Assembly (NCBI RefSeq): GCF_008124865.1
Contig: NZ_VNHY01000002.1
Location: forward strand, 496,001 to 560,000
Origin: Fodinibius salinus
GTDB taxonomy: Bacteria > Bacteroidota > Rhodothermia > Balneolales > Balneolaceae
Length of the DNA: 64,000 nt
Direction: 5' to 3'
The position numbers and the translations under genes are program-made. Under the pieces are notes generated by a model. The model had not been told where the DNA came from. It worked only from the letters and a program-made list of their open reading frames with translations, and ran no database searches. Every line of letters begins with the position of its first letter. Within the stretch, counting starts at the first letter, position 1. Shown here piece after piece: positions 1 to 64,000 of this stretch.

Positions 1-1
1 G

Positions 2-1021
2 TACGGCTCAGCTCTTTATAGTATTGAAGCCAGTGGTCAAAAAATTAGACCCAATATCCGGCAAACCACACAAGCTATTTGGAAGGTCTATCTGACCGTA
101 ACCTCACTGTCGGCACTGTATATATTTATCAGCACCTGGGTGGTATTTCCCGATTATGATATCTTGGAAAACCTGTTTGTAGCAGTGAACCATGCCATGA
201 CCGGGCAGTCAACGGGTGGATTCAGCACTTTCGATGATAGCATTTCCGGTTATGGTTCATACCTCATGGAGATGATATATCTGTTGCCAATGATCCTCGG
301 AGCCATTTCAATTCCGCTTTACTACAAAATCTATGAAAAAGGCAGTTTAAAAGAACTATGGCTGGACTACCAGGGCCGCTGGCTTATGTTATTAAGTGTA
401 ATCGGGTCGGCCTTTTTAGTTCTAATGCTTTCGGGGATATTCGATTTTGCACAATCATTCCGTGAGGGTGTATTCCAGTTTGTTAGTGCGTTGACGACCA
501 CCGGTTGGCAAACGGCAGATCTGAGCACCTGGCCGGTTCATGCCACACTATTAATGGCTACGATCCCAATGATTATTGGTGGATCAACGGGAGCTACAGT
601 AGGTGGAATAAAGATTTTTCGGGCGTACTTCATGGCCAAGGGGTTTGGATGGAGGTTAAAACAAGTAACCCAGCCTTCCAATAGCATCATTGCAATGAGC
701 CTCGGGACAGAACGCTACTCTTATAAAGAAATTTCCAATGATCTGATGGAGGCCTATGTGTTTTCTATGATGTATTTGCTGGTATTACTGGGCGGAATCC
801 TTATGAGTGCAACGTTCATGGGAGATAATTTTACGCTGATCGATGCCATTTTTGAATCAGTATCTGCCCAGGGTACCGTAGGGCTATCTAGTGGACTCAC
901 AAGTCCCTCAATGCATCCAGTAACAGAAGTAACGTATATTATTCAGATGCTGATGGGACGTCTGGAGCTTATTCCGATACTCATTATGCTTCGCTCATTT
1001 TTTAACCAATCCAAGACTTAA
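2..1021 (+). CDS. TrkH/KtrB-type K+ channel subunit, 5' end cut by window
   Basis: The reading frame is open from base 2, so the true start lies left of the window and only the last ~340 residues are visible. It is a membrane K+ uptake subunit of the TrkH/KtrB superfamily. Pore-loop motifs are visible in order: TGQSTGGFSTFD, TTTGWQTADLSTW, the GGSTGATVGGIK segment, and a final SAQGTVGLSSG loop followed by a GRLELIPI helix. Two RCK genes follow at once (24 bp, then 5 bp), which fits a channel plus cytosolic gating-ring operon. Family assignment is secure; Trk versus Ktr naming is not. Confidence 0.9.
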   Translation, partial: YGSALYSIEASGQKIRPNIRQTTQAIWKVYLTVTSLSALYIFISTWVVFPDYDILENLFVAVNHAMTGQSTGGFSTFDDSISGYGSYLMEMIYLLPMILGAISIPLYYKIYEKGSLKELWLDYQGRWLMLLSVIGSAFLVLMLSGIFDFAQSFREGVFQFVSALTTTGWQTADLSTWPVHATLLMATIPMIIGGSTGATVGGIKIFRAYFMAKGFGWRLKQVTQPSNSIIAMSLGTERYSYKEISNDLMEAYVFSMMYLLVLLGGILMSATFMGDNFTLIDAIFESVSAQGTVGLSSGLTSPSMHPVTEVTYIIQMLMGRLELIPILIMLRSFFNQSKT

Positions 1022-1044
1022 TCCAAACGCATTAAAACACAATT

Positions 1045-1728
1045 ATGACAACAACAGACCGTATTAAGTACCTCATTATTGTGGGGGCTGGCCGAATAGG
1101 AAACAGAGTCATTGATCTGGCAACAGGAGATGGTCACGAGGTCGTGGTGATCGAGAAAAATACTGACCTGGCTGAACAGACCAGTTCTAATTATGATTGC
1201 CTCGTTATAAATGACGACGCCTCCAAGATGGATGTTTTGGAAGAGGCGGGCATAGAAAAAGCAGATGCATTAATTACCACGACCAACGATGATTCAACCA
1301 ATCTGTTGGTGATGATGCTGGGACGGCGATATAATGTTCCCCGGTTGTTGAGTTCCGTCAGAGAACCAGGGCATATCGGTTTATTTGACGAATTGGATAT
1401 CGATTCTGTGGAAAGCCCACACCGACTGAACGGAGAGTTCTTGTATAAATCCATGCAACGACCAGGTATAAAGGATTTTATGCGTCTGGACGGTGGGGGT
1501 GAGATTGTTGAGATTGAACTTGCAGAGCATTCCTCGTTGATCGGTAAAACTATATTAGACGCACTGGAATTGGAACAAATCTCCGAAGACCTCATTATAG
1601 TCGCCATTTATAGAGATGGTGAACTTATTATTCCCCGGGGAAACACTACTTTTGAGGGTGGAGATACCGTAACAGTATTATCAAAAGAAGGAATAGGCAA
1701 AGATATCATTCAAACATTTAAGGCCTAG
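1045..1728 (+). CDS. TrkA/KtrA-type RCK regulator (RCK_N + RCK_C)
   Basis: A 227-residue cytosolic gating protein for the preceding channel. The N-terminal Rossmann RCK_N domain carries the dinucleotide motif GAGRIG near residue 15 and an acidic end-of-strand VVVIEKN. The second half is a TrkA-C domain (SSLIGKTILDAL through IPRGNTTFEGGDTVTVL). It lies 23 bp after the channel gene and 5 bp before another RCK_N gene. It is strikingly similar throughout to the protein at 9243-9908, so the two are recent paralogues on either side of kdp. Confidence 0.9.
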   Translation: MTTTDRIKYLIIVGAGRIGNRVIDLATGDGHEVVVIEKNTDLAEQTSSNYDCLVINDDASKMDVLEEAGIEKADALITTTNDDSTNLLVMMLGRRYNVPRLLSSVREPGHIGLFDELDIDSVESPHRLNGEFLYKSMQRPGIKDFMRLDGGGEIVEIELAEHSSLIGKTILDALELEQISEDLIIVAIYRDGELIIPRGNTTFEGGDTVTVLSKEGIGKDIIQTFKA

Positions 1729-1733
1729 AAATA

Positions 1734-2165
1734 ATGTTTAAATCAGAAACGAAATATGCCGTAATTGGATTAGGTTCATTTGGCTACACCTTGGCAAAAC
1801 TTTTATCCCAGCGGGGTCTATATGTGGTTGCCATTGACCAAGATATGGATAAGGTTGAGAAGATTAAGGATAAGGTAGCCGCGTCTGTCAGTTTTGATGC
1901 AACCGAAGCCGACTTGCTACAAAAGCTTGGAGTAGCTAAAGTAGACGTTGCAATAATCTCAGTAGGGGATGAAAACTTTCAGGCTGCTGAGTACATAGCC
2001 TTGGAACTCCAGGATAGAGGGGTCAATAAAATTTACGTAATTGTTGGCTCAGAACGGGAAGAGCAGATTATCCAAAAGATTGGAATTACTGACGTCATTA
2101 ATCCAAAAATTGAGGCAGCTAAAAATCTTGCAGATGAAATATCAGAACAAAAAAGCGAGGTATAG
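1734..2165 (+). CDS. Short RCK_N-only KtrA-like protein
   Basis: A 143-residue protein consisting only of a TrkA-N/RCK_N Rossmann domain: GLGSFG nucleotide motif near residue 12, then VVAIDQDMDKVEKI. Full KtrA proteins are about 220 residues and end in an RCK_C ligand domain. Here the frame stops after a short lysine/glutamate-rich tail, with no RCK_C in any frame downstream. It starts 5 bp after the full-length RCK gene, so it is probably co-transcribed. It may pair with the neighbouring two-domain RCK protein in a mixed ring, or be a truncated gene on the way out. The decayed sequence immediately downstream makes truncation credible. Confidence 0.75.
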   Translation: MFKSETKYAVIGLGSFGYTLAKLLSQRGLYVVAIDQDMDKVEKIKDKVAASVSFDATEADLLQKLGVAKVDVAIISVGDENFQAAEYIALELQDRGVNKIYVIVGSEREEQIIQKIGITDVINPKIEAAKNLADEISEQKSEV

Positions 2166-2372
2166 CCCTGTCAATTCGAGAATTAACCCTCCCCCAATGG
2201 GTTGGTATTTATGGATTATATCCAAGTGATGGGTAATTGTACTATCTCTATAAATTATTGATATACATGGCTTTACATATGATAAGCCTAAGAGATATGT
2301 GGTTTCTTTCATGGAATTTTCGCTGTTAAGGTAAAACAGCAACACTCCTTTCCAAGCACAAATATTCAAGCC

Positions 2373-3064
2373 ATGAAATCAAATCTAGAATTCAGCTTTA
2401 CCCATGAGAAAAATGGATATACAGCGCTTGTTCCATTGCAAGATATAGATCTTAGTAATGCACTCCTGCCCACCTGCTATTCGAGCAGATAAACGAAATA
2501 ATGGGAAAATTATCCTGCTTAATATTATCGACATCCCGTATCAGCTGCCAACGTCCGAAGCGGAGGAATTTAAATTAGAACGAGAACTTAAGCTGGAGTA
2601 TGTGCGACAAATTATAGAGTCAGCGGGATGTAAGGTGGAGATCACGGTACGCATTGCCCACCGCCTTTCCCATGCCATCGAACAGCTTGCCAACTCTAGG
2701 ATATTGATTTTACTATAATGTGGGGCAAAAATGATGGGTTGTTTTAGGATAAAGAAAAAACCAAAAGCTATATGGTGCGAACAGTAACCTGTAAGTGGTT
2801 AAAGAACATGTGGAAACACATTTTGAAGATGTTATCATGCAAGTTAATGACCTTAAGACTGTCAGATCTATAATAACTTATTTGCTGGGGAGCAAGGAGG
2901 GAACCATTTACATGGTCCCAGCTTTCAGCGAAAAGGATAAAAAATCAACGCTAAGAAAGCTAAGATCTATTGTGAATAAATTTGACCGACAGAATCCTCT
3001 GGTTTACAGGAAAAACTATTGTCAATCAATTACAGCCGAAAATTTGCTACAAGAACGTATTTGA
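2373..3064 (+). pseudogene. Decayed tandem universal-stress protein
   Basis: Three out-of-frame pieces line up with the intact tandem USP at 9877-10881. From 2373 a frame reads YTALVPLQDIDLSNALLP and ends at a stop. From 2458 a second frame continues PPAIRADKRNNGKIILLNII and stops at 2718. A third frame there would give IMWGKNDGLF, matching the MGWG motif of the intact copy. The piece 2795-3064 (EHVETHFEDVIMQVNDLKTV) matches the start of the second USP domain. At least two frameshifts and internal stops separate the pieces, so I call it a pseudogene. Alignment was by eye. Confidence 0.7.
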
Positions 3065-3476
3065 ACGATATGTACAGTAAAACCTAGACAGTACTGGGGT
3101 TCTGATTCCATATCCTTTAGGAAGAAATTCCGGGGCTAGCAACTTGGCTCAAGGATGAAGCCGGCCGGTGTTTATTGCAAAAGTTGGTCTAGTAGAACAA
3201 GCTGTTATTGGTCAACTCACAGATAAGCCAAAGAATTGGATGGGAATTACTTCCTAGTTGTACTTTACTACTAACATAGAATGGGATTAAATTCTTGAAT
3301 AGTTTCTTTAAACCTCAAGGCCTCTCATATCATGTCTTTTAGAGAGTGTTTGAATTTCAAGCTCCCCCAATCTCCTCTCCGAAACCAGCCATAATTATAG
3401 AATAGGTCTACCAAGGTTATAAGTACCGCCCAGTGCCTTGGTCCTTTCAAATTGATAATTCAGTCTCTCACTTTGA
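3065..3476. other. Intergenic stretch, no gene recognised
   Basis: No reading frame with recognisable protein character was found on either strand. Given the decayed USP gene just upstream, this may be further degraded coding DNA. The regulatory sites for kdp begin just after it. Confidence 0.5.
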
Positions 3477-3490
3477 ATTGGAATTCCAAT
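3477..3490. promoter_or_regulatory. Perfect 14-bp palindrome, candidate enhancer site
   Basis: ATTGGAATTCCAAT is a perfect palindrome lying about 90 bp upstream of the sigma-54-like -24 box of kdp. That is a usual distance for an enhancer-binding activator. An NtrC-type activator is encoded at 14114-15436. Binding is inferred only. Confidence 0.4.
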
Positions 3491-3580
3491 CACTAAAAGT
3501 ATTTCAGGCCAACCATAAAAAACTGTAAGTAGTTGATAATATTGATCTTACAGTAATTAATTTCCCGCCTATGGTGGCTT

Positions 3581-3596
3581 TGGCACGCTTTTTCCT
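3581..3596 (+). promoter_or_regulatory. Sigma-54-like promoter of the kdp operon
   Basis: TGGCACG, four bases, then TTCCT matches the -24/-12 consensus (TGGCACG-N4-TTGCW) with a perfect -24 box and one mismatch (G to C) in the -12 box. Predicted transcription start is near 3607, about 30 bp before the first small ORF. A sigma-54 activator of the NtrC class lies in the same locus, which supports use of this promoter. Confidence 0.6.
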
Positions 3597-3638
3597 ACCT
3601 GACTACGTGAACGTGAACCAAAACAAAAAAAATAAACA

Positions 3639-3731
3639 ATGACACTCATATTCTGGATTACACTCGTCACTTTCGGTCTCGCGATTTTCTGGGGACTGTT
3701 TAAAAGCATCGACTTTTTTGCTGAGATATAA
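3639..3731 (+). CDS. 30-residue membrane peptide preceding kdpF
   Basis: The ATG opens a 30-residue frame: one hydrophobic helix (TLIFWITLVTFGLAIFWGLF) and a short charged end, KSIDFFAEI. It lies between the sigma-54-like promoter and kdpF, 19 bp before the latter. It resembles KdpF in size and topology (single-span, potential KdpABC-associated peptide) but is a distinct sequence. Coding is supported by position, ATG start and amphipathic design; function is unknown. Confidence 0.6.
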   Translation: MTLIFWITLVTFGLAIFWGLFKSIDFFAEI

Positions 3732-3750
3732 ACCCTAAAACAACAACACT

Positions 3751-3828
3751 ATGATGGTATTACTCTTTCTAGCAATCGGAATGTTCGGGTACCTGTTTTA
3801 CGTACTGGTGCACCCGGAAAAGTTCTAA
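3751..3828 (+). CDS. kdpF: KdpF, small subunit of the K+-transporting ATPase
   Basis: A 25-residue single-span peptide (VLLFLAIGMFGYLFYVLVHP) ending HPEKF, the expected length and pattern for KdpF, which stabilises the KdpABC complex in the membrane. It sits 42 bp upstream of kdpA in the canonical order F-A-B-C. Too short for routine gene calling. Confidence 0.85.
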   Translation: MMVLLFLAIGMFGYLFYVLVHPEKF

Positions 3829-3870
3829 TTAGCATTTACATTCAATCAATAATCTAAATTTAAGATATCT

Positions 3871-5568
3871 ATGGATACGCAATTAATTGGTATTGGCTTT
3901 ATTTACCTGCTTACAATTTTGCTGGCCATACCACTCGGTAAATATATAGCGCGGGTTTACCGCGGCGATCATACTATGATGGATCCGGCCCTGAATCCGC
4001 TGGAGAAGCTGGTATATAAGATCGCCCGGATTACGCCCGGTCGTGAGATGAATTGGAAACAACATCTAGCAGCTCTGCTCACCATCAACATGATGTGGTT
4101 TGTCTGGGGGATGGTGTTGCTGGCAACCCAAAAAGGTTGGTTTTGGAATCCGGCTGAAATAGCCAATATGTCGCCGGACCTGACTTTTAATACGGTTATC
4201 AGTTTTGTGGTAAACTGTAACCTGCAACACTACTCCGGTGAATCGAGCCTGACCTACTGGTCACAGCTCGGCTTTATTACCTTTATGCAGTTTGTAAGTG
4301 CCGGTACCGGGATGGCAGCCGCGGCGGCAATATTCAAGGCTATTAAAACCAAGCAAGGGGAAAAGTTGGGCAACTTCTATCGCTTGTTTGTACGTAGTTG
4401 TGTATATGTATTATTGCCACTTGCTATTGTAGCCGGTTCAATTTTGGTATTAAATGGCTCCTCTATGACGTGGGAAGGGCCTGATACTATCACTACTCTG
4501 GAGGGTCACCAGCAGACTATTGCTAAGGGACCTGCCGCTGCTGAAATTGCTATAAAACAGCTGGGTACCAACGGCGGGGGATTCTTTGGGGCCAACTCTT
4601 CGGTTCCTTTTGAAAACCCTAATTATATTACCAATATCGCAGAAACCATGGCAATTCTGCTTATTCCCATGGCGATGGTGTTTGCTTTTGGATATTACAC
4701 CGAAAAGCGAAAGCTGGCCTGGATATTCTTTGCGGTGATGACGGTTGGATACTTAGCATTAACAACCGCAGCTGTATCTGGTGAAATGGGAGGAAACCCG
4801 GCCATTGCACAAATGGGCGTTTCACAGGAGCTGGGCAGTATGGAAGGGACAGAAACCCGATTTGGTCCAGCAGCCTCTGCACTTTGGGCAACAGCCACCA
4901 CTTCTACATCTAACGGCTCGGTCAACTCTATGCATGACAGCCTGATGCCCCTCGGCGGATTTGCCACCTTGATGGGTATGTTTATCAACGCTTTTTATGG
5001 TGGTGTAGGAGTCGGTTTTATCAACTTCTACGTTTTCGTGATCATCGCCATCTTTATTTCTGGGCTGATGGTAGGACGAACACCGGAGTTCTTGGGCAAA
5101 AAAGTGGAGGCCAAGGAGATGAAAATCGCCACCATCGTGGCCCTGCTGCATCCCGCTGTTATTCTGACCGGTACGGCTATTTCGGCTTGGCTTATTACCC
5201 ATAATCCCGATTATGGCTGGTTGAATAATGCCGGATTTCACGGCTTTTCCGAGATGTTGTATGAGTTTTCTTCGGCCACGGCCAATAATGGATCCGGCTT
5301 TGAGGGACTTGGCGACAATACCCCATGGTGGAATATTTCCACAGGGATTGCACTTTTGCTAGGCCGGTATGTGCCAATCATCGGACCTGTTGCTATTGCC
5401 GGATATCTGGCTAGCAAGCAGTATGTGCCAGAAACAGCCGGAACGCTCAAACCAGATACGGCTACCTTTGGTGTCGTCTTACTTGCTGTAATTGTAATCA
5501 TTGCAGCGTTGGCATTTTTGCCAGCATTAGTTCTGGGTCCAATCGGCGAATATTTCATGCTCTATTAA
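3871..5568 (+). CDS. kdpA: KdpA, K+-binding channel-like subunit of the Kdp ATPase
   Basis: 565 residues, the standard KdpA length. It forms the high-affinity K+ pathway of the KdpFABC pump in the inner membrane. The four selectivity-filter repeats are readable: VNCNLQHYSGES, GTNGGGFFGANSS, TSTSNGSVNSMHD and TANNGSGFEGLGD. About ten hydrophobic segments are spread along the chain. kdpB follows after 21 bp. Start ATG 3871 matches the usual N-terminus (MDTQLIGIGFIYLLTI). Confidence 0.97.
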   Translation: MDTQLIGIGFIYLLTILLAIPLGKYIARVYRGDHTMMDPALNPLEKLVYKIARITPGREMNWKQHLAALLTINMMWFVWGMVLLATQKGWFWNPAEIANMSPDLTFNTVISFVVNCNLQHYSGESSLTYWSQLGFITFMQFVSAGTGMAAAAAIFKAIKTKQGEKLGNFYRLFVRSCVYVLLPLAIVAGSILVLNGSSMTWEGPDTITTLEGHQQTIAKGPAAAEIAIKQLGTNGGGFFGANSSVPFENPNYITNIAETMAILLIPMAMVFAFGYYTEKRKLAWIFFAVMTVGYLALTTAAVSGEMGGNPAIAQMGVSQELGSMEGTETRFGPAASALWATATTSTSNGSVNSMHDSLMPLGGFATLMGMFINAFYGGVGVGFINFYVFVIIAIFISGLMVGRTPEFLGKKVEAKEMKIATIVALLHPAVILTGTAISAWLITHNPDYGWLNNAGFHGFSEMLYEFSSATANNGSGFEGLGDNTPWWNISTGIALLLGRYVPIIGPVAIAGYLASKQYVPETAGTLKPDTATFGVVLLAVIVIIAALAFLPALVLGPIGEYFMLY

Positions 5569-5589
5569 TTTAAAAGGATATATAATACT

Positions 5590-7620
5590 ATGAAGAAGCA
5601 ACCAAAATTATTTGAACCTGCACTTGTTAGAACAGCTATACGGGAGGCTTTTGTAAAGCTGAAACCCAATGTGATGGCTCGTAACCCGGTAATGTTTGCG
5701 GTAGAGGTTGGGGCAGCTGTCATGCTGCTGGTAAGTTTAGCCATCCTCTTTGGTATGGTTGACCAGGGAAGCTTTGGCTATAACTTTTCCATATTTCTCA
5801 TCCTGCTATTCACCATCCTCTTTGCGAACTTCGCAGAGGCTCTGGCAGAGGCGCGTGGTAAAGCTCAAGCCGATTCACTGCGAAAGACTCGACAGACGAC
5901 TCCGGCAAAAATCCTCAAAGAGGACGGGTCGACCAAAACAATAAAATCTTCGGAACTCAAAAAAGGCGATATCTTTATCGCAGAAGAAGGAGATGTGATT
6001 CCGGCCGACGGAGAAATCATAAAAGGTCTGGCCTCTATTGACGAATCAGCGATAACTGGAGAGTCAGCGCCCGTGATCCGCGAAGCCGGTGGCGACAAGT
6101 CGGGAGTCACGGGAGGTACCAAAGTACTGTCCGACCGTATCAAGGTTGAGGTGACTTCTGATCCCGGGGAATCATTTCTGGATAAAATGATTGGCCTCGT
6201 AGAAGGGGCCGAGCGTCAAAAAACACCGAACGAATTGGCACTGAGTATTTTGCTGGCAGGGTTTACGCTGGTATTTCTGGTAGTGGTAGTAACACTACAG
6301 CCATTTGCCATGTATGCCAACACAGCCATTGCTATAGCTTCTCTGATAGCCTTGTTCGTATGTTTAATACCGACCACAATCGGTGGTTTGTTATCGGCTA
6401 TTGGTATTGCGGGAATGGACCGGGCCCTGCAGGCTAATATCATTAGTAAATCAGGGAGAGCGGTAGAAACAGCAGGAGATATTGATACGCTGCTACTTGA
6501 TAAAACAGGAACCATTACTATCGGAAATCGCAAGGCTACTAACTTTTATCCGGTTGATGGTGTAGATGAAGATCACTTTATCAAACAGTGTGTTTCCAGT
6601 TCGCTGGCTGATACTACGCCAGAAGGAAAATCCATTATTGAGCTTGCAAAAGAAATGGATAAACCTATTCCAGATCCGGATGAAGACAAGGTAGAATTTA
6701 TCAAGTTTACTGCCGAAACGCGGAGTAGCGGAATTAACCTGCCGGATGGCACGGAGATTCGCAAAGGTGCGGTGGATGCGATCAAAGACCTGGTAGAAAC
6801 GGCGGGAAACAACTTTCCTGATAACTTGGAAAAGAAAGCGGAAGAAATATCATCCGATGGGGGTACACCGCTAATTGTAGCCGAAAATAAGGAGGCCATT
6901 GGTGTTATTCAGCTTGAGGATATCATCAAAAAAGGTATCGAAGAACGGTTTGCTCGTCTTCGTAAAATGGGTGTTAAAACCGTGATGGTGACCGGTGATA
7001 ACCCGCTGACGGCAAAATACATTGCCGAAAAAGCCGGGGTGGACGACTTCATTGCTGAAGCAACTCCTGAAGATAAACTCGAGTACATTAAAAAAGAACA
7101 GGCTGATGGTAAGCTTGTGGCCATGATGGGTGACGGGACCAATGATGCACCTGCACTGGCGCAGGCTGATGTGGGCGTTGCTATGAACACCGGTACCCAA
7201 GCAGCCAAGGAGGCCGGGAATATGGTAGATCTGGATAACGACCCTACCAAGTTGATCGAGGTTGTCGAGATTGGTAAGCAGCTGCTTATTACCCGGGGAA
7301 CAATGACCACCTTTTCTATTGCCAATGACGTGGCGAAGTATTTCGCCATTGTTCCGGCGTTGTTCATCCTCGCGTATCCTCAACTGCAGGCGCTTAATAT
7401 TATGAACTTGGCCAGTCCACAGTCGGCAATTTTATCGGCGGCTATTTTCAACGCCATTATCATTCCGCTGCTTATACCATTGGCGCTGCGTGGGGTTGAG
7501 TATAAACCGATGGGTGCCTCCAAACTGCTGGCTCGGAACCTGTTTATATACGGGCTTGGTGGTATAATAGCTCCTTTTGTAGGGATTAAACTAATCGACA
7601 TTCTAATCAATTTGGTATAA
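5590..7620 (+). CDS. kdpB: KdpB, catalytic P-type ATPase subunit
   Basis: 676 residues, P-type ATPase of the K+ import pump. The actuator-domain TGES is at 156-159 (the serine corresponds to the known inhibitory phosphorylation site of KdpB). The phosphorylated aspartate is in DKTGT at 304-308, and the hinge GDGTNDAP lies near residue 515. Membrane helices flank these domains. It lies 21 bp after kdpA. A 10-bp stem hairpin separates it from kdpC. Confidence 0.97.
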
Positions 7621-7627
7621 AACTGAA

Positions 7628-7656
7628 TCCTCCAAGGATCTGAAACCCTTGGAGGA
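7628..7656 (+). repeat. Intergenic hairpin between kdpB and kdpC
   Basis: A perfect 10-bp inverted repeat, TCCTCCAAGG / CCTTGGAGGA, with a 9-nt loop, starting 7 bp after the kdpB stop. No T-run follows, so it is more likely an RNA processing or stability element than a terminator. The GGAGG in its right arm is 29 nt from the kdpC ATG, too far to be its ribosome site. Confidence 0.6.
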
Positions 7657-7684
7657 ATTAAATAATAATCTAATTTCTAAAATT

Positions 7685-8269
7685 ATGAAGAACGAACTTT
7701 TAAAGTCATTTTTGCTAAGTGTTGTTTTATTGGGATTGTTTGCATTCGGTTACCCCTTTTTGATAAAAGGAGTAGCCATGCTGGGAACAAGTCATAACGG
7801 TGAAGGCAAAGTCGTCAAAGTTAATAACAAAGTGGTTGGCTACGAGCTGATCGGTCAGAAATTTACATCCAACAAATATTTTAACAGTCGGCCCGGAGGT
7901 TATGATGCAGCTGGAACCGGTGGTTCCAACAAGGGACCTATGGATCCGGATTACCTGGAAACGGTTCAGACACGTATCGATTCCATTTTGGCCCAAAATC
8001 CTGATATCACCAAAGAGGATATTCCCACAGATATGGTGACAGCTTCGGGCAGTGATCTGGACCCGCACTTTTCTCCACAGGCTGCTCACATGCAGATTCC
8101 ACGCATAAGTAAGGTCCGGGATATTCCTGAGGATCGTCTGCGTGAACTTGTAAATAATCATGTAGAAGGCCCTGCGCTTGGCTTTCTCGGTCCGGATGAG
8201 CGTGTGCATGTATTAAAACTTAATGTAGCGCTGGATGAACTGGATAACGAGATGGGAACCCAAAAGTAA
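7685..8269 (+). CDS. kdpC: KdpC, Kdp ATPase chaperone subunit
   Basis: About 194 residues from the ATG at 7685. An upstream TTG frame extension (to 7649) runs into the hairpin and is unlikely. One N-terminal membrane helix is followed by the periplasmic KdpC domain with family hallmarks: FTSNKYFNSRPGG, ASGSDLDPHFSPQAA and VEGPALGFLGPDERVHVLKLN. It completes the kdpFABC set. Confidence 0.95.
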   Translation: MKNELLKSFLLSVVLLGLFAFGYPFLIKGVAMLGTSHNGEGKVVKVNNKVVGYELIGQKFTSNKYFNSRPGGYDAAGTGGSNKGPMDPDYLETVQTRIDSILAQNPDITKEDIPTDMVTASGSDLDPHFSPQAAHMQIPRISKVRDIPEDRLRELVNNHVEGPALGFLGPDERVHVLKLNVALDELDNEMGTQK

Positions 8270-8275
8270 AAATAA

Positions 8276-8310
8276 AACCGGCGGTGGTATATGCGTACCA
8301 ACCGCCGGTT
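8276..8310 (+). repeat. Strong hairpin after kdpC
   Basis: AACCGGCGGT pairs with ACCGCCGGTT over 10 bp and continues inward after a single-base bulge (GGTA/TACC). No U-tract follows, so it may be a partial terminator or an RNA stabiliser that sets the ratio of kdp to the following outer-membrane protein. Confidence 0.6.
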
Positions 8311-8361
8311 CAAATGGTGCCTAAACATAATTATATGTCTAAACACACAAGGAGTTTTATT

Positions 8362-9096
8362 ATGAACATTTCAATAACAAAGAACAAGTATCCTCTTTTA
8401 CTGGTCACAATATGTATTACTATCGCAGGGCTTTGCAGTTTACCTGTAAAACAAGCCAAAGCGCAGGATGTTGATTGCAGTGCTGATTTTGTGAATCGCT
8501 ACGTCTGGCGAGGGATCGACTTTGGAAAGTCAGCCAGTATCCAACCACATATTGAATTTACTTCTGGCGGATTTACCGCTGGCACGTGGGCTTCCTATGC
8601 CATAAGTCCTGTTGAGAACAGTACCGTCAGTGCGGCTGGAGCCTCTGAGCACGACTTGTATATAAGTTATTCCTTTGGAAATATTTCGCTTGGAGTGACC
8701 GACTATTACTTCCCCACCGGATCAGAATTTTTCAATTTCGATGACGACGGTGCGGGAGCGCACTATATTGAGCCCAACATCAGTGTTACAGGTCCCGCAT
8801 CTTTCCCGATCACGTTTTACGGGGCGATTAATGCCTACAACGATCCTGACCAATCTATCTACTTGGAGACAAGCGTCCCCTTTTCTGTGGGAGGTACCGA
8901 TATGTCATTTACTGTTGGGGGGGTGCCGGCGGAATCTGCCTATTACGGTACGACTAAAGCGGGTATCATCAACCTGAACCTTTCGGTGTCGCGGGAACTG
9001 GAAATTACCGACAAGTTTAGCCTGCCCCTGTTTGGCGGCTATATCCTGAATCCCTACGCCGAGCAGTCATACCTGGTATTCGGGCTGAGCCTGTAA
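8362..9096 (+). CDS. Outer-membrane beta-barrel (Gcw_chp/TorF-like family)
   Basis: About 244 residues from ATG 8362, chosen because AAGGAG lies 8 bp upstream and because it gives a clean signal peptide ending AKA/QDVDCS. The mature part begins with FVNRYVWRGIDFGKSASIQP, the typical opening of the TIGR02001/Gcw_chp outer-membrane family, and shows alternating beta-strand pattern to the terminal LVFGLSL. It is 92 bp after kdpC, so it probably serves the Kdp response, perhaps as a K+ or solute porin; that role is inference. A terminator follows. Confidence 0.75.
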   Translation: MNISITKNKYPLLLVTICITIAGLCSLPVKQAKAQDVDCSADFVNRYVWRGIDFGKSASIQPHIEFTSGGFTAGTWASYAISPVENSTVSAAGASEHDLYISYSFGNISLGVTDYYFPTGSEFFNFDDDGAGAHYIEPNISVTGPASFPITFYGAINAYNDPDQSIYLETSVPFSVGGTDMSFTVGGVPAESAYYGTTKAGIINLNLSVSRELEITDKFSLPLFGGYILNPYAEQSYLVFGLSL

Positions 9097-9111
9097 CGGC
9101 ATACCCCAAAG

Positions 9112-9153
9112 CATCCGCCCCTTCTGAAGGATTGGCTCAGGGCGGATGTTTTT
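9112..9153 (+). terminator. Intrinsic terminator of the kdp/OMP operon
   Basis: CATCCGCCC / GGGCGGATG stem (9 bp) followed by TTTTT, 15 bp after the outer-membrane protein stop codon. Confidence 0.85.
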
Positions 9154-9242
9154 GGGATTAGTGCAAGAGGATATGCTACAAGATGCTGTAGCCTGATCTC
9201 TTAGTTCTAACAAAATAATTTTTAAAAATTACTTCCTGAACT

Positions 9243-9908
9243 ATGTACCTGATAATTGTTGGGGCCGGCTCTATAGGCCGGCGTATTGTTGAACTTGCTA
9301 CGCGAGATCATCACGAGGTGGTTGTTATTGAAGCTGATAAACAAACGGCCCGGGAAATGGCAAAAGAATTTGAGTGCCGCGTTTTACACGAGAAAGCAAC
9401 CGAAGACGATATTCTTAAAAAAGCCGGCATTGCGGAGGCCGATGCGCTCATTGCCACAACAAACGATGACGCGGTAAACCTGACATCGGTATTAATTGGT
9501 CGCCAGTATGGTGTTCCCCGATTGATCAGCTCAGTAAGCGATCCGGATCATAAAGAATTGTTCCGCAACCTGACCGTTGATGCCGTTGCTGACCCTAATC
9601 GTTTACTTGGGGAGTACCTGTATAGAAATGTCGGGGAACCGGGCTTGAGCAACTTTATTCAGCTTCGTGGAGGAGCTGAACTTGGGGAAATAAAGCTGGA
9701 TAAACATTCGTCCCTGGTCGGAAAAACGATTATGGATGCTCTGGAAGCTGGTCTAATCACAAACCATGACATAGTAGTAGCTATTTACAGGAAAGGGGAG
9801 TTGATTATACCTCGTGGCGATACGCAATTTGAAATTGGTGACACTGTAACTGTCCTATCAAAACGGGGGATTAGTAATGGTATCTATAGAACACTCCAAC
9901 GGCAATAA
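9243..9908 (+). CDS. TrkA-type RCK regulator (RCK_N + RCK_C)
   Basis: 221 residues: Rossmann domain with GAGSIG and acidic VVVIEAD, then TrkA-C domain (SSLVGKTIMDAL, IPRGDTQFEIGDTVTVLSK). It closely resembles the protein at 1045-1728 over its entire length. No channel gene is adjacent on this side; its 3' end overlaps the tandem USP gene by 32 bp, so the two are translationally coupled. The likely partner is one of the TrkH-type channels in the island. Confidence 0.88.
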   Translation: MYLIIVGAGSIGRRIVELATRDHHEVVVIEADKQTAREMAKEFECRVLHEKATEDDILKKAGIAEADALIATTNDDAVNLTSVLIGRQYGVPRLISSVSDPDHKELFRNLTVDAVADPNRLLGEYLYRNVGEPGLSNFIQLRGGAELGEIKLDKHSSLVGKTIMDALEAGLITNHDIVVAIYRKGELIIPRGDTQFEIGDTVTVLSKRGISNGIYRTLQRQ

Positions 9909-10881
9909 TTTGTTTGACATCCAAACGCTGGAAGGCAATACGTTTAAAGCTAAGCTTGCCTCATTAGAGAATAGAACACACACTGATTCCGACAGGTATA
10001 CAATTGTAATTCCTATTAGTAATCCCGGTTCTTTTAAAGCGTTACTCCCGCCCGCTATTAAAGCATGTTACAGGCATAACGGGGTGTTACTATTGTTGCA
10101 TGTACTCGGTGTTTCGGATCAGGGCAAAAAGATAGAAGAAGACAGATTGGATAGTGCAAAAACTTTGTTGCGGGAGGGCTTGCGGCGCGTGCGGGCTGCC
10201 GGCCTGGAAGCAAAACTGCTGATACGGATTTCGAATAACATCCCCGATGCCGTAATTCATGTTGCCAAAGAGCACCAAGCTTCTCTTTTGGTAATGGGAT
10301 GGGGCGTAAAGAGTGAGCAAAATATAATGAATACAGCCGCTGTGGACCGAATCTTTGCGAATGTTGAGGGAAATATCCTGATTGGTGAACCTCATATACA
10401 ATCAACGTTCAGAAAAGTAGTGGTCATGGTAGACGAACTCTCCCTGGTTGAGCCTGTATTGGAACATGCCTCTTACCTGTTACATGGAAGACATCAAGGG
10501 ATTGTGTTGTTTCACTCCTTTAAGGGAGGTCCCTGGGAAACCGGGATTAATGACTATACGCATTCCCTCAACAAAGCTCTGCGCATATTTAAGCAGGATA
10601 ATCCGGGATTTGAAGGAGAAATATCGCTCCGACATATTTTAGAAACTGAGCTCGAAAGCGGAGCGCTGGGCAATATACTCAAAAAACAAGCCCAATATGC
10701 TGATTGCGTGCTACTTGGAACCCGCAACGAGTACTGGGTCAAAAAAACATTCTTGGTAGATCGCCCAAATGTCATAACAAAAGCATTATCAAACCCCATC
10801 TTTTTGTCTCGGCCGGGAGCCCCGCCGAAGCCTTTATGGATGAAAAGGCTTTTTGCATCTTTAAAACAATATTGGGTATAA
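9877..10881 (+). CDS. Tandem universal-stress-domain protein
   Basis: 334 residues with two USP folds: roughly 42-165 (YTIVIPISNPGS ... LLVMGWG) and 168-310 (RKVVVMVDELSLVE ... CVLLGTRNEYWVKK), ending in a basic tail. It overlaps the RCK gene by 32 bp. Such domains bind nucleotides and are found in K+ and cation transport regulators, including the C-terminal part of KdpD. The nearby decayed copy at 2373-3064 also follows RCK genes, so RCK plus USP looks like a functional module. Exact role unknown. Confidence 0.75.
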   Translation: MVSIEHSNGNNLFDIQTLEGNTFKAKLASLENRTHTDSDRYTIVIPISNPGSFKALLPPAIKACYRHNGVLLLLHVLGVSDQGKKIEEDRLDSAKTLLREGLRRVRAAGLEAKLLIRISNNIPDAVIHVAKEHQASLLVMGWGVKSEQNIMNTAAVDRIFANVEGNILIGEPHIQSTFRKVVVMVDELSLVEPVLEHASYLLHGRHQGIVLFHSFKGGPWETGINDYTHSLNKALRIFKQDNPGFEGEISLRHILETELESGALGNILKKQAQYADCVLLGTRNEYWVKKTFLVDRPNVITKALSNPIFLSRPGAPPKPLWMKRLFASLKQYWV

Positions 10882-10938
10882 ATGAATATATTTGAAAAAT
10901 AGCTGAACAAATAGTTTAGCTTTTAGTGTATATGACTA

Positions 10939-10951
10939 TCCCAAAATGGGA
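10939..10951. promoter_or_regulatory. TCCCAAAATGGGA motif upstream of split kdpD operon
   Basis: TCCCA-AAA-TGGGA, an interrupted inverted repeat 161 bp upstream of the kdpD-like gene. The same 13-mer occurs in reverse complement at 15472-15484, just after the operon. Candidate operator; no binding protein is shown. Confidence 0.35.
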
Positions 10952-11111
10952 GAATCTATTTGTGATTATGGTAGTAGGAATGGAGTTTTTAAAAAAGAAA
11001 TGGGTATTACCCCATTCAGATAGGCTTGAAAGGCTATATGGGTAATCAAATACGTGTTTGGCATGATATCTGTATAATTACTATACCGGTAATCATATTC
11101 TAAATATCTCA

Positions 11112-12269
11112 ATGAACAAAAAAGAAACAGAGCTTAGGGAATCGGAAGTAGAGCGATTTTTAGAGCTCATCCGAAAGTCGCGACGTGGAAAGTTCAAGCT
11201 ATATATCGGTATGGCTGCCGGAGTGGGGAAAACCTATCGTATGCTGGAAGAGGCTCATGAACTATTAGAAAAGGATGTAGATGTTAAGATCGGCATCATT
11301 GAAACACATGGCCGAAAAGAAACGGCAGAACTGACGGAGGGAATCCCGCGAATACCTATGAAAGAAGTATTTTATAAAGGGAAAGAACTCAAGGAAATGG
11401 ACCTGGAAGCTATCAAATTGGATAAACCTGAAGTTATTTTAGTAGATGAGCTGGCTCACACCAATGTTCCGGGATCTAAAAATGAGAAACGTTGGCAAGA
11501 TGTAGTTGAACTTCTTAAAAATAACGTTAATGTAATCAGCACTGTAAATATACAGCATCTGGAATCGTTGAATAATGATATTAAGCAGATCACCGGTGTT
11601 GATGTCAAAGAACGCGTGCCGGACACAGTGTTACAGATGGCCGATGAAATTGTAAATGTGGATTTAACAGCAGACGAACTGCTTGAGCGCTTGGAGGATG
11701 GGAAGATCTATGATCCATCAAAAATAAGTACTGCCTTGGAAAATTTCTTTATAAAGGAAAATCTGTTACAACTCAGAGAGCTGGCTCTTCGAGAAGCTGC
11801 TGGCCAGCTGGGCAGAAAAATTGATGCCGAGGTTTATGAAAAAGATACCATTACCGGCAATCGTATCATGGTTTGTATCAGTACAAATCCAGAGGGTGGC
11901 AAACATCTTATACGTCGCGCGGCACGCATGGCTTCGACGATGCGAGCAGAATGGACTGTAATGTATGTTCAGTCCAGAGAGGAAAGCAGCGATCGCGTTG
12001 ACCTGGCCGATCAACGTTACCTTATCAATAACTTTAAAATGGCCACAGAGCTGGGAGCCGAAGTGGAAAAAAAAGAAGCTGATAATATTGCTGAAACTAT
12101 CGTTGAATATGCGAAGGAGCATGATGTCCGATGGGTCATGATGGGGGCTCCTAAACGGACAATATGGAATAAATTGGGATTACGAACACTTACCGAAAAA
12201 GTGCTTCACCTGGTAGAAAACTTAAACATTGATTTAATCGTGGTATCACATAATGGGCATGAACATTAA
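11112..12269 (+). CDS. kdpD: KdpD N-terminal sensor ATPase as a stand-alone protein
   Basis: 385 residues equal to the cytoplasmic N-terminal half of KdpD only. The KdpD domain has Walker A GMAAGVGKT at 33-41, ETHGRKET and the Walker-B region DELAHTNVPGS. It is followed by a USP domain (about 250-380; NRIMVCISTNP ... MMGAPKRTIWNKLG). The membrane and histidine-kinase half is absent and is supplied by the next gene, which overlaps by 17 bp. In this group KdpD is thus split. It senses K+ limitation in classical KdpD; a signalling contact with the neighbouring kinase is inferred. Confidence 0.9.
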   Translation: MNKKETELRESEVERFLELIRKSRRGKFKLYIGMAAGVGKTYRMLEEAHELLEKDVDVKIGIIETHGRKETAELTEGIPRIPMKEVFYKGKELKEMDLEAIKLDKPEVILVDELAHTNVPGSKNEKRWQDVVELLKNNVNVISTVNIQHLESLNNDIKQITGVDVKERVPDTVLQMADEIVNVDLTADELLERLEDGKIYDPSKISTALENFFIKENLLQLRELALREAAGQLGRKIDAEVYEKDTITGNRIMVCISTNPEGGKHLIRRAARMASTMRAEWTVMYVQSREESSDRVDLADQRYLINNFKMATELGAEVEKKEADNIAETIVEYAKEHDVRWVMMGAPKRTIWNKLGLRTLTEKVLHLVENLNIDLIVVSHNGHEH

Positions 12270-14124
12270 AACTAAGCTGTATACAGGACTTGGGTTTTTA
12301 GCATTTCTGCTGGTCTTACTTTGGGGCAGTAGCTTGGTATCCGTAAATACACTTGCTGAAAATACCGTTGACATCATTCAGAACAACAGTCGGACAATTA
12401 CCTACATGCAACATATGGAGCATACGATGAGTAAACTCCACAAGAAAAAAGTAAATATGTTGTCTGATACAGGCCGTTCTGCATCAACCAATGTGGATTC
12501 GCTGAAACGAATTTTAAAACGGGAGATGTCAAAACAAATGAAAAATTTTACGGAAACTGGTGAACCTGAGGCAAGCAGGGCGCTACGGGAGGCTCTTATG
12601 CAATACCTAGAACAATTTGACCGGTTTCGTTCACAAGAATCCCGAGGCATGAACGCTTATCAGACTATCACAAACAAATATGCAGAGATCCAAGAGCTGA
12701 TTTCACAGATCACGTATATGAATCTCGATGCTATTGATCGAAAAAAGGATCGGGCTCAAGAAACCGCGTCACAAGTTATTTTATATATGACGATTATTGG
12801 TGCAATAAGTACGTTATTGGCACTGGTCCTACTCCTAAAATATCCCAACTATATTGTTAATCCGATCCGAGAGCTTATAGAGCGTATAAAAAATATTGCG
12901 GATCAGAACTATGACCAACGCTTGGAGTTTGAAACGGGAGACGAATACCAGGAGCTTGCTGAGGCCTTTAATACTATGGCTGTTCGGTTGCAGGAATACG
13001 ATTCTAGTAATTTGGCCAAAATAAAGAGTGAAAAGAGACGTATTGAAGCTATTATTAATCAGATGAATGAGGCTGTCGTAGGACTTGATCATGAAAAAAA
13101 TATCCTGTTTGTAAATTCAAAGGCAGAGGAGCTTATTGGGTTGGATCACGAGCAATTGGTTGGGCAGTATGCCCCTGATGTTGCATCAACGAATGATCTG
13201 GTGCGCAAGCTTATACAGGACATAATGAATAAGGAAGAGCATCAACAAAAAGATGATGAGAATTTAATAAAGATTGCTTCAGAAGATCGGCACATTTACT
13301 ATTCGAAAGAGACCCTGCCGGTCCTCCTGGATGATGGTGCACAGGAAGATGACAAACAGATCGGGACGATTATTACATTAAAGAACGTCACCCATTTTCA
13401 GGAAATGAATGAGGCCAAGACCAACTTTGTGGCGGTGGTATCTCATGAGCTTAAAACTCCCATTGCCTCTATCAATATGAGTTTGCGGCTGTTAGAAGAT
13501 GAGAGAGTTGGACCTTTGAATGAGGAGCAGGTCGACCTTATTGACAGTATCCGAAATGATACTAATCGGATGAAAAGAACGACGGCAGAACTTCTTGATC
13601 TTTCCAAAATAGAGTCCGGGAATATCCAACTAAATAGTCAGCCTGCCCACCCTTCTGACTTGCTTGACTATGCTTACGAAACTATGGTTATGCAGACAGA
13701 CCAAAAGGGAATCGATATAGAAATTAAATGTGAGGAAGGATTATCTGCCGTTAAAGCCGATATGCAGAAATCAGTATGGGTACTTGTAAACCTAATTTCG
13801 AATGCTGTACGCTACACCCCGCCCGGCGGGCAAATAGTGTTAAAAGCGGCAGATGAGCCTCGTGCCATTCGGTTTTCAGTTACTGACAATGGAAAAGGGA
13901 TCCCCGAGGAATATCTCGGAAAAATATTCCAAAAGTATTTCCAGGTTTATGGTGACAAAAATGACAATGGGGGAAGTGGTTTGGGCTTGTCTATCGCCAA
14001 GGAGTTTATCAACGCACAAGGAGGAGAAATTGGCGTTGAAAGTGAGCTTGGTAAGGGAAGTACTTTTTATTTTACACTCCCCAAAAATAGAAATTCGAAA
14101 AAATTAAATAGTTATGAAGCATAA
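12253..14124 (+). CDS. Membrane histidine kinase paired with split KdpD
   Basis: 623 residues. TM1 is about 10-30, with a helical periplasmic sensor at 31-173, TM2 at 175-196 and HAMP at 197-250. A PAS domain spans 265-385, HisKA has its phospho-acceptor H398 in VVSHELKTP, and HATPase has N-box N517, DNGKGIP and GSGLGLS. It overlaps kdpD-N by 17 bp and the response regulator by 11 bp, so the three are one translationally coupled system. The sensor is not the four-helix KdpD membrane block. It may start at 12259 instead (second ATG). Confidence 0.9.
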   Translation: MGMNIKTKLYTGLGFLAFLLVLLWGSSLVSVNTLAENTVDIIQNNSRTITYMQHMEHTMSKLHKKKVNMLSDTGRSASTNVDSLKRILKREMSKQMKNFTETGEPEASRALREALMQYLEQFDRFRSQESRGMNAYQTITNKYAEIQELISQITYMNLDAIDRKKDRAQETASQVILYMTIIGAISTLLALVLLLKYPNYIVNPIRELIERIKNIADQNYDQRLEFETGDEYQELAEAFNTMAVRLQEYDSSNLAKIKSEKRRIEAIINQMNEAVVGLDHEKNILFVNSKAEELIGLDHEQLVGQYAPDVASTNDLVRKLIQDIMNKEEHQQKDDENLIKIASEDRHIYYSKETLPVLLDDGAQEDDKQIGTIITLKNVTHFQEMNEAKTNFVAVVSHELKTPIASINMSLRLLEDERVGPLNEEQVDLIDSIRNDTNRMKRTTAELLDLSKIESGNIQLNSQPAHPSDLLDYAYETMVMQTDQKGIDIEIKCEEGLSAVKADMQKSVWVLVNLISNAVRYTPPGGQIVLKAADEPRAIRFSVTDNGKGIPEEYLGKIFQKYFQVYGDKNDNGGSGLGLSIAKEFINAQGGEIGVESELGKGSTFYFTLPKNRNSKKLNSYEA

Positions 14125-15436
14125 CGTATTAGTTATTGATGATGAAGACCGTTTTCGAGAACTTCTTTCCAGAATAATTGGGCTGGAAGGATTTAATGTA
14201 ATACAGGCAAAAAACCTCAAAGAAGGTCTAAAGGAACTAGAAAATAACTTTGTTCACGTGGTCGTGACGGACGTTAAGCTTCCAGATGGCAGTGGCATGC
14301 ATTTGCTTGAAAAAGTAAAGCAGAAGTATCCGCTTATTGAGGTCATTGTTATTACCGCTTATGGCACTATCCAGGATGGAGTCAATGCCATGAAGCAGGG
14401 GGCTTTTGACTATATCACCAAGGGCGATGATGATGACAAAATCCATGTAATGGTAGAGCGTGCCGCGGAAAAGGCCCAGATGCAGTATAAGCTCCGTCAT
14501 CTCGAACAACGCGTTGATGATAAGTATGGATTTAAAAGTATTGTAGGTGAATCGGAAGCCATCCAAGAAGCCGTTCGCATGGCAAAAAAAGTAGCGACGT
14601 CTGATATGAGTGTACTTCTCCAGGGAGAAACCGGAACGGGAAAAGAGCTTTTTGCTCAGGCTATTCATCAAGCCAGCCCCCGAAAAGGTGGGCCTTTTGT
14701 TGCGTTAAATTGCAGTGCTTTCCCCAAGGATATGTTAGAGTCTGAGATGTTTGGTTTTAAGGAGGGTGCGTTTACAGGAGCTAAAGAATCCAAAAAAGGG
14801 TTGATAGAAGAGGCCGATGGTGGGACACTATTTCTGGATGAAATTGGTGATATGGATATTGGTTTGCAGGCAAAACTGTTGCGTTTCCTTAAAAATAAAA
14901 AGTTTACTAAACTTGGTGAAACCGAAGAACGAACGGTTGATATTCGCGTAATTGCTGCTACGAATAAAGATCTAAAGAAGGAAGCCAATGAAGATACGTT
15001 TAGGGATGATCTCTATTATCGCTTAGCTGGGTTTGAAATTGATATTCCTCCACTCAGGGACCGGAAAAGCGATATCCCATTGTTGGCCAATTTCTTTCTA
15101 AAGCGTCTTAATGAACGGGTACGACGTATTGATGATGAGGCCATGAATCTGTTGTTATCTTATTCTTGGCAGGGAAATATTCGAGAACTAAAAAATATTA
15201 TTGAACGATCTGCTATTCTTGCTGAAGGCGATGCCATAATACCGGAACTGTTGCCGCCTGAATTTCATGGCGATTCCTCTTTCAAGTCAGGCAATCCAAA
15301 CTCATTAAAGGAGATGGAGCGTATTCATATTCAGAGAGTTTTAGAACAGGCTGAGGGCAATAAAACAAAGGCTGCCGAGATGTTAGAAATTGGGACAAGT
15401 ACCCTTTATCGCAAAATAGATGAGTACAACTTATAA
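14114..15436 (+). CDS. NtrC-type sigma-54 response regulator of the Kdp system
   Basis: 440 residues. The receiver domain has phospho-acceptor D53 in TDVKLPDGSG. The AAA+ domain has Walker A GETGTGKE at 171-178, the sigma-54 contact loop GAFTGA at 218-223 and Walker B GGTLFLDEIGD. The C-terminus is a Fis-type helix-turn-helix (NKTKAAEMLEIGTSTLYRKI). It replaces the OmpR-type KdpE used by enterobacteria. A sigma-54-like promoter lies before kdpF, so this protein probably activates it, perhaps from the palindrome at 3477. Confidence 0.92.
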   Translation: MKHNVLVIDDEDRFRELLSRIIGLEGFNVIQAKNLKEGLKELENNFVHVVVTDVKLPDGSGMHLLEKVKQKYPLIEVIVITAYGTIQDGVNAMKQGAFDYITKGDDDDKIHVMVERAAEKAQMQYKLRHLEQRVDDKYGFKSIVGESEAIQEAVRMAKKVATSDMSVLLQGETGTGKELFAQAIHQASPRKGGPFVALNCSAFPKDMLESEMFGFKEGAFTGAKESKKGLIEEADGGTLFLDEIGDMDIGLQAKLLRFLKNKKFTKLGETEERTVDIRVIAATNKDLKKEANEDTFRDDLYYRLAGFEIDIPPLRDRKSDIPLLANFFLKRLNERVRRIDDEAMNLLLSYSWQGNIRELKNIIERSAILAEGDAIIPELLPPEFHGDSSFKSGNPNSLKEMERIHIQRVLEQAEGNKTKAAEMLEIGTSTLYRKIDEYNL

Positions 15437-15471
15437 GGATATGTCATTATAGTATCCTACTCTACCCGGCG

Positions 15472-15501
15472 TCCCATTTTGGGAATAAGGTATCCCAAAA
15501 T
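15472..15501. repeat. ATTTTGGGA-N8-TCCCAAAAT inverted repeat
   Basis: Perfect 9-bp arms 36 bp after the response-regulator stop; the left part includes the reverse complement of the motif at 10939-10951. No T-tract, so operator or weak terminator are both possible. Confidence 0.4.
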
Positions 15502-15681
15502 AATAACCAATTACCTACAGAGAATGTTGATCTATTTTGAAAACCTGGATTTATATCAAATGAAGCATGTTATTACCATTTTTAGAGTGGTCTTTCTCAC
15601 TTTGGCATAGTGTTTTCATTATCATAGGATCGAACGTTTCTTTGTTGACATTATATATAAAAAATCACCCGCAATTTTAGT

Positions 15682-15867
15682 ATGACCACATTTTTAAACT
15701 CGTATCGGGGGGCATCACTTTATGAAGTCAATGAGGTTGACCTTTCCGAAGGAGAAACGCTTGGTTCTAATCTGGCTGATCACGATATAGAGAATTTTTA
15801 AGTGGCATGCTTTAACTGGAATAGCGGTATTATGATAGCGACATTGGATAAAATCAAAAATCTATAA
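15682..15867 (+). pseudogene. Possible decayed cation-transport/RCK fragment
   Basis: From ATG 15682 a 39-codon frame (ASLYEVNEVDLSEGETLGSN) meets a stop at 15799; the same frame then reads VACFNWNSGIMIATLDKI to a second stop. The pattern (LYEV, GETLGSNLADHDI, V-A-xx-G-xMIA) recalls an RCK_C domain broken by a stop, in an otherwise empty 550-bp gap between the regulator and the channel gene. Similarity is weak and judged by eye. Confidence 0.3.
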
Positions 15868-15987
15868 TTGTGAGAATAATCAAGAATATGTTACAGCACC
15901 AGAAAGGTAACCAACCGATAAAGGGGCAGTTGTAGTAAGAATGAAGATTTGGGCTAAACTTGTAAATATATATCCAATTTCCTATCC

Positions 15988-17841
15988 ATGAAAATACCTC
16001 ATCACTGGAAGCAAAAGTGGCTTGAACTGCTCCGTCGCTGGGAAAAAATTAAAAGAAAGGTAAATCTTGAGTTCCATTATGTCCAGGATGATCTCTACGA
16101 AATAGATAAGGTGGCCCAACCGTATTTTCGAGCAATTACGGTTTTGCTTAGTCTATTGGTCATCGCCAGTATTCTCATACCTATTGCCTTTGAATTGACT
16201 CCAGAAGTAACGCGATTAAATGACCAAATAGAGATCTGGATCCTTGTTGGGTTTGTAGCAAACTTTGTTATTCGGCTTGTGCTTACTGGAGATCGATCTG
16301 TATTCCTGAGAAAACGCTGGTTCGAGGCCATATTATCGATGTTGTCACTGGTCGTGTTGACAGATTTAGGCCTGTCATTTATCCGTCTGGTTGACACCTA
16401 TTTTTTAGGGATCGAAAATACTCGCGTGGCATTTATTAGATTTCTAAAAGGCTATCTGCTTTTGTTCGTCATAATTAAGTTTCTGCAATTTTTGCCGGAA
16501 CTGCTTGACAAACAAAAAAATACGGCACGGTTCCTGGTATACAGCTTTCTTTCTCTTATTGCTGTAGGTGCATTTTTGTTGATGTTGCCGGGAGCCACGC
16601 AGGACGGTCTTGGCCTTCAATTTATAGATGCCTTGTTCACCTCTACCAGCGCAGTTTGTGTAACGGGTCTTATTGTGGTGGATACCGCAACGCACTTCAC
16701 GTTGTTTGGTGAGGTGGTGATACTAACCCTAATCCAGCTTGGAGGGATTGGAATTATCTCATTTGCGACCTTTCTGTTTTTGTTTATAAGCGGTGGCTTA
16801 GGCGTAGGCCAGATGAACACTATTAAAGGTATGGTTGCAGAAAAAAATACCACTTTGGTGGCTTCAACGCTGAAACGAGTGGTGGGCTTTACGTTTGCTA
16901 TAGAAGCCATTGGGGCCATTAGTTATTATCTCAGTTGGGATATCGAATTTCCAAACCACGGTCAGCGTATCTTATTCTCGGTTTTCCATGCCATATCGGC
17001 CTTTTGTAACGCGGGGTTTTCACTATTCACAAACAGCTTGGCGGATGGGGCGAATGCCACAAATATGGGGATCAATATAACTACGATGACACTTATTGTA
17101 TTAGGCGGATTGGGATTTACGGTTATATGGGAGTTGATTCGCAAGAAAATTGAGAAGAGTCGCTGGCAGAAACGCTTATCCATCCATACCCGAACGGTAT
17201 TGGTTACTACAGTTGTACTCATAGTAGCGGGTGCCGGACTCATATTGTGGATGGAGTGGAATAAAACACTAGCGGGATATCCTTTCGGAGATAAACTAAT
17301 GCTTTCCTTTTTCCAAAGTGTTACGACCCGAACGGCTGGGTTTAACACCTTAGATACCGGTGCCATCGGTATTTCTGCAACATTGATTATGATGATTTTT
17401 ATGCTCATTGGGGGATCTCCGGCCTCAACAGCCGGGGGAATCAAAACCACAACATTCGCCGTCCTTATGCGGTCTATTACCATGACCATTAAGGGCTACA
17501 ATCGGATGGAGCTATTTAATCGTACGATTCCCACCTCGGCTATATTCCGCGCGGTAACGGTCCTGTTGCTTGCTTCCTCGTGTATTGGTGTAAGCACTAT
17601 CTTGCTATCTGTGGTGGAAGATCATGCATTTCTGGATCTGTTATTTGAAGAGATTTCTGCTTTTGCTACCGTGGGCCTATCTCGGGGAATAACCGCTGAG
17701 TTAAGCGGCTGGGGGAAGTTTATTATTGTGGTTTCCATGTTCCTGGGCCGTGTCGGTATTCTTACGTTTATGGTGGCTTTTGCCAATCGCATGGATACCC
17801 ATAAGTACGAGTACCCGGAAGAAACAATTATGGTCTCTTAA
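15988..17841 (+). CDS. KtrB/TrkH-type K+ channel with N-terminal membrane extension
   Basis: 617 residues, longer than KtrB (~450). Residues ~180-610 form the four-repeat channel: TSTSAVCVTGLIV, AISAFCNAGFSLF, QSVTTRTAGFNTLD with GGSPASTAGGIKTTTF, and EISAFATVGLSRG. The first ~175 residues add about four extra hydrophobic segments (around 48-70, 84-104, 113-133, 148-168) with interspersed arginines, resembling a four-helix sensor-like block. The RCK partner gene immediately downstream is broken, so it must use an RCK protein encoded elsewhere. Confidence 0.9.
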   Translation: MKIPHHWKQKWLELLRRWEKIKRKVNLEFHYVQDDLYEIDKVAQPYFRAITVLLSLLVIASILIPIAFELTPEVTRLNDQIEIWILVGFVANFVIRLVLTGDRSVFLRKRWFEAILSMLSLVVLTDLGLSFIRLVDTYFLGIENTRVAFIRFLKGYLLLFVIIKFLQFLPELLDKQKNTARFLVYSFLSLIAVGAFLLMLPGATQDGLGLQFIDALFTSTSAVCVTGLIVVDTATHFTLFGEVVILTLIQLGGIGIISFATFLFLFISGGLGVGQMNTIKGMVAEKNTTLVASTLKRVVGFTFAIEAIGAISYYLSWDIEFPNHGQRILFSVFHAISAFCNAGFSLFTNSLADGANATNMGINITTMTLIVLGGLGFTVIWELIRKKIEKSRWQKRLSIHTRTVLVTTVVLIVAGAGLILWMEWNKTLAGYPFGDKLMLSFFQSVTTRTAGFNTLDTGAIGISATLIMMIFMLIGGSPASTAGGIKTTTFAVLMRSITMTIKGYNRMELFNRTIPTSAIFRAVTVLLLASSCIGVSTILLSVVEDHAFLDLLFEEISAFATVGLSRGITAELSGWGKFIIVVSMFLGRVGILTFMVAFANRMDTHKYEYPEETIMVS

Positions 17842-17873
17842 TTTTAATGAATAACAGTATCTATTATAAAACG

Positions 17874-18069
17874 ATGAAATGAATTGCATTTTGCAGTTAT
17901 CGGTATTGGGGTCTTTGGCAGTGCGTTGGCCAAAAAACTTTCCGAGGAAAGAGCCTATATCATTGCTATCGATAATGACATGGAGGATATTAATCAAGTC
18001 AAAGAATACGTCTCAGATGCTATTTGTTTTGATGCCACCGATCAAAATCTTTTAGAAAGTAAGGGATGA
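17874..18069 (+). pseudogene. Truncated ktrA (RCK_N remnant)
   Basis: ATG 17874 is followed after one codon by TGA. Shifting frame (from 17884) gives HFAVIGIGVFGSALAKKL then IIAIDNDMEDINQ, a clear RCK_N start very like the protein at 1734-2165, but it stops at 18069 after ~60 residues. An ORF at 18105-18209 ending EEALVITGSK may be the remains of its C-terminus. The position directly behind a KtrB-type channel marks it as the lost regulator gene. Confidence 0.75.
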
Positions 18070-18353
18070 ATCCCGCCTAGTTTACTAAACTAACTGTTTT
18101 GAATATGCAAAGTGATCCAACTTTTAAAGAGGTTGGGTACAACCACGTAACATATGATCAAGTGACTATAAATTCAGAAGAGGCTCTTGTAATTACTGGA
18201 TCAAAATAATGTTGGGAGACCTCATATGACTTTGTCACACAAGTAAATTAGTAGTATGAAATACGTTAAGCTAACAATAGTAAAAAATTCTGTTGTCCCT
18301 ATGTTGTCCCCGAAATTTTAAATAGGATGTTCTAAATGATTTCGTCTAAATAA

Positions 18354-18388
18354 ATAAGCCGCTAACTCTTTGGGAGCTAGCGGCTTAT
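18354..18388 (-). terminator. Terminator of the tRNA-Asp transcript
   Basis: ATAAGCCGCTA / TAGCGGCTTAT, an 11-bp stem just 3' of the tRNA on the minus strand, followed on that strand by a T-rich stretch (TTTATTTAGA). Confidence 0.75.
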
Positions 18389-18395
18389 CGTTTTG

Positions 18396-18469
18396 CGATC
18401 CGGACGAGACTCGAACTCGCGACCTCCTGCGTGACAGGCAGGCGTTCTAACCAACTGAACTACCGGACC
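18396..18469 (-). tRNA. tRNA-Asp (GTC)
   Basis: Read on the minus strand it begins GGTCCGGTAGTTCAGTTGG, has anticodon GTC in the loop CTGTCAC, T-arm GTTCGAGTC, and acceptor 3' strand CCGGATC pairing with GGTCCGG (one G-U pair). Discriminator G; CCA is not encoded. 74 nt. Confidence 0.97.
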
Positions 18470-18680
18470 GAAAATGCAAAATCTTAAAATATGGTCAGCA
18501 AATTAGCAGAATGTCGCTAAAATTACGACTTTTTACCAGCTGAAATGCCAGACCAATGAGAGCCCAAATATAAGGATCATATGGGACAACTGTCAAGAAA
18601 GAAATGGTCTATTTTTGTATTATTGATTGCCAAGTTCAATTTAATTACTATGACGTATAAAAGTTAAAACTATTAACGCT

Positions 18681-19073
18681 ATGTATCGTCCCAAATTTGT
18701 ACAGGTTTCGCATGATATCAGCGTATCGGTTAAGCCGATGTACCTCGAAGAGGAATCAAATCCGCTGATATCAAAACATGTATTTGCCTACTTCATCACT
18801 ATTGAAAATATAGCTGACCAGAAGGTGCAGCTTCTTAAGCGGCATTGGCAGATACATGATTCCAGTGGAAAGGATCATCAAATTGAGGGGGAAGGGGTCG
18901 TAGGCAAGCAACCGATGATTGAACCTGGTAGTAATCATCAGTATAATAGCTTCTGTGTGCTCGATTCTTACCAAGGGAGTATGAGCGGTTATTATATAAT
19001 GGAACGTGCCGATGGGGAGGAGATCAGCGTGCAGGTACCGGAATTTATACTTGTTTCGCACTTACTGAATTAA
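18681..19073 (+). CDS. apaG: ApaG-domain protein
   Basis: 130 residues, the normal ApaG length, a fibronectin-III-like fold. Visible family features: VSVKPMYLEEESNP, AYFITIENIADQKVQLLKRHW, the GEGVVGKQPMIEPG motif and the final SGYYIMERADGEE segment. ApaG has been linked to Co2+/Mg2+ resistance, but its biochemical role is not settled. It stands alone, facing away from the tRNA. Confidence 0.9.
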   Translation: MYRPKFVQVSHDISVSVKPMYLEEESNPLISKHVFAYFITIENIADQKVQLLKRHWQIHDSSGKDHQIEGEGVVGKQPMIEPGSNHQYNSFCVLDSYQGSMSGYYIMERADGEEISVQVPEFILVSHLLN

Positions 19074-19084
19074 AAAAATAGAGA

Positions 19085-19105
19085 GCCGTAAGTATCAGTT
19101 ACGGC
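19085..19105 (+). terminator. Hairpin after apaG
   Basis: GCCGTAA / TTACGGC, a 7-bp stem 11 bp after the apaG stop. There is no good U-tract, so termination strength is uncertain. Confidence 0.5.
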
Positions 19106-19335
19106 CCTCCGTCGGGATGGTGATGGGATGTATTAGGGATACATCACTTTAACTAAATTAATAGAATACTATTGCATAATATTTTTGAGACCATTAGCTA
19201 AACGCTGGTTACTTTTCTTCAAATTCTACTTTATCAAATGTATTTGCTATAGAAATCGTTCCACTTTATTAATGGAAATGTCTCAAAATACTTTAAACGT
19301 TGTGTAGAGACCCTGGATAACCCAACCAATTGTTA

Positions 19336-20118
19336 ATGAAGAAAAATCTTGAAAAATTAGCGTTAGAGGGAGTTGCAGGCAAATGGCAACCAATGGTAGT
19401 ATTAGCAATTATCATTTTAATCTTTTTGCTACCCCAGGTAGGAACAGCCCAAATGTTTTCTATGGGAGATGACAGTCCCCAATATGTAAAACCACAAAAT
19501 GAAGTATATGCCGGGTTGGAATTGATGAGTGTGAGCTATCGTGGAACAAACTCCGCACAGCCAGACCGCGGATTGTTTTCTTTCAACGGTTCTGTTATTC
19601 GGTTGGGTTATCAATCGCCTACGGTTGACTTTTCGGTTGGAAAAGGTGGACCAATCACCGGAATTAATGATGTTTCTTATTTTGATATCGGGGGAAAGTT
19701 AAATTTCGGTATTCCATTGTATCGTTCAAAAGCATTTGAGGTGCAACTACCCTTTCGGCTTTTATCGCGATATACGGTGATGAACAGCAGTAATTTTGTG
19801 CAGTCCCTTTTTAGCAGGTTTAACTTCGGGAGCTTGGCCGGAGGAATTGGCACAAAGCTGATTGTGCGTCCCACAGAAAATATTCGTATTGATTTGGGAG
19901 CAGTACCCAGCTATGGGTTTGCATTTGCATCCGGTGGACTTTTCGGAGGTAGCCTTACATCTATAGCGGGCAAAAGCCGCTTATATTTTGACGGATTGTT
20001 TGGTAATTTAGGGCTAAGTGTAGGATACAATTATGATTTTCGAAATTATGACATTGATGATGAAGTGTATGACTACCGGATGAATGGGCATGTTGTTCTA
20101 CTAGGTATGACCTTTTAG
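19336..20118 (+). CDS. Predicted outer-membrane beta-barrel, unknown family
   Basis: About 260 residues from ATG 19336 (a TTG two codons earlier is less likely). An unusually long N-region precedes a hydrophobic segment (VVLAIIILIFLLPQVG) and a signal cleavage near TAQ/MFS. The rest alternates polar and hydrophobic residues with many glycines and aromatic residues and ends in VVLLGMTF, a C-terminal phenylalanine typical of outer-membrane barrels. I do not recognise a named family. Next gene follows after 8 bp. Confidence 0.65.
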   Translation: MKKNLEKLALEGVAGKWQPMVVLAIIILIFLLPQVGTAQMFSMGDDSPQYVKPQNEVYAGLELMSVSYRGTNSAQPDRGLFSFNGSVIRLGYQSPTVDFSVGKGGPITGINDVSYFDIGGKLNFGIPLYRSKAFEVQLPFRLLSRYTVMNSSNFVQSLFSRFNFGSLAGGIGTKLIVRPTENIRIDLGAVPSYGFAFASGGLFGGSLTSIAGKSRLYFDGLFGNLGLSVGYNYDFRNYDIDDEVYDYRMNGHVVLLGMTF

Positions 20119-20126
20119 CAATTATT

Positions 20127-20432
20127 ATGAAAAAAGAGACATTACTTTTAGAACTAGAAAAACTCGTTGAACAGGCTGGCTATACCATCCGCAAGGAAAA
20201 AGGAACATTTCGCGGGGATTCTTGCGTAATGGAAGGACAAAAATTAGTGGTGCTTAACAAGAAAAAGCCTCCCCAACAGCAAGTGGGGTTGCTGGCACGT
20301 ATCCTAAAGGACAAAGAACTGCGAGACATTTATATAAAGCCGGTAGTGCGTAAGCAACTCGAAAAGCTGTGGCAGCGCTTCGAAAAATTTAAAGACAGCG
20401 AAATAGAAGAAATGGATATCACTCTCGAATAA
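20127..20432 (+). CDS. Conserved hypothetical protein
   Basis: 101 residues, charged, no signal or membrane segment. The central stretch FRGDSCVMEGQKLVVLNKKK looks like a small conserved bacterial family that I cannot name with a function. The stop overlaps the next start (TAATG), so it is co-translated with the MBL-fold hydrolase, and may assist it. Confidence 0.6.
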   Translation: MKKETLLLELEKLVEQAGYTIRKEKGTFRGDSCVMEGQKLVVLNKKKPPQQQVGLLARILKDKELRDIYIKPVVRKQLEKLWQRFEKFKDSEIEEMDITLE

Positions 20433-21190
20433 TGCAATTAACATTTTTAGGTACCGGTACATCTATGGGCGTGCCCGTGGCCGGGGGATTTGGAAAAGAA
20501 GAAATTGACGGGGATCCTCGAAACACTCGTTGGCGGTGTTCGGCTTGGCTACAGACTGAGAAAAGTTCAATTATTATTGATACCGGGCCGGAATTTCGGC
20601 TGCAAACGTTGCGATCGGGTATTAGTGCCGTTGACCTGGTTCTTGTTACCCACGAGCATATGGATCATATAGCTGGACTGGATGATTTGCGTCCGTTTTG
20701 CTACAAACAGGGGCAGAGTATTCCCGTTTATGGAAGTAAAGAATGTTTGGAAGCCATCCGCCGCCGCTTTGAATATATGTTTGGCCCAAATCGCTATCCC
20801 GGTGCCACTGATATTGATCTCAGGAATATAACAGATTCCATTCATTTTCGGGATGTGAATATTACGCCACTTCCCGCTATCCATGGCAAAGTTAACGTGC
20901 TTGGTTATCGTGTTAACGATGTATCTTATCTTACGGATGTGAAAGCAATTCCTGATAAAACCAAACAAAAGGTTCGTGGTTCAGAGATATTGGTATTAAG
21001 TGGTCTCCGTTGGAGGCCCGAACATCCCACACACATGACTATTCCCGAAGCAGTGGATATTGCAGATGAACTGGATATTCCGCAGACCTATCTGATTCAC
21101 ATGAATTCATATGTGAATCATAAGTCCACAAATGAGCGGCTTCCTGAGCATGTGCAACTGGCTTATGACCAGTTAGTGGTAGAGGTGTAA
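20432..21190 (+). CDS. MBL-fold hydrolase (PhnP-like)
   Basis: 252 residues, metallo-beta-lactamase fold. N-terminal FLGTGTSMGVPVAG and the WRCSAWL segment are typical of the PhnP/lipoyl-octanoyl-neighbour phosphodiesterase group. The metal site THEHMDHIAG (HxHxDH), a later histidine in PAIHGK, the aspartate in YLTDVK and the C-terminal LIHMNSYVNHK are present. It probably hydrolyses a phosphodiester, possibly a cyclic nucleotide derivative; the substrate cannot be read from sequence. Confidence 0.85.
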   Translation: MQLTFLGTGTSMGVPVAGGFGKEEIDGDPRNTRWRCSAWLQTEKSSIIIDTGPEFRLQTLRSGISAVDLVLVTHEHMDHIAGLDDLRPFCYKQGQSIPVYGSKECLEAIRRRFEYMFGPNRYPGATDIDLRNITDSIHFRDVNITPLPAIHGKVNVLGYRVNDVSYLTDVKAIPDKTKQKVRGSEILVLSGLRWRPEHPTHMTIPEAVDIADELDIPQTYLIHMNSYVNHKSTNERLPEHVQLAYDQLVVEV

Positions 21191-21271
21191 TACAACATCA
21201 ACATGGATCAAGCAGATTATTATATCATTGCGCACTTCTGCTAGACCCGGTCTGTCTATGTTCTAGTGGCA

Positions 21272-22357
21272 TTACAGATACTTTTTCAACTTCTCGTCTT
21301 CATCCAGCTGGTTGACGATTTGTTTAACGTCCTGGGCTTCATTGAGGTTACATACCAAAATAGCATTGTCCGTTTGGACGACAGCCAGATCTTCAACTCC
21401 TGCCAAGGCCACAATCTTGTCTCCGTTGCTGTGAATGAGATTATCCGTGGACTCCGTAAGTACGGTTGTGTCTGATTGGATCACATTACCGTCTTCATTT
21501 TTTTCCCGGAGGTCATAAACGGCCTTCCAGCTGCCCACATCATTCCATCCGAACGTTCCCGGTATTACATAAACCGTATCGGATTGTTCCATAATACCAT
21601 AGTCAATGGAGATCGAAGGACAACCCTGATAAAAATCATGTATGGCTTGCTGTTGATCCGTAGATGTAAGAGCCGAAGAAAACTCTTGTGCCTGTTTACC
21701 CACAGAGGGCAGGTGTTGATTAAATTGGTCGAGAATGGTAGAGGTTTTCCAGATAAACATACCGCTGTTCCACAAGAAATTGCCTGAGTGGATAAACTGT
21801 CGTGCAGTTACTAAATCTGGCTTTTCCCTGAATTGGTTCACCTTTTTAATTTCACGGCCATTGTACTCTTCAGATTTATCTTTATCAAATTCAATATAGC
21901 CGTAACCGGTCTCAGGGCGATCAGGTTTGATACCGATAGTAACCAGTGAATCATCGGCCTGTGCTTTGGCTTCAGCTGATTTAAGAGTATCTATAAATTC
22001 ATCGGGTTCTGTAACTTGATGATCTGCAGGTAACACCATCATGGTTCCGTCAGAATCCTGCTCGTGAATAAGTGCAGCGGCCAAGGCCACGCAGGGAGCG
22101 GTATCTTTTGCTACCGGTTCACCTACAATGTTTTGCTCGGGTACGTCTGGTAGTTGGTCTTGTACTAAGTCCACATATTTTTGATTGGTGATAACCCAGA
22201 CGCGGTCAGCTGGAATCAGTGAATTAATACGATCCACAGTAGCCTGGAGCATTGTTTTATTCCCAAATATATTTAAGAATTGCTTGGGTTTGGCGTCGGT
22301 ACTCCGAGGCCAGAAACGAGTGCCGGATCCACCGGCCATTATAACGGCATGTAACAT
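21272..22357 (-). CDS. manC: Mannose-1-phosphate guanylyltransferase
   Basis: 361 residues, the nucleotidyltransferase part of ManC without the C-terminal isomerase domain. The GTP-binding signature GGSGTRFWPRST is at 9-20; VLPADHQ, FREKPD and the WNSGMFIWK motif follow, then FGWNDVGSW. Forms GDP-mannose from GTP and mannose-1-phosphate for glycan synthesis. Single gene. Confidence 0.93.
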   Translation of the reverse strand: MLHAVIMAGGSGTRFWPRSTDAKPKQFLNIFGNKTMLQATVDRINSLIPADRVWVITNQKYVDLVQDQLPDVPEQNIVGEPVAKDTAPCVALAAALIHEQDSDGTMMVLPADHQVTEPDEFIDTLKSAEAKAQADDSLVTIGIKPDRPETGYGYIEFDKDKSEEYNGREIKKVNQFREKPDLVTARQFIHSGNFLWNSGMFIWKTSTILDQFNQHLPSVGKQAQEFSSALTSTDQQQAIHDFYQGCPSISIDYGIMEQSDTVYVIPGTFGWNDVGSWKAVYDLREKNEDGNVIQSDTTVLTESTDNLIHSNGDKIVALAGVEDLAVVQTDNAILVCNLNEAQDVKQIVNQLDEDEKLKKYL

Positions 22358-22477
22358 AATATCAGTTGATTATATGAGTGACGTTGGAAATTAGCCAAAA
22401 TCATGGAAAGAGTGAAAGTAATAATAGTTTATGGAGTTATGGTTCTATTTTGGCTATATAGGTTGTCCCGAGAAAAG

Positions 22478-23572
22478 TTAATCTTCCACTTCTGCTGCAG
22501 CAGAAGTGCGATCAACTTTTGAAAGGGTAAAGCTAAATGTAGATCCGATATCCGGGGTGCTTTCAATGAAGAATTCTTCGCCATGAGCTTCCATAATATG
22601 TTTTACAATGGCCAGTCCTAAACCTGTGCCGCCCTTCTCCCGGGAACGCGACTTGTCAACACGGAAGAATCGCTCGGTTACCCGGTCGATAAACTGTTGA
22701 TTAATGCCAATACCGGTATCTTCAACATAAACCAGCATACGGTCTTCATCTTTAGAAAATGATTTGGCACCAACAGTAACACTGCCACCTGGTTCGTTAT
22801 ACTTAATGGCATTTTCAATAAGATTAATAAGGACCTGTTTTATTTGGTTACGGTCGGCATTGACGAGCACACTTTTCGAAAAATCTTCAAACTGTAGGCT
22901 AACATCTTCTTTCTTAGCTTTGTACTGGAGGTTTTCAACGACTTCTTTTATAACATTTCGCAGGTAAATATCTTGCACATCTGACTTAAGCTCACCGGTT
23001 TCGAGTTTGGATATTTCCATCAGGTCTTTGGTGAGATAGATGAGCCGATTGACGTTGCGCATAGCCTTTTTCAGGAACTTGCGGTTGACCCCGTCATCGT
23101 CAATCGCGCCGTTAAGCAATGTTTCAATAAATCCCTGAATAGCAAAAATGGGGGTCTTTAGCTCGTGTGAAATATCTCCTATAAATTCTTTCCGGTAGTT
23201 TTCGATGCGGTTGAGCCGCTGTATTTCTCGCTCTACCGTTTTGCTGGCCCTGATAGATTGCTTAATAAGAAAGTCCAGTTCATCACGTCCATCAGATTGA
23301 ATATTATCATAATCCTGGAAACGCTTACGGGCAATATTTCGATTAATTTGGTTAAGCTTTTCGAGCCGCGAGAACTGAAGTTTGTAGATGATACCATAAA
23401 TAATGCCAAAGCTACCTACGATCAATAGCACATTGACGAGTAGAGAATTTTGTAACGTACTGTTGAAGAAGAAAAAATCCAGAAGTGCCGCAAGGAGTCC
23501 AACCAGCAGTGCAGAGAAGAGGGCACTCCTGAAGGCTAATCGAGATGATTTTTTAAATGGCTGTTTTTTCAT
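22478..23572 (-). CDS. phoR: PhoR-type sensor histidine kinase
   Basis: 364 residues: two hydrophobic helices (about 15-36 and 43-63) with almost no periplasmic part, a short linker, HisKA with H136 in GDISHELKTP, and HATPase with NLIENAIKYN, DTGIGI and GTGLGLAIV. Its start overlaps the stop of the regulator gene by 4 bp (ATGA), so the pair is translationally coupled. The lack of a sensor domain is typical of PhoR. The assignment to phosphate is by similarity only, as no pst genes are in view. Confidence 0.85.
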   Translation of the reverse strand: MKKQPFKKSSRLAFRSALFSALLVGLLAALLDFFFFNSTLQNSLLVNVLLIVGSFGIIYGIIYKLQFSRLEKLNQINRNIARKRFQDYDNIQSDGRDELDFLIKQSIRASKTVEREIQRLNRIENYRKEFIGDISHELKTPIFAIQGFIETLLNGAIDDDGVNRKFLKKAMRNVNRLIYLTKDLMEISKLETGELKSDVQDIYLRNVIKEVVENLQYKAKKEDVSLQFEDFSKSVLVNADRNQIKQVLINLIENAIKYNEPGGSVTVGAKSFSKDEDRMLVYVEDTGIGINQQFIDRVTERFFRVDKSRSREKGGTGLGLAIVKHIMEAHGEEFFIESTPDIGSTFSFTLSKVDRTSAAAEVED

Positions 23573-24249
23573 TCCTTAAATCGATATCCAACCCCTTTAA
23601 CAGTTTCAATATATTCTTTGCCCAGCTTTTCGCGGATTTTACGGACGTGTACATCTACGGTACGGTCAACCACGTAAACATTGTCGCCCCAAACGTGGTT
23701 GAGCAGGGTTTGTCGATCCATCACTTTGCCTTTGCGGCTGGCTAAAAAGTAAAGCAGCTCAAATTCTTTGCGGGGCAGCTGGTATTCTTCTTCGCCTTGC
23801 GTAACAATATAGCGGTCTTTGTCGATGATAATATCATGTACGTCAATCTTATTTGTCATTTCTTCAGTTTCTTCAAACCGACGCAGTACCGCTTTGATGC
23901 GTGAGATAAGTTTGGTAGTACTGATAGGTTTGGTAATATAATCATCGCCGCCTTTATCGAGTCCTTCGATTTCCGTTTTTTCATCACCTCGGGCCGTAAG
24001 AAAGATGATGGGTGTATGCTTAAGCTGGGCATCATCACGCATACGTTCTACAACTTCCATCCCGTCCATTTTGGGCATCATGATATCCAACAACATAAGA
24101 TTGGGGTTATGTTTCCGGGCCATCTCAATACCCTCTTTGCCGTCTTCGGCTTTGAGGACATCAAATCCTTCTTTATTAAGATTATATTCAATTAGGTCCA
24201 GAAGATCTTGTTCGTCATCAACTACTAAGATGGTTTGTTGGTCAGGCAC
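23569..24249 (-). CDS. phoB: PhoB/OmpR-family response regulator
   Basis: 226 residues: receiver domain with DD at 11-12, phospho-acceptor D55 in LLDIMMPKMDG, and K in YITKPIS; then the winged-helix trans_reg_C domain (FELLYFLASRKGKVMDRQTL ... VDVHVRKIREKLG ... VKGVGYRF). First gene of the two-gene phoB-phoR operon. Divergent from trkA across 250 bp. Confidence 0.92.
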   Translation of the reverse strand: MPDQQTILVVDDEQDLLDLIEYNLNKEGFDVLKAEDGKEGIEMARKHNPNLMLLDIMMPKMDGMEVVERMRDDAQLKHTPIIFLTARGDEKTEIEGLDKGGDDYITKPISTTKLISRIKAVLRRFEETEEMTNKIDVHDIIIDKDRYIVTQGEEEYQLPRKEFELLYFLASRKGKVMDRQTLLNHVWGDNVYVVDRTVDVHVRKIREKLGKEYIETVKGVGYRFKE

Positions 24250-24502
24250 AGGCTGTTAATTTATTGCAATGTTTAATTTAAGATAAGGAAAATGTTACTG
24301 AAGCTTTATGTGACATATACTACGAAGCCCCCTCCAAAAATCAAACCGAAGACCCGTTAAATAATTGTTATTTCTTTTGGGATGACAACGTTTTTTATGA
24401 TTTTGGGTTAATTAATTTATGGCATATAATTCTCGTTATTTAAGTCTGATGGAGCTATTGACTATCAGTTCTATAAGTCTATTAGTGGTAAATTAAATTG
24501 TT

Positions 24503-25843
24503 ATGAAAATAATAATCGTTGGCGCAGGACAGGTGGGAATAAGTGTGATGGAAGATCTCGGTGATAACCATGAGATCTCCGTGATTGATAAAGATGCCAG
24601 TAACCTCGATCGTATACCGTTTGAAGTTGATGTGACTGCTGGAAATGGGCTTGAGGAAGAGGTATTAAATTCTGCCGGAATAAAAGAGGCTGAAATTGTG
24701 CTCTCAACGACCTCTGAAGATCATACCAATGTTCTTATTGGTAGTATGGCTAAACTTCTAACGGATTGTTTTACGATCGCCCGTGTATCTGATCCATCGT
24801 TTGCAAATATCTGGGATACGAGAGAAGGAGCATTTGGAATTGATGCGATGATTGACCGGTCAAACTTAACAGCAAAGCAAATTACAGATCTTATCTGGTT
24901 CCAGTCCACCCGACAAGAGTCAATTAATGAAGAATTATATTGCCAGGAGAAGGTTAAAATGTCAGAATTCAGATTGGAAAGTGACAGTGAACTGATTGAT
25001 AAAACAGTTCAGCAATGTGATAAATATCCCAAAATTAATATTGTTGGAGTTTTTCGAGATGGTGATTTTAAGATAGCATCAAACGATACTTCTTTTGAGG
25101 AAGGGGACCGTATTACGGCATTTGGATCTCCTCAAGAAGTGGATGCATTTGGTATATCGATAGCATCGGCGGAGATGAAACCAGTGCAAGATACATTTGA
25201 TATTCTAGGTGGCGGTGATATTGGTTATCAAACGGCCCTTTTATTAGAGGACACTCCATTGAGTATTCGTATCTTCGAAAAAGATCCCGAACGAGCCCAG
25301 TTTCTTTCTGAACATCTTTCCCAAGCGATGGTACTACAGGCAGATATCACCGAGCGTTCGGTTTGGGAGGAAGAAAATATACCTCAATCTGATATTCTAC
25401 TGGTTTCCACAGGTGATGATGCCATAAATGCATTGGTGACCTTGATAGGCCAAGAATACGAAACCCCGCGTTTGGTAAGCCTTGTTCAAGGATATCAGTA
25501 TTTATCACTGTTTGAATCATTGGATATAACGCGGGTGGTTCACCCCAGAGAAGTTGTTGCTTCTAGCATAACCAATTATATACAAGATAGTTATACAAGA
25601 AACTTAACCGAGTTGGAACATGAAACTGCAGAGATCTTTGAGATAAAAATTGATGCGGAGAGCCAGGTTTTGAATCAAACTATTGAAGACGTGAAAAAAA
25701 GCATTGCCCAACCTTTCGTTGTTGGAGCAATGGTCCGACAAAACCATACCATTATTCCCAAGTTGGATACCTCCATAAAATTGGGGGACCAGTTTGTTAT
25801 TCTGACAACTGGGAAAGCTGAAGATATGGTGGAGAAACTATGA
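24503..25843 (+). CDS. trkA: TrkA, double-RCK K+ uptake regulator
   Basis: 446 residues with two RCK_N/RCK_C units in tandem, the enterobacterial TrkA layout. Unit 1 starts IIIVGAGQVGISV with acidic SVIDKD; unit 2 starts ILGGGDIGYQTALLL near residue 230. Each is followed by a TrkA-C domain (SELIDKTVQQC ... FEEGDRITAFG; SQVLNQTIEDV ... KLGDQFVILTTG). Overlaps trkH by 4 bp. Confidence 0.95.
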   Translation: MKIIIVGAGQVGISVMEDLGDNHEISVIDKDASNLDRIPFEVDVTAGNGLEEEVLNSAGIKEAEIVLSTTSEDHTNVLIGSMAKLLTDCFTIARVSDPSFANIWDTREGAFGIDAMIDRSNLTAKQITDLIWFQSTRQESINEELYCQEKVKMSEFRLESDSELIDKTVQQCDKYPKINIVGVFRDGDFKIASNDTSFEEGDRITAFGSPQEVDAFGISIASAEMKPVQDTFDILGGGDIGYQTALLLEDTPLSIRIFEKDPERAQFLSEHLSQAMVLQADITERSVWEEENIPQSDILLVSTGDDAINALVTLIGQEYETPRLVSLVQGYQYLSLFESLDITRVVHPREVVASSITNYIQDSYTRNLTELEHETAEIFEIKIDAESQVLNQTIEDVKKSIAQPFVVGAMVRQNHTIIPKLDTSIKLGDQFVILTTGKAEDMVEKL

Positions 25844-27336
25844 GAAAACAGGTTGATCTATTTTGTGTCTTAAGCCTGTTTGGGGCGATATTAAAGTGGC
25901 TTTCGGTTCCACTTAGCGTGCCATTTATCTATTCGATATTTGGTCGTGAAAATCCGTTGGTCTTTTTGATACCAATAGCGGTATCATTGATAGCTGGTCT
26001 TTTACTGGAGCGACTTGATAGCAATCCCCAACTGGGTTTGCGGGAAACCTTTTTGCTAGTATCATTAAGTTGGTTAGGAGTTGCTTTGGTTGGGGGACTG
26101 CCTTATGTGTTGGCTGGAGCAGGAACAGTAGCTAATCCTGTTAATGCTTTGTTTGAAAGCATGAGTGGCTTTACTACTACAGGTGCTACGGTAATGGCCT
26201 CTATTTCATTTGGTACACATAGTCCTGAACTTATGTTCTGGCGTCAAATTACACAGTGGCTTGGCGGCATGGGAATAATCGTTCTTGGGATAGCTATTCT
26301 TCCCCGGTTATCTGTAGGGGGATCAGAATTAATTGAGGCTGAAGCTCCGGGTACGCAATTTGATCGAATTACACCACGTATTGTTGAAACAGCAAGGATT
26401 TTATGGTTACTCTATGTTATCCTTACAATAATACTTGGGATTTTACTTTATGGATCTCATTTAGTTGGTTTATCTCCCCAAATGGACTTTTATAACGCGG
26501 TAGCCCATGCGTTAACGACTATGCCTACCGGTGGATTTTCACCAGAAGCTAAAAGTATCGCTGCCTTTTCATCAACAGTGCAATGGATAATTATTCCATT
26601 CATGTTTATGGCGGGAACCAACTATGCCTTAATGTGGAGAGCATTTACCGGTAGTCCCAGGAAGCTGTATCGAGATACTGAATTTATCTTCTATAGCCTT
26701 ATTCTCGTTTTTACAACAGCGATAATATTTGTGATGGTTTCGGGGAACACTTTTGAGAAAACACAGGATGCCATCCGCCATAGTTTATTTCAAGTATTGA
26801 CGATTGTAACGACAGCCGGATATGCAAGTCATGATTTTAATACATGGAACTCGATGGCAAAAACACTCTTGTTTATGATGATGTTTATCGGAGGCTGTGC
26901 CGGGAGTACTGGGGGTGGCATTAAAGTTTTCCGCTGGATTGTCACCATAAAAATGTTCTTTAAGCAGCTCTTTACAACTATTTATCCACGCGCCGTTCAA
27001 TCTATCAGGGTTGGTGAAAATATTATTAAAAATAAAACGGCCCGGCGTGTTACAATAATGATTCTGCTATATATAGTTACCTTTTTGATAGGAGCATTGA
27101 TTATAGAGATAGAATCGTACCGCATTGGTCTTGATCTCGAAACGCTGGAAATAATGAGTGCATCCGCAGCTTGTATAGGAAATATTGGACCGGGATTTGG
27201 AATTGTAGGACCAATGAATAATTACCTAGCCTTTTCGCCGCTTTCAAAAACGGTAATGGTATTTTTGATGTGGGCTGGACGCCTCGAACTGTTTACCCTT
27301 TTTGTAATATTTATTCCCCAATATTGGCGGAATTAG
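25840..27336 (+). CDS. trkH: TrkH, K+ transporter membrane subunit
   Basis: 498 residues, standard TrkH length. The four pore loops read SMSGFTTTGATV, ALTTMPTGGFSPEA, TIVTTAGYASHDF and SAAACIGNIGPGFG; GCAGSTGGGIKVFR lies after the third, and the terminal helix has WAGRLELFTLFV. Starts in the ATGA overlap with trkA, giving a complete TrkA-TrkH system distinct from the Ktr-like genes at the left end. Confidence 0.96.
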   Translation: MRKQVDLFCVLSLFGAILKWLSVPLSVPFIYSIFGRENPLVFLIPIAVSLIAGLLLERLDSNPQLGLRETFLLVSLSWLGVALVGGLPYVLAGAGTVANPVNALFESMSGFTTTGATVMASISFGTHSPELMFWRQITQWLGGMGIIVLGIAILPRLSVGGSELIEAEAPGTQFDRITPRIVETARILWLLYVILTIILGILLYGSHLVGLSPQMDFYNAVAHALTTMPTGGFSPEAKSIAAFSSTVQWIIIPFMFMAGTNYALMWRAFTGSPRKLYRDTEFIFYSLILVFTTAIIFVMVSGNTFEKTQDAIRHSLFQVLTIVTTAGYASHDFNTWNSMAKTLLFMMMFIGGCAGSTGGGIKVFRWIVTIKMFFKQLFTTIYPRAVQSIRVGENIIKNKTARRVTIMILLYIVTFLIGALIIEIESYRIGLDLETLEIMSASAACIGNIGPGFGIVGPMNNYLAFSPLSKTVMVFLMWAGRLELFTLFVIFIPQYWRN

Positions 27337-27356
27337 TAGAAGTGATTTGTATGACT

Positions 27357-27383
27357 AAATACAGAGGAGTACCCTCTGTATTT
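27357..27383. terminator. Bidirectional terminator between trkH and ruvA
   Basis: AAATACAGAGG / CCTCTGTATTT, an 11-bp stem with a 5-nt loop, A-rich before and TTTT after. It serves both converging genes. Confidence 0.85.
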
Positions 27384-27387
27384 TCAG

Positions 27388-27990
27388 TTAGGTGTCCATT
27401 TGAGATAGGACTTTTTTAACTAATTTCTGTACATCTCCATCAACAGATTCTCCCTGGGCTGCTAATTCAACAGACTCTTCAGCATCTCGCTTTTTAAAGC
27501 CAAGCGACTGAAGCGCCGAAACGGCTTCTTCTTTGGTATTGTCTGATATACTGGAGCTACTGCTTGGCTGATAGGTAGCATCAACCATTTCAGACATTTT
27601 ATCCTTGAGTTCTAAAATCATACGTTGGGCGGTTTTTTTGCCAATCCCCTTAATTTTCGACAGGGCAGATTTATCCTCTTGGACAATAGCACCTGTAATT
27701 TCCTGGGCCGGCAGTCCGGAGAGAATGGTAAGTCCGAGTTTTGGCCCCACCCCTTTGACTGTTATTAATAACTCAAAAAGATCTTTTTCATTTTGATCCA
27801 TAAAGCCGAACAGCCGCTGGTCGTTGTCGGTAATATGATGATAGACGAGCAGTTCCACTTCCTCACCTTCAGCGGGTATCTTTTCTAATGTTTGAGAAGA
27901 AATTTCCAGCTGATATCCCACATCACGAACATCAACAATAATTTGTTCAGTTGATTTAGCATGGATCGTTCCATTAAGATATGCAATCAT
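27388..27990 (-). CDS. ruvA: Holliday junction branch-migration protein RuvA
   Basis: 200 residues, standard length. OB-fold domain I (MIAYLNGTIHAKSTEQIIVDV), helix-hairpin-helix pairs (ITVKGVGPKLGLTIL and LSKIKGIGKKTAQRMI), a serine-rich linker, and the C-terminal RuvB-contact domain (EEAVSALQSLGFKKRDAEES). Binds four-way junctions and loads RuvB. ruvC is 110 bp upstream; ruvB is not in the window. Confidence 0.97.
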   Translation of the reverse strand: MIAYLNGTIHAKSTEQIIVDVRDVGYQLEISSQTLEKIPAEGEEVELLVYHHITDNDQRLFGFMDQNEKDLFELLITVKGVGPKLGLTILSGLPAQEITGAIVQEDKSALSKIKGIGKKTAQRMILELKDKMSEMVDATYQPSSSSSISDNTKEEAVSALQSLGFKKRDAEESVELAAQGESVDGDVQKLVKKVLSQMDT

Positions 27991-28100
27991 GTCTTATCGC
28001 TTAAATTCACAAGAAGTTTAAAAAAAGTATTTTGAAATAAGTACTACTGCGCCAAATCTTTCCAGCACAGGTTCAGGATGTTGTAATTAGTAGCCCTATT

Positions 28101-28676
28101 TTATTTAATTCGATCAGGATTATTGGCAACAAAATTTTCCCAACTTCCATTGCTGTTATTTTGGTGTCGTTTATTTCCGGATGTATTCTGGCTTTGGATA
28201 CCATCTTTTTTCATGATATGACACCAGGCTATGGCCAAGGCGTCTGTGGCATCATTTGATAGTTTTTCATCCGGCAGTGAAACAGTCTTTTTTAGCATAA
28301 AGGCTACCTGTTCTTTGCTGGCATTTCCATTTCCGGTAATCGATTTTTTGACCTGCTTGGGATAATATTCGGTAACAGGCAGCTCGTTGTCGGTAATGGC
28401 GAGCATGGCAGCTGCCTGGGCACGCCCTAATTTAAGCATAGCTAGCGGATCTACCCCATATACCGGTGTTTCAACAGCGCAGGAGGTAGGGTTATTAGAA
28501 GCAACTATTTTTGATATTTTTTCGAAGATATACTGTAGGCGATCTGCGTGGTCATCCATATTTGCCATGGTCAGCGTATCGCAGCGCAATGCTTTAAGCT
28601 GCCCTTTTTCTTTTGTAAGTACAGCATAGCCGGTGGACCTAGAACCCGGATCAATGCCCAAGATGATATCAGACAT
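28101..28676 (-). CDS. ruvC: Holliday junction resolvase RuvC
   Basis: 191 residues. The four acidic catalytic residues are present: D in LGIDPGSRSTGYAVL, E in CAVETPVYG, and two D in LSNDATDALAIAWCH. The C-terminal ~25 residues are asparagine/serine-rich and extend beyond the usual ~160-175 residues. Same strand as ruvA, which follows after 110 bp. Confidence 0.95.
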   Translation of the reverse strand: MSDIILGIDPGSRSTGYAVLTKEKGQLKALRCDTLTMANMDDHADRLQYIFEKISKIVASNNPTSCAVETPVYGVDPLAMLKLGRAQAAAMLAITDNELPVTEYYPKQVKKSITGNGNASKEQVAFMLKKTVSLPDEKLSNDATDALAIAWCHIMKKDGIQSQNTSGNKRHQNNSNGSWENFVANNPDRIK

Positions 28677-28743
28677 ATATAAGATAGCTAATGTAACTTT
28701 CTTAAAATATAATGCATTCCCCGCTCCATTACATCCTTAAAGT

Positions 28744-28777
28744 AAAAAACCCCGAAGAATCATCAGTCTCCGGGGTT
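28744..28777 (-). terminator. Terminator of the ankyrin-repeat gene
   Basis: AACCCCG / CGGGGTT stem with a run of T on the minus strand just beyond (AAAAAA on the plus strand at 28744-28749). Confidence 0.75.
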
Positions 28778-28800
28778 CAAGGGTATCTATGCTTAGAAGC

Positions 28801-29286
28801 CTACTTTGTGTAGGTACGTGTGTTACTACGTTTCGTAGTCATCAAATAATGTACAATCTGATTGTGAGCAAACTTTGATGCCAGTGTTAAGGCTGTGTTA
28901 CCGTCGCTGTCTTGGATAGAGTCATCCCCACCGCGCTCAATAAGCTTCCTAACTATATAAAATTGACCTGACTTGGCTGCTATCATTAACGCCGTCATGC
29001 CATTTTTATTTTGCTTGTTAATATTTGGATTATGGGAAAGAATAATTTTTAATATCCGTGGATTACCAATTCCCGCAGCAACCATTAAGGGCGTATTGCC
29101 ATTATGGTCAACCGTATCAATATCCATATCTTCGGCAAGCAGAATGTTGATGCTTGTATAGTCAATGGTGCGGATAGCCGTAAAAATATTATCGGCAATT
29201 TTTGGGATGTCAGAATTAGCCTTGGGAGCTGTTACAGCCAGTATCGAGATACTGAATACCAATAGTAATCCCTTTAGTGTTTTCAT
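28801..29286 (-). CDS. Secreted ankyrin-repeat protein
   Basis: 161 residues: signal peptide (LLLVFSISILAVTAPKANS) and then three to four ankyrin repeats, readable as NGNTPLMVAAGIGNPRILKI, NGMTALMIAAKSGQFYIVRK and DGNTALTLASKFAHNQIVHY. Predicted periplasmic or exported protein-binding module. Single gene with its own terminator; partner unknown. Confidence 0.85.
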   Translation of the reverse strand: MKTLKGLLLVFSISILAVTAPKANSDIPKIADNIFTAIRTIDYTSINILLAEDMDIDTVDHNGNTPLMVAAGIGNPRILKIILSHNPNINKQNKNGMTALMIAAKSGQFYIVRKLIERGGDDSIQDSDGNTALTLASKFAHNQIVHYLMTTKRSNTRTYTK

Positions 29287-29621
29287 AATTTTCTAAGAAT
29301 TTGAGAGTAAATGTTAAGTAGCGTTCAGGCAGGTATTAGGCTGTCTTGAATGCATCCAAAGATACGGACTTAGAGCAAGAAAAGTTGCAGTAGAGAGTGA
29401 GCTTGTATAAAAACAGAAAGGATAAATGGGAAAATCCAAAACCCCTAAAAAAGTAATAACCCAGGGCATGTGTTTTTAAAAAAATTCGCCTAATATAAGT
29501 GTAGTACAGATTAGTTTAGACAGTAAGGTCCAAGGGTTTATGAAGAATTAATGAAGATTGCTTTTTATTGTGCTAGTCACGTCAATGAGGCATTGTAACT
29601 AAGAGCAATTGATCGTTTTTA
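29287..29621. other. Intergenic gap, nothing recognised
   Basis: 335 bp of AT-rich sequence between the ankyrin gene and the AGCS symporter (both minus strand). No convincing ORF, RNA or hairpin was seen. It presumably contains the ankyrin gene promoter. Confidence 0.5.
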
Positions 29622-31055
29622 TTAGTCGTTTCTCTCAAATGAATCGATCCGTGAAAAATAATTTTGGGCGGCCTCTTTTGCTTTTGGAGCAAGTAGAATT
29701 GCGGAGATCATCGTAGGGATTGCCATCAGGGCAAACATACCATCGATAAGATCAATGACAGCGCCGATAGAAGCTACAGACCCAAAGATGATGGATCCTA
29801 CATAAAAGTAATTGTACCAGTGTTTATACTTTGCACCAATCAAGAAGCCAAGACACTTGGTGCCGTAGTAAGAATAGGTGAGCATAGAACTAATAGAGAA
29901 AAAGATTACGCAAATGACGAGCAGGTAAGTTCCAACAGTTGGCAGGGCTTCGTTAAAAGCATTTAGGGTGAGCGTTACGCCGTTGGCTTCGCTGGATTTC
30001 CAGACGCCGGTAACCAAAATGGCCAGGGCGGTCATGGTACAGGTGATTATAGTATCGATGGCAGGACCAAGCATAGCTACTAATCCTTCACGGACAGGTT
30101 CTTTGGTTTTTGCCGCGCCGTGAGCCAGTGCTTCGGTACCTAAGCCCGCTTCGTTAGAAAACACCCCGCGTTGAATACCAATCACAATTAGAGATCCGAC
30201 AATACCGCCAAACATGGCATCACCATTTACGGCGCTGGGCCTCACATGTGCACCGTTAAAAGCATCAGTAACAATAAGTTTTAAATAGTAGGGAATTTGT
30301 TCAATGTGGATAGCCAAAATTGCAATTACGCAACCTACATAAATGACGACCATTGTAGGAACTACACGAGCTGTTACTTTGCCGATGCGGGTAATACCGC
30401 CGAAAATTACAATCGAAACTATAATTACCAGTATGAGTCCGGTAACGAGGTCACCACCCATGTGCGCATTGGCAGTTACCCATCCTTGGGGGATATAAAT
30501 AGTATCGCGCAGAATTTGTGTGAGCTGGTTAGCCTGGAAAATAGGCAGCGGACCAAATAGGCCGGCAATGGCAAAAAGAACACCCAGAGGCTTAAAGAGG
30601 TATGACCATGATTCTCCCCAGGGTTTAGTTAGTCCTTCCCGTATCACATACATCGGCCCACCCTGTATCTTGCCGGCTGAATCCTTACCCCGATATAAAA
30701 TGGCAAGTGTACAGGTAAAAAACTTGGTGGCCATTCCCACAAAAGCACTTACCCACATCCAAAGGAGGGCGCCGGGTCCACCCATAAAAATAGCTACGGC
30801 CACGCCGCTGATGTTGCCCATTCCTACTGTAGCAGCCAGCGCACTGGACAATGCCTCAAAGTGGTTGATATCACCGGGATCATTAGGGTCATCATATTTG
30901 CCCCGAAGGATATTTAGTGCATGCTTAAGGTATTTAAAGGGTGCAAAACCGGAATAAATTAAAAAGAAGAGTCCACCGCCAACGAGCAAATATACCAGCG
31001 GCATACCCCACATAAAATTAGAAAACGCACTTAAAAATTGTTCAACTTGTTTCAA
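29622..31055 (-). CDS. AGCS-family Na+:alanine/amino-acid symporter
   Basis: 477 residues with about eleven membrane segments. AGCS signatures: GMGNISGVAVAIFMGGPGAL, WMWVSAFVGMATKF, GGPMYVIREG, QRGVFSNEAGLGTEALAHGA. Imports small neutral amino acids with Na+. Start is TTG at 31055: no in-frame ATG lies before the upstream stop, and GAGG sits 5 bp upstream of the TTG as ribosome site. The substrate is not determined by sequence. Confidence 0.93.
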   Translation of the reverse strand: MKQVEQFLSAFSNFMWGMPLVYLLVGGGLFFLIYSGFAPFKYLKHALNILRGKYDDPNDPGDINHFEALSSALAATVGMGNISGVAVAIFMGGPGALLWMWVSAFVGMATKFFTCTLAILYRGKDSAGKIQGGPMYVIREGLTKPWGESWSYLFKPLGVLFAIAGLFGPLPIFQANQLTQILRDTIYIPQGWVTANAHMGGDLVTGLILVIIVSIVIFGGITRIGKVTARVVPTMVVIYVGCVIAILAIHIEQIPYYLKLIVTDAFNGAHVRPSAVNGDAMFGGIVGSLIVIGIQRGVFSNEAGLGTEALAHGAAKTKEPVREGLVAMLGPAIDTIITCTMTALAILVTGVWKSSEANGVTLTLNAFNEALPTVGTYLLVICVIFFSISSMLTYSYYGTKCLGFLIGAKYKHWYNYFYVGSIIFGSVASIGAVIDLIDGMFALMAIPTMISAILLAPKAKEAAQNYFSRIDSFERND

Positions 31056-31081
31056 AAGAACCTCATATTATTTTGAAAATA

Positions 31082-31555
31082 TCATTCGGCGCGACAAAAA
31101 TAGATGAAATCTGTGGCAGGGGGCTTTATATCAGCCTTCCTAAGTAACTTGGCAATTTGGGCCCTGTGGTGCTGTCCGTGAATAATCACATGATGTAAGA
31201 TATCTGACATCATAGTCTCGTAAGGCATACCTTTGGAATTGCTGTACGAGATTTTCCCATCCAATTCGAGAGACTCAGAATTGAGAAGTTGCTTCCACTG
31301 AGCAGAAAGAGTTTTAAGCTTTTGAAGCGCAGCAGCCAAACCGTATTCGGGCCATACGGCAAGATCATCAAGTGGTTTTTGTTTTATCCGTCGATACCAA
31401 AGCTCTTGTGCGCCCGCAATGTGAGCAAAATATTGGATAGACTGTTTGCTGTCATTAAACTCCAGATGTTGCTGCAAGCAGAGCAAAATTTGTTCATTGC
31501 CCCACATATCGTAATTAAATAGCCGGAGCAGACGCTCTTTCGAATTCATGTTCAT
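31082..31555 (-). CDS. DinB-family protein
   Basis: 157 residues, four-helix-bundle DinB/YfiT-like fold. The three metal-binding histidines are visible: H in YFAHIAGAQELWY, and HHVIIHGQHHRAQI (HxxxH). Family members are metal-dependent, often thiol-transferase related, and of mostly unknown function. It lies 26 bp upstream of the AGCS gene on the same strand and could be co-transcribed. Confidence 0.85.
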   Translation of the reverse strand: MNMNSKERLLRLFNYDMWGNEQILLCLQQHLEFNDSKQSIQYFAHIAGAQELWYRRIKQKPLDDLAVWPEYGLAAALQKLKTLSAQWKQLLNSESLELDGKISYSNSKGMPYETMMSDILHHVIIHGQHHRAQIAKLLRKADIKPPATDFIYFCRAE

Positions 31556-31674
31556 TAATTTAGGATGCCGTTTAATGAAGGTCTATAATACCCCTAATTA
31601 TACAAATTTTGAAGTAGAGTACAGGCAGAGTATTTTAAACATTAAAACAGCAATAAATACCGCAAGTTTAATCT

Positions 31675-32439
31675 ATGCTTTTAGCGCTCGACATTGGTAA
31701 TACGAATATTGTGATGGGGATATCACATAATGGGGATTGGGTTCACAGGTGGAGAATACAAACAGATGCCGATAAAACGGCCGATGAGTATTATGTACTT
31801 TTTAGTAACCTATTTACAGAATCCAACTTGTCATTTTCAGACTTGGATCAAATTATTATTAGCAGTGTGGTTCCTCAATTAACGCAGACCATTAATGAGG
31901 TTCTTATCAACTATGCGGATACTACACCGTTGGTGTTGAATGGTGATGTAGAAACTGGCATTATTTTGGATACTGATAGTCCCGATACAGTTGGTGCCGA
32001 TCTCATAGCGGATGCCGTTGGAGGATATGCCTTGGTCGAAAGTGATTGTATCGTCGTTGACTTTGGAACGGCCACCACGGTTATGGCTGTTGAGCAGCCC
32101 GGCAAGTTGACAGGCGTAGCTATTTGTGCGGGACTAAAAGTGACTATTGATGCACTTGTTGGTAAGGCAGCGCAACTTTCGCAGATACCCTTGGAACCAC
32201 CCCCTCAAGTTATTGGTCAAAATACCATGGAAGCCATGCAGTCCGGTCTGGTTGTAGGACATCTTTGTATGGTTGAAGGGTTGGTTGGTCGCATGGAAAA
32301 GGAGCTTGAGGCGAACTCAATAAAAGTGATAGCCACCGGTGGACTAGCAGAAAAGATTGGTCCCTATACTGATATTTTTGATGTCATTGATCCTATGTTG
32401 ACACTGGATGGATTGCAAACGATTATGAATCGACAGTAG
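31675..32439 (+). CDS. coaX: Type III pantothenate kinase
   Basis: 254 residues, the CoaX family of the ASKHA fold. Phosphate motif LLALDIGNTNIVMGI, then DSPDTVGADLIADAVGG (substrate aspartate), DFGTATTVMAV, and IATGGLAEKIGP. First step of coenzyme A synthesis. Single gene, divergent from dinB. Confidence 0.95.
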   Translation: MLLALDIGNTNIVMGISHNGDWVHRWRIQTDADKTADEYYVLFSNLFTESNLSFSDLDQIIISSVVPQLTQTINEVLINYADTTPLVLNGDVETGIILDTDSPDTVGADLIADAVGGYALVESDCIVVDFGTATTVMAVEQPGKLTGVAICAGLKVTIDALVGKAAQLSQIPLEPPPQVIGQNTMEAMQSGLVVGHLCMVEGLVGRMEKELEANSIKVIATGGLAEKIGPYTDIFDVIDPMLTLDGLQTIMNRQ

Positions 32440-32630
32440 CCCTTTTTGTAGCAGAGGAGGTGTTTGGTACGTACTTTACTGTCGTAAAAGAAACATTCTG
32501 ATATAGTTAAACAAGATATTTGTTTCTGGGAGGTATCGTTTTAATCAGGAGCAATATTTTTTTAGGCTATAATAAAGTCTTACTTTCTACTCCATATCGT
32601 TACTATTATTAACATAATACCTACTTATAG

Positions 32631-33107
32631 ATGAGCAAGACAGAGATACAGGCCGGAAGCAAACTATTAAAGCATATTCGTAAAATTGTAAAGGATGTTG
32701 ATAAAGACCGTGATCAAAAATTACAGTTAATTTGCCAGCATTTGGCAGATAAGATCGATGTTTTTGACTGGGTCGGTTTTTATCTGGTTGACCCTGAGGC
32801 AGAAGACGAATTGGTGTTAGGACCCTATGTAGGAGAGGAAACTGACCATACACGAATATCTTTCGGGGAAGGTGTTTGTGGACAAGCAGCCGAAACCAAT
32901 GAGACCTTTGTTGTACAAGATGTAAGTGAAGAGGATAATTACCTGGCTTGCAGTATTCATGTAAAAGCAGAGATTGTGGTTCCGGTTAAAAAGGATGGTG
33001 AGTTTGTAGCAGAGTTAGATATTGATTCACATACAAAGGATTCTTTAACTGAAGGACACCAGAAGATGCTGGAAGAAGTGTGCGATATGATTTCTCCATT
33101 ATTTTAA
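32631..33107 (+). CDS. GAF-domain protein, probable free methionine-R-sulfoxide reductase
   Basis: 158 residues, a single GAF domain. WVGFYLVDPEAEDELVLGPY, FGEGVCGQAAET and DNYLACSIHVKAEIVVPV match the fRMsr group, whose redox cysteines sit in GVCG and in the following loop; two of the three usual cysteines are visible (GVCG and YLACS), and the loop after the second (usually CDxxSxSE) differs. Reduces free Met-R-sulfoxide. Followed after 19 bp by a DUF4920 gene. Confidence 0.8.
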   Translation: MSKTEIQAGSKLLKHIRKIVKDVDKDRDQKLQLICQHLADKIDVFDWVGFYLVDPEAEDELVLGPYVGEETDHTRISFGEGVCGQAAETNETFVVQDVSEEDNYLACSIHVKAEIVVPVKKDGEFVAELDIDSHTKDSLTEGHQKMLEEVCDMISPLF

Positions 33108-33126
33108 TAACAAGAAAAGAAGAACA

Positions 33127-33621
33127 ATGAAATATATATTTTTTGCCCTATTAGGATTCTTTTTCATTGCTAATATTGCAAATGCTCAAGAAGAGGTAAT
33201 TCGTTTGTCAGAACCTGTTAAACAGGGAGATGATTATGAAGTTTTTGGGAATGAATTTCCCAAAGATGCCAAAGTCACCGACCTGGAACAGCTAATCGCT
33301 GAGAGTGAAAAATATAAGGGACAGCAGATTACTACTCAGGGAAAAATAAAGCAGGTATGCCAGAAGAAAGGATGCTTTTTTCTGTTGGCTGCTCCAAATG
33401 GTGATGTTCGAATAACATTCAAAGATTATAGTTTTTTTATTCCAACAAATAGTATGGGTAAACAAGCAAAGCTAGTGGGCAAACTTGAAGTGAAGGCATT
33501 ATCTGAGGCACAAGCTAAACACTACGCAAAAGATGCAGGTTCTGATAGCAAAGAAGTAGAAGGGCCACAAAAAGAGTATAGTGTTATTGCTACATCAGTA
33601 AAGATTATTGATAATAAGTAG
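33127..33621 (+). CDS. DUF4920 exported protein
   Basis: 164 residues with signal peptide (IFFALLGFFFIANIANAQ). The core QGKIKQVCQKKGCFFLLAAP with two cysteines, then FKDYSFFIP, matches DUF4920, an OB-like periplasmic family that may bind a metal or haem-related ligand via the CxxxxGC motif. Co-directional with the GAF protein. A terminator shared with moeZ follows. Confidence 0.8.
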   Translation: MKYIFFALLGFFFIANIANAQEEVIRLSEPVKQGDDYEVFGNEFPKDAKVTDLEQLIAESEKYKGQQITTQGKIKQVCQKKGCFFLLAAPNGDVRITFKDYSFFIPTNSMGKQAKLVGKLEVKALSEAQAKHYAKDAGSDSKEVEGPQKEYSVIATSVKIIDNK

Positions 33622-33641
33622 TTGGTTTTGCAGCAAAATGT

Positions 33642-33689
33642 AAGCCCCCGATGCTGAGATCAAAGTCTGTTATCGGGGCTTATTTTTGG
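33642..33689. terminator. Terminator between DUF4920 and moeZ
   Basis: AAGCCCC(C)GAT / ATCGGGGCTT stem with one bulged C, followed by TATTTTT on the plus strand. The convergent moeZ gene ends 12 bp beyond. Confidence 0.8.
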
Positions 33690-33700
33690 GCTATTCGCCG

Positions 33701-34879
33701 TTAGTACTGGGGAATGCTGCCATCAATTTCTTCCGACCAAGCTAATATTCCTCCTTTCAGGTTATAAAGATTATCAAAATCGTACTTTTCTTGTAATTTC
33801 TTGATGGCATCGGAGCTGCGTTTTCCGCTGCGGCAGTGTACTACTACCTTCTTATCCCGACTTATCTTATCAGAGTGGTCAAGTATTTGATCCAGTGGAA
33901 TAAGTTCGCCTCCGATTTCTGCAATTTCTACCTCGTGGGGCTCGCGAACATCAATAAGTTGAACTTCTTCATCCGATTCAATCCATGATTTATACTTGTT
34001 TACGCTCACTTCGGGGACTTCGCTTTTTTCATCCTCGTCGTCAGCAGATGGAATACCACAGAATGCCTGGTAGTCAATAAGTTCAGTGATCTCAGGATTT
34101 TCGCCCCGTAATGGGTTGTCGGTATTTTTGGTAACTTTTACTTTACGTGTGCTAAAATCCTGGGCATCAAAAAGAAATAGCTGTTCCGAAAGTGGGTCGC
34201 CAATACCGGTAATAATTTTGATAACCTCACTGGCTTGCAGGCTGCCTATAATACCGGGAAGTACGCCTAATACGCCTGCTTCGGCACAACTGGGAACCAT
34301 TCCTGGCGGTGGGGGCTCGGGAAACAAATCACGATAATTAGGGCCACGCACGCCTTCCTCATCCTCATAGTTAAACACAGAAAGTTGCCCCTCAAATTGG
34401 AAGATGGACCCATGAACGTTGGGCTTATCCAGCATTACGCAGGCATCATTAATAAGATAGCGTGTGGGGAAGTTGTCGGTGCCGTCGGCTACAACGTCAT
34501 AATCTTTGATGATATCCAGGGCGTTTTCGCTGGTAAGTCGCACATCGTGGATTTCAATATTGATATACGGATTATTTGCCAAGAGTCGTTCTTTGGCAAC
34601 TTCTACCTTGGGACGTCCCACATCGGAGGCTCCAAATAACACTTGCCGATGTAAATTGCTTGCCTCTACGGTATCGAAATCTACAATGCCGATGGTACCT
34701 ACTCCTGCAGCGGCTAGGTATTGCAACATCGGCGCGCCAAGTCCACCAGTTCCTACTGCCAGCACTTTTGCTGCTTTCAGCTTCTTTTGGCCTTCCATTC
34801 CAAACTCGGGAATCGACAGGTGCCGACTATAGTGCCCCAGCTCTTTACTCGAAAATTCAATTTTTTCTAAATTACTCAT
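33701..34879 (-). CDS. moeZ: MoeZ-type sulfurylase: ThiF/MoeB + rhodanese
   Basis: 392 residues. The N-terminal adenylyltransferase domain has GTGGLGAPMLQYLAAAG, NLHRQVLF, the DGTDNFPTRYLIND adenylate site and PSCAEAGVLG cysteine segment. The C-terminal rhodanese has active Cys349 in VVHCRSGKRS. The tail LIDYQAFCGIPSADD resembles mycobacterial MoeZ, and the two CxxC zinc motifs of E. coli MoeB are not evident. It activates the C-terminus of the neighbouring CysO-like carrier and gives it sulfur. Last gene of the minus-strand cysteine operon. Confidence 0.9.
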   Translation of the reverse strand: MSNLEKIEFSSKELGHYSRHLSIPEFGMEGQKKLKAAKVLAVGTGGLGAPMLQYLAAAGVGTIGIVDFDTVEASNLHRQVLFGASDVGRPKVEVAKERLLANNPYINIEIHDVRLTSENALDIIKDYDVVADGTDNFPTRYLINDACVMLDKPNVHGSIFQFEGQLSVFNYEDEEGVRGPNYRDLFPEPPPPGMVPSCAEAGVLGVLPGIIGSLQASEVIKIITGIGDPLSEQLFLFDAQDFSTRKVKVTKNTDNPLRGENPEITELIDYQAFCGIPSADDEDEKSEVPEVSVNKYKSWIESDEEVQLIDVREPHEVEIAEIGGELIPLDQILDHSDKISRDKKVVVHCRSGKRSSDAIKKLQEKYDFDNLYNLKGGILAWSEEIDGSIPQY

Positions 34880-34912
34880 AACAGTTTGTTAGCTCTTAAT
34901 CCTTTATGATTT

Positions 34913-35188
34913 TTAGATACCGCCTGCTATTGCCGGTACAATACTTACCTCAGTATCTTCGTCTAATGTAATTCCACCGTTATTTTGGGGGTCAACCTCA
35001 TCGTCCCCAATGTACAATTTGATATAAGAACGGACATTGCCTTCCTCATCCAGCAGATTTTCTTCTACATCGGGATATTCTTCCACAAAAGCATGGAGTG
35101 CATTCGAAAGATTATCTGCCTGGGTATTAAAAGTTCGATTTTGGTTTGTGTATTTTCTCAGTGGTGTAGGTATAATTAATTTTGCCAT
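34913..35188 (-). CDS. cysO: CysO/MoaD-like sulfur-carrier protein ending GG-Ile
   Basis: 91 residues, beta-grasp fold. LIIPTPLRKYTNQ, NLSNALHAFVEEYP, YIKLYIGDDEVDP and TEVSIVPAIAGGI match the CysO/MoaD family. Mature carriers end exactly in Gly-Gly; here one isoleucine follows, checked codon by codon (GGC GGT ATC TAA). So a protease must remove it before adenylation; the JAMM protease gene is 17 bp upstream. Sits between that protease and MoeZ. Confidence 0.88.
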   Translation of the reverse strand: MAKLIIPTPLRKYTNQNRTFNTQADNLSNALHAFVEEYPDVEENLLDEEGNVRSYIKLYIGDDEVDPQNNGGITLDEDTEVSIVPAIAGGI

Positions 35189-35205
35189 AGCGTAACTCGT
35201 TATTT

Positions 35206-35637
35206 TTAGGTTCTGTGTACTTCTGTTTGTTCAATAATTTCTTCTTCAAACTGGCGCTGTTCATTAAGTCGCCAGGATCGTGTTATCTCGCCTTTCCCAT
35301 CTCGTACCGAAATGATGATATAGGAGAACCATGGCATTGCTACTTTCCGATCATGCTCAGAGGGTTCGGCCGGGTGGTTGGGATGTGAATGATACACACC
35401 CAACAAGTCGAGGTCATGGTCCAAAGCATATTTTTCAGCCTTTTGATAATCTTTGGGATCAATATGAAAGCGCTGCCGTTGGTCACCTTCTTTAGCATTT
35501 TTTACAGGCTGAACTTCTTGTACTTTGCGCCGATCTCCTGTATCTCCATAAAAGAAGCCGCAACATTCGTTTGGATAGTCGGCTTGGGCATGGTCATGCA
35601 TCGTCTTAAGTGATGATTCATTGAGTATTAACTTCAT
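35206..35637 (-). CDS. mec: JAMM/Mec-type metalloprotease
   Basis: 143 residues, JAB1/MPN fold. The zinc motif is complete: E24 in PNECCGF, then H83, H85, S93 and D96 in YHSHPNHPAEPSEHD (HxHx7SxxD). Mec enzymes cut cysteine off CysO-cysteine in mycobacteria; related enzymes trim carriers with extra C-terminal residues. Given the GG-Ile end of the adjacent carrier, this one could do both. Second gene of the operon, 9 bp after cysM. Confidence 0.9.
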   Translation of the reverse strand: MKLILNESSLKTMHDHAQADYPNECCGFFYGDTGDRRKVQEVQPVKNAKEGDQRQRFHIDPKDYQKAEKYALDHDLDLLGVYHSHPNHPAEPSEHDRKVAMPWFSYIIISVRDGKGEITRSWRLNEQRQFEEEIIEQTEVHRT

Positions 35638-35646
35638 AATTGTAAA

Positions 35647-36582
35647 CTAGAATAATTGGTTAAAAACTTCTCCATATTTATTTCCGTCATCGGGGAAAAT
35701 AGTTACGATAGTGCCCTCTTCAATATGGTCTGCTAATTCTAATGCTCCCAACAAATTGGCTGCTGAGGACGGGCTTAATAACAGTCCCTCTTTACGGGCT
35801 GTTTCTTTAATAAGTTCATAAGCATCTTCAGTACTGACAGCCCGTGTCGCATCCGCCATGTTTTCATCATAGATAGCGGGAGTTTGGGCCGTGGGCAGAT
35901 GTTTCCAACCTTCGAGCCCATGCATTGCAATATCGGGTTGGAGGCCAATAAGAGAAATATCGCTGTCAAATTCTTTAAGGCGCTTGCCAGTTCCGGTAAA
36001 AGTTCCGGTGGTACCTAGACCAGCTATAAAGTGAGAGATTTCGTAATTGGTTTGCTCAAGAATCTCAATTCCGGTGGTATCATAGTGTGCTTCCCAATTG
36101 CTAGGATTGCTATATTGGTCGGCATAAAAATATTTTTCAGGATGTTTTTCATACATCTTTCGGGCTACTTTTTGGGCCTCATCCGTACCACCTCCCCGAG
36201 GAGTTAATTTAAGTTTTACCCCCAATGCTTTTAGAATTTGCTTGCGTTCTTCCGAAGCATTTTCAGGTAAACACAGCGTAACGGGAATACCCAGCCGGGC
36301 ACCAATATGAGCATAAGCAATACCGGTATTTCCACTGCTGGCATCCAGTAATGATTTGTCGGAAGTAAGCTTGCCGGATTGTATAGCATCACGAATAATA
36401 CGATAGGCCGGACGAGCTTTGACACTTTCTCCGAATTGTTGCCATTCCATCTTAGCATAAATGTTCACATTATCGTGATCGCCTATGTTTTTTATGGGAT
36501 ACAAGGGCGTATGACCAACAAATGGTCGTAGTTGAATAGCTTTTTGTAAGAGCGAATCTGTAACAGTTTCTAGGGAGTTCAT
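35647..36582 (-). CDS. cysM: CysM-type cysteine synthase (sulfur-carrier dependent)
   Basis: 311 residues, PLP fold type II. The PLP lysine is K55 in GESVKARPAY (usual consensus SVKDRPA, here Ala replaces Asp). The substrate loop is SSGNTGIAYA, the phosphate loop GLGTTGTFTG, and the C-terminal loop LSPSSAANL. First gene of the operon cysM-mec-cysO-moeZ, so the sulfur donor is most likely the CysO thiocarboxylate, with O-phosphoserine or O-acetylserine as carbon acceptor. RBS AAGG lies within CACCAAGG just before ATG and may be masked by the upstream RNA structure. Confidence 0.9.
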   Translation of the reverse strand: MNSLETVTDSLLQKAIQLRPFVGHTPLYPIKNIGDHDNVNIYAKMEWQQFGESVKARPAYRIIRDAIQSGKLTSDKSLLDASSGNTGIAYAHIGARLGIPVTLCLPENASEERKQILKALGVKLKLTPRGGGTDEAQKVARKMYEKHPEKYFYADQYSNPSNWEAHYDTTGIEILEQTNYEISHFIAGLGTTGTFTGTGKRLKEFDSDISLIGLQPDIAMHGLEGWKHLPTAQTPAIYDENMADATRAVSTEDAYELIKETARKEGLLLSPSSAANLLGALELADHIEEGTIVTIFPDDGNKYGEVFNQLF

Positions 36583-36694
36583 CCTTGGTGCTATTATTGT
36601 TATTAGGGAAAAGGTAATTGCAGAACCAAGATTAGCCTTGGTGATTAGAGGTGATTACCGAAAAGGGAAAGAGTGCTTTATATTGATCGGTAAT
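36583..36694 (-). promoter_or_regulatory. RNA switch region between Cys leader and cysM
   Basis: On the minus strand several pairings exclude one another. ATTACCGA (36687-36694, overlapping the leader stop) pairs with TCGGTAAT (36654-36661); the GGTAAT of that arm can instead pair with ATTACC (36613-36618). CTTGGT (36625-36630) can pair with ACCAAG just upstream (36637-36642; 6-bp stem, 6-nt loop) or with an identical CACCAAGG that contains the cysM ribosome site (36583-36590). This design suits translation control by a stalled ribosome. Function is inferred. Confidence 0.5.
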
Positions 36695-36726
36695 TAGCTA
36701 CAACAACAGTAACAACAACAAAACAT
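36694..36726 (-). CDS. Cysteine-rich leader peptide MFCCCYCCCS
   Basis: An 11-codon ORF upstream of cysM: ATG, then six TGT cysteine codons in two triplets around one TAC, then AGC and TAA. Six of ten residues are cysteine, just 112 nt before the first cysteine-synthesis gene on the same strand, and about 80 nt after a Bacteroidota-type promoter. This is the layout of a ribosome-mediated attenuator sensing Cys-tRNA. There is no clear Shine-Dalgarno sequence, as for many genes in this group. Confidence 0.7.
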   Translation of the reverse strand: MFCCCYCCCS

Positions 36727-36813
36727 AGCACAGCCATGGTGCTTAGCGGAAAGGAAAAATATGTCTTGTGTGTTTTTCAAAATAGAAATATTTGAAATAT
36801 GCGTTGTCTTGCG

Positions 36814-36843
36814 TAAAGTTACGAAATCTTTTTGTTATTGCAA
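36814..36843 (-). promoter_or_regulatory. Bacteroidota-type promoter for the cysM operon
   Basis: On the minus strand TTG, 19 bases, then TAACTTTA: matches the Bacteroidota consensus TTTG-N19-TAnnTTTG except for the last G (TTTA) and the first T of TTTG. Predicted start near 36807, giving a leader of about 80 nt before the Cys peptide. Confidence 0.55.
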
Positions 36844-36907
36844 TAACTGCTTAAAAAATAATCATTCCGTACCAGAAACGGGGAAATATTATTTTTTTAA
36901 ATAATTC

Positions 36908-36936
36908 TTGACATCAATAAAAACTGTGGCTATCCT
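36908..36936 (+). promoter_or_regulatory. Promoter of the sulfate-reduction operon
   Basis: TTGACA, exactly 17 bases, then TATCCT. A perfect -35 box with ideal spacing and a 4/6 -10 box; start predicted near 36943, about 33 nt before the Cys/Met leader ORF. Confidence 0.6.
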
Positions 36937-36975
36937 AAACGCGTTGAAACAAAAGACCAACGTTTTCGAAATTTT

Positions 36976-37092
36976 ATGAATTTTTTGAATTACATCTCCA
37001 ACCTTTTTGCAAACATGTCCATGCCCATGTGTATGTGTTGTATGTGCTGTATGTGTACCGCAGAAGGTAGTGGATGTAATTTTCCTACATAA
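36976..37092 (+). CDS. Cys/Met-rich leader peptide (MCMCCMCCMC core)
   Basis: A 38-residue ORF. Residues 14-27 are almost only Met and Cys (MSMP then MCMCCMCCMC), with one more Cys at 34; seven Cys and six internal Met in total. It sits between a strong promoter and a factor-independent terminator, upstream of rhodanese, sulfite reductase and APS reductase genes. The regulatory codons are those for the pathway's two products. An alternative reading is a small metal-binding peptide; the attached terminator and antiterminator make a leader peptide more likely. Confidence 0.72.
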   Translation: MNFLNYISNLFANMSMPMCMCCMCCMCTAEGSGCNFPT

Positions 37093-37147
37093 TTTTGTAC
37101 TAAATTACTTCAAAAAGCCCACTACCTGCTGCAGGTGGTGGGCTTTT
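37065..37147 (+). promoter_or_regulatory. Attenuator: antiterminator/terminator switch
   Basis: AGGTAGTGG (37065-37073, inside the leader ORF just after the Cys/Met run) is perfectly complementary to CCACTACCT (37119-37127), which is the 5' arm of the terminator. Pairing of the first two prevents the terminator from forming. A ribosome held on the Cys/Met codons would leave the first segment free; a ribosome translating through would cover it. Confidence 0.65.
37113..37147 (+). terminator. Attenuator terminator hairpin
   Basis: AAAAGCCCAC / GTGGGCTTTT continued inward by TACCTG / CAGGTG (one G-U) to a tiny loop: a 16-bp stem ending in TTTT then CTATTTTG, 20 bp after the leader stop and about 105 bp before the rhodanese gene. 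Confidence 0.85.
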
Positions 37148-37251
37148 CTATTTTGATATAGAAAATACACCTCTCCTCCTGCATCAGGTCTGGGCTTGTG
37201 AAACAAACTCAATCATAAACCCAACACATAAACACAAAAAGGTAACTAATT

Positions 37252-38094
37252 ATGCCTGATGTACTAACAAACGAACAAACACTTGTAAACTTAGAATGGG
37301 CCTCCGAACATCTCAATGATGAGGATGTCCGCTTTGTAGAAATAGATGTAGACACGCAATCTTATGATTCTGGTCACATTCCGGGAGCCATAGGATGGAA
37401 CTGGAAAACACAGCTTCAGGATCAGCTAAAGCGTACTATTGCTTCTAAGGAAGATTTTGAAAAGCTCCTACAGGAATCCGGTATTGATGAAGATACCACG
37501 GTAGTGGTGTATGGCGATAATAACAACTGGTTTGCTGCCTGGGCGTACTGGCTGCTAAAGTATTATGGCCACGAAAAGGCAAAAGTTCTCGATGGTGGTC
37601 GTAAGAAATGGATTGCCGAAGATCGCGAACTCACAACTGAGACCCCGGATTATGAAACCAGCGATTATACCATCGACGAAGTAGAAAGCGAGTATCGTGC
37701 CTTCCGCGATGATGTGAAAGAGAAGTTGGAGTCTGATGATTTCGGTTTGGTTGATGTGCGTTCTCCCGAAGAGTTTAACGGCGAAATTATTGCTCCCAAA
37801 GGAGTTAAAGAACTTTCGCTACGTGCCGGACATATTCCCGGAGCTTCTAATATTCCGTGGTCAACAGCTGTAAATGAGGATGGTACATTCAAATCCAAAG
37901 AAGAACTGCAAGAGATCTACGAGCAAGAGGGTATTACCCCAGATAAAGATATTGTGGCTTACTGCCGAATAGGTGAACGGTCGGCCCACACGTGGCTTGT
38001 CCTTAACGAGTTGTTGGAGTATCCAAATGTTAAGAACTACGATGGGTCCTGGACTGAATGGGGTAATCTTATTAACGCTCCTATTGAACGGTAA
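37252..38094 (+). CDS. Two-domain rhodanese, thiosulfate sulfurtransferase
   Basis: 280 residues: inactive N-terminal rhodanese domain (RFVEIDVDTQSYDSGHIPGA) and catalytic C-terminal domain with Cys238 in YCRIGERSAHTW. The CRxGxRS loop is the thiosulfate type rather than the CGSGVT of mercaptopyruvate sulfurtransferases. It opens the plus-strand sulfur operon behind the attenuator and could feed persulfide sulfur to MoeZ/CysO. AAGG lies 9 bp before ATG. Confidence 0.92.
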   Translation: MPDVLTNEQTLVNLEWASEHLNDEDVRFVEIDVDTQSYDSGHIPGAIGWNWKTQLQDQLKRTIASKEDFEKLLQESGIDEDTTVVVYGDNNNWFAAWAYWLLKYYGHEKAKVLDGGRKKWIAEDRELTTETPDYETSDYTIDEVESEYRAFRDDVKEKLESDDFGLVDVRSPEEFNGEIIAPKGVKELSLRAGHIPGASNIPWSTAVNEDGTFKSKEELQEIYEQEGITPDKDIVAYCRIGERSAHTWLVLNELLEYPNVKNYDGSWTEWGNLINAPIER

Positions 38095-38121
38095 CTATTT
38101 GAATATCTGACCTTAGTCGTT

Positions 38122-39807
38122 ATGGGTAGAAAAAGAAAGAAGAGGACAAAAAGTAAAATAGAAAAAATAAAAGAGAGCAGCGATTACTTGCGCGCGCCTC
38201 TTGCCAACGAAGTGGGGACTGACTCCTCCCACTTCGGCAAGGAGGCTATACAGGTGCTTAAATTTCATGGTACCTATCAGCAAGATGATCGTGATCTCAG
38301 AGAAGGACGTGATCGTCATTATATCTTCATGATTCGCGGTCGGTTGCCGGGGGGTAAAATGACAGCTGATCAATATTCGGCTCTAGATGATATTGCCGAT
38401 GAATATGCTGATGGTACGCTGCGTGTTACAACACGCCAATCTTTTCAGCTTCACGGTGTTATTAAAAAAGAGCTCAAAGATACATTGCAGGCGATTAACG
38501 ATTCGTTAATCACCACCCTGGGTGCTTGCGGCGACATCGTACGTAATGTAATGGCTACACCGGCACCTGATATTGATGGTCGGCAGGCTCAAGTACAAAC
38601 ATTTGCTGATGAACTTTCGGATATCTTATTACCGGCTACCAAGGCCTATCACGAAGTGTGGCTCAACGGTGATAAGGTATATTCCGGGAAGGAAGAGGTA
38701 ACCGACAGTGAACCGTTATATGGTCACAGCTATCTGCCACGAAAATTTAAGATTGGCATAACACTGCCTAAAGATAACAGTATCGATGCGCATACGCAGG
38801 ATATTGGACTAGTAGCTCTCTTCGATGACCAAAAGGAAATTGAAGGTTTTAACGTAATCGTAGGCGGTGGAATGGGAATGAATCACCGGAAGGAAAACAC
38901 CTTCCCGCGACTTGGTGATAATTTGGGATATGTACCCAAAGAAAAGATTGTGGAGGTCGTAAAAGGTATTATTAGTATCCAACGGGATCATGGCGATCGT
39001 AAGAATCGTAAGCAAGCCCGGATGAAATACTTGATCCACAAGTGGGGACTCGAGAAGTTTGAAAAAGAGCTAGTCGATCGTATCGGTTTTGAACTCGAAC
39101 CGTTCCGTGAGTTGCCCGACTTCGATTTGGATCTGTACCTGGGATGGAATCAGCAGTCAGACGGCAACTGGTTTTTGGGAGTATCCATAGAAAATGGACG
39201 AATTAAGGATGAGGGTGATCTTCAGCTGAAGACGGCTCTGCGCAAAGTTGCCGATGAGTTCCAAACAGGTGTACGGCTAACACCCAATCACAATGTGCTG
39301 CTGACGAATGTTGCCGAGGAAGATAAAGAGGCGATTACCGATCTGCTTCATGATCATGGCGTCTTACTGGACGATGAGATTTCAAATCTCATTAAGTACT
39401 CAATGGCTTGCCCGGCACTCCCCACCTGTGGTTTGGCTATTACCGAATCGGAGCGGGCACTGCCTGATGTGATCCGAGATCTGGATGAGGTAGTGAATGA
39501 TCTTGGGCTGGAAGATGAGAAGCTTTCCGTGCGAATGACAGGCTGTCCAAACGGTTGCTCACGTCCTTATGTCGCTGATATCGGTTTTGTAGGTCGTTCA
39601 CTGGATAAGTATTCCATTTTTATTGGTGGAGACCCATCAGGAACACGACTTAATACCAAGTATAAAGATTTGGTAGAACGTGAAGACCTCGTCGATGAAG
39701 TGCGTCCGCTTTTGGAGCACTACGCTGAAAACCGATCGAATGGTGAATCATTCAGTGATTTTTGGAATCGTGTTGGTCTATCCGAAGCTGAACAAATTAC
39801 AGTTTAA
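38122..39807 (+). CDS. Ferredoxin-dependent sulfite (or nitrite) reductase
   Basis: 561 residues, siroheme/[4Fe-4S] reductase of the NirA/SirA group. A very basic N-terminus is followed by LRVTTRQSFQLHGV and LGACGDIVRNVMATPAPD. The four cluster cysteines appear in ACPALPTCGLAITESE (C-x5-C) and TGCPNGCSRPY (C-x3-C). Neighbours for APS reduction, siroheme synthesis and a ferredoxin argue for sulfite rather than nitrite as substrate. 27 bp after the rhodanese. Confidence 0.93.
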   Translation: MGRKRKKRTKSKIEKIKESSDYLRAPLANEVGTDSSHFGKEAIQVLKFHGTYQQDDRDLREGRDRHYIFMIRGRLPGGKMTADQYSALDDIADEYADGTLRVTTRQSFQLHGVIKKELKDTLQAINDSLITTLGACGDIVRNVMATPAPDIDGRQAQVQTFADELSDILLPATKAYHEVWLNGDKVYSGKEEVTDSEPLYGHSYLPRKFKIGITLPKDNSIDAHTQDIGLVALFDDQKEIEGFNVIVGGGMGMNHRKENTFPRLGDNLGYVPKEKIVEVVKGIISIQRDHGDRKNRKQARMKYLIHKWGLEKFEKELVDRIGFELEPFRELPDFDLDLYLGWNQQSDGNWFLGVSIENGRIKDEGDLQLKTALRKVADEFQTGVRLTPNHNVLLTNVAEEDKEAITDLLHDHGVLLDDEISNLIKYSMACPALPTCGLAITESERALPDVIRDLDEVVNDLGLEDEKLSVRMTGCPNGCSRPYVADIGFVGRSLDKYSIFIGGDPSGTRLNTKYKDLVEREDLVDEVRPLLEHYAENRSNGESFSDFWNRVGLSEAEQITV

Positions 39808-39825
39808 CTCTCATTACAATTCACT

Positions 39826-40638
39826 ATGAGTATTCAATCGTTAACCTCCTACGGGAAAGTATATCTCGTAGGAGCCGGTCCGGGAGATCCCGATTTAATA
39901 ACAGTAAAAGGATCTGAGGTGTTACAAAAGGCCGATGTTATCGTCTATGACCGATTGGCAAACCCTGCGTTACTATCCAAAACATCGGAGAAGTCAGAAC
40001 ATATTTATGTCGGTAAACGCCCAGATAAACCTTCGGTATCACAAGAGCAGATAAATCAAATTCTGACTACTAAAGCAAAGGAGGGTAAGATTGTTGCCCG
40101 ACTTAAGGGCGGTGATTCCTTTGTTTTTGGTCGTGGGGGAGAGGAGTGCGAAGCACTTCGTGCCGAACATATCCCTTTCGAAGTAATACCGGGCATAAGT
40201 AGTGCGCTAGCGGCCCCTGCTTTTGCAGGCATTCCGCTGACGCAACGTAAAGTAGCACGTTCTTTTACAGTTGTAACCGGCCATACTATTCATAATACCG
40301 ACACTTTCGCAGGGTGGAACTATTATGTACACGCTGATACTCTGGTCATTCTGATGGGAATGGGCCGGCTCCCCCAAATAGCCGAGCAACTAATTGGGCA
40401 CGGCCGCAGTGCTGATACGCCCGTTGCAGTAATAGAAAAAGCTACCTATCAGTCGCAAAGGGTAAAAACAGCCACACTCGGTAATATTGCTGATGAGGCG
40501 AAGGAGTTATCACCGCCTGGTACGATTGTAATAGGTGAATTGGCAGCGAAAAGTAAGCAGCTTGCCTGGTTTACTCCGAATAGTGAAATTGATACATCAG
40601 TAACAAATAGTAATAGAAGGACACAAGTTGTGGGATAA
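39826..40638 (+). CDS. cobA: Uroporphyrinogen-III C-methyltransferase (SUMT)
   Basis: 270 residues, single-domain SUMT. VYLVGAGPGDPDLITVKG (SAM site 1), YDRLANPALL, ARLKGGDSFVFGRGGEE, EVIPGISSALAAPAFAGIPLT and LVILMGMG are all family signatures. Makes precorrin-2 for the siroheme of the preceding reductase; the oxidation/chelation enzyme is two genes downstream. 18 bp after the reductase and 3 bp before cysH. Confidence 0.95.
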   Translation: MSIQSLTSYGKVYLVGAGPGDPDLITVKGSEVLQKADVIVYDRLANPALLSKTSEKSEHIYVGKRPDKPSVSQEQINQILTTKAKEGKIVARLKGGDSFVFGRGGEECEALRAEHIPFEVIPGISSALAAPAFAGIPLTQRKVARSFTVVTGHTIHNTDTFAGWNYYVHADTLVILMGMGRLPQIAEQLIGHGRSADTPVAVIEKATYQSQRVKTATLGNIADEAKELSPPGTIVIGELAAKSKQLAWFTPNSEIDTSVTNSNRRTQVVG

Positions 40639-40641
40639 ATA

Positions 40642-41379
40642 ATGGATTCAATAAAAAACGAGCTCGTACCTAATGAGGAATTATCTGATGAGTTGCTTAG
40701 TGGCCTTAATACCCAGTTCGAGATGGCGGGCCCCGATGAGGTATTACTTTGGGGTTACGATACTTTTGGTGCTGAGATGGTTTTGGGCACGGGCTTTGGA
40801 CCATCTGGGATGTTTCTCATTTATCGTCTCTGGGAGCTAGGGGTAGAAATCCCAATTTTTTATCTGGATACACACTTGCTCTTTGATGAAACCTATGCCT
40901 TAAGAGATCGGGTCGAAGAACGTTTTAATATTCAGATAACAAGGGTTTCGAGTGACTTATCACTGGATAAACAGGCACAGAAGCATGGGGAGAAACTCTG
41001 GCAAAAAGATCCTAACAAGTGCTGTCATCTCAGAAAGGTGTTGCCGTTGCGGAATTATCTGTCGGATAAAAAAGCATGGATTACCGGTGTCCGTCGCAGC
41101 CAGTCCGAAACGCGAAAAAGTACGCAATATGTGGAATGGGATCCGGAAAATGAGGTAGTCAAGCTGAATCCCTTAGCTAACTATACGACGAAGCAGGTAT
41201 GGAATTATATTCATAGCAAAAACTTACCCTATAACCCGCTTCATGACGAAGGGTATCCGAGTATTGGGTGTATACCTTGTACCGATGCAGTGGAAGAAAC
41301 GGCCGGGGATGAAAGGGCCGGCCGTTGGAATGGCAGCGAAAAGACTGAATGTGGGATACATCTTTCCACACAGCAATAA
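40642..41379 (+). CDS. cysH: APS reductase (CysH, iron-sulfur type)
   Basis: 245 residues of the PAPS/APS reductase fold. Cys pairs C127-C128 (NKCCHLRKV) and C210-C213 (GCIPC) form the [4Fe-4S] site diagnostic of APS-preferring enzymes. Catalytic C237 lies in ECGIH near the C-terminus. The substrate-loop residues ITGVRRSQSETR are also present. Reduces adenylyl-sulfate to sulfite, the substrate of the reductase two genes upstream. ATP sulfurylase is not in the window. Confidence 0.93.
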   Translation: MDSIKNELVPNEELSDELLSGLNTQFEMAGPDEVLLWGYDTFGAEMVLGTGFGPSGMFLIYRLWELGVEIPIFYLDTHLLFDETYALRDRVEERFNIQITRVSSDLSLDKQAQKHGEKLWQKDPNKCCHLRKVLPLRNYLSDKKAWITGVRRSQSETRKSTQYVEWDPENEVVKLNPLANYTTKQVWNYIHSKNLPYNPLHDEGYPSIGCIPCTDAVEETAGDERAGRWNGSEKTECGIHLSTQQ

Positions 41380-41418
41380 ATAGAATTACGAAATATATAG
41401 TGAAGGTTAAATAATACA

Positions 41419-42093
41419 ATGGAAACTTTTCCAATTTATTTACGTCGTTTAGAAGAACGGAAAACAGTATTAATAGGTGGCAATGACGAAGCCGAACAAA
41501 AAGCAAAACAGCTTTTAGACCGTAATGCAAAGCTTACGGTCATTAATCCGCGGTTAACAAAAAAGATGCTCTGGTGGGCTATCCAAAATCGCTTTCAATG
41601 GATTCGCCGAACATATCGACAGGGTGATCTTGAAGATGCATTTATGGCGATTGTTGCAGATTATAACGGTGATGTTAATAAAAAAGTGTATCAAGAAGCG
41701 CGAGAGCGAAACATTTTAGTGAACGTAATGGATGACATCCCTCATGCTAATTTTGCTTTCGGATCCATTGTAAAACAGGGACCGTTAACAATTTCTATTT
41801 CCACTAGTGGGGCGGCCCCGGCACTGTCGGTGCGGCTTCGCCAGCGGTTCGAAAAAGAATTTGGTCCTGAATATGGCGCTTTTTTGGAGTTTATGCAGAA
41901 ACTTCGTGAGCCGATGTCGCGCCACCATGATAGCTTTGAGACCCGACGAGAATTATGGTACGAAGTTATCGATTCTGAAGTATTGACCCATTTTCGGAAT
42001 GGTAATCTCGAAAAGGCCTACGATAGAACCGCCGAAATTATAGGTGAAGAACTTGTGGAAGAAGCTCTAGATATCGAAAAGGTTGCTCAATAA
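41419..42093 (+). CDS. Precorrin-2 dehydrogenase/sirohydrochlorin ferrochelatase (CysG N-domain type)
   Basis: 224 residues. MxTFPIYLRRLEERKTVLIGGNDEAEQKAKQ is the NAD-binding start; the usual GGGxVAxRK is changed to GGNDEAEQKAK. VNVMDDIPHANFAFGSIVKQ and ISISTSGAAPALSVRLRQRFE are clear signatures of CysG-A/SirC. Completes siroheme synthesis with the SUMT gene. A 263-bp gap with no recognised gene follows. Confidence 0.9.
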   Translation: METFPIYLRRLEERKTVLIGGNDEAEQKAKQLLDRNAKLTVINPRLTKKMLWWAIQNRFQWIRRTYRQGDLEDAFMAIVADYNGDVNKKVYQEARERNILVNVMDDIPHANFAFGSIVKQGPLTISISTSGAAPALSVRLRQRFEKEFGPEYGAFLEFMQKLREPMSRHHDSFETRRELWYEVIDSEVLTHFRNGNLEKAYDRTAEIIGEELVEEALDIEKVAQ

Positions 42094-42356
42094 TTGAACA
42101 AAAAAATTAATAGTAATGCGTAAAAAAGTTAAAGAAGTGGGCTAAGTTTTCTGGATGGATTGTTCAATTTCCCTAAATCCTTCTCCTCTAAGGGAGACAT
42201 GATTTGAATACCTCAGAAAGTAGAAAAGAGTTCCTGCTTGCCTGTCCGAGCATTCGGTGGGAGAAGGAGGACAGGAGGATTGACCTGAATTAGTTTATTC
42301 GCAGTATTTAACCCCTAAGCATAACAATAATAATCACTTATTAATTATTTCTTGAA

Positions 42357-42695
42357 ATGGCATATGTAGTTACAGAACCATGCATAAATTGTAAATATAC
42401 ACACTGCGCCTCGGTTTGTCCGGTAGATGCATTCCGTGAAGGCCCTAACTTTTTGGTGATTGACCCCTTTGAATGTATCGATTGTGATGCCTGTGTGCCG
42501 GAGTGCCCGGTAGAGGCAATATATCCGGATGATGAAGTTCCGCTGGAGTGGGAGCATTATATCGATCTTAATGATCAGCTCTCAGAACAATGGATTGACC
42601 ATCATATTAATGATACCTCCGAACCACTGCCCGATGCAGATGAATGGGCGGAAAAAGAGGATAAGGAAGAGCTTTTGCAGGAGGAGTGGGGCTAA
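42357..42695 (+). CDS. fdxA: 7Fe ferredoxin, likely electron donor
   Basis: 112 residues. The first cluster is C9-x2-C12-x4-C17-x3-C21-P, the pattern of [3Fe-4S]/[4Fe-4S] FdI-type ferredoxins; the second is CIDCDACVPECP. An acidic C-terminal tail follows. Probably passes electrons to the ferredoxin-type sulfite reductase in the same cluster. The stop codon lies inside the first of two tandem hairpins. Confidence 0.92.
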   Translation: MAYVVTEPCINCKYTHCASVCPVDAFREGPNFLVIDPFECIDCDACVPECPVEAIYPDDEVPLEWEHYIDLNDQLSEQWIDHHINDTSEPLPDADEWAEKEDKEELLQEEWG

Positions 42696-42759
42696 CGCTG
42701 TCACTGGCGTATGCCCCCTCATACTGGTGGGCGGTTGAGAGGCCGCCCTATCAGTATGA
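42688..42759 (+). repeat. Two tandem hairpins after the ferredoxin gene
   Basis: Hairpin 1: GGGGC-ta-ACGC ... GCGT-at-GCCCC (42688-42717). Hairpin 2: TCATACTG-gt-GGGCGG ... CCGCCC-tat-CAGTATGA (42719-42759). Neither has a proper U-tract. Their presence argues that the downstream gene starts after 42759 rather than at the ATG inside hairpin 2. Confidence 0.6.
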
Positions 42760-42794
42760 TTATGCAAAATAACAAGACAGTAAATTATACTATC

Positions 42795-44099
42795 ATGGAA
42801 GTAGCAGTAAAAAATTACCAAAAAGCATTCGCTAACATAATCCGCCGTAAAGCGGTAGGGCCAAAAGGAAGTCGAAATCTTATAAAAGAAGATCTGGATA
42901 TTATTATCCCTGCTTTACAATCAGAGGAAGTGCCATTGACAACCAAGGCTGTATTTATTGCGTCGGTTATTATTCAGCAAAAGAACAACTTGGAAAAAGA
43001 CCTGCTAGAAGCATGGCATGATTGGAAGGATACCGTGCCTGCTACGCTGTCAAACTTCTTTTTTACTGATCCCGATACTGGATTTTCAACTATTTTACAC
43101 AAGATATTGCACCGCAAAGATCTTAGTGCCAAAGAAGCATCATCAGCTATTACCTATTTGTTGGATGATGAGGTGCCGGGCTACCAAAAGGGAGTGTTGC
43201 TCATAGGACAGCGCCTGAAGCGTGAAACATTTGTAGAGAATAAAACCTTTCTCCAGGCATTTCGAGAGGCTATTGATGTTGAAGAAGTAGAGGTTCCCTT
43301 ACTGATTGACCTGGCTGATCCCTATGATGGGTTCCGACGATATCCTATCTATACCCCTTTTATTGCAGCAACTCTGGCTTCTATTGGATTTCCGACCTAT
43401 TGCCATGGACTAACAGAGGTGGCTCCCAAGCATGGAGACACCATTCATAAAGTATTGAAATTAGCCGGTAAAGACCCTTATAAAGATAGTACATCGGTAG
43501 TGAATGATATTGAAAATAAGTCGATAAGATGGGGTTATATAGATCAGTCGATCTATTTTTCCGATTTGCATAAACAATTAGGGCTACGAGATAAGATTAT
43601 AAAACGAACTTTTTTGGCTACCTTAGAAAAATTGTTGCATCCGCTGCGCACCTCTGAGGGAGCCAACTATATGGTTGCAGGATATGTGCATAGTCATTAT
43701 CGGCAGGAATTGGCCAATTTATTAGAGCCTCAAAAGTCGCTGGATAAGGTATTTGTGGTCAAGGGGATGGAAGGTTCTACTCAGATTGATTTCCGAAAAG
43801 ATTCGAAACCGGTTTTAGTACGTGATGGAAATCGCGTGGAGCAAGATGTTGATGCAGTTCCTATTGAGTACTCACAAGATGAATGGGATCAGCAGTCATC
43901 GTTAGCTGAGTATGTGTTGGAAACGGGAACAGCGGCTTTACAAGGAGAGCATAATGTAGCGCGAGAGATTCTTATTCACCAAGTTAGTCAATTGGTTTCC
44001 GGTTTTGGGCCCATTCTGTTAGCTGATGCCCGTGATAAAGTGGTAAATGTTATAAAGTCGGGCCGGGCTTTGCGGCATTGGGATAAAGGGTGTAAGTAA
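42795..44099 (+). CDS. TrpD2-like glycosyl/phosphoribosyltransferase-family protein
   Basis: About 434 residues from ATG 42795; ATGs at 42756 and 42762 are possible, while the frame's first ATG at 42711 lies in a hairpin. Resembles anthranilate phosphoribosyltransferase: helical N-domain (FANIIRRKAVGPKGSRNL), FRRYPIYTPFIAATLASIGF, HGLTEVAPKHGDTIHKVL and HPLRTSEGANYMVAG. The glycine-rich PRPP loop of true TrpD is changed, so it is not likely a tryptophan enzyme. Related proteins are found beside siroheme reductases in other bacteria; role unknown. Confidence 0.7.
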   Translation: MEVAVKNYQKAFANIIRRKAVGPKGSRNLIKEDLDIIIPALQSEEVPLTTKAVFIASVIIQQKNNLEKDLLEAWHDWKDTVPATLSNFFFTDPDTGFSTILHKILHRKDLSAKEASSAITYLLDDEVPGYQKGVLLIGQRLKRETFVENKTFLQAFREAIDVEEVEVPLLIDLADPYDGFRRYPIYTPFIAATLASIGFPTYCHGLTEVAPKHGDTIHKVLKLAGKDPYKDSTSVVNDIENKSIRWGYIDQSIYFSDLHKQLGLRDKIIKRTFLATLEKLLHPLRTSEGANYMVAGYVHSHYRQELANLLEPQKSLDKVFVVKGMEGSTQIDFRKDSKPVLVRDGNRVEQDVDAVPIEYSQDEWDQQSSLAEYVLETGTAALQGEHNVAREILIHQVSQLVSGFGPILLADARDKVVNVIKSGRALRHWDKGCK

Positions 44100-44102
44100 A
44101 TT

Positions 44103-45137
44103 TCATCTCACCTTACAAATAAGTCCGTTATGGGCTTTAATATAACCGGCGCGAAGAATATCGAAACCGTTTTCCCAGGCATACAATCCCATTTGACGAA
44201 TATCCATCAGCTCTCGGTATCCATAGTTCATGTAATCACTCATAACAGTGTAAAATGCCTTGCTTTTTAGTTGATTGCGGGGGGTGGTAAGAATAGCATA
44301 ACCGCCCGGCTTCAGGAAACGCCGATGCATTTCAAAAGCTTCGTGTTTGTACTCGTCGGGGAAATGCTCGATAAGCCCGATACTGACTACAATATCGAAT
44401 TCCTTGCCGTACTTTAGATTACGGATATCATCCACCACAAAGTCGATATTCATATCTTCGCGGTAATATACTTTGTGATTTCCGGTGGCTGGGTCGTTGC
44501 CTAAAAACGGGTACTGAGCCGGAAACTTCCCAAAACGGTCAGTCTTGCAGAATTTATCATAATCCACGAGCACCGCATGACCACCAGGATATTGGGCCAT
44601 CAGTTGCATGGCTTCGTAGCCGTCGGCGGCACCCAGAAACAGCACTTCCGGTTTTTCCACATCCAAATCTTCAAAAAGTGCTCGTTTGCCACGGGGATCC
44701 CAAATGGCATCTTCAACGCGGTGTACCTTATTCCACACCAGCAGTTGGACTAGTTCTTCAATGGCTTCGCCGGCACCGTGGATATCCATCGAGAGCAGAG
44801 ATTGCCAGATATCAGCGCGGCTTTCTTGTTTTTCTTTAGGTATATCTTTCTGAAAGAGCTGGTGAAAGGAGCGATTGAAGTGTTTCCAGCCTTCTTTGAC
44901 AGGCATCCGTTCGCCGTGCTCTTGTTCCCAGAGTTTTTTGCCTTCGGCCCATCTGTCCACTTTGTAAGGGCGGTTGACGTCATCCCAGGAAAGGGAGCTC
45001 CAGTCGATATAGCTGGCATCTTCAAAGAGGTCAGGCGCGGTATTACGCAAGTCTTGGACATGTGTGGCAAGACGTTCAAAATATCCGACTTGGTGTTTGG
45101 GATCTTTAACTTGGTTAGTGAGGGTTGTGGAATCCAT
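44103..45137 (-). CDS. SAM-dependent methyltransferase
   Basis: 344 residues. The Rossmann methyltransferase core is in the C-terminal half: VLFLGAADGYEAMQLMAQYP (motif I variant), HAVLVDYDKFC, FVVDDIRNLKYGKEFDIVVS, IGLIEHFPDEYKHEAFEM and KPGGYAILTTPR. The N-terminal ~150 residues are charged and helical without a known fold. Single gene converging with the TrpD2-like gene only 3 bp away. Substrate unknown. Confidence 0.85.
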   Translation of the reverse strand: MDSTTLTNQVKDPKHQVGYFERLATHVQDLRNTAPDLFEDASYIDWSSLSWDDVNRPYKVDRWAEGKKLWEQEHGERMPVKEGWKHFNRSFHQLFQKDIPKEKQESRADIWQSLLSMDIHGAGEAIEELVQLLVWNKVHRVEDAIWDPRGKRALFEDLDVEKPEVLFLGAADGYEAMQLMAQYPGGHAVLVDYDKFCKTDRFGKFPAQYPFLGNDPATGNHKVYYREDMNIDFVVDDIRNLKYGKEFDIVVSIGLIEHFPDEYKHEAFEMHRRFLKPGGYAILTTPRNQLKSKAFYTVMSDYMNYGYRELMDIRQMGLYAWENGFDILRAGYIKAHNGLICKVR

Positions 45138-45303
45138 AATTAGGCCCCTTTATTTGTGATTACCTTATCAGTATAATCATATGGGGATTGAAAATCATTA
45201 GTTATGAAATATCTGTAATAAGAAAAAAGAAGTCAGTTGAAACAATTGGAGTCCTTATCCGTGATATAATAAAGAATAATATATGAAACTAATGGATCAC
45301 AAA

Positions 45304-47193
45304 ATGAAAAAAGTACTGTTTGTAGCTTTAATACTGCTTCTATTTAGCTCTTCTGGATTTGCCCAAACACCGTGGCCCGACTCGACGGCGCTAGATTCAT
45401 ATATGGATGGACTGGTAAACACGTATATGGAAGAAAATGATATTGCCGGAGCTACATTGGGGATTATCAAAGACGGGGAACCTATATTGCTAAAAGGGTA
45501 TGGCTATGCTGATGTATCAGCGAAGAAAAAAGTAAGACCCGACAGTACCTTGTTTCGCATTGGATCTATTTCCAAAATGTTTGTTTGGACGGCGGTGATG
45601 CAGCTTGTCGAAAACGACCAACTGGAGCTGGATACTGATATCACGCAGTACATTGAAGATTTTGAAATTCCTGCAACATTTGACGAGCCAATCACAATGA
45701 AAGATTTAATGACACATACAGCAGGTTTTGAGGAGTATCTGATTGGCGTATTTGCTCGTGACTCGACTAAGTTACGACCATTGGGAGAAATTCTATCGGA
45801 TGAGATGCCGGCCCGAGTTCGTCCACCGGCAACGTATGCTTCTTATTCAAACCACGGTACAGGCATTGCTGCTTATATAGTTGAGCAAGTCTCCGGAATG
45901 CAGTTCGAAGAATATGTTGCTCAACATATTCTTAACCCATTGCAAATGACCATGAGTACATTTCGTCAACCATTGCCGGATACCCTACAGCCATACTTGT
46001 CTAAAGGCTATGTATTTAGGAGTGGTGATTTCAAAGAAAAGGGATTTGAATATGTGCCACTGGGACCTGTAGGGGCGGGCAGTGCAACGGCGGCTGATAT
46101 GCTTAACTTTATGCAGGCTCATCTCCGGTATGGACAGTTTGGAGAAGCTTCGATTTTGGATTCTGTCACAGCCCGGCAAATGCAACAGCCTGCTTTTCGC
46201 CATCATGCTACAGTTAATCCCATGCGGCACGGATTTATTGATATAAGTCAGAATGGAGTGGAAGTCATTGGCCACGGTGGGGATACGTTTTGGTTTCATT
46301 CTACAATGGCGCTTTTCCCAAAGCAGAATATAGGACTTTTTCTCTCTTTTAACAGTGCCAAAGGGGGTAGTGTAACCCAAAAAGTGCTAACTGATTTTGT
46401 AGACCACTATTTCCCACAGGATGAGTTAGTGACTGATACGTTGGATGTTAATAAAGAATATCTTCAACGATTTGAGGGCAGTTATCGCGGGAACCGTTAT
46501 CCGCATGAACGGCTTACTTATATGATGGCTTTGTTTAATTCACAGGATATTATACTGACTAACGATGGGATGCTTAAAACAATGAGCGATGGAGAAGCAA
46601 GCTATTGGTTTCCCGTGGACAGCCTGACGTTTCGAAATACGGACAACGCTAACGTAATTACATTTGAAGAAAACAGTTCGGGCAATATTACACATGCCTT
46701 TCTTAGCAATGCTCCCATTATTGCTTTGGAACGTGTATCCTTTTTCTCATCCCAAAATCTTCATTTTACCCTGTTTGGATTAGCTGGAGCTGCTTTTTTG
46801 ATAACCGTATTCTATTGGCCGCTTGCGTATGGTATACGTAGAAAATATCGGCCTACAGTTGAAGCAAAACAGCCATTAGCTTTTCCAAAGAAATTAGCGG
46901 CGTGGACTAATGCTCTAATTATACTTCTATTTTTTGGATGGGTGGCCATATTGATGAGCAGTGGTAATGGCGAAGCAATTGTTTACGGTATCTCGAGCGG
47001 CATTAAAGTCTCGCTTATTCTGCCAATAATTTCAATTCTCTTAACGACCGGGATGGGATATTACACTTATGTTATGTGGAAAAATAATGAAAGCGGTACC
47101 TGGAGTCGAATTTGTTATACCTTGCTCTTTGTATTTTCCGTGACGATGTTATGGCAGTTGTATTATTGGAACTTGTTGGGTTGGCAATATTGA
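45304..47193 (+). CDS. Serine hydrolase (class C beta-lactamase fold) with membrane tail
   Basis: About 629 residues from the second ATG (45304; the first at 45283 adds seven residues). Signal peptide KVLFVALILLLFSSSGFAQ. Catalytic motifs: SISK (SxxK), YSN in YASYSNHGTG, and HGG in GHGGDTFWFHS. A middle domain follows, then four hydrophobic helices (about 480-625). Penicillin-binding-protein-like peptidase or esterase anchored in the membrane, active side outward. Family firm, substrate unknown. Confidence 0.88.
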   Translation: MKKVLFVALILLLFSSSGFAQTPWPDSTALDSYMDGLVNTYMEENDIAGATLGIIKDGEPILLKGYGYADVSAKKKVRPDSTLFRIGSISKMFVWTAVMQLVENDQLELDTDITQYIEDFEIPATFDEPITMKDLMTHTAGFEEYLIGVFARDSTKLRPLGEILSDEMPARVRPPATYASYSNHGTGIAAYIVEQVSGMQFEEYVAQHILNPLQMTMSTFRQPLPDTLQPYLSKGYVFRSGDFKEKGFEYVPLGPVGAGSATAADMLNFMQAHLRYGQFGEASILDSVTARQMQQPAFRHHATVNPMRHGFIDISQNGVEVIGHGGDTFWFHSTMALFPKQNIGLFLSFNSAKGGSVTQKVLTDFVDHYFPQDELVTDTLDVNKEYLQRFEGSYRGNRYPHERLTYMMALFNSQDIILTNDGMLKTMSDGEASYWFPVDSLTFRNTDNANVITFEENSSGNITHAFLSNAPIIALERVSFFSSQNLHFTLFGLAGAAFLITVFYWPLAYGIRRKYRPTVEAKQPLAFPKKLAAWTNALIILLFFGWVAILMSSGNGEAIVYGISSGIKVSLILPIISILLTTGMGYYTYVMWKNNESGTWSRICYTLLFVFSVTMLWQLYYWNLLGWQY

Positions 47194-47460
47194 ATTATAG
47201 CCATTGTCACACATCGCTTTTAGGTTTTTTAATCTCGACACAACTCTCAAAATTTTGCTCAGGCTGGCATCTTTCTGCAGATCTTTGGGTGTTTCGAAAT
47301 CCAGGTAGGCAATATTTTTTAAAGAGTTCATAAGTTTGATAGAAAGAATAATGATAGGGATGATCTATTCAGATTTTCTGGGTACTTTTAGTATAGCTGT
47401 ATAGATCAAAGGATAAACCAGCTTAAATTGAGTTTGTTATTTAACAGATATTAAGAGCGG

Positions 47461-47709
47461 ATGAATTCAAAAAATATATTTAAGTACGTATTTATCACTG
47501 TAGTAATAATATTGGCGGGTTTAGCACTTGCCGATGCCTTGGGTTATTTCAACCAGAAGTCATATACCGCTGTTTCACATGGTTCTCATTCACACTATGT
47601 GCCTCACGATCGTGACCCGGATGTGCCTATCAATAAATTTCCGCAAACCGAACCTGCAAAAGGACAAAAAATAAGCCCCACCGGCCAAATTGTACCAGCT
47701 GGACAATAA
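47461..47709 (+). CDS. Small membrane-anchored hypothetical protein
   Basis: 82 residues: one N-terminal hydrophobic helix (VFITVVIILAGLALADALGY), then a polar, histidine- and proline-rich tail (HGSHSHYVPHDRDPDVP). No family recognised. Codon use is like its neighbours and the frame is flanked by non-coding DNA, which supports a real gene. Confidence 0.6.
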   Translation: MNSKNIFKYVFITVVIILAGLALADALGYFNQKSYTAVSHGSHSHYVPHDRDPDVPINKFPQTEPAKGQKISPTGQIVPAGQ

Positions 47710-47943
47710 TTTTTTTAGTCATTTTAAATGATGTGCTGCTGTGCTTGGCTTGTCCCACGCCGAATATAATTCAGCAAGAGTTTAGCTGGATTTTTTTAAG
47801 TTCTCCAGTCTTTATCCCAAACTGTTTGTAAAATATATTATGAGTAAGTTTTGCTCAGCCTTTTAAATTGGCTTTACCCTTTCAGTAATTGTTCCCTAAA
47901 ATGATCTCTCAACCTCTCGTTTTTGTCGGGGTAAAAGAAGGGC

Positions 47944-50754
47944 TTATTTCAGGACTTTCTTCAAATACTGCCCGGTGTGGCTTTCTTCTACTTCCACTAA
48001 CTCTTCGGGCGTACCGGTGGCTACAATTTTTCCGCCCGCAAAGCCGCCTTCGGGCCCCAGATCGATGATATGGTCGGCACTTTTTATGACATCCAAATTG
48101 TGTTCGATGATGATAACTGTATGACCGTTATTGACGAGTTCGTTGAATGAGTCGAGTAGTTTATTAATATCCTCGTAATGGAGGCCGGTGGTTGGTTCAT
48201 CAAAGAAATAGAGCGTGTGGTTGCCGGAGGATTTGCTTAGAAATTTGGCCAGTTTTACCCGTTGAGCCTCACCGCCGGAAAGTGTTGGTGCGCTTTGTCC
48301 CAATTTTACGTAACCAAGTCCCACATCATCCAGTGTTTGCAGTTTGTTGGTGATACGTTCTTCATCTACAAAGAAATCGATAGCTTCGGATACTGACATA
48401 TTCAACACATCGTGAATATTTTTTCCGCGATACTCCACTTGTAGAACATCTTTGCGGTAGCGTTTGCCCCCGCACTCTTCACAGGTCAGTTCAATATCAG
48501 CCATAAACTGCATTTCTATTGTCTGAATGCCTTCACCTTTGCAGTTTTCACAGCGTCCGCCGGGAACATTAAAAGAGAAATGACCCGGTTCGTAACCCAT
48601 AATTTTTGACTGCCGGGTATTGGCAAAGAGATCGCGGATTCCGTCAAATGCTTTGGTATAAGTTGCGGGATTTGATCGCGATGATCGACCGATAGGAGAC
48701 TGATCAACCATCTCCACAGAGTCGATGTTATGTAATCCGTTTATTTTTCGGTGATAGCCAATCTCATCTTTATAGGACCCAAATTCATTCTCTACTGCGC
48801 CGTACAGCGTATCGTGTACCATGCTGGATTTACCCGAACCGCTAACACCAGTCACACAGATTAATTTACCAAGTGGAAATTCTACCGTAAGGTCTTTGAG
48901 GTTATTTTCCATAGCCCCTTCCAGTACAATGGATTTCCCATTGCCTTCACGACGTTCATCAGGCACAGGGATTTCCTTACGACCGCTTACATACTTGCCG
49001 GTTAACGTGTTGGCTTCCAGCAAATTATCATAGGTCCCGCTATATACTACCTCACCGCCGTGAACACCTGCGAAGGGACCAATATCAATGATATTGTCGG
49101 CAGCCTTAATCATTTCGGGATCATGTTCTACGACAAGTACCGTATTCCCAATGTTCCTTAAAGATTTGAGAATATTAATAAGCCGATCGTTGTCACGAGG
49201 ATGTAGGCCTATGGTAGGTTCATCAAGCACATATAAACTGCCGATGAGCGAACTGCCCAGCGAGTTGGCCAGGCTAATGCGTTGTGATTCTCCGCCACTC
49301 AGCGTTTTAGCTAATCGGTTGAGCGTAAGATATTGTAGCCCTACTTCATCCAGGTACTTGAGCCGCTTGCGGATCTCAAATAACACCTGTTCGGCTACTT
49401 CTTTTTCGAATTCGCTAAGCTGTAAATCTTCAAAAAACTCCCGGGCATGGCCTATCGTCATTTCTGCTACTTCGCCAATATGCTTGTCATTAATTTTGAC
49501 GTGTAGGGCATCCGGTCGAACGCGAAAGCCTTTGCAATCAGGGCAGCGACTGTAACCGCGATATCGCGAATAGAAGACCCGCATGTGCACCTTGTAAGAC
49601 TGGCTTTTTACGTCCTCGAAAAAAGGTCGAATGCCGGTGTATTCATCCTTGCCGTTCCATAGTATTTCTTTAGTTTCTTCCGATAGTTCTTGGTAAGGCG
49701 TGTCTATGCTTAGACTGTAGCGTGCGGCTACTTTAATGAGGTCGCGCAGGTGTTTACTAAATTTCTCACCAGAAAAGGCGGCAATAGCTCCTTCGCGAAT
49801 GGTTTTGTCCGGTTCGGGAATTACCAAATCTTCGTCAATGCCTGATACCTTGCCAAACCCTTCACATTTGTCGCAAGCTCCGTAGGGGTTATTAAAAGAA
49901 AACATCTGTGGCGTGGGTTCGCTAAACTCGATGCCATCCATTTCGAAGCGCTCACTGAAATTAAGCTCTTCCCCGTCGCGAATTTTTACCGAGCATCGTC
50001 CACTTCCTTCTTGGAAAGCGGTTTCCAGCGATCCTGCAATGCGGGTGTGTGTTTCATCATCCTTCCCTAAAATAAGTCGATCAACCAACACGCGATATTC
50101 TTCGGCATTGATATCATCAGCATCAATATCTTCGGACGTTAAATCTAAAACCTGTTCATCTTCGATATGTAATAGTCGGGGATAACCTTTTTCTTTTAGT
50201 ACGCGTAGTTCATCATCCAGCTTCTTTTCTTCATGTTCGGGAATGTCAAAAAGCACATAAAACTTTGTGCCCTCATCGTGTTGCCGATGCAGTTCTTCAA
50301 TGGCCGTTTTGGTACTGTCTTTCTTAACACGTCGCCCTGATTTAGGTGAAATGGTATGACCGATGCGAGCATACAGCAGCCGCATGTAGTCATAAATTTC
50401 TGTGGTAGTACCTACTGTTGAACGAGGATTCGAAGAGGCCGCTTTTTGCTGGATAGCCATAGCCGGTGAAATGCCCTGCATATAATCAACATCAGGCTTG
50501 TCCATACGATCCAGGAACTGCCGCGCATAGCTAGAAAGGCTTTCCACATAGCGGCGTTGTCCCTCGGCATAAATAGTGTCAAAAGCCAAGCTCGACTTAC
50601 CCGATCCCGAAACGCCTGTAATAACAGTCATTTCATTACGGGGAATTTCAACGTCAATATCTTTGAGATTGTGCACCCGCGCCCCCTTAACAATAATAGG
50701 ACGATCTTTCGTAGATGCAGGCTGTTCTTTGGTAGCTGTTTTAGTATCTGACAT
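47944..50754 (-). CDS. uvrA: Excinuclease ABC subunit A
   Basis: 936 residues, standard UvrA length. Two ABC ATPase halves: Walker [15 protein letters not shown] and [14 protein letters not shown], signatures [12 protein letters not shown] and [12 protein letters not shown], Walker [14 protein letters not shown] and [13 protein letters not shown]. Zinc-finger motifs [18 protein letters not shown] and CENCKGEG / CEECGGKR. Damage-recognition protein of nucleotide excision repair. Single gene. Confidence 0.98.
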
Positions 50755-50890
50755 TCAGTAAAATAGTTGCGTTTCTATAAACGGGTAAAGGTACGAATTT
50801 TCTGGAAGAAAATTAGGTTTTAATCCATCTAAAACATTGATTATAAAGAGGTACCGCAGTTTATGTGTTCATAAATCATTGGCTGACTAT

Positions 50891-51526
50891 ATGAAACCCA
50901 AAAAGAAATTTTGGCCCTTGTTCCTGGAGGCACTGATATTGTTTATGGGGATTCCTATGCTGTTTTATTGGGATCTGATCCCACTGCCCAAAATACTGGT
51001 ACTGATTTTAGCGGCAGCTTATTGTGGGTTTCAGCTATGGCGTGACCCTGATTTTGGCTTTGGGATGCTGGTAAAAACAAAGCCCAAAAGTATCAGCAAG
51101 AGTTTTCTTATACGCTTCCCATTGGTGGCAATTACCCTTGTTGCTATTACCGCTGTGGCACAGCCGGATCAGTTTTTGGCATTTCCGAGCAACCGTCCTT
51201 TTGTATGGATGGTGGTGATGTTGCTGTATCCGTTGCTGTCAGCCCTGCCGCAGGAATTCATTTTCAGGAGCTTTTTCTTCCACCGCTATGCCCATTTGAT
51301 AAAGGTAAAGTACGGGACAATCCTGGCCAGTGCGGCAGCATTTTCCTTTCTACATATAATCTACGACAACTGGTGGGCAGTCGCACTAAGTTTTATCGGG
51401 GGATTATTATTTGGTCTTACGTACAAACGTACAAAGTCACTGTACTGGGTAACAGTAGAACACGCTATTTACGGTTGCCTAGTGTTTACGTTGGGAATGG
51501 GAAATTACTTTTACGAGGCGTTTTGA
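50891..51526 (+). CDS. CPBP-family membrane protein with altered active site
   Basis: 211 residues from ATG 50891 (an upstream TTG is unlikely). Six to seven hydrophobic helices. The CPBP/CAAX-protease motifs are recognisable but changed: Q121-E122-xxx-R126 instead of EExxxR, FSFLH155 intact, and H191-AIY-G195 in place of HxxxN. Such changes may abolish proteolysis. Divergent from uvrA; single gene. Confidence 0.8.
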   Translation: MKPKKKFWPLFLEALILFMGIPMLFYWDLIPLPKILVLILAAAYCGFQLWRDPDFGFGMLVKTKPKSISKSFLIRFPLVAITLVAITAVAQPDQFLAFPSNRPFVWMVVMLLYPLLSALPQEFIFRSFFFHRYAHLIKVKYGTILASAAAFSFLHIIYDNWWAVALSFIGGLLFGLTYKRTKSLYWVTVEHAIYGCLVFTLGMGNYFYEAF

Positions 51527-51601
51527 ATGCAAATTAGTGCGACTTTCCCTCTTTAAAAGTTTATTCACTGGAATATTTAGCACTAAGGGAGAGTAACTAG
51601 T

Positions 51602-52237
51602 TTACCGTACGCCGTGTTTGTCTTTAGGGGGCATAGTACCAAATACGCGATCCCACAGCTTGGTAGAAATACCAAATGCTTTTTCGGGATACTTGTAATG
51701 ATGTAGAGCGTGGTGTCGGTAATTTGATTTCAGGTAGGAAGGTACCGGTGTAATATGTGTTTTGTAATGGATACGTGTGTAAATAAGATACCCTGTTACA
51801 AAGCCCGGCATAAATACATAGGTATAATTGCCCAAAACAAGAAGAAATATACCATAGAGAATACCGAGAATTATCATCCCAGGAACAGGAGGCATAATAA
51901 CGCGGTCAGTATCACGAGGATATTCGTGATGGATACCGTGAAAGGTATATGCTGCTTTATGGGCAAGCTCGGATTCAGGAAAATATTCGTCAATATGGAA
52001 TAAATAGCGGTGCGCAAAATACTCAAAGAACGTCCAAAAGAATACAGCTCCTACAAAAATAGCTGCGCCCGACCAAACGTTTGCAACCACTTCCATTCTA
52101 TACCCCACAAATAGCAATGCTAGAACTGCAAGAATATAAATAGTAGCCGAAACGTAGGGCGGTGCCTTGGTTAGCGGTTCAAGAAAAGAATTCTCAAATA
52201 TCGTGCCTTGACCTTCGTTTTTAATTTCTTCTTTCAT
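51602..52237 (-). CDS. Fatty-acid hydroxylase superfamily protein
   Basis: 211 residues with four hydrophobic helices and the di-iron histidine clusters HRYLFH, HGIHHEYP and HHALHHYKYP, close to bacterial fatty-acid 2-hydroxylases. Probably hydroxylates an acyl chain in the membrane. The same neighbourhood carries a serine-palmitoyltransferase-like gene and a sulfotransferase, so a sphingoid or sulfonolipid substrate is possible but unproven. Confidence 0.88.
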   Translation of the reverse strand: MKEEIKNEGQGTIFENSFLEPLTKAPPYVSATIYILAVLALLFVGYRMEVVANVWSGAAIFVGAVFFWTFFEYFAHRYLFHIDEYFPESELAHKAAYTFHGIHHEYPRDTDRVIMPPVPGMIILGILYGIFLLVLGNYTYVFMPGFVTGYLIYTRIHYKTHITPVPSYLKSNYRHHALHHYKYPEKAFGISTKLWDRVFGTMPPKDKHGVR

Positions 52238-52421
52238 AATTAAAACCTTTGGTTATATCACAATGTTGCAAAATGTACAGGTAAAATCTTGAATTATTTG
52301 CTTGCAAATGCAATTTAAAGCTAAGACTTACCTGCTTCAAATATACGTTATTTATACTGCAAGTAAATACTCTCAATATCCTTTTGTAAGGAAGTCTAAT
52401 ATACCTAAAAGATAAAGCTCC

Positions 52422-53549
52422 CTATGTAACTTTCGAAGTCTTATTTTTATTGCTTATTACGGGATATTCCCACTCCTCAAAGGCAAAACCCCACAGCTCA
52501 TTAAGTTTATTAACAATATGCGGTTCATAATCGTAGTTGCTGGACTTCCCTTCCGTTTTATGAGATAAAAAGGCCTCAAAATGAGGTTTAGCCTTTTCAA
52601 AAGCTGGAATTGACAGTTTCTTATATACTGATGCTAGCTCAGCAACTGGATCAGAAACGAAGTTTTCGAATCGTATTTCTGCTAGTTGTTCGTCAGGTAT
52701 TTCTGATCGTTGTTCAATGTACATACCCATCAGTTTTTTATAGACCTTCATAATTTCGGTTTCAATCTCTTGTTGGGTAAATGGTTGCAGCGCCAGATTG
52801 TCAATGAGCGTATTCCAAAGCTTTTGGCTCGAGTAAAATACATCATAGGGGTTGCGATGGATAAAAATAAACTTAGCATTGGGATACATGTCAAGAAGCT
52901 GGGGAAGACGGCAGGCATTGCCCGGGCTTTTGATGAGTATTTGCTTCTTGTCGTTTTTCATTGCAACCTTGCTAATTAGATGGGCATAATCGCGTTTCCA
53001 CTTTTTTATTTCATTGTCTGTAGCAGTGTCAAAAAACAAGTATTTATTAAAATATTCCCATGCATCTTGTGGGAATATATGTCCCCAGTGCAGGCTAGTG
53101 GGTGATATCATTGTGGTTAAGGCAATTTCTATTTCACTGGGACTGTCCATCTCCAAGTTGATTGACATATTTTGGGCATCCTGTACCAGGTTGAGCGTAT
53201 CAGGGATGCGTTCAACCATCGATTTTAAGAAGTCTTCGGACTGTAAAAATACATCCGGAAAAACAGCCTGAAACTTATTGAGATATCCGAATTGTGGATC
53301 TTGACCCAGCAAGTACTGTAGAAAGCTGGTACCGCTTCGCCAGTGTCCAATTATAAAGATGGGATCATGCTCCAGAGTATAATCTTTAATGTCGTTGTGA
53401 TGATTTACCTTTTCAATAATTCTAAAGGGTTCCTGAATTGCCAACTTTGCATAAAAAGCGGTAATTCGGGGAATGTTATTAACCGAAAAAGCCCCGTGTT
53501 TTTTGAGTTGTGAAGTTAAATTTCTGATGGGGTGCTTCTTGGAATCCAT
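52422..53549 (-). CDS. PAPS-type sulfotransferase family protein
   Basis: 375 residues. The PAPS 5'-phosphosulfate loop is IIGHWRSGTSFLQYLLG (about 64-80) and the 3'-phosphate strand FIFIHRNPYDVFYSSQKLW. No signal peptide, so cytosolic. Transfers sulfate to an unknown hydroxyl, possibly a lipid or glycan. Divergent from the acyltransferase gene across 109 bp. Confidence 0.88.
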   Translation of the reverse strand: MDSKKHPIRNLTSQLKKHGAFSVNNIPRITAFYAKLAIQEPFRIIEKVNHHNDIKDYTLEHDPIFIIGHWRSGTSFLQYLLGQDPQFGYLNKFQAVFPDVFLQSEDFLKSMVERIPDTLNLVQDAQNMSINLEMDSPSEIEIALTTMISPTSLHWGHIFPQDAWEYFNKYLFFDTATDNEIKKWKRDYAHLISKVAMKNDKKQILIKSPGNACRLPQLLDMYPNAKFIFIHRNPYDVFYSSQKLWNTLIDNLALQPFTQQEIETEIMKVYKKLMGMYIEQRSEIPDEQLAEIRFENFVSDPVAELASVYKKLSIPAFEKAKPHFEAFLSHKTEGKSSNYDYEPHIVNKLNELWGFAFEEWEYPVISNKNKTSKVT

Positions 53550-53658
53550 AAAAGATTATCAGCAATTATTTAGTACTTGTTTAGACCATGGAAAGTACTC
53601 ATTTTTCCAACCGCTTAAAAAGAACACTGTTATTTTTATCATTAAATTTCGCTGATTG

Positions 53659-54990
53659 ATGGATACCAATATCCGGGGATGGACATTTACCCACTGGTGG
53701 GTTCGTCCCGTAGTAAAAGTGTGGTTCGGACTGTATCACCAGTCCGTTTCTTATTCCGGTCAAGACCACATCAACTGGGATCATCCTATTATTTTTGCGC
53801 CGAATCATCAAAATGCCTTTTCGGACGCGCTGTGCCTTATTTTGCCCACCAGTTACACCAATAACCGGTTCATCTACCCGCTCATTCGCGCTGATGCTTT
53901 CGGGAATAACGCTGCCCTCGACTGGGTGTTAACAACTTTTCATATGATGCCCGTGTATCGGCCTCGAGATCGGGTAAATATCAAAGAAAAAAATGATGCA
54001 GTGTTTCAGGGCTGCTATGATGTACTTTCACAAAAACGGAACTTGCTAATACATCCCGAGGGGAATTGTATAGCTGAAAAACGAGTGCGCCCATTTAAAA
54101 AAGGGATTGCACGTATTGCACTTGGAGCTGAACAACAGTACGATTTTAATCTTAACCTGGATATTATACCGACAGGTATCAACTATCGTGATATCACCGA
54201 GCCGCGAAAGGGTATTCATGTTCAGTTTGGCGAACCACTGTCAGTAGCGAATTATCAAAAGCAGTATAACGAGCATCGTCCCTCAGCTCTTTCACAGCTT
54301 ACTGGGGATATACAAAAAGGGGTAGAACAGTTAACGGTAAATATCCAAGACCGGCAGCACTATGAGTTTCTGAATCATATTATGACTGTTGCCAGGTCTG
54401 CCCATGTGGATTTTGCCGGCCGAAGCCATTATTCCAAAGAGGAGGTAGTACAAAATAAGGCTATTGCCCATTTTACTGATGATAATCCTAATACCATTAC
54501 GGAGTTAAAAAACTATTGGCGCTCACTTTCTGAGTTGTTGGATAAATATAAGTTGTCTTTCGGTTTGCCACTAGTGGTTGATCAGTCGGTGGGGAGGCTC
54601 GTTCTTGAAGGGTTTAGTCTGTTTTTGCTGTTTCCATTGGCAATAGTTGGAGAAGTCGCCGGGCTCTTACCCTGGATGGGAATGCAGAAAATAGCCAGTG
54701 CTATCGATGAGGAACAGTTTAAAAGCTCGGCACGTATGGTATCGGGATTATTATTGTTTCCTGCCAACTATTTGCTGGAAGCTGTGTTCGTATGGTGGCT
54801 GTCCGAAAGCTGGGAGTGGACCCTTCTTTGCCTTATTGGCCTGCCATTGGTGAGTTGGTTAAGCCTGAACTTTTGGGAACGGGCCAAACGATGGAGGCAA
54901 AAAGTGCGACTTATGCTGCTGGAAGACCAAAAAAAGGAAAAGCTCAACACTATGCTCAATAAGCTTCGATCACTGCTTAAGCTCGACTGA
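53659..54990 (+). CDS. PlsC-like 1-acyl-glycerol-phosphate acyltransferase
   Basis: 443 residues from ATG 53659 (preceded by an in-frame TTG). The acyltransferase motif APNHQNAFSDAL has H and D separated by five residues, as in the longer Bacteroidota type; the second block is LLIHPEGNCIAEKRVRPFKKG and the third DIIPTGINYRD. C-terminal half adds hydrophobic helices (about 313-335 and 365-400). Glycerolipid acyl transfer at the inner membrane. Confidence 0.87.
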   Translation: MDTNIRGWTFTHWWVRPVVKVWFGLYHQSVSYSGQDHINWDHPIIFAPNHQNAFSDALCLILPTSYTNNRFIYPLIRADAFGNNAALDWVLTTFHMMPVYRPRDRVNIKEKNDAVFQGCYDVLSQKRNLLIHPEGNCIAEKRVRPFKKGIARIALGAEQQYDFNLNLDIIPTGINYRDITEPRKGIHVQFGEPLSVANYQKQYNEHRPSALSQLTGDIQKGVEQLTVNIQDRQHYEFLNHIMTVARSAHVDFAGRSHYSKEEVVQNKAIAHFTDDNPNTITELKNYWRSLSELLDKYKLSFGLPLVVDQSVGRLVLEGFSLFLLFPLAIVGEVAGLLPWMGMQKIASAIDEEQFKSSARMVSGLLLFPANYLLEAVFVWWLSESWEWTLLCLIGLPLVSWLSLNFWERAKRWRQKVRLMLLEDQKKEKLNTMLNKLRSLLKLD

Positions 54991-54992
54991 TG

Positions 54993-56048
54993 TTAACGCA
55001 CGCGGCTAAGCCGTAAAAATTGTAGCATCCATTTTGGGATAGGTTTCTCTGGCGGTTTGTTTTTAAGGTCCATGTACCAACCTATCGTTTCCCAGATGGG
55101 CAGTTTGTGTGTTTCGACAAACTCGATGAGCGTACCGTCGGGATCTTCGATATAGCTGAACCGGCCGGCAGTATCGCCCATGTCAAATGATTCCTTGCTG
55201 TCAACGGTAAACTCGAAACCCCGATCTTTGCATTCTTTTTTAAGTTGATCCATACCTGTAACATCAAAGCAAAGGTGAATAAAGCCGAGATCACCCCAGT
55301 ACCGGTCTCCAAAAATCTGCCGTGGTTCTCGGTCATAAGTTTGTACCAGCTCAATTTTAGTAGGACCTAGAAGCTGACTAAAGGAACCTTTGCGCGGTTG
55401 GCTGTGGCTCAATAAAACACGTCGCATTTCTTGGTTACCGCCGTCAAAAGCTTGCAGGTCGTTAAAGACACCCCGTTCATCATACTCAATATGATCATAT
55501 TCAAGAATATCTTTGTAGAGTTCGAGCGATCGTTCTATGTCTGAAACGCCAATCATACATCCGGCAATGCCACCTGAATGGTGTTTGCCATTCGAAAACC
55601 AAGAATTGCCGGTAACCATTTGAAACACTAATCCATGAGGATCTTTAATAAAAAAAGTAGGTTCCCCATTGGGATCAGTTACGATATCAGTTAAGACATT
55701 AGCTTCGCTTGATTGTAAAAAATCATAGGTTGCCTGAATGTCTTTGCATTTTACACGCGTGCAGAAAATTCCCAGATCACCCAGAGTCACATCAAAAGAG
55801 GGGGGTTCAGTATCTTTGCTGGTATATTGCCAAACCTCAAGCCCGCCGCCGCCCTGCAGATTGATTGCAAGAGTGGCCGAACGACTGTGTACTTCATCGC
55901 CAGTATAGCCAGTCATTAAATCGGCTTCGGCAGCGTCCTGGAATACGCAGATATCCATCCCCAAATGTTCTCTGTACCAGTCAAAGGCCTGTTTTTCATT
56001 GGGTGTGCCTATCCCAATTTGTTGAATGCCACTAATTATTTTGCTCAT
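54993..56048 (-). CDS. Two-domain VOC-superfamily protein
   Basis: 351 residues with two vicinal-oxygen-chelate modules: 1-145 (IQQIGIGTPNEKQAFDWYRE ... FFIKDPHGLVFQMV) and 155-315 (CMIGVSDIERSLELYKDIL ... YIEDPDGTLIEFVETH). Metal ligands are plausible (H and E at the module ends). Resembles dioxygenase/glyoxalase relatives such as 4-hydroxyphenylpyruvate dioxygenase, but is not assignable to a reaction. Ends 2 bp from the acyltransferase gene. Confidence 0.8.
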   Translation of the reverse strand: MSKIISGIQQIGIGTPNEKQAFDWYREHLGMDICVFQDAAEADLMTGYTGDEVHSRSATLAINLQGGGGLEVWQYTSKDTEPPSFDVTLGDLGIFCTRVKCKDIQATYDFLQSSEANVLTDIVTDPNGEPTFFIKDPHGLVFQMVTGNSWFSNGKHHSGGIAGCMIGVSDIERSLELYKDILEYDHIEYDERGVFNDLQAFDGGNQEMRRVLLSHSQPRKGSFSQLLGPTKIELVQTYDREPRQIFGDRYWGDLGFIHLCFDVTGMDQLKKECKDRGFEFTVDSKESFDMGDTAGRFSYIEDPDGTLIEFVETHKLPIWETIGWYMDLKNKPPEKPIPKWMLQFLRLSRVR

Positions 56049-56458
56049 TCTTAAAAATTAATGCCTAATCGATTATTGATTGAAGGGAACTATAAACGTG
56101 TTATCATCTTAATATTATTAGATAACCAGCATACAGCCACATATTCGCATTTCCTATTAAAATAGGGTCTCTTTATTGTATATCCAACTCATAAGTTACA
56201 AGCTTATTAACACAGCCAATCTGATATTGTTGTAATCATTTTCATTAAGATTACATAGGCAAAAATGTATCTATCTGGTTTAACTGTTTATCTCCCAATT
56301 CGTTTAACCAGCTCCGTTTTTTACTAAAAGCTTATTCCCGCATTTTGTGTTAGATCATAAAAAGTATCTTTACCGGGTTGCACTTCAAAAGTGAATTCAT
56401 GTTATTAATCTTCGTGCGTAAAATCATTCTGATGAATACATATTTATAAGGCCTTAGT
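56049..56458. other. Intergenic gap, nothing recognised
   Basis: 410 bp, AT-rich, between divergent genes (VOC protein and MFS exporter). No ORF, RNA or clear repeat was found. It presumably carries both promoters. Confidence 0.5.
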
Positions 56459-58009
56459 ATGACAAACTTGAGTAATTCTCAGAAAAAGTGGGCGTTGGCA
56501 GCTACCATTATCGCTTCAAGTATGGGTTTTGTGAATGGCTCAGTTGTAAATGTTGCTTTGCCGGCTATTCAAGTTGCTCTTGATGCTACGGTGGCGGATA
56601 TGCAGTGGGTGATTAGTGCGTATGCCTTTATTTTGGGGACCCTTATTTTAACTGGTGGTTCAGCGGGTGATTATTATGGCCGAAAACGAATGTTTGGGCT
56701 TGGTATAGTTATCTTTCTGTTTTCTACCGTTTGGTGTGGGTTGGCTCCAAATGTACAGCAATTGATTTTTGGTCGTGGCGGACAGGCCGTAGGTGGGGCG
56801 TTCATGATTCCGGGTAGTTTAGCTATTATTACTGATATCTATGAAGAAGGGCAGCGAGGTAAGGCTATAGGCACTTGGTCGGCGGCAACAGCGTTGTCAA
56901 CGGCAGCCGGGCCATTGCTGGGGGGCTTGCTTGTGGATTACTTGTCTTGGCGATTTATCTTTTTTATTAGCGTTCCCATGGCTTTATCTGCATTGGCTAT
57001 TCTGTATTGGCGGATCCCGAAAGGGGATACTACGCAAAAATCTGATACGCCCGATTTTAGCGGTGCCCTGCTTGCAACGGTGGGAATAGGCATGATTTGT
57101 TATGGGTTGATTAATGGATCAGAACGTGGCATTACAGATATAGTTGTGCTTATAAATATACTTGGCGGGTTAATGGTAATGGGGGGATTTATTTGGAATG
57201 AAAAGAGGGTAAAAAACCCTATGGTGCCGCTATCACTTTTTAGTTCAACAACGTTTACCGGTGCCAATCTGGTAACGCTATTTCTTTACTTTGCGTTGGG
57301 AGGGGTCTTTTTTTTAATGCCATTTAACCTTATTCATGCGCAAGGATATTCTGCTACTGCAGCGGGGGCAGCATTTATTCCTTTTCCACTGTTGGTTGGC
57401 GGGCTTTCCCGTTGGTCAGGCGGACTTATTGTACGTTATGGTGCACGGCCATTACTTATTGTTGGTCCTGCATTAACCAGTATTGGGTTTTTGCTATTAG
57501 GTTATTATGGAGTAGAAAGTTCATATTGGACGAATTTTCTACCGGGATTTACGTTCATGGGGCTCGGGATAGCTATCAGTTTTGCTCCCCTGCAAACCAC
57601 CGTAATGAGCTCCGTGGAGCAATCCGTTGCGGGCACGGCCTCCGGAGTTAATAAAGCTATCTCTCGGTTATCGGGTATGTTGGCGGTAGCACTGTTAGGT
57701 GCTTTGGCAATACACATTTTTGGAAATGATATACTTGAATGGATGCAGCAAAATAACGTATCGGCTGAAATCCAGCAGCAGATGCTCAGCGAAAAAGCCA
57801 GCCTGGCAAAAGCAAAAATACCGGGTCAAGCTTCTGGCCAGGTAAAAGAAGGGCTTAAAGTATCTATTAAACAATCATTCTTGCATAGTTATCAGGTTGT
57901 GATGTATTTGTCATCGGGTTTAGTACTTTTGGGATCGATATGTTCTGCGCTGATGGTGAGCTACCACCCCGATAGTGATGAGGTTGAAAATCAACGTCCC
58001 GCCCCATAG
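56459..58009 (+). CDS. MFS drug/solute exporter, DHA2 (14-TM) family
   Basis: 516 residues with fourteen hydrophobic segments. FVNGSVVNVALPAIQ (motif D1), GDYYGRKRMFGLG (motif A), RGGQAVGGAFMIPGSLAI and TAAGPLLGGLLVDYLSWRFI (motif C) are the DHA2/EmrB hallmarks. Proton-driven export of hydrophobic compounds. No adjacent membrane-fusion partner and no regulator gene. Confidence 0.92.
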   Translation: MTNLSNSQKKWALAATIIASSMGFVNGSVVNVALPAIQVALDATVADMQWVISAYAFILGTLILTGGSAGDYYGRKRMFGLGIVIFLFSTVWCGLAPNVQQLIFGRGGQAVGGAFMIPGSLAIITDIYEEGQRGKAIGTWSAATALSTAAGPLLGGLLVDYLSWRFIFFISVPMALSALAILYWRIPKGDTTQKSDTPDFSGALLATVGIGMICYGLINGSERGITDIVVLINILGGLMVMGGFIWNEKRVKNPMVPLSLFSSTTFTGANLVTLFLYFALGGVFFLMPFNLIHAQGYSATAAGAAFIPFPLLVGGLSRWSGGLIVRYGARPLLIVGPALTSIGFLLLGYYGVESSYWTNFLPGFTFMGLGIAISFAPLQTTVMSSVEQSVAGTASGVNKAISRLSGMLAVALLGALAIHIFGNDILEWMQQNNVSAEIQQQMLSEKASLAKAKIPGQASGQVKEGLKVSIKQSFLHSYQVVMYLSSGLVLLGSICSALMVSYHPDSDEVENQRPAP

Positions 58010-58236
58010 CCAAAAGTAAAGTCTACAAATTTTGAATGGTCGTGGGCATGCAATTGGTTGGCAATAAGGAAGTTACGTTCTTGATTATTAAATTGGCTAG
58101 ATAAGGGCTGTTTAACAGGGTATCTCTTTTGATAACAGACTAATTTTCCGTATTTTTTTACAATCTTTTATAGTCTATTTTGGCTTTACGTAAAACAATC
58201 ATAGAACAATAATTACAGAACAAAATTCAGCAGTTT

Positions 58237-59475
58237 ATGGATTTATTTGACAAGCTAGAGGGTCGTCCCAGCCCGCTGGGAGAGTTCACCTCTGAGGGGT
58301 ATGGCTATTATACATATCCCAAACTCGAAGGCCCCTTAGGCCCCGTCATGAAATTTAATGGTGATGATGTGGTCGTTTGGAGTATTAATGACTATCTCGG
58401 GGTTGGAAGCAATGAAGAGGTCAAAGAATATGATGCGGAGATCGCCCAAGACTATAGCCTTAGTAGTCCAATGGGAGCTCGGCTGATGACGGGAAATACA
58501 TCAGAGCATGAGAAGCTGGAAGAAGAATTAGCAGACTTTGTACATAAAGATGATGCTTTCCTTCTCAATTACGGTTATCAGGGAATTATGAGTGTCATCC
58601 ATGCACTGGTAGATCGTAATGATGTTCTTATTTATGATGAGTTGAGTCATGCTTGTATTGTGGATGGTAAACAGCTAGCAATGTCCGAAAAGTATGTGTT
58701 TCAACATAATGACATTGAAAGTTTCAAAAAGCAGTTGAAGCGTGCTCACCGAAAGAAAAAAGATAATGGTGCTGTCTTAGTTGTTACTGAAGGTGCTTTT
58801 GGAATGACCGGTGACCTCGGCATTCTTGATGAAATGATCGCACTCAAAGAAGAATATCCATTCCGTCTGCTTGTTGATGATGCGCACGGTGTAGGAACCA
58901 TGGGTGAAGACGGTTCAGGAACTGGAACACATTTAGGATGCCAGGATGGTATTGATCTTCATTTCGGAACGTTTGCTAAAGCGTTTGCAATTATCGGAGC
59001 ATTTGTTGCAACAGATGATGAACGTGTAGTCGAATTTTTGAAAGCGAATGTACGCAGCCAGGTTTTTGCTAAGTCGGTACCTATGCCGATTGTAAAGTCA
59101 GTGCGTAAGCGGCTGAAGATGATTCAGGATAATCCCCAGTGGAGAGAAAAGCTTTGGGAAAACACTAATATGTTACGCAGTGGCCTACGAGATATGGGAT
59201 ATAATGTACTCCCCGCAGAATGCCCGGTGACGCCCGTTCTTACAAAAGGCAGTACTGATCTTTGCCAGCTTATTATGCGCAAGCTGCGTGAAGAGCATGG
59301 CGTGTTTGTAAGTGGTGTAGCTTATCCGGTAGTGCCTAAGGGTACGGTATTAATTCGCCTGATCCCAACTGCTGCTCACAACGAACAGCATATCGAGCAA
59401 ACACTGGAAGGTTTTGATGCTATTAAAGAGGTTGTCTTTGAAGAGGCAAAAAAGCATGAAAAAATGACGGCCTGA
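58237..59475 (+). CDS. Alpha-oxoamine synthase family (serine palmitoyltransferase-like)
   Basis: 412 residues, PLP fold type I. SLSSPMGARLMTGNTSEHEKL, LLNYGYQGIMSVI, YDELSHACIVDG and LLVDDAHGVGTMG precede the PLP lysine in FGTFAKAFAIIGAFV. This group condenses an amino acid with an acyl thioester (serine palmitoyltransferase, KBL, BioF, cysteate acyltransferase). Substrate is open. No bio or tdh neighbours are seen, and lipid genes lie close, so a sphingoid/sulfonolipid role is the best guess. Confidence 0.85.
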   Translation: MDLFDKLEGRPSPLGEFTSEGYGYYTYPKLEGPLGPVMKFNGDDVVVWSINDYLGVGSNEEVKEYDAEIAQDYSLSSPMGARLMTGNTSEHEKLEEELADFVHKDDAFLLNYGYQGIMSVIHALVDRNDVLIYDELSHACIVDGKQLAMSEKYVFQHNDIESFKKQLKRAHRKKKDNGAVLVVTEGAFGMTGDLGILDEMIALKEEYPFRLLVDDAHGVGTMGEDGSGTGTHLGCQDGIDLHFGTFAKAFAIIGAFVATDDERVVEFLKANVRSQVFAKSVPMPIVKSVRKRLKMIQDNPQWREKLWENTNMLRSGLRDMGYNVLPAECPVTPVLTKGSTDLCQLIMRKLREEHGVFVSGVAYPVVPKGTVLIRLIPTAAHNEQHIEQTLEGFDAIKEVVFEEAKKHEKMTA

Positions 59476-59496
59476 TATTCAGCAAAATTTAAAAAC

Positions 59497-59525
59497 AAAA
59501 AAGCCCCAACTATTGGGGCTTTTTG
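59497..59525. terminator. Strong bidirectional terminator
   Basis: AAAAAAGCCCCAA / TTGGGGCTTTTT with a 3-nt loop, 22 bp after the oxoamine synthase stop. Confidence 0.9.
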
Positions 59526-59618
59526 TTTTTTGATATAATTACAGGTGACAACAGGAAATTTTTGGGGCCACCCAATTCTTAGCTGAACTCCAGATGAAAA
59601 GATGGAAGGTTGAAATGG

Positions 59619-60959
59619 TTAAGAAAATAATTGCTTAATCATTCCAATTACACCCGATTTCTTGTCATTCTGTTTCTTACCCTTTCGGCCACCGCTTAAC
59701 TTATCAAAAGTTGGTTTGGGCAGTTCCATTTCATTGTTCTTCTTTTTCTTATGGCCGTTTTTGCGACTTTTCGTGCCACCTTTCTTTTTCTTCTTACGTT
59801 CTTTAAGCTGCCTCTTAACTTCTTTTGGTAATGGTTGCTCTTTGGGAGCGTTGGACAGTGTGCTTTCGAGTTTATTAATGTCACTGCGATCTTGCTTTGA
59901 AACCAGTGAGATAAGTTCCGAGTGGCTGTTGGAACTCAGCATTTTGGTGCGGTACCGATATTCATCAGGATTACTCGGAACATCATAATTAATGACTTGA
60001 GTAATGTCGGTAAGGCCCAGCTCGGCAGCTGAAATGTCGGCAACAAGCAAAAACTGAACATCGCCATTGGTAAAATTAGCGAATCGCTGTGATCGTTTTT
60101 CATCCGAAAGCTTACCGTGTAGACTTGTAGCCTTGAGGTCTTGTTTACGCAAAGTGCGATAAAGGCGATCAGTTCCCCGTTTTGAGGCTGTAAATATTAC
60201 TCCGGACTCCACATTATTTTCTTTGATGTAGGAGGTAAGTGTAGAAATAGCCATTCGATCGGGAACATAAATATATCCATGGCGAATACTGCTATCTACT
60301 TCCGGTGGATTTGAGAACATTCCAGCACTGTCCGGCTCGTCAAATCCAATAATGACCGGTTTTTCAACATAATTTTGGGCTAGCTCTTTGACATCATCAT
60401 TATACTCATCCATATAGATAAGTGTTTGGTATTCACCCAATACCCGCCGCAAAATATTTTTTATTTTCGATTGCAGGTTAAGAGAAACCATTTTATCGGC
60501 AGCGTCAATCACAACTAAATCGACATTACGAAACACATAACGCATCGTTTCAATGGTATCCGCAAGGGGGCCGGGATTACCAACTATTGCTTGCACATCG
60601 CTGCCGAGCGCTTCTTCTTGCTCTTCAGGATCGGCATCCATATCTATGGAAGCACAAGAAATTTGTGCATGATATCCGGTTGCTCGTATAAGCTCGTCAA
60701 TTTCCTGAGACTCTTCGGGATTAGGGGTGAGCACCAGCACAGATACTCCATCTTGTTCTTCTTTGCGGCTTTGAATAAGCTCAACGGCCGGAACAGCAAA
60801 AGAGGTGAAGTCGGATTCCGGCGTTGTTTTAACAAGAGCGTTCTTACCTTCGCGAACCGTCGAAAACACTTGTTCTTGCAGTTCAGTAAACTCAGTTATA
60901 TTAACATCTTCGAGCCCGTCCACAATTTCAGGGCTTAGCGTCATATCTTCTTTTTTCAA
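59619..60959 (-). CDS. Degenerate DEAD-box helicase-fold protein (pseudoenzyme)
   Basis: 446 residues with the two-RecA layout of DEAD-box proteins and a Q-motif (FTELQEQVF), but the catalytic motifs are gone. Motif I is ALVKTTPESD (42-50) with no GxGKT; DEAD is DAAD (152-155). Motif V reads VADISAAELGLTD, and motif VI, normally HRxGRxxR, is YRYRTK (334-339). Domain-2 landmarks VIFTASKRGTDRL and SLHGKLSDEKRSQRF survive. The last ~75 residues are a lysine-rich tail. Probably an RNA-binding, ATP-independent factor. Confidence 0.82.
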   Translation of the reverse strand: MKKEDMTLSPEIVDGLEDVNITEFTELQEQVFSTVREGKNALVKTTPESDFTSFAVPAVELIQSRKEEQDGVSVLVLTPNPEESQEIDELIRATGYHAQISCASIDMDADPEEQEEALGSDVQAIVGNPGPLADTIETMRYVFRNVDLVVIDAADKMVSLNLQSKIKNILRRVLGEYQTLIYMDEYNDDVKELAQNYVEKPVIIGFDEPDSAGMFSNPPEVDSSIRHGYIYVPDRMAISTLTSYIKENNVESGVIFTASKRGTDRLYRTLRKQDLKATSLHGKLSDEKRSQRFANFTNGDVQFLLVADISAAELGLTDITQVINYDVPSNPDEYRYRTKMLSSNSHSELISLVSKQDRSDINKLESTLSNAPKEQPLPKEVKRQLKERKKKKKGGTKSRKNGHKKKKNNEMELPKPTFDKLSGGRKGKKQNDKKSGVIGMIKQLFS

Positions 60960-61048
60960 CGTTCTAACCTTTCTTTAATTAGCATTTGTTTTACCATGCA
61001 CTGCTTCAAAACCAAGCAATGCTCATAAGGTGCCCAAATATACAAAAA

Positions 61049-61996
61049 TTATCGTTTTAGCTCATCTGCTTTATGGGGTGACTGGTACTTCTTTGTAAAA
61101 CAATGATGGATGGTAAGTTCGCGCCTTTGCTGCTGGATATAAATGATAGCTCCCCCTGCCATAACACCTAAACCAAGAAGTACAATCAGCCCGGCTTCCG
61201 GTCCAAAACGACCGCCGGTCCACAGGGAAGATCCAAGTTGTTTTATGGTGATGACTGATGCTTCGAAGTGGAAGCCGCTGACGGGGAATCCTGCAATAGC
61301 GCCAAGTGTAAAATTCCAGCCAAAATGGAGTCCGACAGATAGTGCCAAGCTGCCGGTTAAAATGTAAGGCAAAGCAAGAACAATACCGGCCAGAATAATA
61401 TTACCGGTTGAAGTAGCCGAAGCGCTGGGATTAAAGAAATGTAGGATACCAAACAGTGATGATGATAACAGTACGGCAATAGCAACGCCCCCACGCTCAC
61501 CTAATTGGGGATATTGCAGTCCTTCAGTGAGATTAAGAATTTGATAACCCCGCGAAAACAATTCTTCATAAAAACTGACCATTAACATGGCACCCAACGA
61601 ACTGATCATACCAGTGGTAAAGGAGATTTCTGAAGTCGTATTCCAGCCGTAATCGGTTATAATAATCCATCCTAAATACCATTCAACAAGAAAAATAACT
61701 GCTACTGCTGCGGCAGCAATGACAGCCCCTGCAAATGCATCCAGAAACCATTGGGCGTTGAATGACAGACCATATTCTTGCCAACGACGCTTGTCAAAGA
61801 ATCTGGCGGCAATCCAAAGACTGGCGATTACACCCAGAAATTGTGGTAAAATAGAAATGACCTTGAGCGTGTCATTTTGAGTAAATGGCATAGCCAGTGT
61901 TACAATACCGACCAATAAAACCATACAAATTATTTGCAGTAAAAGCCGCCAGCCGGCGCGGGCGCGATTTTCATTATTATTTAAAATGATATTCAT
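61049..61996 (-). CDS. CPBP intramembrane metalloprotease
   Basis: 315 residues with about eight hydrophobic helices. All three CPBP motifs are intact: FYEELFSRGYQIL (EExxxR), LFGILHFFNP (FxxxH) and GLHFGWNF (HxxxN). Intramembrane protease of the Rce1/CAAX type; substrate unknown. Contrast with the altered copy at 50891. Confidence 0.9.
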   Translation of the reverse strand: MNIILNNNENRARAGWRLLLQIICMVLLVGIVTLAMPFTQNDTLKVISILPQFLGVIASLWIAARFFDKRRWQEYGLSFNAQWFLDAFAGAVIAAAAVAVIFLVEWYLGWIIITDYGWNTTSEISFTTGMISSLGAMLMVSFYEELFSRGYQILNLTEGLQYPQLGERGGVAIAVLLSSSLFGILHFFNPSASATSTGNIILAGIVLALPYILTGSLALSVGLHFGWNFTLGAIAGFPVSGFHFEASVITIKQLGSSLWTGGRFGPEAGLIVLLGLGVMAGGAIIYIQQQRRELTIHHCFTKKYQSPHKADELKR

Positions 61997-62077
61997 ATAA
62001 ATGTGGAAACATTCGTAGTTTCGGTACGTTAAATATGTAGTTAAAGGTAAGTGAAAAGACGAAAAAAATCTGAATTT

Positions 62078-62749
62078 ATGAGTGATCGATTTGTATTAGA
62101 TACTACTAAGCAAAATGTGGAGCAGCTTTTTAAAGTATCCACAGAACGGGATGATTTTTTCACGCCGGAGTTTAATATATCACCTGGATCGCTTATTCCC
62201 GTAGTGTATGAGAACGAGGGAGAGCGAAAGATTTATAATTTTGTGTGGGGATTAATTCCTGAAGATGCTGAGGCAGAAACCGATGGACGAGAGAATTTTG
62301 AAGTTGCGCTTGAAGACATTGAAGATGATAGTTGGTATGGTAGATGCTTGACTCAGCGCCGTTGCCTGATTCCTGCCAATGGGTTTTATAAGTGGAAAAC
62401 CAGTGAAAAGCAGAATACGCCTTTTTATATCCGTTTGCTATCCAACGAGCTGACTGCTTTTGGGGGTATATTTTCGGTGTGGGAATCTGATTCCGGTCGA
62501 GACGTATATTCCTGCGCTATGCTTACTACCGAAGCAAATGCACTTGTGCAGCCGGTGGGAGATCGTATGCCGTTATTGTTGCATCCTGATGATTATGGGC
62601 TATGGCTGGCGGATGATAGTTTTAATAAGGAAAGTGTTAGTGATCTTAAAGGATATGGAATTACTGAGCTGGCGGTAAATCGTGTTTCGGAAGATGTTAA
62701 TGATCCCTCAAATAACAGTGCCGATCTGATACAGCCTATTCCCAAATAA
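62078..62749 (+). CDS. SRAP/YedK-fold protein lacking catalytic residues
   Basis: 223 residues from ATG 62078; the upstream GTG frame is discarded because the SRAP start then aligns exactly. Canonical SRAP starts MCGRF with Cys2 as nucleophile; here it is MSDRF. WGLIP, RRCLIPANGFYKW and DRMPLLLHP identify the fold, but the glutamate of GFYEW is K105, the histidine of HDRMP is G161, and the NARxE motif is absent. So crosslinking to abasic sites is unlikely. Single gene. Confidence 0.85.
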   Translation: MSDRFVLDTTKQNVEQLFKVSTERDDFFTPEFNISPGSLIPVVYENEGERKIYNFVWGLIPEDAEAETDGRENFEVALEDIEDDSWYGRCLTQRRCLIPANGFYKWKTSEKQNTPFYIRLLSNELTAFGGIFSVWESDSGRDVYSCAMLTTEANALVQPVGDRMPLLLHPDDYGLWLADDSFNKESVSDLKGYGITELAVNRVSEDVNDPSNNSADLIQPIPK

Positions 62750-62842
62750 AACTGCAGACTTGTAGATCAATCTAACACTTTGGCAATCGATCAAATGGAA
62801 TTGCTATAAAGAATATTTGTTGAATCCACTATTAGTGATACA

Positions 62843-63736
62843 TCAGCGATTCGGTTGTTGATAAATACGCATAGTAGGATAGGCCAGTTCAATATCATCG
62901 TGTTGCTCAATTTTTTGAAGTAGGTCTTCCCAAATAGCTTCTGATATTCCCCGTCGTTTTCGAGGGTTAAGCGGATGGCGGATGGTGAGGCAAACACCGC
63001 TGTCTTGAACGTCAGTATAGACAATAGGAGTTAAATGTTGGTAATAAATGAGATACGACATTTGGGCTTCTCCTACTTGCTGTTCGGCTTGGGCTGGGAA
63101 ATCTTGTACATGGTTTTCAGCAATTTCTTGGAATAGTGCCTTCGCTTTTTTCCAATCACTTTCAAAAGTGAGAAGGACTTGCAGTTCATTCCATACAAAT
63201 TTAAAATCGCTGGTGTAATTGGCCAGGGAATCAGAAAAAACTTTGTGGTTGGGAACGTGCATGATACGACCGGTACTTTGGTCGGCACCTACCCAGTTAC
63301 CAATTTCGAGAAGACTAAATTTAAAAAGCCGGGTGTCAATGACATCGCCCTTAATACCGTCCACCTCAATGCGATCACCTACCTCGAATGGTTGGCGCCA
63401 AAGGATAAAAATCCATCCGGCAATATCACTAATCGGATCTTTTAGGGCAATGGCTAAACCGGCTGTAAGCAATCCAAAGAAGGTAGCGAGCGACTGTAGG
63501 CCTTCGAACCAGATACGGCCGACGATTAAAACTCCAATAAATACGAAGAGATAAGTTAAGTTTTTTCGCCATTTGTACTGAATTTTTGTCTCCGAAATAT
63601 TGCGGTTGACTATGCGGATTGTAATATGCCGCATAATCCATAGAGAGATGATAACGACCAGAGAAAGCAAAATCTGTTTAGTAAGTTCCGGAGAGCTTAA
63701 GAAAAACTCTTGAATACTACTGGTAAAATTTTCCAT
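62843..63736 (-). CDS. MscS-family mechanosensitive channel
   Basis: 297 residues: three membrane helices, the pore helix region with GLLTAGLAIALKDPISDIAGW, then the beta domain FEVGDRIEVDGIKGDVIDT and IMHVPNHKVFSDSLANY. Small-conductance channel that releases solutes on hypo-osmotic shock, which suits an organism with massive K+ uptake capacity. Single gene. Confidence 0.92.
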   Translation of the reverse strand: MENFTSSIQEFFLSSPELTKQILLSLVVIISLWIMRHITIRIVNRNISETKIQYKWRKNLTYLFVFIGVLIVGRIWFEGLQSLATFFGLLTAGLAIALKDPISDIAGWIFILWRQPFEVGDRIEVDGIKGDVIDTRLFKFSLLEIGNWVGADQSTGRIMHVPNHKVFSDSLANYTSDFKFVWNELQVLLTFESDWKKAKALFQEIAENHVQDFPAQAEQQVGEAQMSYLIYYQHLTPIVYTDVQDSGVCLTIRHPLNPRKRRGISEAIWEDLLQKIEQHDDIELAYPTMRIYQQPNR

Positions 63737-63886
63737 TGGATATTTGGATTAACGTACAATAAACAGTTTATGCTGTTGTTGAATATACAAATATCTATTC
63801 CTTGATAATTGAATTAATATCATTGTAAAGAAAGGGAATTTTGGATAACTTTACGGGTCTGAAATAACAGTCATATAGATTTTATT

Positions 63887-64000
63887 ATGCTTTATACAAT
63901 TATTTTAACTGTAATAACGATTATTTGTGTATTATTAACCATTGTTGTGCTTTTACAGCCGGGCCAAGATCAAGGTATGTCCGGTGGCATAGCAGGTGGT
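63887..64000 (+). CDS. secG: SecG, 5' part (cut by window edge)
   Basis: 38 codons to the window end. One helix (LYTIILTVITIICVLLTIVV) then LLQPGQDQGMSGGIAGG, the SecG hallmark (LLQPGxGxGLSG). Auxiliary subunit of the SecYEG translocon. The rest lies outside the window. Confidence 0.92.
   Translation, partial: MLYTIILTVITIICVLLTIVVLLQPGQDQGMSGGIAGG

Follow-up and report, generated by a model that had tools for sequence, protein, structure and literature searches.

The rhodanese–sir–SUMT–cysH–cysG operon of Fodinibius salinus is preceded on the plus strand by a leader that is very probably a ribosome-mediated transcription attenuator sensing charged Cys-tRNA and Met-tRNA. When Cys-tRNA or Met-tRNA is scarce, the ribosome would stall on the CMCCMCCMC codon run of a short leader ORF, so that segment 1 of the RNA would be held off and segment 2 would stay free; segment 2 would then pair with segment 3 once the latter is made, the terminator would be blocked, and the operon would be transcribed. 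When both amino acids are ample, the ribosome would lie over segment 2 as segment 3 emerges, segment 3 would pair with segment 4, and transcription would stop. An attenuator had been proposed in an earlier note on this DNA, and this interpretation is supported by the comparison of related leaders described below, from which we infer translation of the ORF, stalling, ribosome–polymerase coupling, read-through and the relative weight of the two amino acids. We also hold it reasonably likely that sulfur metabolism in Balneolales is largely run by RNA, through a Cys/Met attenuator regulon covering sulfate uptake and reduction, siroheme, metY and peptide uptake, plus a two-input gate with a SAM-I riboswitch at metY. 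The leader would then be only the first visible part of a regulon that spans the lineage, and of a tandem between leader and riboswitch.

The leader locus and its close relatives

The features are listed in Table 1 with their positions in the window, the 64,000-nt stretch of F. salinus DNA that was analysed. Direct reading confirmed the leader ORF, the two complementary segments and the terminator reported earlier: the 38-codon Met/Cys ORF runs from an ATG to a TAA at 37090–37092 (MNFLNYISNLFANMSMPMCMCCMCCMCTAEGSGCNFPT), and segments 2 and 3 are complementary without mismatch. Two details were corrected, namely that segment 2 ends 16 nt, not 17 nt, ahead of the stop codon, and that the terminator, which indeed has a stem of 16 bp, does not end in TTTT; the TTTT belongs to the stem, which is followed by the tail CTATTTTGAT, a U-tract that is weak in this species. 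At least six T were found in the tail in 7 of 11 relatives. All 16 pairs of the stem form, which is the highest pair count among 18 terminator-like sites in 16 kb. The segments are laid out as 1:2, 2:3 and 3:4, with the codon run within the loop between segments 1 and 2. As judged from codon counts, the predicted leader ORF is short and rich in codons for the product of the regulated pathway, and an intrinsic terminator lies between it and the first gene.

The promoter given in the earlier note is likewise present, and the transcript would start about 33 nt before the ORF. Matches of this promoter type show no enrichment in the region (39 versus 36.2 expected); TTGAC was seen by eye at the corresponding site in 11 of 12 genomes. 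In the fold proposed as a check, the 218-nt leader folded better than all 200 shuffled sequences (z = –4.18; 0/200 equally good). None of the Rfam families matched the plus-strand leader at the gathering score, the best being L10_leader with 24 bits against a cut-off of 44, and no known riboswitch was detected at the leader. As a separate observation, many relatives have, in the region corresponding to 37190–37250, a hairpin (GCTTTGTG/CACAAAGC) with a long open loop just 5΄ of the rhodanese start; this hairpin is absent from the predicted fold of F. salinus.

Table 1. Features of the leader locus, its flanking genes and the related Trp leaders (positions in the window; L numbers denote loci)
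Feature	Position or locus	Strand	Basis
Promoter TTGACA-N17-TATCCT	36908..36936	+	Motif match; TTGAC conserved in relatives by eye
Leader ORF, 38 codons, Met/Cys run, 7 Cys and 7 Met including start	36976..37092	+	Homologous leaders in 11/11 others with close rhodanese
Segment 1, partner of segment 2 region (about 37061–37084)	36987..37010 (about)	+	Fold; shuffle test
Regulatory Cys/Met codon run CMCCMCCMC	37030..37056	+	Read from sequence
Segment 2, AGGTAGTGG, 5΄ half of antiterminator	37065..37073	+	Sequence, conservation, covariation
Segment 3, CCACTACCT, 3΄ half of antiterminator, part of terminator 5΄ arm	37119..37127	+	Sequence, covariation
Intrinsic terminator, 16-bp stem, 3-nt loop	37113..37147	+	Sequence, conservation, alignment
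Two-domain rhodanese, 3-mercaptopyruvate sulfurtransferase-like (below the family's cut-off), first gene	37252..38094	+	Profile match
Assimilatory sulfite reductase hemoprotein (Sir)	38122..39807	+	NF010029 above cut-off
Uroporphyrinogen-III C-methyltransferase (SUMT, siroheme)	39826..40638	+	Family match
CysH, (phospho)adenylylsulfate reductase	40642..41379	+	Family match
CysG N-terminal domain (siroheme synthase)	41419..42093	+	Family match
Divergent operon: cysM-like synthase, JAMM protease, ubiquitin-like sulfur carrier, MoeB-rhodanese	33701..36582	–	Family matches
Second leader, poly-Cys ORF ...CAMFCCCYCCCS*, TTG start 36780 or ATG start 36726	36694..36780	–	Relatives' endings
Hairpin ATTACCGA/TCGGTAAT directly after poly-Cys stop, without U-tract	36654..36694	–	8/8 genomes
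Trp leaders	L187, L193, L199, L202, L205, L208, L219, L220, L277–L281, L283–L287, L289, L290, L295		

We searched 58 genomes for the rhodanese and obtained some match in 38, of which 12, including that of F. salinus, held a close orthologue (at least 73% identity). The leader was found in all 12, in each case as an ATG-initiated ORF of 32–39 codons containing a Met/Cys run, together with a segment resembling GGTAGTGG and a terminator. The terminator of genome G018, read by eye, is AAAACCCACTACCTG-TCG-CAGGTAGTGGGTTTT; in this genome and in G004, a single position of the 8-nt segment 2 is mismatched with segment 3. Among the 58 genomes, 13 carry a close Sir orthologue (E below 1e-200), all of them with a leader of this class before rhodanese or sir, and in one congener without Sir (G009) the leader stands before a lone rhodanese. 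Other Balneolota had been suggested as the place to look for the same arrangement, and every close relative found to carry the operon has both the leader and the hairpin. No leader was detected in the 420–560 nt upstream of the distant rhodaneses of the order (L014–L016, 49–50% identical), in the upstream scan of Salinivenus and Salinibacter rhodaneses, or within 500 nt of cysD in the F. salinus genome. A second rhodanese copy in genome G007 (L062, 4456–4592) has kept segment 2 and the terminator, and the ORF found there lacks Cys codons. In genome G066 and Gracilimonas mengyeensis (L074; Balneolaceae, Balneolota), 1,500 bases around the leader are identical.

The leader family and its codons

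A covariance model of the 12 leaders in which only the terminator was paired (R1) was run on 128 genomes of the order, and matches at E 0.01 were obtained in 84 of them, some being terminators alone. By reading the better hits, we identified 56 Cys/Met leaders, including the 12 training leaders; among the 44 additional ones, 27 stand before sulfur genes and 9 before permeases, whose substrate we guess to be sulfate. The genes after the 56 leaders, called with Pfam/NCBIfam for representatives and by eye for the remainder, encode rhodanese (21), permease (9), SUMT (7), Sir (5), SusC-type receptor (5), MetY (3), CysH (2), SfnG (1), an isochorismatase-like protein (1) and a CoA-binding protein (1), with one unassigned. 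Reading of 40 further R1 places gave 23 Cys/Met leaders, 8 Trp leaders and 9 that are neither. In F. salinus itself, the listed matches C3:297030 and C2:419409 turned out on reading to be plain terminators, and C2:533110 lies antisense to the terminator of the rhodanese-operon leader itself.

A broader model (R2) was run on 244 genomes of the class and 394 of the phylum. All of its hits of at least 45 bits fell within the order, where 15 further places were read as 12 Trp leaders and 3 neither; in the class and phylum genomes outside the order, the best hit reached 42.4 bits and covered the terminator only. Both models miss the metY leader of F. salinus, and therefore their negatives outside the order are no proof of absence. 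In four of the five congeners without Sir (G002, G003, G005 and G008, the fifth being G009), no Cys/Met leader of the rhodanese-operon class occurred among the R1/R2 hits read, which were Trp leaders or terminators, with a Trp leader in each; all four do carry Cys/Met leaders of the SAM-tandem class described below.

Over the 1867 codons of the 56 leaders, frame 0 contains 293 Cys and 276 Met codons (start excluded), compared with 208 and 38 Cys and 19 and 26 Met in the other frames. Met marks the reading frame more clearly than Cys, because Cys is also high in another frame, and since Met is enriched about as much as Cys, the sensor probably reads both. If a stalled ribosome is taken to cover 12 nt from its A site, segment 2 stays free at 188 of the 190 Cys codons that precede it, and in 38 of 40 leaders the last of these codons starts 12 nt or more upstream of the segment. 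Six leaders of family f3 (L170, L176, L177, L181, L185 and L201) have a second Cys cluster after segment 2, for example GSGCCMC*. Such extra Cys codons in some f3 leaders count against the scheme, as stalling does not explain them.

The near-equal enrichment of Met and Cys codons also bears on the idea of a slow-translation or stress attenuator, in which rare Cys codons, or damage to Cys-tRNA charging under oxidative or electrophile stress, would report thiol stress and not supply. Cys supply is linked to thiol stress, and the present data do not separate the two; however, a Cys-specific stress signal fits poorly with this enrichment or with a gene set of sulfur assimilation and methionine synthesis, and we consider it very unlikely.

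Leaders before SusC-type receptors (L182, L183, L184, L191, L192, and loci L223, L224 and L226) form the class richest in Met, with a mean of 8.0. At the last three loci, by eye, a SusD-like gene follows in two and a peptidase-like gene in all three. These receptor operons may possibly serve the uptake of peptides as a sulfur source.

Leaders of the same kind were found in series with SAM-I riboswitches. In F. salinus, metY (C4:305034, L291) is preceded, in order, by a leader (MNRIAKHIICLCCMHMAMPYLQPED), a terminator, a SAM-I riboswitch and a second terminator-like hairpin; the riboswitch matches RF00162 at the gathering score (75.6 bits), as do those at L221, L209 and L203. We examined all 63 SAM-I riboswitches from 54 of the 58 relatives; a Cys/Met leader lies no more than 330 nt upstream of 46 of them, that of F. 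salinus metY included, and the genes downstream are mostly metY or encode CoA-binding proteins. Shuffled sequences lead one to expect 0.5 leaders, and the antisense strand gave 3. For 42 of the 46, a terminator also lies within 200 nt upstream of the aptamer, and for 33 of the 37 whose terminators could be found by pattern, the leader region pairs with the terminator 5΄ arm better than shuffled sequences do (P ≤ 0.05). Four of the 56 R1 leaders belong to this class (L203, L209 and L221, plus L218 by its gene). None of the nine MetH-type SAM-I riboswitches, assigned by eye from MGTMIQ starts, has a Cys/Met leader. A leader and a SAM-I riboswitch in series should require low Cys/Met-tRNA and low SAM together, and the metY gate, if true, would open only when both inputs are low, the attenuator and the riboswitch each acting through a terminator of its own.

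Leaders of the same layout with Trp codons were found before trpE at 21 loci, one of them in F. salinus (L295). The codon run is WWW in 19 and WCW in 2 (L284 and L287); CAGTGG follows the run in all 21, and GGCAGTGG is present in 14. A single scaffold, in which the codons can be exchanged, thus seems to be in use in the lineage.

Farther afield, Cys-run ORFs were observed before rhodanese genes of Acidobacteriota at L089 (–175/–113), L092 (–170/–111) and L097 (–160/–99); they contain (C)TCTGGCG, which is complementary to CGCCAGA(G) of a terminator arm. A Chloroflexi locus (L084) has an ACMCCMC ORF plus a terminator. Cys-dense ORFs numbered 3 in 77 loci versus 0.75 expected, which is weak by count, and L089 came from a separate scan. 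Here, Cys attenuators may have arisen independently before members of the same rhodanese family.

Pairing of the RNA segments

The 2:3 pairing was assessed in the 34 of 56 leaders in which a pattern located both segments, the other 22 falling outside the pattern; 268 of 272 pairs form. When the partners were redealt, the mean was 261.8 pairs, and 268 was reached in none of 10,000 trials. Exchanges occur at three positions (GC/AU, UA/UG/CG and UA/UG/CG). In an alignment of 25 rows, paired cells make up 98.5% of 200 for 2:3 and 90.7% of 375 for 3:4, with changes on both sides in six 3:4 pairs. In alignment A4, the 2:3 covariation score was reached by 0 of 500 shuffles; a change on both sides is seen in one 2:3 pair only, which 78 of 500 shuffles match. 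With the last 45 nt of the ORF taken blindly, the 2:3 pairing was better than the mean cross-pairing in 43 of 56 leaders and exceeded shuffled sequences (P ≤ 0.05) in only 21 of 56. The 1:2 pairing exceeded shuffled sequences (P ≤ 0.05) in only 25 of 40. The earlier claim that antiterminator and terminator are mutually exclusive is borne out by these alignments, in which the antiterminator has been kept in evolution and both 2:3 and 3:4 covary.

Two further patterns concern the antiterminator. Position U127 of segment 3 has no terminator partner in 10 of 25 rows, and all 10 retain its segment 2 partner, which argues that U127 is kept for 2:3; the converse, a lost 2:3 partner with the terminator partner kept, occurs in 2 rows. 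A frame shift over segment 2 removes GSG from the peptide in four genomes (G029, G101, G102 and G066), all of which retain GGTAGTGG. Because GGTAGTGG survives the frame shift, it is kept as RNA.

Such persistence of the RNA segments behind a frame-shifted C-terminus is difficult to reconcile with the possibility that the Cys/Met-rich peptide itself acts, as a small metal- or redox-binding protein or a sensor of copper, zinc or electrophiles, with the terminator being incidental or tuned through peptide–ribosome arrest. Met/Cys-rich peptides can bind soft metals, and several leaders have an NQIHNF-like N-terminal stretch in common; however, this stretch coincides with RNA segment 1, the length, the Cys/Met order and the C-terminus of the peptide vary, Trp-coded leaders with the same layout exist, and the downstream genes are sulfur genes and not metal genes. 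A function of the peptide as such is therefore very unlikely.

Attenuation by the RNA was followed by masked folding. For the full transcript, all ribosome states tried favoured the terminator energetically, and thus 2:3 must win kinetically; the switch of the trp attenuator is likewise kinetic. In the masked nascent fold, 2:3 forms with the ribosome on the Cys run, and the terminator forms whenever segment 4 exists. Before segment 4 is made, untranslated RNA prefers 2:3 (9 pairs) over 1:2, and the energies therefore do not support a protector role of 1:2. As many as 7 pairs of 2:3 are still possible when the ribosome rests at the stop codon, and only a ribosome on segment 2 abolishes 2:3; termination in times of plenty would thus depend on ribosome timing. 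The two-state fold proposed in the earlier note as a check accordingly held for the ribosome on the Cys run, but 2:3 also formed without a ribosome and in part with the ribosome at the stop. The caveat that the geometry differs from that of the trp leader is eased by the finding of segment 1 and by the spacing of the last Cys codon, and stands insofar as part of 2:3 can still form with a ribosome at the stop codon.

A strong and thermodynamically preferred terminator is also what would be seen if termination were constitutive, the upstream ORF unrelated and regulation absent. However, the codon content is conserved, the antiterminator covaries, and 46 of 63 SAM riboswitches stand behind such ORFs versus the 0.5 expected, so that this explanation is extremely unlikely. 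On the comparative evidence, the Cys/Met attenuator is probably real and functional.

The divergent poly-Cys leader and known systems

On the minus strand, a second leader is placed 111 nt 5΄ of the divergent cysM-like gene. Like segment 1, the SAM-I tandem and the Trp leaders, it was absent from the earlier note. A CCCCCCS* or R* ending occurs at the same place in seven other genomes (eight including F. salinus). The long ORF starts with TTG in six of the eight and with ATG in two, and an internal ATG lies just 5΄ of the Cys run in four of the six TTG-start genomes; its start is therefore uncertain. In all eight genomes, the hairpin behind the ORF starts at the stop codon or 1 nt later, with linked changes seen by eye, and the spacer after the ORF has fewer G than C. 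A Met run and a U-tract terminator are absent, and the Cys run lies near the stop. The pattern TGY x6 matched 77 of 128 genomes of the order, and among 30 loci inspected, the only clear leaders were the four adjoining cysM. We take the divergent cysM/JAMM/carrier/MoeB operon to resemble the mycobacterial CysO-CysM-Mec cysteine route. With lower confidence, this operon may also be controlled by Cys-tRNA, via translation or Rho.

The principle of attenuation is already known. The trp, his and thr attenuators of E. coli and its relatives have codons for the pathway product in a leader ORF, 1:2, 2:3 and 3:4 pairings and an intrinsic terminator; the Balneolota leader shares these features, with 1:2 as a putative pairing and including the position of the terminator before the first gene, but uses Cys and Met codons, holds the run in the 1–2 loop and has its stop after segment 2. 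Tandem riboswitches are a known serial arrangement, and metY of F. salinus shares with the SAM-I (S-box) and tandem riboswitches both RF00162 before the gene and the arrangement in series; the upstream partner is a second aptamer in tandem riboswitches, whereas it is a predicted leader-peptide attenuator at metY. Attenuation in Balneolota would imply ribosome–polymerase coupling in that branch. The leaders flag candidate genes of sulfate and peptide uptake, their set could serve as a ready reporter set, and the tandem would be a natural two-input RNA gate.

Leader ORFs with poly-Cys runs in actinobacterial cys operons were reportedly described by Canestrari in 2020. The Balneolota leaders share with this type a Cys-codon ORF before cysteine genes, as far as the available text of the sources goes, and the closest to it is the minus-strand ...CCCCCCS* leader, with Cys near the stop and no intrinsic terminator. 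The plus-strand leader differs from the actinobacterial type, as represented in the same text, in having Met plus a covarying intrinsic terminator, in all 12 genomes. In the available part of PMC1262725, Cys-rich leaders are predicted for actinobacterial cys operons without conserved terminator hairpins, and mycobacterial cysteine genes are cited as being under translation attenuation in that of PMC13236596. Leader genes are counted for Bacteroidetes and other groups in the accessible text of PMC4833913, where cysteine is never mentioned. Among the matches listed from the open-licence literature, none reported Cys/Met attenuators for Balneolota or Bacteroidota, nor a SAM riboswitch in tandem with a leader peptide. 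Within the literature searched, the Cys plus Met code with an intrinsic terminator, the host lineage and the leader/SAM-riboswitch tandem look new. According to the part of PMC2965389 available, no leader-peptide system had been shown outside Proteobacteria and Actinobacteria; the present data place such control before sulfur and tryptophan genes in Balneolota, with strong comparative support.
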